Below, in pieces: positions 1 to 39,262 of a stretch of 39,262 nucleotides of DNA (the stretch's first letter is position 1; the number at the start of each line of letters is the position of its first letter). Source of the DNA: an uncultured Bacteroidia bacterium (GTDB taxonomy: Bacteria > Bacteroidota > Bacteroidia > J057 > CALLMJ01); assembly GCA_938005475.1 (NCBI GenBank), contig CALLNY010000038.1, positions 1 to 39,262 on the forward strand. The letters are read 5' to 3'. The notes beneath the pieces were generated by a model that was not told where the DNA came from, did no database searches, and saw nothing but the letters and a program-made list of their open reading frames with translations. The position numbers were made by a program, and so were the translations under genes.

Positions 1-1367
1 TTAGTGAATTATCTAATTTTCATAAGGTTTATCAAGGTAAATTGAAAGTTATTGAGTTGGGAATTAAAGATTTAAGAAATGAAAAAGAGATTGCAAATGT
101 TATAACAAAGAATATATCAAAATACTTTAAAGAACAGAAAAAGGATTATCAAGCCATTATCAATGTTTCGTTAGGCACATCGGAGACGCAAGTAGTTTGG
201 CATATTTTAGCGGAAGTAGGAATGTTACCTGACAAAGTCAGGTTTATTAAGGCTTACGATGATGAGGCTAAAACCCCAAAAGAGAAAAGATTTAAAAATT
301 TCTCTATCAAAGAGATACCTACTAATTTAATCTCAAACATCGGTCGAGAATTTAAAATTTTCGAGACTACAACATCTAGACCCAGAGAATTAGTAAATAG
401 AAAAGTAAAAAATTTCCTTACTACGGGATTTGCTATTTTATTGATAGGAGAGAGAGGGACAGGAAAATCTCAAATAGCCAGTGAAGCAAAAGAACAATTA
501 AAGAAATTAGATAAACCTATTCAGGGCAAATTGATAGAAGCAAACTGTGCTTCTTTTGCAGATGATACAATAGCGGAGTCTGAGTTATTTGGTTACGTAA
601 AAGGGGCTTTTACTGGGGCTAATTCAGATAAAAAAGGGCTAATAGAAGAAGCCAAAGAGGGCATTTTGTTTTTAGATGAGATTCACCATTTAAGTAAAAG
701 AGTGCAAGCCAAACTCATGAAAGCTCTGCAAACTAATCAAAACAATGAACTTTCTATAAGACGTTTAGGCGATAATAAAGAAATCAAAGTAAAAGATGTT
801 AGGTTGATTTTTGCTACGAATAAAACGATAGAAGAATTAAGAGAATTGTTACTGCCTGATTTTTATGACAGAATTGTTCAGCACGTGGTAGAAATACCGC
901 CGTTAAGAGAAACACGTGAGGATTTAGAAAAAGACTGGGAAAATATATGGAAACAACTCCAATTCAGCGAACCTATACCTCAAGAAAAATCCCTTATGGA
1001 CTGGCTGAAAACACTTCCTTTATATGGCAATTTCCGGGATTTGCAAAAGATAGCCATGTATTACAATGCATTCAATCAATTTGATGAAGAAACCCAAAAA
1101 CTAATTAGTGAAAAAACTGCTTTCGAGTATGCTAAAAATGAATTTGTAAAATATCATTCTCCTGCTACACCGCAAGTAAACTCAAAATATAACTTTGATA
1201 TTCAAAAAAAAACAAAAGAAATGATAGCGGAATATAAATATGAACTACAAAAATGGGCAGTGAAAGAATTTGGTGGGCGGAAAAAAGCAATAGAACATTT
1301 TCGTGAACTTGGCGATAAAGTTACAGAAAAGACCTTCAATAATTGGAAGAATCGTTATAAGGATTAA
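1..1367 (+). CDS. RtcR-like sigma-54-dependent AAA+ activator with CARF-like sensor domain (5' end off the window)
   Basis: This is a bacterial enhancer-binding protein that would remodel sigma-54 RNA polymerase. The frame is open to base 3, so a TTG at 42 is not a convincing start and the N-terminus lies outside the window. Counting from that TTG, residues 1-100 resemble the RtcR sensor (CARF superfamily), with the pattern DY..I....GT...Q..W..LAE...LP. The AAA+ module follows: Walker A GERGTGKS at 136-143, the sigma-54-contacting GAFTGA at 188-193, Walker B ILFLDEI and an arginine finger in FYDRI. The last 30 residues look like a short helix-turn-helix. RtcR controls RNA-repair genes in Proteobacteria; the target here is unknown. 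It ends tail-to-tail with maeB, sharing bases 1364-1367. Seen: the motifs. Inferred: that the sensor binds an RNA end or cyclic oligonucleotide. Confidence 0.82.
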   Translation, partial: SELSNFHKVYQGKLKVIELGIKDLRNEKEIANVITKNISKYFKEQKKDYQAIINVSLGTSETQVVWHILAEVGMLPDKVRFIKAYDDEAKTPKEKRFKNFSIKEIPTNLISNIGREFKIFETTTSRPRELVNRKVKNFLTTGFAILLIGERGTGKSQIASEAKEQLKKLDKPIQGKLIEANCASFADDTIAESELFGYVKGAFTGANSDKKGLIEEAKEGILFLDEIHHLSKRVQAKLMKALQTNQNNELSIRRLGDNKEIKVKDVRLIFATNKTIEELRELLLPDFYDRIVQHVVEIPPLRETREDLEKDWENIWKQLQFSEPIPQEKSLMDWLKTLPLYGNFRDLQKIAMYYNAFNQFDEETQKLISEKTAFEYAKNEFVKYHSPATPQVNSKYNFDIQKKTKEMIAEYKYELQKWAVKEFGGRKKAIEHFRELGDKVTEKTFNNWKNRYKD

Positions 1368-3679
1368 ATGATATGATATTCATTTTTGGATATTAGGAAA
1401 TCTTTTTTCTGGCAGTCCATAACTGCATAACTGACCATGTTCACTACTTCATCAACACTACTACCAAGTTGTAGAATATGGACAGGCTTTTTTAGTCCGA
1501 GTAAGATAGGTCCCATGACGGTAGCTTTAGTTAATTCTTGAACGAGTTTATAAGCGATGTTACCAGATTCTAGGTCAGGGAAGATGAGTACATTAGCACC
1601 ATCTTGGGCTAGCTTACTGAAAGGGTAACGTTCTTGTAATAAATCGGGGCGTAAAGCAAAATTTGCTTGTACTTCACCATCAATAAGCCAGTGGGGATAT
1701 TTTCTTTGTAGTATTTCTACTGCTTTAATAATCTTTTGAACGGCAGGGCTTTTTCGGTTACTTCCAAAATTAGAATAACTTAATAATGCTATGCGTGGTT
1801 TTATTCCTAAACTTTGTGCTGCTTCAGCTGTTAAACGTGTAATCTCTACTAGCTGCTCGGTTTCAAGATTTTCTTCACGATTGATAGTAGTATCCGCAAA
1901 GAAATAGGTTTCTTTTTGCGTTTGAATGATATGCATACCTGCTAAATATTTCACATCATCGGCAAGTCCAATAATTTGAATAGCTGGTATAATGGTATTT
2001 GGATAATTGGTAGTTAGCCCTGATACCATAGCATCAGCGTGACCTAATTCTACGAGCATAGCCCCATAATAATTACGTTCTCGCATGAGTTTGTAGGCTT
2101 CTACTTGGCTGATACCCTTTCTTTGCCGTTTTTGCCAAAAAATATTGCTGAACTCTTGGAGTTTTTCGGGTTCTTGGCGTGGGTCTATCATTTGTACTTC
2201 CTCTAAATCTAATTCATATTCCTGAATTTTAGTTTTTATAGCCTCCAAATTACCTAACAAAATCGGCGTAGCGATTCCCTCGTCTTTTACTATTTGGGCG
2301 GCTTTTAATATTTTGTAGTTGTCTGCTTCTGCGAATACTACACGTTTTGGAGCTTTTTTAGCTCGTTCCCCTATCAAACGAATTAAATTGTTACTTATTC
2401 CTAAGCGACCTAAAAGTTCTTCACGGTACTTATTCCAATCCTGAATAGGCTTTTGTGCTACACCAGTTTGAATGGCGGCTTTAGCGACAGCAATAGAAAT
2501 TTCCGTAATAAGACGTGGGTCATTAGGTTTGGGGATAAGATATTCTTTACCGAATACGATATTCTTACCACCATAGGCTTCAATGACCAATTCAGGAACG
2601 GGCTCATGGGCTAAATCCGCTAATGCTTTTGCGGCGGCAAGTTTCATTTCTTCGTTGATTTCTGTGGCTCTGACATCTAAGGCTCCTCTAAAAATATAAG
2701 GAAAACCTAATACGTTGTTCACTTGATTAGGATAATCAGACCGCCCCGTTGCAACAATGATATCCTCTCTTGCCGCTACTGCATCAGGGTATGGTATCTC
2801 AGGGTCAGGGTTAGCCATAGCAAATACAATCGGATTGGGTGCCATACTTTTTATCATCTCAGGAGTTAATATATTACCAACGGAAAGCCCCAAAAACATA
2901 TCAGCACCTTTCAGAGCATCGGCAATAGATTGTATATCGGTTCTATCAGTAGCATAAATTTTTTGAAATTCTTTAATGTTATCACGTTGTTTATGGATAA
3001 TTCCTTTACTATCAAATAAAAGAACATTACGAGGATTTACCCCTAAACGACAATATAAGTTTAAGCAAGCAATAGAAGCGGCTCCTGCTCCACTTACAAC
3101 GATGATTAAATCCTCAATTTTTTTGTTAACTAGTTGTACGGCATTGATTAAAGCGGCAGCTGAAATAATGGCTGTTCCATGTTGGTCATCGTGCATAACA
3201 GGGATACTAAGCTCTGCTTTTAAACGCTTTTCTATCTCAAAGCACTCTGGGCTTCTGATATCTTCAAGATTTATACCACCAAAAGTTGGTTCTAATGCTT
3301 TAACTACTTGCACGAAAGTTTCTACATCGGGAGCATTTATTTCAATATCAAAAACATCAATATCTGCAAATTTCTTGAATAGAACGCCTTTTCCTTCCAT
3401 AACGGGCTTTGCGGCTTCTGGTCCTATATTCCCTAATCCCAAAACTGCCGTTCCATTAGAAATAACAGCTACTAAATTACCTTTAACCGTGTATTCGTAT
3501 ACATTTTCTTTGTTAGCCGCAATCTCCCTGCATGGCTCTGCAACCCCTGGTGAGTAGGCAAGTGATAAGTCTCTTTGGGTTGCAACCGATTTTGTAGGTA
3601 CTACCTCTATTTTCCCTTTCTTAGGATGACTATGATACAAAAGGGCATCTTCTCTACGAAAATTCTTATGTTTTGACAT
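1364..3679 (-). CDS. maeB: NADP-dependent malic enzyme with C-terminal phosphotransacetylase-like domain
   Basis: It converts malate to pyruvate plus CO2 with NAD(P) reduction, in the cytoplasm. At 771 aa it has the usual length of the MaeB hybrid class. Residues 1 to about 420 are the malic enzyme part, with SLAYSPGVAEPC, the HDDQHGTA catalytic region and the dinucleotide-binding motif VSGAGAAS. From about residue 430 (IGERAKKAPKRVVFAEAD) to the end is a PTA-like domain, which in studied MaeB proteins binds acetyl-CoA as an allosteric sensor and is not catalytic. The ATG is supported by a TAnnTTTG box 17 bases upstream. The gene stands alone; its stop codon interlocks with that of the convergent sigma-54 activator. 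Confidence 0.95.
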   Translation of the reverse strand: MSKHKNFRREDALLYHSHPKKGKIEVVPTKSVATQRDLSLAYSPGVAEPCREIAANKENVYEYTVKGNLVAVISNGTAVLGLGNIGPEAAKPVMEGKGVLFKKFADIDVFDIEINAPDVETFVQVVKALEPTFGGINLEDIRSPECFEIEKRLKAELSIPVMHDDQHGTAIISAAALINAVQLVNKKIEDLIIVVSGAGAASIACLNLYCRLGVNPRNVLLFDSKGIIHKQRDNIKEFQKIYATDRTDIQSIADALKGADMFLGLSVGNILTPEMIKSMAPNPIVFAMANPDPEIPYPDAVAAREDIIVATGRSDYPNQVNNVLGFPYIFRGALDVRATEINEEMKLAAAKALADLAHEPVPELVIEAYGGKNIVFGKEYLIPKPNDPRLITEISIAVAKAAIQTGVAQKPIQDWNKYREELLGRLGISNNLIRLIGERAKKAPKRVVFAEADNYKILKAAQIVKDEGIATPILLGNLEAIKTKIQEYELDLEEVQMIDPRQEPEKLQEFSNIFWQKRQRKGISQVEAYKLMRERNYYGAMLVELGHADAMVSGLTTNYPNTIIPAIQIIGLADDVKYLAGMHIIQTQKETYFFADTTINREENLETEQLVEITRLTAEAAQSLGIKPRIALLSYSNFGSNRKSPAVQKIIKAVEILQRKYPHWLIDGEVQANFALRPDLLQERYPFSKLAQDGANVLIFPDLESGNIAYKLVQELTKATVMGPILLGLKKPVHILQLGSSVDEVVNMVSYAVMDCQKKDFLISKNEYHII

Positions 3680-3696
3680 TCCGCTTGTTTTGCTTA

Positions 3697-3704
3697 CAAA
3701 AGTA
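3697..3704 (-). promoter_or_regulatory. Bacteroidota -7 promoter element for maeB
   Basis: On the minus strand this reads TACTTTTG, matching TAnnTTTG. It ends 17 bases before the maeB ATG. No exact -33 TTTG is seen at the expected spacing. Confidence 0.5.
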
Positions 3705-3793
3705 CTTAATTTTTTCTCTTTAACATTAAGTTTTAACTAAAAAATCATCAGACTTAAAAAGTATAGAGAACTACAAGTAAAAATAAATGATAA

Positions 3794-5005
3794 TTAAAAT
3801 TTTAAAGCTTTTACTGGCTTAATTTGTTGAATAACATAAGTAGGAATGAACATAGAGAGAGTACAGATGGTAATTACTTGTAAATTTAATAATGCAAAGT
3901 CTTTCCAAGCCCATTGAATAGGTACAGTATAAACGAAATAGGACTCGGGGTCAAAAGTAATAAATTGAAACGTTTCTTGAAGTTTCAGTAATCCGAGCCC
4001 TAATAGATTACCGGTCAATACTCCTACAACAATGATAAGAAATGCGTTGTAAATAAAAATTAAACGGATTTTCAAAGGAGGCATGCCCATAGCTTTGAGT
4101 AGCCCAATCATATAAGTTCGTTCAACCATTCTTACAATAAGTGCCGCTGACATATTGATAATAGCGATTGCTAACAAAAGCACTAAAATAAACCCAACGT
4201 TTTGGTGTTGTAATTTAATCCAATCAAAAATTTCAGGGAATAGTTGTTGAATAGGTCTAGCACGAACCTCCATAGGTAAATCTTTATCCCATTCGCTTGC
4301 GATTTTTTGTAGGTCATGAGGTGAGTTAAGAAAGACATCGTACCCTTCAATTTCTGTGGTATCCCATTTTAACATTTGTTGATTAAGTCTGATTGATGCA
4401 ATGATGATGTTTTGGTCAAACTCAGCAAAACCAGTTTCGTATATTCCTGCAACTTTTACAATTCTCGCTCTTGTATTTTCGCCCAGAAAATAAATTTTTG
4501 CTTTATCATGGGCATTAAGTTGTAAAGCATTAGCAATTTTACGTGAAACCAAAATTTCATAAGGATTTTTTTGTAATAAATCAGGTAGTCTTCCTTCTTT
4601 AATGTAAGATTGAAAAAAATCTTTATTCCAAGTAGTATCTACTCCCTTAATGAGTATACCATCAATAGATTCTTTGGATTTCAGTAGAGCGGGAAGATGA
4701 ATAAAAGGTGTAACCTTTTTTACGATACTTTTATTTAGTAGTTGTTGGGCGTAATCGGCGTTATTTTGGAGGGGTCTTGCTTCGGAGTTTGCTTCAGGTA
4801 AGTAGGCTCCTAATTGAATATGAGAGGCAAAGCCAATCAGTTTACTTTGTATTTCTTCTTCAAAACCGTTTACAACGGAAATAGCAATTTCCATTACTGC
4901 AATTCCAAAAGCAATAGATATTATTGCAAGATAAATTACTAATTTTGAGACACTTTTATTTCCCTGTAAACTAATTCTTTTAGCAAGAAAACTTATAACC
5001 AACAT
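3794..5005 (-). CDS. LolC/LolE-type ABC transporter permease (FtsX/MacB fold)
   Basis: An inner-membrane permease of 403 aa. It has one N-terminal membrane helix (about residues 23-45, LVIYLAIISIAFGIAVMEIA), a large periplasmic domain, and three C-terminal helices around 275-395, the layout of LolC/LolE and other FtsX-fold permeases. The cytoplasmic loop ERTYMIGLLKAMGMPPLKIR matches the coupling region that contacts the ATPase. In the Lol system such permeases extract lipoproteins from the inner membrane with a LolD ATPase, but no ATPase gene lies nearby, so the partner is encoded elsewhere. The ATG is fixed by a -7 box 8 bases upstream. Confidence 0.85.
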   Translation of the reverse strand: MLVISFLAKRISLQGNKSVSKLVIYLAIISIAFGIAVMEIAISVVNGFEEEIQSKLIGFASHIQLGAYLPEANSEARPLQNNADYAQQLLNKSIVKKVTPFIHLPALLKSKESIDGILIKGVDTTWNKDFFQSYIKEGRLPDLLQKNPYEILVSRKIANALQLNAHDKAKIYFLGENTRARIVKVAGIYETGFAEFDQNIIIASIRLNQQMLKWDTTEIEGYDVFLNSPHDLQKIASEWDKDLPMEVRARPIQQLFPEIFDWIKLQHQNVGFILVLLLAIAIINMSAALIVRMVERTYMIGLLKAMGMPPLKIRLIFIYNAFLIIVVGVLTGNLLGLGLLKLQETFQFITFDPESYFVYTVPIQWAWKDFALLNLQVITICTLSMFIPTYVIQQIKPVKALKF

Positions 5006-5013
5006 CCATAAGG

Positions 5014-5021
5014 CAAATATA
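5014..5021 (-). promoter_or_regulatory. -7 promoter element for the LolC/E-like permease
   Basis: Reads TATATTTG on the minus strand and ends 8 bases before the ATG at 5005, implying a very short or absent 5' leader. Confidence 0.55.
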
Positions 5022-5147
5022 CAAAAAAATAATTATCCCCTACTCATGCCTCATACTTGTTACTCATTCCAAATAAAAATGCCGAACTTCTTTATTTAAC
5101 AGTTACTTAAATAACTTTTTCGTTATTAGGATGGGTTTTTGATGCTA

Positions 5148-5603
5148 TTAGTCTCGTGTCCAATAAGTTGTTCTACCAATTAAAGAAAAGCCAATATAAC
5201 CTCTTACTTTAAGCTTTTTATCGTTTTTAGGGTCATCAAATTCCATATAGCAAGAATATTCTTTACCATTTTCAGGGTCATAAATTGTACCATTTTGCCA
5301 ATAACCATCTTTAAATTCAAAATTTTTGATAAGGTTTAAGCCGATAATAGGATTATTTCTTTTGGCTGGATCAGGGTTATGTTTATCTACTTTGGGTTTT
5401 TTGGTGTCTGGGTCAATAGGGTCTTTGAGTTCTACAACCTTACCATAATATTTACCTTCTTTTTTGTAGATCTCTATTTTAGCTTTTTTATTTTCAGTAT
5501 ACCAAAAACCTAATATTTTATCTGCACTGACCTGAGACAAAACAGTTTGTGCTTGTATAAAGAGTATTACAAAGATGAAAGATAATTTTACGATTCCGTT
5601 CAT
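5148..5603 (-). CDS. Secreted DUF2147 protein
   Basis: A small exported protein of 151 aa. Residues 1-23 form a signal peptide ending VLSQ, with likely cleavage near residue 23. The mature part has the DUF2147 pattern: ILGFWYTENKKAKIEIYKKEGKYYGKV near the start, a charged insert with DPDTKKPKVDKHNPDPAKR, an IIGLNLIKNF segment, and the closing GYIGFSLIGRTTYWTR. The family is a small beta-barrel found in Proteobacteria and Bacteroidota; its molecular role is not established. It is probably a monocistronic gene divergent from ettA, with about 156 bases between the two starts. Confidence 0.85.
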   Translation of the reverse strand: MNGIVKLSFIFVILFIQAQTVLSQVSADKILGFWYTENKKAKIEIYKKEGKYYGKVVELKDPIDPDTKKPKVDKHNPDPAKRNNPIIGLNLIKNFEFKDGYWQNGTIYDPENGKEYSCYMEFDDPKNDKKLKVRGYIGFSLIGRTTYWTRD

Positions 5604-5736
5604 AATTTTGTTTTATATAGAAAGATTACTAACAAAAATTGTGCAATTATACACAAAAATTGAAGATTAGAAATATTTTTTAAAACAAAAATTTTTATGA
5701 ATGTTTTGTATTTACTTTTTGATATAATAAAATGAT

Positions 5737-5744
5737 TATTTTTG
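5737..5744 (+). promoter_or_regulatory. -7 promoter element for ettA
   Basis: TATTTTTG, 15 bases before the ATG at 5760. A TTTG at 5718-5721 lies 15 bases upstream of the box, shorter than the usual 19-21, so the -33 assignment is uncertain. Confidence 0.45.
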
Positions 5745-5759
5745 CATAATATTTGTTGA

Positions 5760-7427
5760 ATGGCTGATACTATTATTTATTCTATGTCGGGCGTGGGTAA
5801 GATATATCCCCCCAATAAGCAGGTTTTAAAAGATATTTATTTATCGTATTTTTATGGAGCAAAGATTGGGGTACTGGGTTTGAATGGTTCAGGAAAAAGT
5901 ACTTTACTAAAAATTATGGCTGGCGTTGATAAAGATTATATTGGTGAAGCAGTGTTAACACCCGGTTATACTGTGGGATACCTTCCGCAAGAACCAGAAC
6001 TTGACCCTGAAAAAACTGCAGTTGAAATTGTTAAAGAAGGTGCAAAAGAGATTTATGATTTATTAAATGAATATGATGCAATTTCTGCTAAATTTGCAGA
6101 AGATTTAAGCCCAGAAGAATTTGATAAACTTTTTCAAAAACAAGGAGAAATTCAAGATAAAATAGACGCTTTAGATGCTTGGAGCATAGACCATAAGATT
6201 GAAATAGCTATGAACGCATTAGCCTGCCCTCCGCCCGATAGCTTAGTTAAACATCTATCAGGGGGAGAGAAAAGACGGTTAGCGTTAGCAAGGTTGTTAA
6301 TCCAAAAGCCGGATATATTATTGTTAGACGAGCCTACCAACCATTTAGATGCTTCTTCCATTTCTTGGTTAGAACAACACTTAAAAAATTATCCAGGTAC
6401 TGTTATAGCCGTTACCCATGACCGTTACTTTTTAGATAATGTAGCAGGTTGGATTTTAGAGTTAGATAGAGGTCAAGGTATTCCATGGAAAGGAAATTAT
6501 TCTTCTTGGTTAGAACAAAAACAAGAACGTCTAGCAAGAGAAGAAAAAGCAGAAAGTAAAAAACAAAAAACCCTACAACGTGAATTAGAATGGATTAGGA
6601 TGTCTCCTAAAGCAAAACAAGCCAAAGGTAAAGCCCGTTTGAATGCTTACGAAAAATTAGTTTCCGAAGGAAGCAAAGAAAAAGAACAACAGTTAGAGTT
6701 GTACATCCCCCCAGGACCTCGCCTCGGAGATTTAGTCATTCGTGCAGAAAATATTTCTAAATATTTCGGGGATAGAGTTATTATCAAAGATTTAACGTTT
6801 GATATTCCGAAAGGAGCTATCGTTGGAATCATAGGTCCCAACGGAGCAGGAAAAACTACCCTCTTTAAAATGATTACAGGAAAAGAAAAACCTGATACCG
6901 GTAAATTTGAGGTAGGTCCTACGGTGGTAATAGGTTATGCAGACCAAGAACATTCCGAACTCAACCCTGAACATGATGTCTTCACTGCTATTACCGATGG
7001 AAATGAAACAATAATAATGGGTAACCGTGAAATTAACGGTAGAGCCTATTGTTCTAAATTCAATTTCTCGGGCAACGACCAAACTAAAAAAGTTAAAGTT
7101 TTATCTGGTGGGGAAAGAAATCGGGTACATTTAGCAAGAGTATTACGCTCTGGCGCCAACGTTCTTCTACTAGACGAGCCTACTAATGATATTGATGTCA
7201 ATACTTTAAGAGCTTTAGAAGAAGGAATTGAGAACTTCGGTGGTTCCGCCTTAATTATTTCTCACGATAGATGGTTTTTAGATAGAGTTTGTACGCACAT
7301 CATGGCTTTTGAAGGAGACGGCATCGTAGAATTTTATCAAGGTACTTATTCTGAATATGAAGTATTTAGAGCTAAAAAATATGGTAAAGTAGAAGATAGA
7401 AAAGCTAAATACCGAACAATTAAGTAG
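5760..7427 (+). CDS. ettA: Energy-dependent translational throttle protein EttA (ABC-F ATPase)
   Basis: A soluble ABC-F ATPase of 555 aa, the family's standard length, with two ABC cassettes and no membrane segment. Cassette 1 has Walker A GLNGSGKST and signature LSGGEKRRLALAR; cassette 2 has GPNGAGKTT and LSGGERNRVHLAR, each followed by an LLLDEPTN Walker B. The linker contains the arm region typical of EttA, and the order of motifs matches this subfamily better than Uup or YbiT. In E. coli EttA binds the ribosomal E site and gates the first peptide bond according to the ADP/ATP ratio. It is divergent from the DUF2147 gene. Confidence 0.95.
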   Translation: MADTIIYSMSGVGKIYPPNKQVLKDIYLSYFYGAKIGVLGLNGSGKSTLLKIMAGVDKDYIGEAVLTPGYTVGYLPQEPELDPEKTAVEIVKEGAKEIYDLLNEYDAISAKFAEDLSPEEFDKLFQKQGEIQDKIDALDAWSIDHKIEIAMNALACPPPDSLVKHLSGGEKRRLALARLLIQKPDILLLDEPTNHLDASSISWLEQHLKNYPGTVIAVTHDRYFLDNVAGWILELDRGQGIPWKGNYSSWLEQKQERLAREEKAESKKQKTLQRELEWIRMSPKAKQAKGKARLNAYEKLVSEGSKEKEQQLELYIPPGPRLGDLVIRAENISKYFGDRVIIKDLTFDIPKGAIVGIIGPNGAGKTTLFKMITGKEKPDTGKFEVGPTVVIGYADQEHSELNPEHDVFTAITDGNETIIMGNREINGRAYCSKFNFSGNDQTKKVKVLSGGERNRVHLARVLRSGANVLLLDEPTNDIDVNTLRALEEGIENFGGSALIISHDRWFLDRVCTHIMAFEGDGIVEFYQGTYSEYEVFRAKKYGKVEDRKAKYRTIK

Positions 7428-7680
7428 TTTTACTCTTAAAGTTTTTAAGTAACAAAATGATGCATGGAACTATATAATGTTAAAATTGAATTTTTTACCT
7501 AAGCATTTAAAAACTTTGCTTCGCCGTGCAGTTGTTTTTGATATTAACCTCGCTAATTATCAATCTTTCTTCTCTTTGATGAATTTTGTTCACTTTACCT
7601 AATAATTAAATTGGCAATATATTAAATCTACGAATAACAAGCAAATAAGAAAATGATTAAATTGCGAGCATTTTATTCAT
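7428..7680. other. 253-bp intergenic region with a widely spaced inverted repeat
   Basis: No gene or RNA was recognised. The 11-mer AAAGTTTTTAA at 7438-7448 has its reverse complement TTAAAAACTTT at 7507-7517, leaving a 58-base loop. This is too open for an ordinary intrinsic terminator. Confidence 0.35.
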
Positions 7681-8526
7681 ATGCATTTTTTAATATTGCT
7701 TTTCATCAGTCTATGGTTCCATTATTCAGTTTATGCGCAGTTTCAAAGGTTAGGGGGAGCGAGAGCTCTTGGTTTAAACGGTTGTAATACGGCTTTATCC
7801 GCTGATATATGGGCTCTATTTAGTAATCCTGCTAATATAGGGGGACTAAAAAATCCTGAATTTAGTACCTACTTTGAAAGACGCTATAATATGTCTGAAC
7901 TACAATATTTAGCATTAGCAACAGTTTATCCCTTTAATGACCAACACTTTATCGGAGCCTCTTTTTCAGCGTTTGGTTGGGAATACTACAAAACCAATAT
8001 TATCGGTATCAATTACAGTTATCATTTGCTACGAATAATTCATTTAGGAATACGGTTAAATTATGCGAATACTGTGATTCCCAATTATGGAAATTGGAAT
8101 AGTTTATTAGTGGATATTGGTGGTAATGCTACAATTTCTAAAAAGGTAAATATGGGGTTTAAGGTTATAAATGCTAATCAAGCAGAAATTCTGGGGGATA
8201 AATTACCTAGTGAGATAGCTATTGGTCTTCAATATCAACCCTCTAAAAAAGTAAAAGTTCTGACAGAGTGGAAAAAAAGTCACTTATTTCCTGTAAGTTT
8301 TAATCTAGGATTAGAATATCAACCTACGGAGTATTTATTTTTTTGGACGGGCAGTGCCATAAGTTCTAATCGTTTACCTGCACCGAATAATTATTTTGTT
8401 ACATCAGCTTTTGGTATAGGTTTCTTTTGGCAAAACATTAAATTAGACTTAGCCGCTCAATGGCATGATAGATTAGGTATAACTCCTGCTATATCTTTAG
8501 GATATCAGTTAAAACGAAAAGAATAA
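7681..8526 (+). CDS. PorV/PorQ-family outer-membrane beta-barrel protein
   Basis: An exported protein of 281 aa with a signal peptide at residues 1-20 (ending VYAQ). The mature N-terminus, LGGARALGLNGCNTALSADI followed by WALFSNPANIGGL, is the hallmark of PorV/PorQ-like barrels. The rest alternates short beta strands and aromatic girdle residues. PorV shuttles T9SS cargo to the attachment machinery and PorQ is part of the same outer-membrane complex; this paralogue cannot be assigned to either from sequence alone. Four T9SS-type cargo genes lie elsewhere in the window. No clear TAnnTTTG box precedes it. Confidence 0.75.
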   Translation: MHFLILLFISLWFHYSVYAQFQRLGGARALGLNGCNTALSADIWALFSNPANIGGLKNPEFSTYFERRYNMSELQYLALATVYPFNDQHFIGASFSAFGWEYYKTNIIGINYSYHLLRIIHLGIRLNYANTVIPNYGNWNSLLVDIGGNATISKKVNMGFKVINANQAEILGDKLPSEIAIGLQYQPSKKVKVLTEWKKSHLFPVSFNLGLEYQPTEYLFFWTGSAISSNRLPAPNNYFVTSAFGIGFFWQNIKLDLAAQWHDRLGITPAISLGYQLKRKE

Positions 8527-8552
8527 TTTTGCTGTATGAAAAAATTTATTTG

Positions 8553-8560
8553 TAACTTTG
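8553..8560 (+). promoter_or_regulatory. Promoter of the NRDE protein / nuclease-fold operon
   Basis: -7 box TAACTTTG, with a TTTG at 8528-8531 placed 21 bases upstream. The box ends 9 bases before the ATG at 8570. Upstream alternative starts such as the TTG at 8558 overlap the box and can be excluded. Confidence 0.6.
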
Positions 8561-8569
8561 CAATCGTTA

Positions 8570-9271
8570 ATGTGCACCGTAACTTACTATCCTAAAAATG
8601 ACGGTTTTATTTTAACACATATTAGAGACGAAAAAATCTGGCGTCCTATTGCCTATCCCCCTCAAAAATACGAAAATCAATTTATCTATCCTATTGACCC
8701 GCAAGGTAATGGAACATGGATTTTAGATTATGAATTAGGTACTATTTCTTTACTAAATGGCGGTTTCATAAAACATAAACCTAATCCCCCTTATAAAAAG
8801 AGCCGTGGTTTAATATTAAAGGAATTTTCTTTATATTTTCCCCAAACTTTTCATCAGTACATCCAAAGCTGTGATTTAATTGGCATAGAACCTTTCACAA
8901 TTATTTCGGTTGCATGGAATAATGTATTAGAACTCAATATTTATGTATGGGACGGTAAAGATTTATATATAATTCCTAAAAATCCCCAAAAAGCTTTTAT
9001 ATGGTCCGCTGTGACAGTTTATCCAGTAGAGATTATCAAAGAAAGAGAAAACTGGTGGTCCCAATGGGTTCAGGAGCATGTAGATGCAAGTCATGAAGAA
9101 ATTTTGAGTTTTCATTTACATGGTGGGAATGGCGATCAACGCGCTAATATGGCAATGGTTGTACCTGGAGAAGTGCAAACCGTTAGCATTTCTCAAGCTG
9201 TACGCCTCAAAAATCAAAGAATATTTATTTATAAAGATTTAGTTAATCCAATTCAAAAAATTATAGTATGA
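8570..9271 (+). CDS. NRDE (TANGO2) family protein
   Basis: A cytosolic-type protein of 233 aa with no signal peptide. It starts Met-Cys-Thr, as in TANGO2 relatives, which have an Ntn-hydrolase-like fold with Cys at position 2. The family motif appears as HIRDE (residues 17-21), with Ile replacing the usual Asn of NRDE. GTWILDYELGTISLLNGG matches the following G.W.g......LLNg region. The ATG at 8570 is preferred because an upstream TTG overlaps the promoter and would bury Cys2. Substrate unknown; human TANGO2 is linked to lipid and haem handling. Its stop overlaps the next gene by ATGA, so the two are translationally coupled. Confidence 0.8.
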   Translation: MCTVTYYPKNDGFILTHIRDEKIWRPIAYPPQKYENQFIYPIDPQGNGTWILDYELGTISLLNGGFIKHKPNPPYKKSRGLILKEFSLYFPQTFHQYIQSCDLIGIEPFTIISVAWNNVLELNIYVWDGKDLYIIPKNPQKAFIWSAVTVYPVEIIKERENWWSQWVQEHVDASHEEILSFHLHGGNGDQRANMAMVVPGEVQTVSISQAVRLKNQRIFIYKDLVNPIQKIIV

Positions 9272-10512
9272 AAAAAATTACACTTCTTTCAGTTTTATGG
9301 ATTGTTTGTTTACAATTACAAGCGCAGGACACATTAACCATAATGACTTACAATTTATTGCAATACGGTGGAACCGGGCATAGTTCGCTAGCTCCATCCG
9401 TAAAAAATCCTAACTTAAAAACTATCATCAATCAAATTTTGCCTGATATTTTCGGAGCTAATGAAATTTCTAATAACAGCGTTTATTGCGATAATATTTT
9501 GTTCAATGTTTTAAATCAGGATGGAAGAGATTACTATAAGCGTGCAACATATTCTAATGTAACCAATTCTAACTTGGTGAATATGTTGTTTTATAATTCC
9601 AATAAAGTAGAACTTTCTAATCAATATTTTATCAATGGCGGAACTCGCGATATGATGTTGTATAAATTATATTACAAAGCCCCTAACCAAAACCCTATTG
9701 TGGATACCACTTTTATTTATGTTTGTTTGATACATCTAAAAGCAGGTAATACTTCAGCAGATATTGCTTCAAGAAATACGGAAACCCAAGCTGTTATGAA
9801 TTATTTGAATAATATGAATCTACCATCTAATACGAATTTGATTATCATGGGAGATATGAACCTATACACTTCTTCGGAAGTGGCTTATCAAAATATGGTT
9901 AATCATTCTAATTCTACTATTCGTTTTTATGACCCTGTAAATAGACCAGGTGGTTGGAGTAATGATGTTAATTTTAAAGATTTACATACACAATCTACTA
10001 GAGTTGTTTCAGAAGCTGACGGTGGAAGTGGAGGTGGGCTTGATGACCGTTTTGACCATATTCTCATGAATCAAAATGTTATACTTGGTAATCATAAAGT
10101 AAAATATGTTACCAACTCATATAAAGCTTTTGGTAACGATGGTAACCGCTTTAATGGGGCAATCAATAATTCCAATACAATTATTAGTCCTGCGGTTGCT
10201 AATGCATTATACTCTATGTCTGACCATCTACCCGTAGTAGCGAAAATTTTTATTAATACGTTCAATTCTAATATTACACCCCCCGAAAATACTATTAATT
10301 GGACTTTAACTCCCACTTCTTTTACTATTACTAGTAATACACGCTTAAATACTCCTATTACTATCTACGATGTTTTAGGGAATATAGTTTATAACCAAAG
10401 TATCCAAGACAATCAGTTTGTATTTAATTTGAATGTTTTAGGACCAGGTATTTATTTCGTTAAATGGAATGATAAGGAGAATACATACGTTAAGAAAATA
10501 GTAAAATTTTGA
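9268..10512 (+). CDS. Secreted endonuclease/exonuclease/phosphatase-fold protein with T9SS type A sorting domain
   Basis: 414 aa. A signal peptide (residues 1-20, ending LQAQ) is followed by an EEP/DNase I-like domain with its motifs in order: TIMTYNLLQYGG, DIFGANEI, HLKAG, MGDMNLY, FDHILMN and SDHLPV. These include the metal-binding Asn/Glu, the Asp-Asn pair and the final Asp-His. Residues about 345-414 form a type A sorting domain (ITIYDVLGNIVYN, then GIYFVKW and a basic end), predicting T9SS export and surface attachment or release. The substrate could be extracellular DNA, RNA or a phospho-compound. It overlaps the NRDE gene by 4 bases. Confidence 0.9.
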   Translation: MKKITLLSVLWIVCLQLQAQDTLTIMTYNLLQYGGTGHSSLAPSVKNPNLKTIINQILPDIFGANEISNNSVYCDNILFNVLNQDGRDYYKRATYSNVTNSNLVNMLFYNSNKVELSNQYFINGGTRDMMLYKLYYKAPNQNPIVDTTFIYVCLIHLKAGNTSADIASRNTETQAVMNYLNNMNLPSNTNLIIMGDMNLYTSSEVAYQNMVNHSNSTIRFYDPVNRPGGWSNDVNFKDLHTQSTRVVSEADGGSGGGLDDRFDHILMNQNVILGNHKVKYVTNSYKAFGNDGNRFNGAINNSNTIISPAVANALYSMSDHLPVVAKIFINTFNSNITPPENTINWTLTPTSFTITSNTRLNTPITIYDVLGNIVYNQSIQDNQFVFNLNVLGPGIYFVKWNDKENTYVKKIVKF

Positions 10513-10618
10513 GGTAGCGTTTCGTGCCAAGAGGTAGTTTTTTTAGGTTTTAATGAGAGTATTTAAATTCTAAACAAGAATAAAATACGAAAGATTTCAA
10601 CTTAATATTTAAAGACGC

Positions 10619-10626
10619 TATTTTTG
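10619..10626 (+). promoter_or_regulatory. -7 promoter element for proC
   Basis: TATTTTTG ends 4 bases before the proC ATG, so transcription should begin at or next to the start codon. The expected -33 site holds TTTC (10594-10597), one mismatch from TTTG. Confidence 0.55.
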
Positions 10627-10630
10627 TAGC

Positions 10631-11449
10631 ATGAAGACGGTCATTAGAATTTGTATTATTGGAGGGGGGAACATTGGGCTGTTATTTGGGAAGTCTTTAA
10701 TTCAGTCGGGGATAGTAAATACGCAAAATATACTGATAGTAGAAAAAGAGCCGCGTCAGATAGCCTATATCAAGCAATTAGAAATAGGAAAGGTTCAGAG
10801 CAATTACGATAAGATTGAGAACTATGATGTAATTATTTTAGCGGTAAAACCTCAAGATGCCCAAAGTATGTTTAAAGAACTTGCGCCCCATTTGCGGGAG
10901 CAACAAATTATTTTATCATTTATGGCTGGCATAAAAATTCAAACTATACAGGAAAAATTAAAAATTCACAGAGTTTTTAGGGCTATGCCTAATTTACCAG
11001 CTTTGTTAGGTGAGGGCATGATTGTTTATAGCCAATCTGTAAATATCCCTAAAATAGAAACTTATTACATAGAGAATCTTTTAAGTACTACTGGAAAGAC
11101 TTTGTTCGTAGAAAATGAAGAGCTTATAGATGCGGCTACCGCTATATCGGGTTCAGGTCCTGCCTATGTATTTTATTTTTTAAATGCACTCGTAGAAGCT
11201 TCCAAACAAATGGGATTTAGCCAGAGTGAAGCAGAATTACTGGTTTTCCAAACATTTTTAGGTTCTATTCATTTATATCAAAGCCATAACCTTAATTTTG
11301 AAGAATGGATTTCCAAAGTAGCTTCAAAAGGGGGAACAACCGAAGCCGCTTTAAACCATTTTCATAACTCAAAAGTCAGCGAAAATATCATAGAAGGAAC
11401 CATGAAAGCCTTGAAAAGAGCCTACGAACTAAGTAATGTAGACCTATAA
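10631..11449 (+). CDS. proC: Pyrroline-5-carboxylate reductase
   Basis: The last step of proline synthesis: NAD(P)H-dependent reduction of pyrroline-5-carboxylate, in the cytoplasm. At 272 aa it has the usual length. The N-terminal Rossmann motif is IIGGGNIGLLFGKSL (about residues 9-23). VILAVKPQDA and the conserved MPNLPALLGEG follow, and the C-terminal dimerisation domain carries the ProC signature around ISGSGPAYVFYF and KGGTTEAAL. The start codon is supported by the -7 box directly upstream. The downstream membrane-protein gene begins 30 bases after the stop and may be cotranscribed. Confidence 0.95.
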   Translation: MKTVIRICIIGGGNIGLLFGKSLIQSGIVNTQNILIVEKEPRQIAYIKQLEIGKVQSNYDKIENYDVIILAVKPQDAQSMFKELAPHLREQQIILSFMAGIKIQTIQEKLKIHRVFRAMPNLPALLGEGMIVYSQSVNIPKIETYYIENLLSTTGKTLFVENEELIDAATAISGSGPAYVFYFLNALVEASKQMGFSQSEAELLVFQTFLGSIHLYQSHNLNFEEWISKVASKGGTTEAALNHFHNSKVSENIIEGTMKALKRAYELSNVDL

Positions 11450-11479
11450 AACAAGAAATTTTCCTCTTTTTAGGTTTGC

Positions 11480-12664
11480 ATGTTATTTCTACGAATTACA
11501 GAAAAATTATCATTACAATGGATTTTATTGAGTAGTTTTTTTGTACGATTAGTAGTTTGCATAATATACTATTTTGCTTTTGCCCCATATGAATTAAAAC
11601 CCATCCAAGCAGGAAACTATCAAGGTTTAGGAACAGACGGTTATTTTCAGATAGCAAGGACGTTATGGTTAAGTGGAGAATATGCATTTGAAGTAGGTGG
11701 TAGTCCTGTACATTCTCGCCCCCCCTTACAACCTTTCTTACTATTACTAACTAGCTGGTCAGAACAATATTGGTTTTGGTTGTGGTTCATAATTTCATCG
11801 TTTTTAGGTACGTTAGCTGTTTATTTAACCTACCAAATCGCCATAAAATGGAGCATAAGTTCTACTAAATCGTTATGGATCGCTTTTAGTGTAGCATTCC
11901 ATCCTTATTTAATCATTATTGCTCGTTCCACAACTTTTGTACATCTTGGAACGGTACTATTGTTATCTGCATTTTATATTTATTGGCATTCAAAAGAGAA
12001 TTTATTAAAATACCTTTTGCTCGGCTTTATTTGTGGACTTTGTTTGCTAACGCATGGAACGTTTCAAATTCTCCCTGTCATTTTTGCTTGCTTTTTACTT
12101 TATAAACGAAAAACAGTCAAGGCTTTCTTCCTTCTTTTATTTACTTTGATAACAGTTCTACCCTGGACACTGCGAAATTATTATACTTTTGGAAAACCTA
12201 TTTTTTTGGTTACTGGCATGGGAATGCAGTATTGGAAAGGAGAAGAAAGTGCTTTCCGAGAAAAAGTAGATATTTACCGAAAGGTTTACGAACAACACAC
12301 TGGTAAACCCCTTCAAATTGCTTATTTTTGTACTATCAATCCCGATGATGACGATTTATTATGGAAATTAGCTTTAAATCATATTAGAGAGAATCCCTTA
12401 TCCAGCGTTCAACGATTTCTATATGGTATAATAATTTTTTTATTCCCCCATGAAACTGGACTTTTAAAGTTTATATTTACTTTTTTAGTGAATGCCCCCA
12501 TTTACTTAGCTATATGTTTCCGACAACAAAAGCGTCCTTTATATTTTTGGCAAAAAGAAATTATCTTCTATATGTTATGGGTAATAATGGCTTTTGCTTT
12601 TTTTACACCCCATGCAGGTTATATTGTTATGTTTTTACCCATTTTAGTGGTTTTAATGGCATGA
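11480..12664 (+). CDS. GT-C-like multi-pass membrane protein, probable glycosyltransferase
   Basis: 394 aa with about nine to ten hydrophobic segments. After the first helix, the first periplasmic loop carries an acidic motif (GLGTDGYFQIARTLW) and then SRPPLQPFLLLL, the pattern of ArnT/PMT-type GT-C enzymes that transfer sugars from polyprenyl-phosphate carriers. No soluble C-terminal domain is present and the protein stops within a helix (LPILVVLMA), so it is shorter than ArnT-like proteins. Donor and acceptor cannot be named. A TAGGTTTG at 11471-11478 abuts the ATG too closely to be a confident promoter. Confidence 0.6.
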   Translation: MLFLRITEKLSLQWILLSSFFVRLVVCIIYYFAFAPYELKPIQAGNYQGLGTDGYFQIARTLWLSGEYAFEVGGSPVHSRPPLQPFLLLLTSWSEQYWFWLWFIISSFLGTLAVYLTYQIAIKWSISSTKSLWIAFSVAFHPYLIIIARSTTFVHLGTVLLLSAFYIYWHSKENLLKYLLLGFICGLCLLTHGTFQILPVIFACFLLYKRKTVKAFFLLLFTLITVLPWTLRNYYTFGKPIFLVTGMGMQYWKGEESAFREKVDIYRKVYEQHTGKPLQIAYFCTINPDDDDLLWKLALNHIRENPLSSVQRFLYGIIIFLFPHETGLLKFIFTFLVNAPIYLAICFRQQKRPLYFWQKEIIFYMLWVIMAFAFFTPHAGYIVMFLPILVVLMA

Positions 12665-12745
12665 AGTAACTACTTAAAGTTTATTATTAAGTAAAATTAG
12701 ATAGCTAATTCAAATTTTATTATATTTTGAAATTTAAAAAAATAG

Positions 12746-12776
12746 TTTGAAAAATTTTTAATTAGTGTTATTTTTG
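12746..12776 (+). promoter_or_regulatory. Full Bacteroidota promoter for the PD-(D/E)XK-like gene
   Basis: -33 TTTG at 12746-12749, exactly 19 bases, then -7 TATTTTTG at 12769-12776. This is an exact fit to TTTG-N19-TAnnTTTG. It overlaps the in-frame GTG at 12776, so the ATG at 12791 is the likely start, with at most a ~10-base leader. Confidence 0.7.
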
Positions 12777-12790
12777 TGAAATATCTCTAT

Positions 12791-13471
12791 ATGAAGAAAA
12801 AAGCTAATAAAGAAAAACTTTCTTTTGATAAAATATGGTTATTATTTCAAGAAACCGACCGGAAATTTCAAGAAACCGACCGGAAATTTCAAGAAACTGA
12901 CCGGAAATTTCAAGAAACCGACCGAATATTAACTGAAAAATTTCAAGAAACCGACCGGAAATTTCAAGAAACCGACCGAATATTAACTGAAAAATTTCAA
13001 GAAATTCATAAAATATTAAAAGAATCGGAAAAGAAAACTAAGAAATTAGAAGAGCTTTTTGTTGGGCAGTGGGGGAAATTGGTAGAATCCTTAGTGGAAG
13101 GTTCATTGGTAAAGTTATTTAATCAAAGAAATATTATGGTTCAACAAACCTTTCAGAGGTCGCGATCTTTCAAAACTGGAAAAGAGATAGAAATTGATAT
13201 CATTGCCTGTAATGGGGAAGAGATTGTTGCAGTAGAAGTAAAAACTGTTCTATCAGAGCAAGATGTTAAAGAATTTATAGAAAAGTTATTAGTATTCAAA
13301 AAAGCTTTTCCTCAATACGTGGACAATAAGGTTTACGGTGCGGTAGCTTTTTTAAGAGCTAATGCTCATGCAGATAAATATGCCGAAAAAAAAGGACTAT
13401 TTGTCATTAAAGCAACAGGGGACAGTGCTAAAATATTAAATAATGAGAAATTTAAACCTGTTGATTATTAG
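12791..13471 (+). CDS. Heptad-repeat coiled coil plus PD-(D/E)XK nuclease-like domain (DUF3782-like)
   Basis: 226 aa. Residues 19-82 are a coiled coil of FQETDRK heptads with two FQETDRILTEK variants. After a linker (ELFVGQWGKLVESLVEG), residues about 105-226 form a restriction-nuclease-like core: KEIEIDIIACNGEEIVAVEVKT holds the E134-x-D136 ... E149-V-K151 arrangement of PD-(D/E)XK enzymes. Proteins with this layout are common, often multicopy, in Bacteroidota and cyanobacteria and have no settled function. The core looks intact, so nuclease activity is possible but not shown. The gene converges on the DUF3108 gene with 11 bases between stops. Confidence 0.75.
   Translation: MKKKANKEKLSFDKIWLLFQETDRKFQETDRKFQETDRKFQETDRILTEKFQETDRKFQETDRILTEKFQEIHKILKESEKKTKKLEELFVGQWGKLVESLVEGSLVKLFNQRNIMVQQTFQRSRSFKTGKEIEIDIIACNGEEIVAVEVKTVLSEQDVKEFIEKLLVFKKAFPQYVDNKVYGAVAFLRANAHADKYAEKKGLFVIKATGDSAKILNNEKFKPVDY
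12845..12994 (+). repeat. Coding 21-bp minisatellite encoding FQETDRK heptads
   Basis: Three 21-base units (12845-12907), then a 33-base unit (FQETDRILTEK), a 21-base unit and another 33-base unit. The last 108 bases are a doubled 54-base higher-order unit. Units differ by at most one or two bases (for example accgac against actgac), pointing to recent slippage or recombination. Every unit length is a multiple of three, so copy changes alter coiled-coil length without breaking the frame. Confidence 0.9.
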
Positions 13472-13482
13472 ATAGTTTTAAA

Positions 13483-14298
13483 TTATTTAATCTTAGAGGT
13501 AAGAGGGTATTTCAGAAAGCTCATTTCTTTAATGTCAGCTTTGATAGAACCTACTATAATAGGGGATTCAACACGTAAAGGTACATAATTACGGTCATCG
13601 GTAACCCATAATTTCATGCCATCATTATCTTTAAAGATTCGGTCTGCAACGACTATGGGTTGTATTTTGATAGCTTTAAATTTTCCTAAATCGGTTTTTA
13701 TGATTTCACGTCCTAATATTTTAAATCCTAACTCATAAAGTTCATTATCTAACCAAATTTTTACTTTGATAAGTTTTCCGATTGGTAAGCTTCCTAAATC
13801 AATACAACGCGTAGCGTATAAACAAGTGAGCATGTCATGTACTTTTTCATTTACTTTAAATTCACCTTTTCTACTGATGATTTTATTTTCTTTGGAGAAG
13901 TCTACCTCATCAATAAAGTTATAACCACCTTCATGTACAGCACGGTAATATTTCACGGGATATAGGCTTTCTTTGTCCATATAGCTGTAAAAAGTATCAC
14001 GTACGGTATAAAACCAATCAAAAGTTGAAGCGGATTTGCCTAATCCTTTGATGAGATAACAATTTTTATGGTTAATCTTTGAGGATTTCCAATCTACCTC
14101 AAAAGTGGCTTCACCAGCAGTTATCCATCCATAATGAACACGTAAAACAATACGCTCCCCTAAATTGAACGCCGTTTCCTTGACCTTAAATTCATATTGC
14201 TCAATGGTATCAATTTGAGTGGAATAACTTGAGATTTGAGAGGGTAGTATCCCCAAAATCACACTCAAAGCAAGCCATTTCAAATTTTTGAGTACCAT
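13483..14298 (-). CDS. Exported DUF3108 domain protein
   Basis: 271 aa with an N-terminal hydrophobic signal (residues about 7-25). The DUF3108 pattern is clear: GERIVLRVHYGWITAGEATFEV near residue 47, FDWFYTVRDTFYSYMD, a central basic stretch, KIWLDNELYEL, and the end pattern MKLWVTDDRNYVPLRVE. DUF3108 proteins are periplasmic or outer-membrane-associated beta proteins of unknown function, sometimes grouped with outer-membrane porin or LolA-like folds. The start is supported by a -7 box 21 bases upstream. It forms its own unit, downstream of and on the same strand as the rarA-kynU cluster. Confidence 0.8.
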   Translation of the reverse strand: MVLKNLKWLALSVILGILPSQISSYSTQIDTIEQYEFKVKETAFNLGERIVLRVHYGWITAGEATFEVDWKSSKINHKNCYLIKGLGKSASTFDWFYTVRDTFYSYMDKESLYPVKYYRAVHEGGYNFIDEVDFSKENKIISRKGEFKVNEKVHDMLTCLYATRCIDLGSLPIGKLIKVKIWLDNELYELGFKILGREIIKTDLGKFKAIKIQPIVVADRIFKDNDGMKLWVTDDRNYVPLRVESPIIVGSIKADIKEMSFLKYPLTSKIK

Positions 14299-14319
14299 GT
14301 TCGTAATGTTTAATATTCA

Positions 14320-14327
14320 CAAAGATA
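14320..14327 (-). promoter_or_regulatory. -7 promoter element for the DUF3108 gene
   Basis: Reads TATCTTTG on the minus strand, 21 bases before the ATG at 14298. It separates this gene from the upstream operon. Confidence 0.5.
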
Positions 14328-14344
14328 CAAAAAAAATACCAATT

Positions 14345-15043
14345 TTAAAAATGTTCAATACGATGTGATTTTCTCTCAATAAAGACTTGATTACTAGCCC
14401 AATGATACAAAAACATAGATTGGTTTTTTTCGTAATCTAATACTCTATTTTTGTAGTCAATTCCTAAACTGAAATAGCGGGATATAGTGTCATGGATTTT
14501 TTTATGGTACTCATGGAAAGCCTTCGGCAAATTAAAATTTTTATAGAGCATTTTTCCACTAATATATGGGGATGGCATAGTCTCTAACTCATAATTTTCA
14601 GCAAATAAATGTGCAATAGCAAAAAATTTGGAAGAAACCTTGAAATGAACTTCAGGAATTAAGAATTTATCACCGATATATAAAATGCCCATTTCATTTT
14701 GATGGTTTTTAACCAACGCAATAAAATCGTATTTAGGCTGAGTTTGTTTGTGGTATGGACGTAAGAAAATATCTTGAAGTTTTTCTTTGTTTTTTAGGTT
14801 GTCTTTTATTCGTTCTTCACTTTGACCGCTATACCATTTTACAGAGCCAATTTCTGAATTAAGGTATACTACATTTCGTTTGAATTTGTTCCAACCTTCC
14901 AGATAACTTTGGTAAAAAATAGCATAGAGCATATCATGCACAGATGAATAAAACAAGCATTCTTGGATTAGAGCATTCCAATCCCAGATTAGTTTTTGAT
15001 TACAGGCAATAACAAATCGTTTTGGAGGGAAGATATTTTTCAA
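14345..15043 (-). CDS. Protein of unknown function coupled to kynU
   Basis: 232 aa, not recognised. It is soluble, basic and rich in aromatic residues, without signal peptide or membrane helix. The N-terminal half contains YSSVHDMLYAIFYQSYLEGW, the middle KYDFIALVKN and MGILYIGDKFLIPEVHF, and the C-terminus ends in RKSHRIEHF. The only plausible start is a TTG at 15043, reached two bases after the kynU stop (reading TAACCTTG), so translation probably depends on coupling. The next in-frame ATG would remove 37 residues. Tight linkage suggests co-expression with kynU, but nothing in the sequence ties it to tryptophan metabolism. Confidence 0.6.
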   Translation of the reverse strand: MKNIFPPKRFVIACNQKLIWDWNALIQECLFYSSVHDMLYAIFYQSYLEGWNKFKRNVVYLNSEIGSVKWYSGQSEERIKDNLKNKEKLQDIFLRPYHKQTQPKYDFIALVKNHQNEMGILYIGDKFLIPEVHFKVSSKFFAIAHLFAENYELETMPSPYISGKMLYKNFNLPKAFHEYHKKIHDTISRYFSLGIDYKNRVLDYEKNQSMFLYHWASNQVFIERKSHRIEHF

Positions 15044-15045
15044 GG

Positions 15046-16275
15046 TTATAATAATGATTGTAGGATTTTAACAAATTTCCAAACATCAAGGAAAGAATTA
15101 TAAAGAGGAGCAGGAGCGACTCGAATTACGTCGGGTTCTCTCCAATCAGCAATGACGCCGTTAGGTTCTAATTGCTCAAAAATCGCTTTGGGATTTTGAC
15201 TTTTTATTTTGATAGAAAGTTGAGCGCCTCTGTTAGGGGGTGTAATAATTTCTAATCGGTTATCTTCTTTAAGCAGGTCATATAAAAATTGAGTAAGTTT
15301 TTGAGATTTTTGGATACGTTTTTCATGTGAAGCATGAAAAAAAATTTCTAGGGAGGCTAACAATGGAGCGATTGCTAAAATAGGGGGGTTACTTAATTGC
15401 CATGCTTCAGCGGTAGAAAAAGGAACAAAATTTTTTTCCATTTGGAAACGTGTTTTTTCTTCATTACCCCACCAACCTTCCAATCTTGGTAATCTAGCGT
15501 TATGATGTTTTTCGTGGATAAAGATGCCTGCAATACTACCGGGTCCTGCATTGAGGTATTTATAGCTACACCAAGCGGCAAAATCTACGCCCCAATCATG
15601 TAGTTGTAATGGGATATTACCTACAGCATGAGCTAAATCCCAACCGATAGTGATATTATATTGATGAGCAATTTTTGTAAAATTTTGTATATCAAATGCT
15701 TCTCCGGAATAGTAATTTACACCGCCTAACAAAATTAAGGCAATTTCTTGATGATATTGTTTTAGGTAGTTCTCGAATTGTTCGGGGGTAGTACCAGTAA
15801 TACTTCCTCCAAAGGGTAACTCTAAAACAGCGTCTTGAAAGCCATGGAACCTAGCTTGCGACTGAACAGCATAAATATCGGAAGGAAATGCTTTTTCTTC
15901 TATGAGTATTTTATATTTACGTTGGGTAGGTCTATAAAAAGATATCATTAATAGATGCAGATTTACGGTTAAACTATTCATAGGGACAACCTCTGTGTTT
16001 TTTGCACCGACTAACCAAGCTAACTTTTCTTGTGCTTGATGATGGTAAGGCATCCAAGGTCTACGAGCTTTAAAATGACCTTCTACGCCGTATTTTGCCC
16101 AGTCTTTTAGTTCTTCATGAATATATCGGGCTACTGTTCGGGGTTGTAAACCTAATGAATTCCCACATAAATATATATACGGCATTCCATTAGGTTGGAT
16201 GGGGAAATAAAATTGCTCCCTGAAAGCTTTTAGTTCATCTTGATTATCTAGTTGAATAGCGCTTGCTTCGTTCAT
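15046..16275 (-). CDS. kynU: Kynureninase
   Basis: A PLP enzyme cleaving kynurenine (or 3-hydroxykynurenine) to (hydroxy)anthranilate plus alanine. From the chosen ATG it is 409 aa, normal for the family. Motifs: IYLCGNSLGLQPR (34-46), the PLP-ring contact region VVPMNSLTVNLHLLM, GWDLAHAVGN with Asp213, and the Schiff-base lysine K239 in CSYKYLNAGPGS. The frame stays open another 35 codons upstream, but that stretch overlaps the preceding gene's 3' end and lacks family similarity. It lies 31 bases after the serine hydrolase stop. No other kynurenine-pathway gene is in the window. Confidence 0.93.
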   Translation of the reverse strand: MNEASAIQLDNQDELKAFREQFYFPIQPNGMPYIYLCGNSLGLQPRTVARYIHEELKDWAKYGVEGHFKARRPWMPYHHQAQEKLAWLVGAKNTEVVPMNSLTVNLHLLMISFYRPTQRKYKILIEEKAFPSDIYAVQSQARFHGFQDAVLELPFGGSITGTTPEQFENYLKQYHQEIALILLGGVNYYSGEAFDIQNFTKIAHQYNITIGWDLAHAVGNIPLQLHDWGVDFAAWCSYKYLNAGPGSIAGIFIHEKHHNARLPRLEGWWGNEEKTRFQMEKNFVPFSTAEAWQLSNPPILAIAPLLASLEIFFHASHEKRIQKSQKLTQFLYDLLKEDNRLEIITPPNRGAQLSIKIKSQNPKAIFEQLEPNGVIADWREPDVIRVAPAPLYNSFLDVWKFVKILQSLL

Positions 16276-16306
16276 TTCAATTTTTTTGCAAAGAAAATAA
16301 AAAATT

Positions 16307-17647
16307 TTAAGGTTTTGAATAATCATAAACAAATTTGGATAAATCCGGAAGTTTTCGGGGTCTTTTTCTTTCGTATTCAAGAATTTTTAAACCTATTTCT
16401 TTTAAGAAAGGTAATCCGAGGGTATAATATTCGTATTTGTCGTCACCAATAATTTGGTTTTCGTTCACGTAAACTGTTGCACTTAAAAAGAATTCGCATT
16501 TTTTTTCAAAGTCTACAATGTAGGCTATGTCGGTTAAGAAGCCAATTGCCATTCCTACTTTATTAAAAATACGAATGTTAGGAATAGTATCGTTACCTTG
16601 CCCGCCATAAATAAAATATTTCATTCTACCGTTTTCGTAGTAATTAAATTTAGGTTTATTGAGGTAGGGGTCTTTACTTTCGGCTGGGTACATGGACATG
16701 TATTTACGGAAAAAGTCATATTCATCTTGTTTAAGTTTAAAACGTTTAGATTTAGGTAAGGAATTAGGCATGATAAGGGCTATGAGCATTTCATGTAAAT
16801 CTTTCAGGGAGATGTAAGAATATTTATGAGGTTCTAGCCCCCCTTGTAAGGAAGTATAACCGTTCCACGAGAATTTACCTACTTTTTCTGTTTTTACATG
16901 AGGTAAAGCATAACTGGAGTCACAGACTGAAGCGGGTTGTTGGTAGAGGATGGTATCGTGATGATAGAACTTAATAGGATTGATATATTTATGTTCTTCA
17001 ATAGGACAGTAAGTAAAAAGTCTTTGAATGATTCGGGTGGAGCGAAATCCACGAGCACGCAAAGTATCGTTTATGTAGTAAGGAGTTAAGAATTCATAGA
17101 GGCGGTCATAACCAGGATTATCTGAAATTAAGAAAATTTTTTTTATATATCCTTTAATGGTAGGAATACCAGAAGCCATGTCAGGGTCTTTGGTTACGGG
17201 GTCCATTTGGCAGGGTCTATTTTTTTCGTTTACAATTTTAGTGTCCCAATTTAAGTTGGGGATATTAAGGTTTCTTAATTTTTCTAGTGCTAATGCAGCG
17301 ACAGGCATCTTTAAACAGGAAGCAGGATAAAAATATTCTGTGGTATCTAACCTAAAAATATGATGTATAAGTTTGGGAATATTTTTTTCATCTCTATTGA
17401 TTTGAGTATAAATAAGTTGAAAACGATATTTTTGTGGGTTATTTATAATTTTTTGGTAATCTTTGGGTAAAGTCTTTAAAAGACTATCTAGCAAGTGTGA
17501 TTTTTCGTTAGGGAAGGTAGCATAATCTTTGGTAGGGGTAGTTTTCTTTGTTTTTTTATTCTGGGCGTATAGCTTCAAGTTAGCCAATATCAAACAACCA
17601 ACGATTTTGAGCAAAAGGATTATTCGTAAGGATAATAATTTTTCCAT
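16307..17647 (-). CDS. Exported class A beta-lactamase-like serine hydrolase
   Basis: 446 aa with a signal peptide or anchor at residues about 8-28 (ending LYAQ). The three serine-hydrolase motifs are present and in order: S110-C-L-K113 (in YPASCLKMP), S175-D-N177 (in LISDNPGYDRLYE) and a KVG triad at 363-365 standing for KTG. Class A beta-lactamases are about 290 aa, so this is a larger relative, with roughly 100 extra residues between SDN and KVG. A periplasmic esterase, amidase or peptidoglycan-related role is as likely as antibiotic hydrolysis. Its ATG lies inside the end of rarA (28-base overlap), showing one transcription unit. Confidence 0.78.
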   Translation of the reverse strand: MEKLLSLRIILLLKIVGCLILANLKLYAQNKKTKKTTPTKDYATFPNEKSHLLDSLLKTLPKDYQKIINNPQKYRFQLIYTQINRDEKNIPKLIHHIFRLDTTEYFYPASCLKMPVAALALEKLRNLNIPNLNWDTKIVNEKNRPCQMDPVTKDPDMASGIPTIKGYIKKIFLISDNPGYDRLYEFLTPYYINDTLRARGFRSTRIIQRLFTYCPIEEHKYINPIKFYHHDTILYQQPASVCDSSYALPHVKTEKVGKFSWNGYTSLQGGLEPHKYSYISLKDLHEMLIALIMPNSLPKSKRFKLKQDEYDFFRKYMSMYPAESKDPYLNKPKFNYYENGRMKYFIYGGQGNDTIPNIRIFNKVGMAIGFLTDIAYIVDFEKKCEFFLSATVYVNENQIIGDDKYEYYTLGLPFLKEIGLKILEYERKRPRKLPDLSKFVYDYSKP

Positions 17648-18903
17648 TTCTTTTTTAAAAATTGAAGGATTTCAGTTTCTTTACCGATGTTTTTAGGATA
17701 GTAAAAAATTTTTTTTTGTAGTTCAGAAGGCAAACAATCCTGATTAGCTTCTGGGTCAAACATTTCATAATCGTGAGCGTATTTATAACCTGTACCGTAG
17801 TTTAGTTTTTTCAGGAGGTGGGTAGGGGCGTTTCTTAAATGTAAAGGAACAGAAAGATTAGGATTATTTTTAACATGCTCCATCGCTTCGTTAATTGCTA
17901 GATAAGCCGCATTACTTTTTAAGGAAGTAGCTAGATAGGTAGCTGTTTGGGATAAGATGATACGTGCTTCGGGCATACCTATCTTATGCACAGCATCAAA
18001 ACAAGCATTAGCTAATAGTAAAGCATTAGGATTGGCATTGCCTATGTCTTCGGAGGCTAAAATAATCATTCTGCGAGCAATGAACAGAGGGTCTTCACCA
18101 TTTACTAACATTTTCGCAAGCCAGTATACAGCGGCATTAGGGTCTGAACTGCGAATACTCTTAATAAAAGCAGATATGACATCATAATGATGCTCTCCGT
18201 TTTTGTCATAAACTCCTAAATTTTCTTGAAGTATCGTTTTGACCTTTGAATTGGTTATAACGATTTGGTTTTCAGGAGTAGATTGATAAAATAATTCTAA
18301 TATATTCAGGGCTTTACGAGCATCGCCGCTTGAATATGTGTAAATGGCTTCAAAAGACTCAAAAGTAATTTTTTTTTCTTTTAGAAGAGTATCTTTTTGT
18401 GTTGCTTCTAATAAGATGGATTGAATTTCTTCAATGGTTAAGGGATGAAAGACATAAACATGACAACGGGATAGTAGAGCGGAAATTATTTCAAAAGAGG
18501 GGTTTTCGGTTGTGGCGCCTATTAAAATGATTATTCCTTTTTCTACAGCACTCAATAAAGCATCTTGTTGCGATTTATTAAAACGGTGAATTTCGTCAAT
18601 GAATAAAATAGGTTGTTGGAAGAAAGAAGCTTGATCTAGAATTCCTCTTAAATCTTTTATTCCAGATTGAACTGCGTTTAAAGTAAACAATTTTTTTTCT
18701 AGTTGATTAGCAATTAGATGCACAAGAGTAGTTTTACCGGTTCCTGGAGGTCCCCATAAAATAAAGGAGACAAGTTTTTTTTGTTGAAGTAATTGAAATA
18801 AAGGTTTACCTTCTGATAAAAGATGCTTCTGACCATAGAACTCGTCTATGGTCTTGGGTCTTACACGTTCAGCGAGAGGGGGTAGTCTATTAGTAATGTT
18901 CAT
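17620..18903 (-). CDS. rarA: Replication-associated recombination protein A (RarA/MgsA AAA+ ATPase)
   Basis: 427 aa, standard length. It begins LPPLAERVRPKTIDEFYGQKHLL and has Walker A GPPGTGKTT (about 51-59), Walker B ILFIDEIHRF, sensor 1 GATTENPSF and the MgsA C-terminal tetramerisation domain with DPNAAVYWLAKMLVNGEDP and ASEDIGNANP. RarA acts on stalled replication forks and binds single-strand binding protein and DNA ends. It is the first gene of a four-gene minus-strand run (serine hydrolase, kynU and an unknown protein follow) with no functional relation that can be seen. The ATG is fixed by a -7 box 6 bases upstream. Confidence 0.95.
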   Translation of the reverse strand: MNITNRLPPLAERVRPKTIDEFYGQKHLLSEGKPLFQLLQQKKLVSFILWGPPGTGKTTLVHLIANQLEKKLFTLNAVQSGIKDLRGILDQASFFQQPILFIDEIHRFNKSQQDALLSAVEKGIIILIGATTENPSFEIISALLSRCHVYVFHPLTIEEIQSILLEATQKDTLLKEKKITFESFEAIYTYSSGDARKALNILELFYQSTPENQIVITNSKVKTILQENLGVYDKNGEHHYDVISAFIKSIRSSDPNAAVYWLAKMLVNGEDPLFIARRMIILASEDIGNANPNALLLANACFDAVHKIGMPEARIILSQTATYLATSLKSNAAYLAINEAMEHVKNNPNLSVPLHLRNAPTHLLKKLNYGTGYKYAHDYEMFDPEANQDCLPSELQKKIFYYPKNIGKETEILQFLKKKWKNYYPYE

Positions 18904-18909
18904 AGTTCA

Positions 18910-18917
18910 CAAATATA
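18910..18917 (-). promoter_or_regulatory. -7 promoter element for the rarA operon
   Basis: Reads TATATTTG on the minus strand and ends 6 bases before the rarA ATG. It probably drives rarA, the serine hydrolase, kynU and the unknown gene, none of whose internal junctions holds a similar strong box. Confidence 0.55.
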
Positions 18918-18979
18918 CAGGAAATAACGGATAAAATATTATTATTTTATTCACATTATGGAATGGTAATAGATAATTT

Positions 18980-20401
18980 TCATAACATCAGTTTTTGTAA
19001 GATTTTATCAAATCCATATAATCCGAAGAGTAGAACACCGCATGCCCAGAGAATTGCAGGTAAAGTTTGCATATTGATGCGTTGTAAAAAGGTTTGATTA
19101 GGAGTTCTAATTAGAAGTAAAATAGCAATTTTAAAGTAGGCGGCAAATGCAAGTAAAGTATTAAGGACAAAAAGGACTAATAATATCAAAATCAGGGGGT
19201 TTTGTGATAAGGTATATTCTTTCCAGACCGGTAATACCAAATATAATTTAGCGATAAATCCTACTGTTGGGGGTAAACCGATGAGCCCTGCTAAACCAAT
19301 TATTAAAAAAGAAGTAAATAAAAGATTGGTTCTACCGATACCACTCCATTCTGTAAAATTGGTTTTTTGAGAGATTTTTACAAAATAGCTTATCGCATAA
19401 AAAGTTAAGAAAGTAATAGGAATAGAAAAAAGTGTATAAAATAATACGGTAGATTGAGCGAAATTTTGCTGTATAGCCATTGTCATGAGTAGGAAGCCGC
19501 TATGAGCAATAGAAGAGTAGCCCAACAATCGGTAGATATGATTTTGACTTAAAATACCAAGATTTCCCATCAGCATAGTAATCATAGACAAAACCCATAA
19601 GACTAATTGAAGTTCATTAGGTATGATATTTTGGAAGATAGCATAAAAAAGGGTAATACCTGCTAACTTGGATACGGTAGAAAGCCAAGCACCTATAGCG
19701 GCAGGAGCTCCATGATATACTTCGGGCGTCCAAAAATGAAAAGGAAAAATAGATAACTTAAACAAAATACCAACCATGATAAAGCCTAAAGAGATTTTCT
19801 CTATGTTGGTTAGTTTTAATTCATTGCCTAATATCAAATTTCCATGGATACCATAATATAAGCTAATACCAAATAACATAATTCCTGAAGCAAACGCTCC
19901 ATAAATAAAATATTTGATTGCACTTTCAGAAGAAGACTTTTGCTCTTTCCTAGTAAGTACTAACAAGTATCCCACAAAAGAAACTAATTCAAAAGCCATA
20001 AAACTTAAAAGCCAATTTTGAGATAATCCTAAAATTTGTAACGCTAACTGCCCTGTTAGGAGATAAATCCAATATTCTACTTTTAGTGTCTTTAAGTTCG
20101 TAATAAGACTCAAAAGACAAGTACTTAAACTTCCTATAAGACCAATGAAAGCAACTTTTTCATAAAAAGCAGTATGTGCTATACTACCATAAAAAAAGGT
20201 TTGGTTACTGCCCTGTATAAAAAACATTTCACAGAGCAACGTCGCTAAACAAACATATGGTAATAAAAATATTATCTTGTGAAAAGCGGATAATAACACT
20301 AAAATTAGGATACCCATAACAAGGATATATTCCGCAATAAAATGTGGTACCGCTTGTAAAACAACAGATTGCCCGTTCGCAAAATCAAATAAAAAAATCA
20401 T
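18980..20401 (-). CDS. nuoN: NADH-quinone oxidoreductase subunit N
   Basis: A proton-pumping membrane subunit of respiratory complex I. It is 473 aa with about 14 hydrophobic segments. Diagnostic pieces are FMAFELVSFVGYLLVL with the conserved membrane Glu, SAIKYFIYGAFASGIMLFG, the lysine-bearing LFKLSIFPFHFWTPEVYHGAP, WLSTVSKLAG and RLLGYSSIAHSGFLLMT. NuoN normally follows nuoM at the end of a nuo operon, but here it is isolated: 510 non-coding bases lie upstream, then a NamZ-like gene on the same strand. The other subunits must be elsewhere. No promoter stands close to the ATG; the nearest TAATTTTG (20562-20569, minus strand) is about 160 bases away. Confidence 0.95.
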   Translation of the reverse strand: MIFLFDFANGQSVVLQAVPHFIAEYILVMGILILVLLSAFHKIIFLLPYVCLATLLCEMFFIQGSNQTFFYGSIAHTAFYEKVAFIGLIGSLSTCLLSLITNLKTLKVEYWIYLLTGQLALQILGLSQNWLLSFMAFELVSFVGYLLVLTRKEQKSSSESAIKYFIYGAFASGIMLFGISLYYGIHGNLILGNELKLTNIEKISLGFIMVGILFKLSIFPFHFWTPEVYHGAPAAIGAWLSTVSKLAGITLFYAIFQNIIPNELQLVLWVLSMITMLMGNLGILSQNHIYRLLGYSSIAHSGFLLMTMAIQQNFAQSTVLFYTLFSIPITFLTFYAISYFVKISQKTNFTEWSGIGRTNLLFTSFLIIGLAGLIGLPPTVGFIAKLYLVLPVWKEYTLSQNPLILILLVLFVLNTLLAFAAYFKIAILLLIRTPNQTFLQRINMQTLPAILWACGVLLFGLYGFDKILQKLML

Positions 20402-20645
20402 AAAACGTAGTTCTTTCAGAATTTAACTTTCTGTATTTGAACTTCAATAAAAAGTATTTTAGGTTTCTTATTCTAATAAAAGTTCTTACGACTTCTAGTT
20501 TTTCCATATATCCATAAATTAAAAACAAAGTAAAACTGCAATAGTAGGTAAATCATCACCGCAAAATTAAGCAAAAGATTGTCCGTAGTTTTAATTTTTA
20601 GTATTATTATAATAGATAATGATTGGGGAGGTAGCCGAGCTATTT

Positions 20646-20680
20646 CGGTGGTGAATTTTTTTTACCATAGAGGGCACGGA
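20646..20680. repeat. Dispersed intergenic repeat, copy 1
   Basis: Core GGTGGTGAA, a run of T, then ACCATAGAGGGCACGGAGG. It shares its layout with 28882-28912. The GGT...ACC ends can pair around the T run. Confidence 0.5.
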
Positions 20681-20753
20681 GGATTAAATGAATGGATAAA
20701 ATGGAGAATTTTTTGCTCTCGGTTAGTGATTTTTTGTATTTCATTGTGATCTT

Positions 20754-20789
20754 CGTAACGGGTTTTTTACTACAAAAGCACAGAGTTCA
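20754..20789. repeat. Dispersed intergenic repeat, degenerate copy
   Basis: CGTAACGGGTTTTTTACTAC followed by AAAAGCACAGAG. It keeps the T-run, AC-AC and GCAC-GAG elements of the copy about 110 bases upstream but has lost the palindrome arms. Confidence 0.35.
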
Positions 20790-20911
20790 AACTAATCTTC
20801 CATTTTATGTAATTTAATAAGAATTAGTTACATTGGATGATAAATATTTTTCAATTTATCATTTCTTATGAAGGGTAGTAATTTTGCATAAAGAGTTAAA
20901 AAAAAACCAAC

Positions 20912-22225
20912 TTACTTATAAAGCAAGTACTTTTTTCGTAAGTTCTTAAAATTATTTAACGACTTTTGCCATGAAGCTAAAATTTCTTGAGTAGGGACTT
21001 TATTTTCAATTTGTGTTCTTAAAGTTTTATTTCCTACCAATTCGTAAAAATAATCTTTAAAGAAGGGGTTTTTAACATTAGGATAAAACTTTTGGTATTC
21101 TTTGTATTCATTATAAAAATTTTGAAGTAACTCTAAACCGATTAAAAATAAAGTATCAGTATTTTCGGGGATTTGATTGAGAAATAAGCCATAGCAAGTT
21201 TGATTTTTGTATAAGGGGTTTAATGCTCTAATAGGATCGGCTTGGGGAGTAAATTTTTTTACTTGAAAAGAATGTCCAAGAATTTGAATATTAGATTGAG
21301 TTCCTTCTAATGAGTCTTGTATGATAATTTTTTGTAATGCTCTATGATAAGGGAAACCTACTAATTGAAAGGGGGTTTCGGTCCCCCGACCAACGCTTAC
21401 ATTAGTTCCTTCGTACCAACATAAAATGGGGTACCATTCAGCCGCTTCAGGCGTTCTTAAATTGGGAGAGGGAGGAAACCACTTTCTTTGCGTATCTCTC
21501 CAACGCATCTCATGAACGTAATTCTCACATTTTACAATTTCAAGATTACATTTTATTCCATTTTTCAACCATCCTTCTTGATTGACCATTCTTGCATATT
21601 CTGCGAAGGTCATACCGTGAACGATAGGAATAGGGTGTAAACCCTGAAATGACTCAAATCCTGGCTCAAGAACAGGCCCTGCTACATAAAATCCGTTCGG
21701 ATTTGGTCTATCTAAAACCATTAATGTTTTACCATTTTCCGCACAAGCTTCCATCACCTGTACTAACGTAGTCAAATAAGTATAAAATCTACAACCTACA
21801 TCCTGAATATCAAACAAAACAATATCCACTTCTATAAGACTTTCGGGGGTAGGTTTCATTTTTTTTCCATACAAAGAAACGATAGGAATGCCAGTAACAG
21901 AGTCTATTGTATCTTGAAAGTACTTTCCTGCTTCTAATACCTTCCTAAAACCATGCTCTGGCGCAAATATTTTAGTGATTTGAATTTTATTTTTTAGTAA
22001 AGCATCTACCAGATTGATACTATCGTTTACCCAACTAGCCAAGTTACAAACAACAGCCACTTTTTTGTTTTTTAGTTTAAAGAGTTGGTCTCTTAACAAT
22101 ACCTCACTTCCGTAAATAGTTTTAGTTTCAAAGAAAATCTTTTTTATAATTTGGTTATCGTATTTAGGCTTACAAGCCCAAAAAAACATTGTAAAACCTA
22201 TGAACATTAAAATTCTCGTACTCAT
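20912..22225 (-). CDS. DUF1343 / NamZ-like exo-N-acetylmuramidase lipoprotein (GH171-like)
   Basis: 437 aa from the chosen ATG. The family includes NamZ, which releases N-acetylmuramic acid from the non-reducing end of cell-wall glycans. Family motifs: IFAPEHGFR, IVSLYGKKMKP, DIVLFDIQDVGCRFYTYL, LDRPNPNG, the HGMTFAEYA segment, WFPPSPNLRTP and YEGTNVSVGRGTETPF. The N-terminus (MSTRILMFIGFTMFFWAC) ends in a lipobox-like FWAC, suggesting a lipoprotein facing the periplasm or surface. Starts 66 bases further up are possible, but a -7 box sits between them and this ATG. The role is inferred to be cell-wall recycling. Confidence 0.88.
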   Translation of the reverse strand: MSTRILMFIGFTMFFWACKPKYDNQIIKKIFFETKTIYGSEVLLRDQLFKLKNKKVAVVCNLASWVNDSINLVDALLKNKIQITKIFAPEHGFRKVLEAGKYFQDTIDSVTGIPIVSLYGKKMKPTPESLIEVDIVLFDIQDVGCRFYTYLTTLVQVMEACAENGKTLMVLDRPNPNGFYVAGPVLEPGFESFQGLHPIPIVHGMTFAEYARMVNQEGWLKNGIKCNLEIVKCENYVHEMRWRDTQRKWFPPSPNLRTPEAAEWYPILCWYEGTNVSVGRGTETPFQLVGFPYHRALQKIIIQDSLEGTQSNIQILGHSFQVKKFTPQADPIRALNPLYKNQTCYGLFLNQIPENTDTLFLIGLELLQNFYNEYKEYQKFYPNVKNPFFKDYFYELVGNKTLRTQIENKVPTQEILASWQKSLNNFKNLRKKYLLYK

Positions 22226-22233
22226 AAGTATGG

Positions 22234-22241
22234 CAAAATTA
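22234..22241 (-). promoter_or_regulatory. -7 promoter element for the NamZ-like gene
   Basis: Reads TAATTTTG on the minus strand and ends 8 bases before the ATG at 22225. This makes the upstream in-frame start at 22291 unlikely. Confidence 0.5.
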
Positions 22242-22296
22242 GCAGTAAAAAGAATTGATATTTTATTATTTTTCATAGCATAAAAAGACACTAAAA

Positions 22297-22328
22297 TTTG
22301 GCTATGTTAAAAATATTATAGTAACTTG
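22297..22328 (+). promoter_or_regulatory. Possible promoter of pyk
   Basis: TTTG at 22297-22300, 21 bases, then TAACTTG (22322-22328), one T short of TAnnTTTG. It lies 24 bases before the ATG at 22353. Confidence 0.35.
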
Positions 22329-22352
22329 CAAGCAAATTTAATATTGGTTTCT

Positions 22353-23795
22353 ATGAATAACATTGTTCCTGCATACAGTAAAACCAAAATGGTAGCGACT
22401 ATGGGACCTGCATGTAATAGAAGGGAAATACTACTAGAGATGATTCGTCTCGGAGTAGATGTTTGCCGTTTGAATATGTCGCATGGAGACCATGAGTTTC
22501 ATCAACAACTGATTAACTTAATTAATGAAATTAACCGAAATGAAAACTTAAATGTATCTATTCTATTGGATTTACAGGGTCCCAAAATACGTATGGGAGC
22601 ATTAAAAGAACCCTACCTCATCCAACCGGGAGACACTGTCAAGTTTTGTACTTCTATAAAAGAACCTAATTTAGAAGAAAAAATACTTCCTATGGTTTGT
22701 GAACGTTTTGCGCAAGATGTAAAACCAGAAGACATAGTTTTAGTAGATGATGGAAAAGTAGAATTAAGAGTTATTGAAACAGACTACAAAGATACTGTAA
22801 CCTTGAAAGTGATTAGTGGTTCTGAAATTGGCTCCAAAAAAGGTGTTAATTTACCGTGGGTGAAATTAGATATTCCAGCGATTTCAGAGAAAGACTTGAA
22901 GGATTTATATTTCGGTATTAAAAATAAAGTAGAATGGATAGCATTATCCTTTGTTCGTAGCCCAAAAGATGTAGAAGATTTACGGAAAATCTTAATAGAA
23001 AATCAATCAAACGCTAAAATCATTTCAAAAATTGAGAAGCCTGAGGCTTTAGAATGTATAGATGAAATTATTAAAGTGAGTGATGCTATAATGATAGCAA
23101 GGGGAGATTTAGGTGTAGAAATTCATTTGGAGGATGTGCCTTTATGGCAAAAAAAAATTGTTAAGAAATGTAATGAATTAGCGAAGCCTGTAATTGTTGC
23201 TACGCAGATGTTAGAAACGATGATACAAAACCCTCGCCCTACTAGAGCCGAAACCACTGACGTTGCCAATGCCGTATTTGATGGTGCCGATGCCCTTATG
23301 TTAAGTGGAGAAACTTCCGTTGGTAAGTATCCTGTGGAGGCTGTTCGTACCATGCAGAAAGTAATTTCACAAGTTGAAAAAGAACCTTCTATTTATTACA
23401 AAAATTTATTTACTTCGGAGGATAGTAAAACATTTTTATCGGATGCGGTTTGTATTGCGGCTGTAAAACTTGCTCATGAAATTAAAGCAAAAGCCATCGT
23501 AGGAATGACCCGCTCCGGTTACACCGCCTTCCAACTAGCAAAATGCCGCCCTAATTCCAATATCTTTATCTTTACCGATAATGAATCTTTACTTAATACT
23601 TTGAACTTGGTATGGGGAGTGCGCGCTTTTTACTATAATCAATTCTTTGGTACCGATGAAACCATTGCTGATATTATTCATATCCTAAAAAATAAAGGAC
23701 TTATTGAAAAAGGTGATGTTATCATCAATCTTGCAAGTATGCCACTAAAAGCTCGAAAACGTACTAACATGCTTAAAGTTACCGAAGTAGATTAG
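22353..23795 (+). CDS. pyk: Pyruvate kinase
   Basis: The last step of glycolysis: phosphoenolpyruvate plus ADP to pyruvate plus ATP, in the cytoplasm. It is 480 aa. Motifs: KTKMVATMGPACN at the N-terminus, VCRLNMSHGDHEFH, ILLDLQGPKIRMG, the catalytic IISKIEKPEAL (active-site lysine), MIARGDLGVEI, and VIVATQMLETMIQNPRPTRAE followed by the DVANAVFDGADALMLSGET signature. The ATG at 22353 fits the family N-terminus; an in-frame TTG 27 bases upstream falls in the apparent promoter. ruvA starts 53 bases after the stop with its own -7 box. Confidence 0.96.
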   Translation: MNNIVPAYSKTKMVATMGPACNRREILLEMIRLGVDVCRLNMSHGDHEFHQQLINLINEINRNENLNVSILLDLQGPKIRMGALKEPYLIQPGDTVKFCTSIKEPNLEEKILPMVCERFAQDVKPEDIVLVDDGKVELRVIETDYKDTVTLKVISGSEIGSKKGVNLPWVKLDIPAISEKDLKDLYFGIKNKVEWIALSFVRSPKDVEDLRKILIENQSNAKIISKIEKPEALECIDEIIKVSDAIMIARGDLGVEIHLEDVPLWQKKIVKKCNELAKPVIVATQMLETMIQNPRPTRAETTDVANAVFDGADALMLSGETSVGKYPVEAVRTMQKVISQVEKEPSIYYKNLFTSEDSKTFLSDAVCIAAVKLAHEIKAKAIVGMTRSGYTAFQLAKCRPNSNIFIFTDNESLLNTLNLVWGVRAFYYNQFFGTDETIADIIHILKNKGLIEKGDVIINLASMPLKARKRTNMLKVTEVD

Positions 23796-23835
23796 ATAGT
23801 TTTTTTCTTAAATATATGGACAATAAAAAAATTTT

Positions 23836-23843
23836 TATTTTTG
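23836..23843 (+). promoter_or_regulatory. -7 promoter element for ruvA
   Basis: TATTTTTG ends 5 bases before the ATG at 23849. It lies inside an apparent 11-codon N-terminal extension (from 23816) and therefore argues against that earlier ATG. Confidence 0.55.
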
Positions 23844-23848
23844 CTTTT

Positions 23849-24439
23849 ATGATAGAATACCTGAAAGGTAAACTTATCTCGGTTGAGCCTTCTTTTATCG
23901 TTTTAGAATGTAATGGAATAGGTTATGGATTAAAAATAGCCTTATCCACCTATGATTATTTGCATCACCAAAAAAATCAAGAAGTAAAAGTTTATACTTA
24001 TTTGCAGATACGCGAGGATGCTCATATTTTATACGGGTTCTCTAACGAAGAAGAAAAAAAAATGTTCCTTTTATTTTTAAGTATTACAGGAATTGGAGGT
24101 AATACCGCACTGACTATTTTATCGGGTTTATCAGTATCAGAAATTTATCAAGCATTAGAACAACAAAACGTAGTTGCTTTTCAATCTATCAAAGGAATAG
24201 GAGAAAAAACCGCTCAAAGAATTATTTTAGAGTTAAAAGATAAATTTAAGCATACTAAATCAAATGTTTTAGAAAAAATCAATGTGCAGGAACAATTAAA
24301 ATTAGATGCTATTCAGGGGCTTGTGAATATGGGTTTAAAAAAACAAGACGTAGAAAAACGTGTAGAAGAACTCCTTAAACAAGGTATTACTAAAATTGAA
24401 GAAATTATTAGAGGTGTTTTACGACTAAGCAAAAAATAA
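23849..24439 (+). CDS. ruvA: Holliday junction branch migration protein RuvA
   Basis: The DNA-binding subunit of RuvAB, a tetramer that holds the four-way junction. It is 196 aa, normal length. It begins MIEYLKGKLISVEPSFIVLE like other RuvA proteins (OB-fold domain I), has the tandem helix-hairpin-helix motifs ITGIGGNTALTIL and IKGIGEKTAQRII, and a flexible linker followed by the RuvB-binding domain III (ALQGL-like AIQGLVNMGLKKQDVEK). An ATG 33 bases upstream would add a non-family tail and is rejected. No ruvB or ruvC is nearby. Confidence 0.95.
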   Translation: MIEYLKGKLISVEPSFIVLECNGIGYGLKIALSTYDYLHHQKNQEVKVYTYLQIREDAHILYGFSNEEEKKMFLLFLSITGIGGNTALTILSGLSVSEIYQALEQQNVVAFQSIKGIGEKTAQRIILELKDKFKHTKSNVLEKINVQEQLKLDAIQGLVNMGLKKQDVEKRVEELLKQGITKIEEIIRGVLRLSKK

Positions 24440-24465
24440 ACTTTACCCTATAAAAGAATTGTTAT

Positions 24466-25431
24466 ATGCAATATTTTTGTACATTGTTTAATCAAAATTA
24501 CCTTGCTCGAGGCTTAATTATGATAGAATCTTTATTAGCGCACTGCCCCAATGCTTTGATATACGTTTTTGCCTTTGATAACCATACCTATGATTACCTC
24601 AATTCTTTAAAAAACGACAAAATCAAAGTTATTGCGCTTGCTGATTTTGAAGATGAAGAACTCTTGAAAGCAAAAAAAAACCGTACAATCACCGAATATT
24701 GTTGGACAGCCACTTCTTCCACCTTATTATACTTGTTTAAAAATTATCAGTTACCGCAATGTACTTACTTAGATGCGGATTTATATTTTTTTCATAATCC
24801 AGAGATTTTAATCCATGAATTACATCACAATAAATCGGTTTTAATTACTGAACATCGTTATACTCCTAAATACGATACTTCAAAAAAAACCGGTAAGTTT
24901 TGCGTTCAGTTTATGACCTTTAAAAATGATGAAAACGGAATAACCGCATTAGAATGGTGGAGAAAACAATGCTTGAATTGGTGTTATGCACGTTTTGAAG
25001 AAGGAAAATTTGGAGACCAAAAATACCTAGATGACTGGGAAACTCGTTTCCCTTTTGTACAAATATTACAACACCTCGGCGGTGGCGTTGCCCCTTGGAA
25101 TATTCAGCAATATGATTTGCAAGAGAATGATTATGTACTGCATGACTCAGGTCAATCATTACCCCTAGTTTTTTACCATTTCCATTATGTTAAATTTTAC
25201 GACCAATTTCTTGAACTGGGGCGTTACAAACTTTCTCGAGAAGTTATCACCAAAATTTATAAACCTTATATCCAAAAACTTTTAGATAAAGAAAAATCTT
25301 TACCACAAAGCTGGAACGTTAACGGAAAAACAAAATATCCTTTCTCTTGGAAATTCTTGCTGGTGCAATTTAAAAGATGGTTAAAAGGTGTCAATTATCT
25401 TTATTCGTGGAAACAATGGCATCAACTATGA
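24466..25431 (+). CDS. GT8-like nucleotide-sugar glycosyltransferase
   Basis: 321 aa, soluble, GT-A fold type. MQYFCTLFNQNYLARGLIMIESL is the usual start of this group. The metal-binding DxD motif appears as TYLDADLYFFHNPE (about residues 105-118). FGDQKYLDDWETRF followed by HLGGGVAPWNI is a conserved acceptor-side region. The C-terminus is basic (VQFKRWLKGVNYLYSWKQW), suggesting membrane association. Donor and acceptor unknown; surface polysaccharide or protein glycosylation are both possible. It follows ruvA by 26 bases and precedes purM by 33, so all three may share a transcript. Confidence 0.75.
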   Translation: MQYFCTLFNQNYLARGLIMIESLLAHCPNALIYVFAFDNHTYDYLNSLKNDKIKVIALADFEDEELLKAKKNRTITEYCWTATSSTLLYLFKNYQLPQCTYLDADLYFFHNPEILIHELHHNKSVLITEHRYTPKYDTSKKTGKFCVQFMTFKNDENGITALEWWRKQCLNWCYARFEEGKFGDQKYLDDWETRFPFVQILQHLGGGVAPWNIQQYDLQENDYVLHDSGQSLPLVFYHFHYVKFYDQFLELGRYKLSREVITKIYKPYIQKLLDKEKSLPQSWNVNGKTKYPFSWKFLLVQFKRWLKGVNYLYSWKQWHQL

Positions 25432-25464
25432 AGAATTAAATTTTACTATATTACAATTTAGTTT

Positions 25465-26643
25465 ATGACAGATTTTTATGAACAAAGAGGCGTTTCCTCG
25501 AACAAAAAAGAAATACATGAAGCCATAAAAAATATCTCAAAAGGAATTTTTCCTTATGCTTTTTGTAAGGTATTACCTGATTATCTAAGTAATGACCCTC
25601 ATTATTGTAATATTTTACATGCTGACGGTGCTGGTACTAAATCGTCTCTAGCTTATATTTATTGGAAAGAAACTGGGGATTTATCCGTTTGGAAAGGAAT
25701 TGCACAAGATGCTATCGTCATGAATACGGATGATATGATGTGTGTCGGGATAACAGATAATTTTTTGATTAGTAGTACGATAGCAAGAAACAAACTAAAA
25801 ATTCCTGGAGAGGTTATTCAAACAATTATTCAAGGAACTGAAGAGTTTATAGAAGCGATGAAAACTCTCGGTATCAATATTTACTTGGCAGGTGGAGAAA
25901 CTGCTGATTTAGGTGATTTAGTACGTACTATTGTTGTAGATGCAACTGCCGCCGCAAGAATCGCTAAAAATCAAATCATTACTAACGAGGCTATTAAACC
26001 TGGACTTGTAATTGTTGGATTAGCTTCCTACGGAAAATCTTCCTACGAAAAAGAATATAACTCCGGTATCGGAAGTAATGGGCTTACTTCTGCTCGTCAT
26101 GATTTCTTCCAAGCCCAATATGCACAAAAATATCCCGAATCCTTTGATAATAACCTAGATAAAAATCTCGTCTACATCGGAAAATATCAATTAACCGATT
26201 ATTTAGATGAATTTCAAATGACCGCAGGAAAGTTCGTTTTATCCCCTACCCGTACCTATTTACCGGTTATAAAAGCAATCTTTCATGAAATGAAAGATAA
26301 AGTCCATGGTATGGTGCATTGTACAGGTGGTGGACAAACGAAATGCTTGCATTTCGTTCAAAATATTCATATTGTTAAAGATAATTTATTCCCCGTTCCG
26401 TTTTTATTTCGTGAGATTCAAAATTCTTTGAATACAAATTGGGAGAATATGTATCAAACCTTTAATATGGGGCATCGCCTTGAAATCTTTACAGACGAAA
26501 TCTCCGCAGAAAAGATGATTTTAATCGCTAAACAATTCCAAATAGATGCTCAAATTATTGGCTATACCCATGACTATAAAGGAAAAAAACTTACCTTGAA
26601 AAATCCTTCTATCGACTTTGAATGGAATTTAACGCTTTCTTAA
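25465..26643 (+). CDS. purM: Phosphoribosylformylglycinamidine cyclo-ligase (AIR synthetase)
   Basis: The fifth step of purine synthesis: ATP-dependent closure of FGAM to aminoimidazole ribotide. It is 392 aa, longer than E. coli PurM (about 345) but normal for the divergent Bacteroidota form. Motifs: ADGAGTKSSLAY (substrate/ATP loop), AQDAIVMNTDDMMCVG, YLAGGETADLGDLVRT, VIVGLASYGKSSYEKEYNSG with SNGLTSARHDF, and the C-terminal HCTGGGQTKC followed by MGHRLEIF. There is no clear promoter in the 33 bases upstream, so cotranscription with the glycosyltransferase is likely. Confidence 0.93.
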   Translation: MTDFYEQRGVSSNKKEIHEAIKNISKGIFPYAFCKVLPDYLSNDPHYCNILHADGAGTKSSLAYIYWKETGDLSVWKGIAQDAIVMNTDDMMCVGITDNFLISSTIARNKLKIPGEVIQTIIQGTEEFIEAMKTLGINIYLAGGETADLGDLVRTIVVDATAAARIAKNQIITNEAIKPGLVIVGLASYGKSSYEKEYNSGIGSNGLTSARHDFFQAQYAQKYPESFDNNLDKNLVYIGKYQLTDYLDEFQMTAGKFVLSPTRTYLPVIKAIFHEMKDKVHGMVHCTGGGQTKCLHFVQNIHIVKDNLFPVPFLFREIQNSLNTNWENMYQTFNMGHRLEIFTDEISAEKMILIAKQFQIDAQIIGYTHDYKGKKLTLKNPSIDFEWNLTLS

Positions 26644-26719
26644 ACACGGCGGTATCAATTTGTACTTTATACAAAATTTAGACTAACTACCAAATTTAAC
26701 AGTAGCATAAAAATCTTAT

Positions 26720-26750
26720 TTTGAAAATTCTTGTTAATAACTTATTTTTG
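26720..26750 (+). promoter_or_regulatory. Full Bacteroidota promoter for the secreted 693-aa protein
   Basis: -33 TTTG at 26720-26723, 19 bases, then -7 TATTTTTG at 26743-26750. It ends 4 bases before the ATG at 26755 and overlaps the upstream TTG frame. Confidence 0.7.
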
Positions 26751-26754
26751 CAAC

Positions 26755-28836
26755 ATGAAATTATTCATTATTTCAATTGCACTTCTTGCTTTTATTCAAA
26801 AAGTTTTAGCTCAATCTTCCTTTGATGAAAAAGTTACTACTGTTTCCAATATAGAAATGACCATCAACAATTTAGGTATGATTGGAAACGCATTTAAAGG
26901 TTCTTACACCACATTGGGTTATTCTTCCTGTGAGTATCCCAAAAATTCAGGCGTAGAACATTTATTTGAGGGCGGTTTATGGATAGGTGCAAAAGTGAAC
27001 GGTTCTACTATCGTTTCGACTGCCTGCATTGACGACCCCTCCGGTTATTCTACAGGTAAAGAAGGATTTGAGTTTACCGCAGAAATTGGTAGTACCTTAC
27101 TAGAACGCTCAACCCTTTTAGATAACCCTAATTACAATCCCAATGCCATATCCCACCAAGACTTCATTTGTGATTTCACTGATAAAAATACTATCGTCCC
27201 AGGAACTAATATTCCTATTGCCAATTTAGAAAACGGACCCTTAAACGCAGAAATACACTTTGAGTCTTATAATTGGAATTATCCTTACGCTGATTATTTT
27301 GTTATCCTGAATTATACCATCAAAAATAGTAGCAATAATATATGGAACGATACGTATTTAGGTTTTTGGATTGATCCCGTCGTGCGTAATGTCAATATTA
27401 CACCTGCTGGCTCGGGCGGTTCTAATTTTTATAACAAATCTGGTACAGGCTACATAGACTCCCTATTCATCGGCTACGAATTCGATGCTACTGGTAATCC
27501 TGGTTTTACTAATTCTTACATAGGTCTCAAATTTTTGGGGGCAGAATACCAAAACCGTTTTTTTCATAGTCAATTAGATACAGCTTTCAAAACTTACTTT
27601 AATTCTTGGACTTTCCGCGATTTTGCTTCTTCATACCGTACACCTGCTAATGATAATGAACGCTTTGAGAAACTAAGTTCAGGTTTAAATTATTCGCCTA
27701 ATTGGCAAACCTATCAAAATCAATTAAGAACTCCCGGAAACCGTTCCCAAATGATTTCAGTTGGTCCTTTTAATGCAATACTTCCTGGTGAAACAGTTAA
27801 TATCGTTTTTGCCATAGTTTTAGCGAAACAAGTGGATGATGGGCAACCCCAAAGTACAGACTCCTATCAACAAAAACAACAACTTATTAAAAATTCAAAA
27901 TGGGCTCAAGCCGCTTATAATGGTGAAGACCAAAATTTTAATGGAATTTTAGATAACGGTGAAGATTTAGATGGTAACGGTAAAATTACAAGATTCATTC
28001 TGCCTGCTCCCCCTGATATCCCCAAAGTTCGTTGGGAAGTCAACCACCAAAAAGTGACCCTTTACTGGTCTAACAACGCTGAAAATTCTATTGACCCTAT
28101 CTCACGCAAAAAAGATTTTGAAGGCTATAAAATCTATAAAACTCAAGTAGGTTTTGATTTAACCAATACTCAAGACGTTGTCAATGCGTTACAATTGGTA
28201 GCTTCATTTGATAAACCAGGCAATAGTATAGGCTTCAATAATGGTTTTGAGAAAGTTCGTTTACCTCAACCCCTTAAATTTGAAGGAGATACAACCACTT
28301 TCCATTATAAGATGGAATTTGATAACCTGCTAAATGGTTGGCAACACGCTTTTGCTATTACCGCTTTTGATGAAGGCGAGCCAGAAAATGGTTTAGAATC
28401 TTTAGAGTCTTCTGCATTAACTGTTTTAAAAAGAATTTTTCCTGGTCTACCTGCTAATCAAGGCTTCCAAAATGGTGAACCTTTTGTTTATCCTAATCCT
28501 TACTACGTGAATGCGGCTTGGGAAGGTGTTAGCACCTCAGAAGAAGACCGTAAACTTTACTTCGCTAATTTACCTGCTCGTTGTGAAGTACGTGTTTATA
28601 CGACTGCAATGGATTTAGTTTATTCTTTTAAACATGAAGCAGATTATAATGGTGCTGATACCCCTTGGTTTAACACTTACTCTGATAAAAAACAAAATTT
28701 ATTTGCAGGAGGAGAACATGCATGGAACTTGCTTTCTTCTGATAACCAAATCATCGCTCGTGGTATTTACTTTTTCGCTGTCAAAGATTTAGATACAGGA
28801 GAGATTCGTCGTGGTAAATTTGTCGTGATTAAGTAA
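26755..28836 (+). CDS. Large secreted protein with FlgD/T9SS-type C-terminal domain
   Basis: 693 aa. A signal peptide (residues 1-19, ending VLAQ) is followed by a beta-rich ectodomain beginning TTVSNIEMTINNLGMIGNAF. Around residue 405 an EF-hand-like Ca loop (DQNFNGILDNGEDLDGNGKI) is followed by a fibronectin-like domain (VRWEVNHQKVTLYWSNN, DFEGYKIYKTQVGFD). The last ~120 residues, from VYPNPYYVN through RKLYFANLPARCEVRVYT to ARGIYFFAVKDLDTG and RRGKFVVIK, have the C-terminal sorting-domain form of T9SS cargo. Function unknown; an extracellular calcium-binding protein is a fair inference. The ATG is set by the promoter. Confidence 0.8.
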   Translation: MKLFIISIALLAFIQKVLAQSSFDEKVTTVSNIEMTINNLGMIGNAFKGSYTTLGYSSCEYPKNSGVEHLFEGGLWIGAKVNGSTIVSTACIDDPSGYSTGKEGFEFTAEIGSTLLERSTLLDNPNYNPNAISHQDFICDFTDKNTIVPGTNIPIANLENGPLNAEIHFESYNWNYPYADYFVILNYTIKNSSNNIWNDTYLGFWIDPVVRNVNITPAGSGGSNFYNKSGTGYIDSLFIGYEFDATGNPGFTNSYIGLKFLGAEYQNRFFHSQLDTAFKTYFNSWTFRDFASSYRTPANDNERFEKLSSGLNYSPNWQTYQNQLRTPGNRSQMISVGPFNAILPGETVNIVFAIVLAKQVDDGQPQSTDSYQQKQQLIKNSKWAQAAYNGEDQNFNGILDNGEDLDGNGKITRFILPAPPDIPKVRWEVNHQKVTLYWSNNAENSIDPISRKKDFEGYKIYKTQVGFDLTNTQDVVNALQLVASFDKPGNSIGFNNGFEKVRLPQPLKFEGDTTTFHYKMEFDNLLNGWQHAFAITAFDEGEPENGLESLESSALTVLKRIFPGLPANQGFQNGEPFVYPNPYYVNAAWEGVSTSEEDRKLYFANLPARCEVRVYTTAMDLVYSFKHEADYNGADTPWFNTYSDKKQNLFAGGEHAWNLLSSDNQIIARGIYFFAVKDLDTGEIRRGKFVVIK

Positions 28837-28881
28837 AATCCTTCCTTATAAAAATTGTACGGATTATTTTCTTGAGTTCTC

Positions 28882-28912
28882 TGTGGTGAATTTTTTTACC
28901 ACCAAATGCACA
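28882..28912. repeat. Dispersed intergenic repeat, copy 2
   Basis: GTGGTGAATTTTTTTACCAC then CAAATGCACATA. It has a 5-bp GTGGT/ACCAC stem and the same T run and GCAC downstream element as the copy at 20646. It lies between two tail-to-tail genes and could also help termination. Confidence 0.5.
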
Positions 28913-28989
28913 TAATATTTCTCTTTATAACTTATGATTTCAAAGAGCCTGCTTTATTTTTTGAAAAAGAAAATTAGAGATATTAGATT

Positions 28990-29637
28990 TTAAATGAACT
29001 TTTTTAAAAGATTAAAACTCTGAACAGAAGCAAGTATCAAAAATAATACACCTAATATCCTGTAAATAATAATTTTGGTATTTGTAGGAATACTTTTCCG
29101 TCTAGAAGAAATTAAAGAAACTAGCAATAAAAATAAAAATGAACCTGATGCTACGCCAAAAATAAAAGCCCAGTTTGTGGCACGGTCGTGGAGGAAATGG
29201 AAATTGCTTCCAAATAGATGTAAAGATTTTAGATATGCCCCTACTGCCATCCAAAAAGGTAATAACATAGGATTTACTAATGTAAGAGATGCACCCAAAA
29301 AAAAATCGCCTTTCGAAGTTTTGTTAATATCCCTATCATTTTCCTCGGTTTCTTTTTTGCGTTGAAGATTATAGATTCCCATAATCAACAAAACAGGAAT
29401 ACTAGCCACCTGTAAAGTAAATAAGAGTTTAGGATTGGCTAAGAAAGTCTTAACGCCCCATAAAGCTACAAAACAATATAAAAATTCTATTAAAGCAGAA
29501 CCTAATGCAATCTTAATCCCTGAAATCATACCATACTTTATGCTATTCTGTACTACGGCAAGATTAACAGGACCAACAGGAATAGCAACAATAAATGCAA
29601 GAATAATACCTACAATTAAATGAATAATTACTGACAT
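28990..29637 (-). CDS. LysE-family translocator
   Basis: A 215-aa inner-membrane protein with six hydrophobic segments. It starts with the LysE/RhtB pattern: AFIVAIPVGPVNLAVVQNSIKYG, then KIALGSALIEFLYCFVALWG, and NPMLLPFWMAVGAYL in the fourth helix region. Family members export amino acids or related small metabolites; the substrate cannot be given. It starts 6 bases after the lipA stop, so it is the second gene of a lipA-lysE unit. Confidence 0.85.
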   Translation of the reverse strand: MSVIIHLIVGIILAFIVAIPVGPVNLAVVQNSIKYGMISGIKIALGSALIEFLYCFVALWGVKTFLANPKLLFTLQVASIPVLLIMGIYNLQRKKETEENDRDINKTSKGDFFLGASLTLVNPMLLPFWMAVGAYLKSLHLFGSNFHFLHDRATNWAFIFGVASGSFLFLLLVSLISSRRKSIPTNTKIIIYRILGVLFLILASVQSFNLLKKFI

Positions 29638-29643
29638 TAAACT

Positions 29644-30510
29644 TTAAAGATGTCTTTCTGAATGATACGAAGAGCGAACAAGGGGTCCACTTTCTACATA
29701 TTTAAAACCCATTCGTAAACCCACCTCTTTGTAATGAGCAAAAGTATCGGGGTGAACAAACTCATGAACGGGCAGGTGCATTTTAGTTGGCTGTAAGTAT
29801 TGCCCTAATGTCAGAACATCACAACCATGATTTAAGAGATCTTCCATAATTTCATAGACCTCTTCTTTTGTTTCACCAAGACCAAGCATAATACCTGATT
29901 TTGTACGAAGCCCAGCTTCTTTAGTACGCTTAATTTGCTCTAAACTTCGCTCATATTTGGCTTGTGGACGTACTCTACGGTAGAGTCTTTTTACGGTTTC
30001 CATATTATGGGAGCAAACATCCGGTTTAGCCTCTAAAATCAGCTGGAGGGCGTCCCATTTTGCTTTGAAATCAGGAATAAGGGTCTCCATAGTAGTTTGA
30101 GGGTTCAATTCACGGACTGCATAGATGGTTTTTGCCCATATTGAAGCGCCTCCATCAGAAAGTTCATCTCGGTTCACTGATGTAATAACAGCATGCTTAA
30201 TTTTCATAAGTTGGACAGCCTTAGCAACACGCATAGGCTCTTCTTCATCGAGTTCGGTTGGTCTCCCAGTGGCTACAGCACAAAAATTACAACTACGTGT
30301 GCAGATATTCCCTAAAATCATAAACGTTGCTGTTCCTTCCCCCCAACACTCCCCCATGTTAGGACATCTCGCCGACTCACAAACAGTATGTAGTTTATGG
30401 GTATCTATAATATTCCTTACATTTCGATAATTCTCTCCGTAAGGTAACTTTACTCGTAACCAATCGGGTTTTTTATTTCCTTCTATGTTCGTTATGGGTA
30501 TTTCAATCAT
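29644..30510 (-). CDS. lipA: Lipoyl synthase
   Basis: A radical-SAM enzyme inserting two sulfur atoms into the octanoyl group on lipoyl domains. It is 288 aa. The auxiliary cluster motif is [12 protein letters not shown] (Cys44, 49, 55) and the radical-SAM motif CTRSCNFC (Cys70, 74, 77). The C-terminal RSSYHSE carries the serine ligand of the auxiliary cluster. Other family pieces are [10 protein letters not shown]-like [13 protein letters not shown] and GLGETKEEV. The promoter upstream is well formed. No lipB is adjacent. Confidence 0.97.
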
Positions 30511-30531
30511 AAATGGTTTTATTTATATAAA

Positions 30532-30563
30532 CAAAATTAGTTCCATTTTGATTTAAAAACAAA
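30532..30563 (-). promoter_or_regulatory. Promoter of lipA-lysE
   Basis: On the minus strand, TTTG (30563-30560), 20 bases, then TAATTTTG (30539-30532). The box ends 21 bases before the lipA ATG. Confidence 0.6.
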
Positions 30564-30567
30564 AATT

Positions 30568-31548
30568 TTAGTGCCTACATTCACCAATTATTTGATGAAA
30601 AGTGTCATGTGCCTGATTGAGAGCATTGATAATGTCCGCATCCTTAGCTTTGCTTTTTACTAACTTGTGTACTTTTTCACAATCTTTAATGAGTTTATCA
30701 ATGGTATTAAGATTTACTTTAGATTTTAATTCCCCCGGAATGGGAGCAGTTTTTAGATTTTTAGCTTTGTCTAATAATTCTTGACTACGCATTTTAATGG
30801 GTTCTAAATTACCTTCTTCAGCAGGATGAAACGTGGACGCCATCACTTTGTGAAATTCTTTGATAGCTACCCAATCATCAAAAATACTTTTAGGTACAAC
30901 TTTCTCGTACTTTCTGCTCACTTCCTCCCAGTTAATAACATTCCAAATATTTTGCAAGTACTCATTTCTTTTGTTTTGATATTTCAGGTAATAAGCATGC
31001 TCCCATACATCAATACCGAGGATAGGAGTTCCATTTACTTTTACAACGTCCATTAAAGGATTATCTTGATTCGGGGTAGAAATAACTTCTAATTTTTTAT
31101 CTGCATTAACGATTAACCATACCCACCCCGAGCCAAATTGGGATAGTCCTTTTTGGTTGATTAAAGATTTCAGGCTGTCCAATGAGCCAAATTGTTTCTC
31201 AACAGCATTTTTCAAATGGGCAGAAGGCTGTGTATTTTTTTGGGGGGTTAGGATTTCCCAAAATAAAGTATGGTTGTAATGCCCACCTCCATTGTTACGT
31301 ACTGCATCAGAATACTTAGAGACATTTTTTAAAATTTCTTCTAACGGTAAATTGGCGTTTTCATTTCCTTGAAGCGCTTTATTTAAGTTATTGATATATG
31401 TTTGATGATGCTTTTCATAATGTACACGCATCGTTGCTTCATCTATATAGGGTTCTAAAGCATTAAACGGATAATTTAATTTGGGTAATTCGTAATTTTG
31501 CGCAAAAACACTTGTAATCAATACAACAGAAAAAATAAGGTTTCTCAT
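30568..31548 (-). CDS. Exported Fe/Mn superoxide dismutase with extra C-terminal helical domain
   Basis: 326 aa. Residues 1-16 are a signal peptide (ending VFAQ), so it works in the periplasm or outside. Residues 18-216 are a complete SOD, from YELPKLNYPFNALEPYID to the metal ligands His43, His93, Asp180 and His184; GSGWVWL and DVWEHAYYLKY are the classic signatures. Metal choice cannot be read from sequence. Residues 217-326 are not part of normal SODs (about 200 aa): a predicted helical region with FHKVMASTFHPAEEGNLEPI, EKVHKLV and HDTFHQIIGEC, rich in His plus one terminal Cys. Such a tail might bind metal or haem or mediate attachment; this is a guess. Confidence 0.92.
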   Translation of the reverse strand: MRNLIFSVVLITSVFAQNYELPKLNYPFNALEPYIDEATMRVHYEKHHQTYINNLNKALQGNENANLPLEEILKNVSKYSDAVRNNGGGHYNHTLFWEILTPQKNTQPSAHLKNAVEKQFGSLDSLKSLINQKGLSQFGSGWVWLIVNADKKLEVISTPNQDNPLMDVVKVNGTPILGIDVWEHAYYLKYQNKRNEYLQNIWNVINWEEVSRKYEKVVPKSIFDDWVAIKEFHKVMASTFHPAEEGNLEPIKMRSQELLDKAKNLKTAPIPGELKSKVNLNTIDKLIKDCEKVHKLVKSKAKDADIINALNQAHDTFHQIIGECRH

Positions 31549-31565
31549 ACTACTGGTATTTTGTG

Positions 31566-31573
31566 CAAAATTA
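31566..31573 (-). promoter_or_regulatory. -7 promoter element for the SOD gene
   Basis: Reads TAATTTTG on the minus strand, 17 bases before the ATG at 31548. Confidence 0.5.
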
Positions 31574-31622
31574 CAATTTTTTCATAACAGGATAAATAAA
31601 AAATAAAAGAAAGAATGAATTT

Positions 31623-33005
31623 TCATAAACGTTTAAGCCAGTCCCATGCTTTAGCATCTTTCTCATTGAACTCTAAAAAATAAAAAAGATGGTCTTTGGC
31701 TTTTAGGTTATTTTGTAGCAGAATATGATACATTGCGGCAGTGAAATTATAATCTGGGTCCTTTGAGTCTATCTGTCTAGATAGATTTAAATATTTTTCT
31801 ACCTCGTTCATTTTACGGAATTTCAAATAGTATTGAGCAAGTGCAATATAAACTGGTAAAAAATCTGATTTTTTTTCTAATAATAATTTTTTAAGAATTT
31901 CTTCAGCATGGAAATAATTTTTTGAGAAGAAATAAGCCTTAGCTAATAAGAGTTGATTTTGTGTGGAGGGACATCGTTTAATGAGTTCAAATATGGATTT
32001 TATACATTCTTTGTAATTTCCTAATTCAAATTGAAACTGATAATAGTTATAGTAGGCTGGAAGGAAGTAGGGGTCAAATTCTATGGCTTTGTTAAAATGA
32101 ATTTTTGCGTGAAGGGTATCTTTTTCAAAGAATTTGAGAAGGAGTAAAATAGAATGCCCGACGGCTTGGTTACTAATTTGGGAAAGAATATTGTTCCAAG
32201 TGTTGTAAAGGGAATCAGAAGTGCTTTTAAGGGATAAGGGCAAATGCCAATCTTTGTATAAAATTTCACTTCCGAAACCAAAATCCGTGAGTTGTAAAAT
32301 ATAACTTAAAGTAATTAAGTAAGTTTTAAGAATACTCAAGGCTTTTAGATTAGGATTTTTGATAATTAAATTATCAATCAAAGCATAGTCATTTTTGATA
32401 CCGTAGTATACATTTTCATAAAAATTCAAAATAACGAGGTTAAACATCGCCTTAAAATTTTGGGTTTCAATTTCTAAAATTTGATTACATAATAATTTTA
32501 CTTGTTCATAATTTTGGTTTTCGATACAATAATCTAAATAGAATAATTTTACTTTGAGTTCATTTGGGTAGTATTTCAGTGCGGTATCTAACCAGTTCAT
32601 TCTCAAAAATTTGTCATTTTTAATACGATTGTATTCCGATGCATGCAAAAGTCCATCTTTATCATTGGGATTTTTACTTAATATTTTGTCAATAGTTGCT
32701 TTGTAACGAGCAAGGGTATTTTTATTTTCTTCAATATCATGCAAATATTCTTGAACCTGGTAAAGTTGTAATAAACTATCTAAATCGTAAGGATTTTTTT
32801 CTAAATACTTTACTAACTGATTTTTATAGCTGGGGGAAAATATTGGAGTATTCAGAAAATCTTTTTCAAATAACGAGAATCGCATAATGCTGTTTCTCTG
32901 AAAGATATAAATAGATGAGTCTACTTCTTGCTCAGAAATGAAAGATTGTGCCAAGCAAAAATTACTATAAAGAATAACTAAACAATAAAAAATAAGTTCA
33001 CCCAT
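31623..33005 (-). CDS. Exported tetratricopeptide-repeat protein
   Basis: 460 aa with a signal peptide (MGELIFYCLVILYSNFCLAQ). The mature part is helical with TPR-like pairs, clearest from about residue 290 on: AIEFDPYFLPAYYNYYQFQF, LGNYKECIKSIFELIKRCPS, LAKAYFFSKNYFHAEEILKK, PVYIALAQYYLKFRKMNEVE and FTAAMYHILLQNNLKAKDHL. TPRs mediate protein contacts; no partner is known. The frame runs 35 codons further up, but the ATG at 33005 is preferred because a TAACTTTG box ends three bases before it. The promoter is interleaved with that of the divergent methyltransferase-fold gene. Confidence 0.75.
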   Translation of the reverse strand: MGELIFYCLVILYSNFCLAQSFISEQEVDSSIYIFQRNSIMRFSLFEKDFLNTPIFSPSYKNQLVKYLEKNPYDLDSLLQLYQVQEYLHDIEENKNTLARYKATIDKILSKNPNDKDGLLHASEYNRIKNDKFLRMNWLDTALKYYPNELKVKLFYLDYCIENQNYEQVKLLCNQILEIETQNFKAMFNLVILNFYENVYYGIKNDYALIDNLIIKNPNLKALSILKTYLITLSYILQLTDFGFGSEILYKDWHLPLSLKSTSDSLYNTWNNILSQISNQAVGHSILLLLKFFEKDTLHAKIHFNKAIEFDPYFLPAYYNYYQFQFELGNYKECIKSIFELIKRCPSTQNQLLLAKAYFFSKNYFHAEEILKKLLLEKKSDFLPVYIALAQYYLKFRKMNEVEKYLNLSRQIDSKDPDYNFTAAMYHILLQNNLKAKDHLFYFLEFNEKDAKAWDWLKRL

Positions 33006-33008
33006 ACA

Positions 33009-33016
33009 CAAAGTTA
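33009..33016 (-). promoter_or_regulatory. -7 promoter element for the TPR gene
   Basis: Reads TAACTTTG on the minus strand, 3 bases before the ATG. Only 9 bases separate it from the divergent TATATTTG at 33026-33033, so polymerase binding at the two sites should be mutually exclusive. Confidence 0.55.
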
Positions 33017-33025
33017 ATAAATATG

Positions 33026-33033
33026 TATATTTG
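33026..33033 (+). promoter_or_regulatory. -7 promoter element for the methyltransferase-fold gene
   Basis: TATATTTG, 20 bases before the ATG at 33054. It faces the TPR promoter in a 48-base divergent region. Confidence 0.5.
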
Positions 33034-33053
33034 AAATCTGATTTCATAAAAAA

Positions 33054-33767
33054 ATGCATCAAATAAATACAATTTTTGAAATAGGGATTATGGCTATCTT
33101 TCTTTTGCAAAGTTGTGCTATTTCTCCTACAAAAATGTTGTACTCAATATTTGAACCATCAGATACATTAGTTAACTGTGATATTTATTTATCTGATTAC
33201 GAATATTTAGAGAAAATCAACAAGCGAGAATATATTAACTATGAATTTAAGGCTGGTGATACTATTGCAGAGATAGGTGCAGGCAATTTATTTTTTTCAT
33301 TGGCTAATATGTGCTTTGTTGATAGTCTAACTTTTTATGTTCAGGATTTATCGTTAGTTTGTTTATCAGAGACTGAGTCTCAGAAAGGAAAAGAACACTT
33401 TACAAAACTACGTGGTTTGGGACCTCTGAAAGGGTGTATTCATATTGTTCAAGGGGATACCAATCGTTCTAATTTACCGTATAATACTTTTGATAAAGTA
33501 ATTTTGCGTTTGGTATATCATGAATTTAAAAATCCTGAACAAAATTTACAAGATATATGGCAGATATTGAAGCCTGATGGAATACTTTATGTTGGAGAAA
33601 ACGTTCAAAAAAAGAAAAATAAAACGATAAAATGCGGCATAGAGCGAACAGAGCCTAATTTAATACGAGAGATAGAAAATGTGGGATTTAAGTTACAAAA
33701 AATTTCTTCGGTTTCAAATTCAAAACACTTTAAAATATATAAATTTACAAAAAATGATCATGATTAA
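33054..33767 (+). CDS. Class I SAM-methyltransferase-fold protein with lipoprotein-like N-terminus
   Basis: 237 aa. Residues 1-21 look like a lipoprotein signal (hydrophobic IGIMAIFLLQ, then LQSC with Cys21). From about residue 60 a Rossmann methyltransferase core follows: motif I as DTIAEIGAGNLFFSLAN (the second and third glycines of E/DxGxGxG are altered), an acidic strand-2 end FYVQDLS, and the motif NTFDKVILRLVYHEFKNPEQ with a Y-H-E-F post-motif and LKPDGILYVGE. SAM is not known in the periplasm, so either the protein is cytosolic with a coincidental hydrophobic start, or it is an exported non-catalytic relative. It shares a divergent promoter region with the TPR protein gene. Confidence 0.65.
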   Translation: MHQINTIFEIGIMAIFLLQSCAISPTKMLYSIFEPSDTLVNCDIYLSDYEYLEKINKREYINYEFKAGDTIAEIGAGNLFFSLANMCFVDSLTFYVQDLSLVCLSETESQKGKEHFTKLRGLGPLKGCIHIVQGDTNRSNLPYNTFDKVILRLVYHEFKNPEQNLQDIWQILKPDGILYVGENVQKKKNKTIKCGIERTEPNLIREIENVGFKLQKISSVSNSKHFKIYKFTKNDHD

Positions 33768-33777
33768 CCAATCTTAT

Positions 33778-33785
33778 TATCTTTG
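33778..33785 (+). promoter_or_regulatory. -7 promoter element for the T9SS protein gene
   Basis: TATCTTTG, 16 bases before the ATG at 33802. It argues against the longer frame that begins inside the preceding gene at 33679. Confidence 0.5.
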
Positions 33786-33801
33786 CTTGAATAAAAAAGT
33801 C

Positions 33802-35523
33802 ATGCAAAAACTAAACTTAGCCATTTTGCTCTTTTTGTTAGTTTATTATAATGTAGGGGCTCAAATCTCTTTTAATTTAGAAGTAGACCAAAGCGTTGAT
33901 GGAAACGAATTAGTGTTGGATTTTATGGTTTATAGGCCTGTTGGCTCTACTCCTTTTGCGTTTGGTTCTTCAAATTTTAGTATTTATGTGAATTCCGCGG
34001 CTTTAAATGTTCCAGGATTATATAAAGATCCTGCTTTTGATGGGCTTTGGGATAATGGAAATAACCCAGTCAATTATTATGACCTTTCTGTTGGGCATAA
34101 TAATTCTAATTATGTCAATATGAATATTAACTACATAGTGGGCTCACCCGGTACAGGGAGTACTGTGCCCGAAGGTAGAACACGTATAGGAAGAATGCGT
34201 ATCCCTATTACAGACCCTACACAATGTAATTCTATTACATGGCGTATTCCCCCACTAGCCATTCAAAAACACGATGGTACTAGTATAAAAAACTTTGCAA
34301 ACTTTGTTAATTCCTCTTTTTGTTTACCACTTTGTGCCAATCCACCAGTTTTTACGCAAGCTACTGCATCTATCTGTAATGGGCAGTCTTACGTATTCAC
34401 AACACAAATTAGCTCTACTTGCTCATTAGTAGTGGTTAATGGTTCTGCCAATGCTCAAATCACTAATATAGATACTTCAAGTCATCTAATCCAATTTTCT
34501 GGAGTAGGAAACCTAACATTAAGGTTTACTGGTCCTAACGGCTGTTTTAAGGATACCACAGTACATGTACATCCTAATCCTTCTATAGTAAGTTACACTA
34601 ATTTATGTTCAGGAAGTTTGGTAGAATTTCAAGGAAGTGACAGTAATCTGAATTGGTTTATTTTAGGATACGATTCTACGTTGTCTTTCTCAGATACTAC
34701 CGCCTTGAATAGCCAAAACTTTTCTACTCAAATCAATGGTTATGGAAGTTTTACATTAGCAATAGAAAATACAACTACGAACTGTATTTTTGATACTATT
34801 CTCACCATTCGCCCCATAGAAATTGTACAACCATCACCTATTGCTTTATGTAATGGAGATACCTTTACTATACAATTAAACCAAACTGTCAACAGTGCGC
34901 AATGGATTTTTCCTAACCATTTAGTTTTGATAAGTGGAGGCACTTCTTTAGATAGCTTTATTGTTTTGAGAACCCAATTTTACGGAACATATACCGTATT
35001 CGTTCAAGGAGTGAACACTAATGGTTGTTTATTTAATTTGAATTACGTGGTTTCAGTAGATACTCCTTTGCAATCTTTTAATATTTTACATACCACAGAT
35101 AACCAATCTCAAACTATTTTAGTAAGCCCTTATGAGCCTGTTTATTGGTATTTCAATGATACTTTATTAAATATCATTGACGATACTTTGCATATTACAC
35201 AATCAGGTAATTATTATGCAGTTTACATCAATAACTGTGGAATTTTTTCTTCCGAGACATTAATCTACGCTCCGACCTTAAAACCGTTATCATTAGAAAA
35301 CTCTTTCACTTTGTATCCTAACCCTAATGATGGTAATTTTTACATTCAAGTTCTTAAAACAGGATTTTATAAAATTCGTATCTATGATGGAGTAGGTAAA
35401 TTAGTATATCAAGACGCATTTCAAGGAGAAAAATATTACCTACAATTAAAAGAAATTACAGAAGGGGTTTATACGTTGGAAGTAGAAGGTTTAGGAACAA
35501 TAAGATGGGTCTATATGCGATAA
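33802..35523 (+). CDS. Secreted beta-rich protein with T9SS type A sorting domain
   Basis: 573 aa. The signal peptide is MQKLNLAILLFLLVYYNVGAQ. An N-terminal domain (about 22-180, FNLEVDQSVDGNELVLDFMV to ITWRIPPLAIQKHDG) resembles the cohesin-like domain of many T9SS proteins. Then come three to four Ig/PKD-like beta modules, each with a Cys-containing start such as ASICNGQSYVFTT, TNLCSGSLVEFQGS and IALCNGDTFTI. The C-terminus (SLENSFTLYPNPNDGNFYIQ, KIRIYDGVGKLVYQ, GVYTLEVEGLG) is a type A sorting domain. It is probably a surface or adhesive protein. The first 41 codons of the longer frame overlap the methyltransferase gene and are not used. Confidence 0.88.
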   Translation: MQKLNLAILLFLLVYYNVGAQISFNLEVDQSVDGNELVLDFMVYRPVGSTPFAFGSSNFSIYVNSAALNVPGLYKDPAFDGLWDNGNNPVNYYDLSVGHNNSNYVNMNINYIVGSPGTGSTVPEGRTRIGRMRIPITDPTQCNSITWRIPPLAIQKHDGTSIKNFANFVNSSFCLPLCANPPVFTQATASICNGQSYVFTTQISSTCSLVVVNGSANAQITNIDTSSHLIQFSGVGNLTLRFTGPNGCFKDTTVHVHPNPSIVSYTNLCSGSLVEFQGSDSNLNWFILGYDSTLSFSDTTALNSQNFSTQINGYGSFTLAIENTTTNCIFDTILTIRPIEIVQPSPIALCNGDTFTIQLNQTVNSAQWIFPNHLVLISGGTSLDSFIVLRTQFYGTYTVFVQGVNTNGCLFNLNYVVSVDTPLQSFNILHTTDNQSQTILVSPYEPVYWYFNDTLLNIIDDTLHITQSGNYYAVYINNCGIFSSETLIYAPTLKPLSLENSFTLYPNPNDGNFYIQVLKTGFYKIRIYDGVGKLVYQDAFQGEKYYLQLKEITEGVYTLEVEGLGTIRWVYMR

Positions 35524-35598
35524 ACTGATGCAGAGATACGGTCACAGAAGTTTGTTCAGAATATCAGACAATTTAATTAGTATGTTGTTAGCTTCTTT

Positions 35599-35629
35599 TA
35601 TTTTTGTATGTTTATAGATACTATATTTG
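35599..35629 (+). promoter_or_regulatory. Two tandem -7-like boxes upstream of the small membrane gene
   Basis: TATTTTTG at 35599-35606 and TATATTTG at 35622-35629. The second lies 11 bases before an ATG at 35641 that is out of frame with the small coding region. Confidence 0.4.
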
Positions 35630-35660
35630 CTAATTTCAGAATGGGTATTTCAATTTAAAC

Positions 35661-35948
35661 CTGAAAAAAAAGAAAAAATTTGGATACTTTGTTTTATTGG
35701 GAGGTATACTCCTTATCATTTTTATTATCAATGTAATAGTCTCAAGTAATGTAACAACAAAAAGTTATAGGATTGGAAGACCAATTACCTCTGAATTTAT
35801 TTTTACAGATACCATTAAACAACCTTTAACGGATATTAGAAGAACTAACTATAAAATCATTACCAAACCTACTTATACATACGATGAAGATGGCACGTTA
35901 GAAGTTGAATATGAAAAATATGACCGAAGTTATTATGGCGGTGGCTAG
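35661..35948 (+). pseudogene. Small single-pass membrane protein, possibly damaged at both ends
   Basis: 95 aa if read from a CTG at 35661 (a TTG at 35697 is the other choice); no ATG is in frame. It starts with KKKKKFGYFVLLGGILLIIF, a lysine-rich cytoplasmic end and one membrane helix, followed by a polar domain with RIGRPITSEFIFTDT and YTYDEDGTLEVEYEKYDRSYYGGG. A single extra T in the run at 35654-35656 would join the ATG at 35641 to this frame. An amber stop ends the frame, but the next nine codons read KGGSYLGGK then stop, continuing the Gly-rich tail. It may be decaying, or it may use CTG and end normally. No family recognised. Confidence 0.45.
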
Positions 35949-36056
35949 AAAGGAGGTAGTTATTTAGGGGGCAAATAACTTACTTAATAATTTAAATTTA
36001 ACTGTACAGGCTTAAAAATATTTGAAAAGAATAATATTTTGAAAGTTTAATGAAAC

Positions 36057-36087
36057 TTGTATAATTTGAATTCTATCTATATATTTG
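36057..36087 (+). promoter_or_regulatory. Promoter of ilvE
   Basis: TTG at 36057-36059, 20 bases, then TATATTTG at 36080-36087. It leaves 32 bases before the ATG, one of the longer leaders in the window. Confidence 0.55.
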
Positions 36088-36119
36088 CGTAATCATTCAA
36101 TCGCAATCTATTATATCTT

Positions 36120-37208
36120 ATGGAAAATATCCTTAATATAAGTATTCACAAATCTACCGATTCAAGATTGTCTGAATTTAATTTAGATACATCTGAATTT
36201 GGGAAAACACCAACTGACCACATGTTTATAGCGGAATATCATAATAAAACATGGTCTAATTTTAGAATAGAACCTTTTCAGCCTTTACAATTAAGTCCTT
36301 TTAATTTGTCATTGCATTACGGACAAACCGTTTTCGAAGGTATGAAAGCATACCGTATGCAAGATGGCAATATATCTGTTTTTAGAGTAAAAAAACACTG
36401 GGAACGTTTCAATAAATCTTTAAAAAGAATGGCAATGGCAGAAATTCCATTTGAAGTTTTTCAAGAAGGTTTATATGCTTACCTAACTGTTGATAGCGCA
36501 TGGGTTCCCTCAGTTGAAGATAGTTCTTTATATTTACGACCTTTCATGATTGCTTACGAAGATAGAGTTCGTGTGAAAGTTGCTGAACATTTTCTTTTTT
36601 TGATTGTGGGGTCTCCTGCTAAACAATATTACTCAAAACCATTAAATTTATACGTAGAAACCTATTACTCCCGAGCGGCATCTGGAGGAACAGGTAACGC
36701 AAAATGCGGGGGAAATTACGGTGGAGCTTTCTATCCAACCCTTCTTGCTAACCAAAAAGGCTTTGACCAAATCCTCTGGACTGACGCCGCTACTCACCAA
36801 TTCCTCGAAGAATCAGGTACCATGAACGTCATGTTCATTATTGATAATAAATTAGTTACCCCTGCCCTAACAGATTCTATTTTAGAAGGCGTTACTCGTG
36901 ACTCTATCATTACCCTTGCAAACGATATGGGCTTAACCGTTGAAGAACGCAAAATAAGTGTTAATGAACTTGAAAATTTACTGCAAAATCATAAAGTTCA
37001 AGAAGCTTTTGGGGCTGGTACAGCCGCTATCGTAGCTCCTATCGGCTCTATTACCATCAATCAAACTAAATACTCCCTCCCTAATTATTCTGATAACGCA
37101 ATCATGTTCCAAATTAAAAAACAATTAAATGATATACGTACAGGAAAAATCCCCGATAAATATCAATGGAACGATATCATTCATATCGCAAACCAAGTAA
37201 ACTCGTAA
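36120..37208 (+). CDS. ilvE: Branched-chain amino acid aminotransferase
   Basis: A PLP class IV aminotransferase interconverting valine, leucine and isoleucine with their 2-oxo acids. It is 362 aa, the longer BCAT type shared with eukaryotes and many Bacteroidota, not the ~310-aa E. coli type. Motifs: LHYGQTVFEGMKAYR (67-79), FRVKKHWERFNKS, LYLRPFMIA, the PLP lysine K195 in GTGNAKCGGNYGGAF, EESGTMNVMFI, LEGVTRDSII and the phosphate-binding GAGTAAIVAPIGSI. It has its own promoter and a strong terminator hairpin directly after the stop. Confidence 0.95.
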   Translation: MENILNISIHKSTDSRLSEFNLDTSEFGKTPTDHMFIAEYHNKTWSNFRIEPFQPLQLSPFNLSLHYGQTVFEGMKAYRMQDGNISVFRVKKHWERFNKSLKRMAMAEIPFEVFQEGLYAYLTVDSAWVPSVEDSSLYLRPFMIAYEDRVRVKVAEHFLFLIVGSPAKQYYSKPLNLYVETYYSRAASGGTGNAKCGGNYGGAFYPTLLANQKGFDQILWTDAATHQFLEESGTMNVMFIIDNKLVTPALTDSILEGVTRDSIITLANDMGLTVEERKISVNELENLLQNHKVQEAFGAGTAAIVAPIGSITINQTKYSLPNYSDNAIMFQIKKQLNDIRTGKIPDKYQWNDIIHIANQVNS

Positions 37209-37222
37209 CTTTTACAATTCCC

Positions 37223-37257
37223 AAAAATTAGGGTTGCCACTAGCAACCCTAATTTTT
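37223..37257. terminator. Perfect bidirectional intrinsic terminator between ilvE and the adhesin gene
   Basis: The 15-bp stem AAAAATTAGGGTTGC pairs exactly with GCAACCCTAATTTTT around the 5-base loop CACTA. It is A-rich on one side and T-rich on the other, so it can terminate both converging genes. Confidence 0.9.
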
Positions 37258-37280
37258 ATACTCATATTATCTGATTGATT

Positions 37281-39262
37281 TTACCTCATCAAAGTAACTA
37301 TACCTGTTCTCCTAAATTTAGTGCCATCTGATTTTTGAAGTTCAATCACATAAGTATAAACCCCATCAACCGCATCCGCTCCATTTTTTAGCTTCCCATT
37401 CCATCCAATCACATTGCCCTCTGACGAATACAAAGGTACACCCCAGCGGTCATAAATTACCATGGATTTCAACTCATATCCTTCTATCTTAGGAACAAAA
37501 ACATCATTGATACCATCTCCATTCGGTGTAAACACATTTGCTACTTCAAAGACACCTTGCTCAACAGTTATCGGTGGCAATACTATCGTAGATACACAAC
37601 CATTTGAATTCGTAATCGTTAATGTTACCGTATAAACGCCTGGCTCATTATATTGAACCGTAGAAACCGCAACATTAGAAGTATCCCCATTACCAAAGTT
37701 CCAATGCCATTGCACTGCACCATTAGTTCGATCTATAAAATTAAATACCGTATTCGGAATAACTACTTTCGTTGGTAATGATGGACTCACCTCTACATTC
37801 GGTACTAACGTATCTACTACCGTAATGATAAAAGATGCCGTGCAACCATTATATTCATAGGTCACCAAATGACTACCCACACCTGCCAATAATCCATCAA
37901 AAGTACTATCACTTATTCCTATACCAATCCATGTACCACCTTGTGGATTACCTTGCAGTAACAATCGGTCGTAGATACATATAGCGGTATCAGTTAGGCT
38001 TTTTACATGGAGTATATCAACATTCACTGCCGTTCTTGAACTTGCACAATCCCCTTCAATAGCTTCTACATAGTAAGTAATGTTAGAAGTTAAATTAGGA
38101 GTATCAAAGTTTGTACCTGTAGCTAGTAAGTTACCACCTATTGGAGCATCGTACCAGTTGTAAGAAGTGGCTGTAGGATTAAGAACAGATAGGGTTACAC
38201 TTTGTCCGTAACAAATAATAGTATCATTCATTGCAGGAGGATTTACTACATTTTCCGTTACTACTACTTGTGCACTAGCCGTTCCCGTACAAGGTGCAAT
38301 AGCATTGACCGTATAAGTATAAGTGCCTGCACCCGCAGGAGCCGGTGTCCACGTTCCCCCTGCATCCGGTGTGCCACCTAACGCACTGAATAATTGCGCC
38401 GCTGTTACCGTTGTACCCGCACATATCGTTAAACTACCGTTCGTTCCCGCATTAGGTGTTGAACTTTCCGTTACTACTACTTGTGCCGTCGCTGTTCCTG
38501 TACAGGGTGCAATAGCATTCACCGTATAAGTGTACGTTCCAGCGCCTCCAAGTGCCGGTGACCATGTTCCCCCTGCATCTGGTGTGCCCCCTAACGCACT
38601 AAATAATTGTGCCACAGTTACCGTACTACCTGTACATATCGTTAAACTACCATCGGTACCCGCATTAGGTTGAGCTTGTTCCGTTACAACCACTTGTGCT
38701 GTTGCTGTTCCTGTACAGGGTGCTACCGCATTCACCGTATAAGTATATGTTCCAGCGCCCGCAGGAGCAGGGGACCACGTCCCTCCTGCATCCGGTGTTC
38801 CCCCTAACGCACTAAACAATTGTGCCGAAGTTACCGTGCTTCCTGAACAAATAGTAAACGTTCCGTTCGTTCCTGCATTGGGTTGAGCTTGTTCCGTTAC
38901 GACCACTTGCGCCGTTGCTGTTCCTGTACAGGGTGCTACCGCATTAACGGTGTATGTATATGTACCAGCGCCTGCAAGTGCCGGTGACCAAGTTCCCCCT
39001 GCATCTGGTGTACCCCCTAACGCACTAAATAACTGCGCCGCTGTAACCGTTGTGCCTGAACATATCGTTAAACTACCGTTTGTTCCTGCATTGGGAGTTG
39101 AACTTTCCGTTACAACCACTTGCGCCGTTGCTGTTCCTGTACAAGGTGCTACTGCATTCACCGTATATGTATATGTTCCTGCTCCTCCAAGTGCCGGTGA
39201 CCAAGTACCGCCTCCATCCGGTGTACCGCCTAACGCACTAAATAACTGCGCCACTGTTACTG
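37281..39262 (-). CDS. Giant repeat adhesin-like protein with PKD and gliding-motility C-terminal (T9SS type B) domains; 5' end off the window
   Basis: The last 660 residues of a larger protein; the frame is open through the right edge and the first in-window GTG is only an internal Val. Order from the window edge: almost five 71-residue repeats (AQLFSALGGTPDAGGTWSPA ... AGTYTYTVNAVAPCTGTA ... NAGTNGSLTIC), an Ig-like domain (DTIICYGQSVTLSVLNP), a short Cys-containing module, a PKD domain (WHWNFGNGDTSN, PGVYTVTLTITNSNGC) and the type B sorting domain (ANVFTPNGDGINDVFVPK, MVIYDRWGVPLYSS, WNGKLKNGADAVDGVYTYVI). Such proteins are exported by T9SS to the cell surface and often mediate adhesion. 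Repeat DNA is far richer in G+C than its neighbours. Confidence 0.92.
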   Translation of the reverse strand, partial: VTVAQLFSALGGTPDGGGTWSPALGGAGTYTYTVNAVAPCTGTATAQVVVTESSTPNAGTNGSLTICSGTTVTAAQLFSALGGTPDAGGTWSPALAGAGTYTYTVNAVAPCTGTATAQVVVTEQAQPNAGTNGTFTICSGSTVTSAQLFSALGGTPDAGGTWSPAPAGAGTYTYTVNAVAPCTGTATAQVVVTEQAQPNAGTDGSLTICTGSTVTVAQLFSALGGTPDAGGTWSPALGGAGTYTYTVNAIAPCTGTATAQVVVTESSTPNAGTNGSLTICAGTTVTAAQLFSALGGTPDAGGTWTPAPAGAGTYTYTVNAIAPCTGTASAQVVVTENVVNPPAMNDTIICYGQSVTLSVLNPTATSYNWYDAPIGGNLLATGTNFDTPNLTSNITYYVEAIEGDCASSRTAVNVDILHVKSLTDTAICIYDRLLLQGNPQGGTWIGIGISDSTFDGLLAGVGSHLVTYEYNGCTASFIITVVDTLVPNVEVSPSLPTKVVIPNTVFNFIDRTNGAVQWHWNFGNGDTSNVAVSTVQYNEPGVYTVTLTITNSNGCVSTIVLPPITVEQGVFEVANVFTPNGDGINDVFVPKIEGYELKSMVIYDRWGVPLYSSEGNVIGWNGKLKNGADAVDGVYTYVIELQKSDGTKFRRTGIVTLMR
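38250..39262 (-). repeat. Tandem 213-bp coding repeats in the adhesin gene
   Basis: About 4.75 copies lie inside the window and the array continues past it. The period is 213 bases (for example, TAACGCACTAAATAA recurs at 39018 and 39231). Copies are nearly identical, differing mostly at third positions and at a few variable residues (SGT/AGT/TGS, ESSTP/EQAQP, ALAG/APAG/ALGG). Spacer variants ESSTP and EQAQP mark sub-types of the unit. Confidence 0.92.

Follow-up and report, generated by a model that had tools for sequence, protein, structure and literature searches.

The open reading frame at positions 33054-33767 of a 39,262-nucleotide stretch of DNA from an uncultured Bacteroidia bacterium (the whole stretch is referred to here as the window) raises the question of how a SAM-methyltransferase fold comes to stand behind a lipoprotein-type N-terminus, and what such a protein might do outside the cytoplasm. 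Judging from its sequence and that of its relatives, we give an even chance to the reading that the protein is Sec-exported and probably lipid-anchored, with a class I methyltransferase fold in which binding of an adenosyl ligand has probably been retained. It also appears to belong to a clade, as yet without a name, of putatively exported methyltransferase-fold proteins.

The open reading frame and its surroundings

33054-33767, forward strand: methyltransferase-fold protein, predicted to be exported (open reading frame of 237 amino acids; Pfam Methyltransf_11)

The ATG-started frame was confirmed in the window. No ATG, GTG or TTG stands in frame between 33054 and the preceding upstream stop, and an alternative start at codon 13 would leave just 8 residues ahead of Cys21, the candidate lipidated residue. 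A whole-protein search of its own genome gave one match for this open reading frame. In the divergent upstream gene, which encodes a TPR protein, ATG codons stand at 33047 and 33005, and its TTG-started version therefore probably exaggerates the overlap with the methyltransferase frame. On the 5' side of the latter, TATATTTG (window 33026-33033) fits the TAnnTTTG promoter element of Bacteroidota and is a candidate promoter. Downstream, window 33679-35523 encodes a large protein with the secretion sorting domain Por_Secre_tail (2.3e-9), the true start of which is probably the ATG at 33802.

Relatives and their grouping

Profile searches covered 395 genomes of the phylum and 395 of the class. 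In the class-level search, with E up to 1e-18, 22 of the 395 genomes gave a match by our own count, 20 of these falling in the clade of the window protein (clade A), which is sparse within the class. The proteins compared are the examined share of the profile matches, many further matches having come without a locus, and they were sorted by eye into clade A (19 used), a sister clade B (23), a group D (4) and UbiE-like controls (13, of which 5 entered the tree and the motif counts). Dropped before counting were a clade A copy with an in-frame TAA (L052, from genome G484) and the generic methyltransferases L005, L016, L017, L030 and L041. The TAA interrupts the match at L052:1501-2052; the clade B copy L104 likewise carries an in-frame TAA inside its match. 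L002, L018 and L049, which are one record, were counted once, as was the pair L003/L050, and four more clade A copies (three in G671, one in G625) were inspected by eye only and stand outside the counts.

The closest relative, 65-67% identical, is that of a genus mate (L018, the same as L002 and L049; record CALLMJ010000031.1). Between the two genes dN was 0.26 and dS 1.6, indicating purifying selection, and identity reached 72% from residue pair 46 onward. In a quick tree with long branches, a branch with support 82 set clade B apart, and clade A needed 2 changes; the window/L018 pair lies on a long branch and its placement is unsure. A clade B profile applied to a second sample at 1e-30 matched 31 of 296 genomes, or 28 of 296 for clade B proper after three remote matches (about 1e-31 to 1e-34) were set aside; one open reading frame was taken from each of these 28 genomes, many of which are shared with the first B set.

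With Pfam at E up to 0.001, ankyrin models were matched in three clade A members and TPR_2 in four. C-terminal repeats were seen on several methyltransferase-fold proteins of predicted export, TPR-like by eye in L054, L055, L057, L058 and L059, and ankyrin in L062, L066 and L067.

Fold and putative cofactor pocket

33183-33764, forward strand: class I methyltransferase domain, residues 44-237 (Methyltransf_11, AlphaFold model, Foldseek, VIA-align)
33270-33290, forward strand: altered motif I EIGAGNL, residues 73-79 (E73-I-G75-A-G77-N-L79), third Gly replaced by Leu
33345-33347, forward strand: strand-2 acid Asp98 (Asp or Glu in 18/19 of clade A, window included, 23/23 of B and 4/4 of D)
33453-33458, forward strand: Gly134-Asp135 after strand 3 (in clade A, Gly134 in 19/19, Asp135 in only 2/19)
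33519-33524, forward strand: His156-Glu157 after strand 4, candidate active-site pair (His in 19/19 of clade A, 23/23 of B, 4/4 of D and 0/5 of UbiE)

The class I SAM-methyltransferase layout that had been read from the sequence alone was borne out. Methyltransf_11 matched residues 77-180 of the window protein (E 1.3e-9, 39 bits, cut-off 21.2) and was matched by all 19 clade A members; among NCBIfam models, none reached its cut-off for the window protein. An AlphaFold model of moderate confidence, built on three sequences (mean pLDDT 68, pTM 0.68, residues 1-4 and 16-46 below 50), contains a Rossmann-like domain with the seven-strand class I order and matches SAM methyltransferases: Foldseek placed 3dh0 on top (E 3.4e-12), and VIA-align left TleD (Z 17.2, 180 aligned at 3.6 A) and 3dh0 (Z 16.7, 173 aligned at 3.3 A) tied. 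A fold match by itself tells nothing of function, and the pocket residues were compared one by one.

Motif I is indeed altered, as the original prediction had it, EIGAGNL departing from the canonical D/E-x-G-x-G-x-G. The third Gly is missing in the window protein, in L018 and in L061, and also in L082, which lies outside the counted set; a methyltransferase domain elsewhere in the window's own genome (L129, DIGCGSKPYE) likewise lacks it. Across clade A the first Gly is kept in 19/19, the preceding Asp or Glu in 18/19 and the third Gly in 16/19, and the second Gly in just 4/19, versus 22/23 in clade B, where the first Gly, the preceding acid and the third Gly are all present in 23/23. In the second clade B sample, DxGxGxG was found in 28/28 and YHE in 27/28, L117 having Thr for His. 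The strand-2 acid, singled out beforehand as the residue to check, is present in the window protein as Asp98 and kept in the clade; we take this to be the ribose-binding position of class I methyltransferases, and Gly134-Asp135 to be, by homology, the adenine side of the pocket. The residue at Glu157 varies within clade A (Glu 9, His 5, Gln 3, Asp 2; n=19).

These substitutions bear on the main alternative, a pseudo-methyltransferase in which cofactor binding disappeared and the exported fold survived in a structural or protein-binding role, an explanation that we regard as possible though on the unlikely side. The rarity of the second Gly in clade A compared with B and the loss of the third in four proteins are what it would lead one to expect, the ankyrin and TPR_2 matches in the clade would suit a binding role, and SAM is, to our knowledge, not known from the periplasm. 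Drift of the pocket residues would be expected as well, yet the first Gly, the strand-2 acid and His156 are kept throughout clade A or in all members but one. Moreover, the pattern E/D-x-G-x-x-x-G, present in most relatives, occurs also in active catechol O-methyltransferases. The third Gly is absent from nicotinamide N-methyltransferase. An altered motif I is not proof of lost cofactor binding, because the strand-2 acid is kept and the window/L018 pair is under purifying selection, and the earlier suggestion of a non-catalytic protein was not established. Catalysis by the window protein is nevertheless doubtful, given the altered motif I that it shares with L018.

Probable export of the window protein and its relatives

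33054-33113, forward strand: hydrophobic N-terminus, lipoprotein-type signal, residues 1-20 (n-region without Lys or Arg; aligns with MKKLIHKSISLFMMISFLLILLNGC of the genus relative)
33105-33116, forward strand: lipobox LQSC, residues 18-21, with Cys21 as candidate lipidated residue (aligned to Cys25 of the LNGC lipobox of L018)

The lipoprotein-like N-terminus, with its FLLQSC, is present as described: residues 1-21 are MHQINTIFEIGIMAIFLLQSC, and the lipobox-like LQSC closes this stretch, so that by our own patterns a hydrophobic stretch is followed by a lipobox Cys. As a signal it is weak. The n-region holds no Lys or Arg and has a net charge of -1 versus +3 in L018, one Glu lies inside the hydrophobic stretch, and the N-terminal hydrophobicity is 2.37 versus 3.00 in the genus relative. 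The lipobox Cys residues of the two proteins are aligned in spite of just 42% identity over the first 45 aligned residues, and we infer export of the window protein because L018 has a strong signal with the Cys in the aligned position.

For the relatives, export was scored by our own hydrophobicity and lipobox rule rather than by SignalP, with a pass at 2.3 and with the best among several starts, which inflates the scores in every group. On this scale a hydrophobic N-terminus was found in 17/19 of clade A, 22/23 of B and 4/4 of D, compared with 1/13 of the UbiE-like controls (L006 among these is 5'-cut and hence uninformative for the N-terminus) and 76/211 background frames, the background being uncurated neighbouring open reading frames. 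Of the two clade A misses, rescored from later starts, L059 passes with 2.38 and L064 fails with 2.07. The four extra clade A copies have signal-like starts too, by eye, and in the second clade B sample a hydrophobic stretch of at least 2.11 lies close to one of the ten earliest starts in 28/28. Methyltransf_11 was located at 12 places in the genome of the window itself; among the 8 that were read, only the window frame has a signal-like N-terminus, the seven other domains scoring 2.07 at most. Export of the methyltransferase fold thus looks clade-wide by these N-terminal features, not a quirk of the window gene, and the export that the original prediction took as the likely fate of one protein appears to extend to its clade; the window protein does not stand alone as a misplaced enzyme.

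The lipobox fared less well among homologues. A hydrophobic N-terminus together with a lipobox was found in 7/19 of clade A and 16/23 of clade B, against 14/211 neighbouring frames and 0/13 controls, and under a strict lipobox rule the counts are 5/19, 10/23 and, for D, 1/4. Since the strict lipobox occurs only in a fraction, many of these proteins may be soluble exported forms. Our twin-arginine pattern, applied to the N-terminal 45 residues of 46 proteins, the window protein included, had no match, so that Sec and not Tat is the probable route; the Tat route, which could bring a bound cofactor along, is unsupported. Cytoplasmic homologues without the N-terminal segment, which would speak against export, were absent from the close family examined, and a signal is lacking in the 3dh0 chain as matched and in L125, a remote relative of clade B with DFGCGPGYF. 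These two suggest that the exported clades may descend from cytoplasmic enzymes.

It is quite improbable, in our estimate, that the protein acts in the cytoplasm, either because its weak N-terminus fails as a signal or because it works before export. The n-region with its net charge of -1 and no Lys or Arg, and the making of SAM in the cytoplasm, fit such a role, but L018 combines a strong lipoprotein signal with the aligned Cys, and of the proteins examined in the clade and in its sister clade nearly all carry signal-like N-termini. Sec substrates stay unfolded until export, so cytoplasmic activity is hardly expected. Least probable of all is a lipobox by coincidence, with the N-terminus a membrane anchor or a miscalled start: the combination does turn up among neighbouring frames, and in clade A the lipobox is infrequent under the loose and the strict rule, but no start is available upstream, a start at codon 13 would put no more than 8 residues ahead of the Cys, and the Cys position is kept between the window protein and L018 despite their divergent N-termini.

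Proposed role

On the preferred reading of an exported adenosyl-binding protein, signal peptidase II would cleave ahead of Cys21, and the mature protein would be anchored on a membrane and face the periplasm. The domain would retain an adenosyl ligand, which may be SAM, SAH or a related nucleoside, with D98 holding the ribose and H156-E157 on the substrate side. The protein could then either transfer methyl groups with SAM of extracytoplasmic origin or have a ligand-binding role; the unusual cofactor supply raised in the original prediction is a possibility.

A wider proposal is that SAM-dependent methyltransferases that are both Sec-exported and functional form a broad family in Gram-negative bacteria, comprising the intact sister clade and, as a diverged branch, the clade of the window protein; we put this forward as speculative and rather unlikely. 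If true, SAM or some other donor of methyl or adenosyl groups would have to be available for use outside the cytoplasm. Because the signal-bearing sister clade has intact SAM motifs, use of the cofactor outside the cytoplasm is hard to dismiss. The existence of such a conserved clade fits poorly with SAM being limited to the cytoplasm, and the alternatives are that a donor pool exists beyond the cytoplasm or that the periplasm re-employs a common enzyme fold for another purpose.

Comparison with known proteins

A SAM-dependent methyltransferase of Aquifex aeolicus, 3dh0, for which we know of no substrate, is the nearest solved relative according to Foldseek and also in sequence, with E 5e-4 for the window protein and 1e-27 for the sister-clade profile. 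It shares the strand-4 His-Glu with the window protein; unlike the latter, it has a canonical motif I in the alignment, and its match starts at chain residue 5, leaving no room for a signal in a construct that is possibly trimmed. Clade B resembles the window protein in its signal-like N-terminus, its methyltransferase domain and its strand-4 His-Glu (23/23 in the first sample), but differs in an intact DxGxGxG (22/23), in an additional N-terminal block containing GREI and WLER, and in overall sequence (about 24% identity for L069). UbiE/MenG proteins have the same class I fold, occur in the same phylum and are picked up by the same profile; in contrast to the window protein, 12 of the 13 lack a signal-like N-terminus (L006 being 5'-cut), and 5/5 have Arg-Asn in place of His-Glu. 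Assignment of the window protein to UbiE/MenG was rejected, the NCBIfam scores being 19.4 bits against a cut-off of 378 and, for MenG_MenH_UbiE, 15 against 158.

Secreted methyltransferases of pathogens, a term in use for Mycobacterium tuberculosis and Plasmodiophora, likewise leave the producing cell. They act inside host cells, where SAM exists, and differ in this from the window protein. In the literature searched, most subscription papers lying outside it, the term 'periplasmic methyltransferase' was absent, and no recognisable account was found of periplasmic SAM methyltransferases or of an exported family of this kind. The portions available of PMC8939145, PMC9751292, PMC10924467, PMC6515984 and PMC10117105 do not describe such proteins.

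Gene neighbourhoods, plasmids and phages

Neighbourhoods were compared all against all in 20 regions, some of them cut by contig ends, together with part of the window. The regions came from 16 genomes, four of them from G671 and two from G625, and none from G644 or G681. Besides the methyltransferase, the families present in at least three loci reflect synteny within a single family (L092, L094, L095) or are large secreted proteins (window, L079, L086), the latter being the only neighbours to recur across families. No operon partner can therefore be claimed. Beside the methyltransferase gene of the genus relative lies L018:4064-4774, the product of which we take to resemble a Cas6-type protein.

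When plasmids were searched with the window protein, 6 records matched, all below 60% identity and none spanning 80% of the protein. Signal-bearing clade B proteins occur in Bacteroidota, and homologues of theirs are plasmid-borne in Cyanobacteria and Proteobacteria, as seen in the four plasmid records read out of 12. Compared with L069, those of Geminocystis and Delftia are 50.7% identical, and those of Methylosinus (30.5%) and Bradyrhizobium (28.5%) are more remote; all four have signal-like starts by eye, and in plasmid records clade B proteins are annotated as 'class I SAM-dependent methyltransferase'.

Among phage records there were 5 matches, all weak and each short of 80% coverage. A search of viral contigs gave no relative with the window-based profile and a single one with that of the sister clade, L075:2905-3642 on the IMG/VR contig IMGVR_UViG_3300032249_000927. 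This signal-bearing sister-clade gene adjoins phage genes that look tail-like by eye, and it could be either cargo of the phage or a host gene at its flank.
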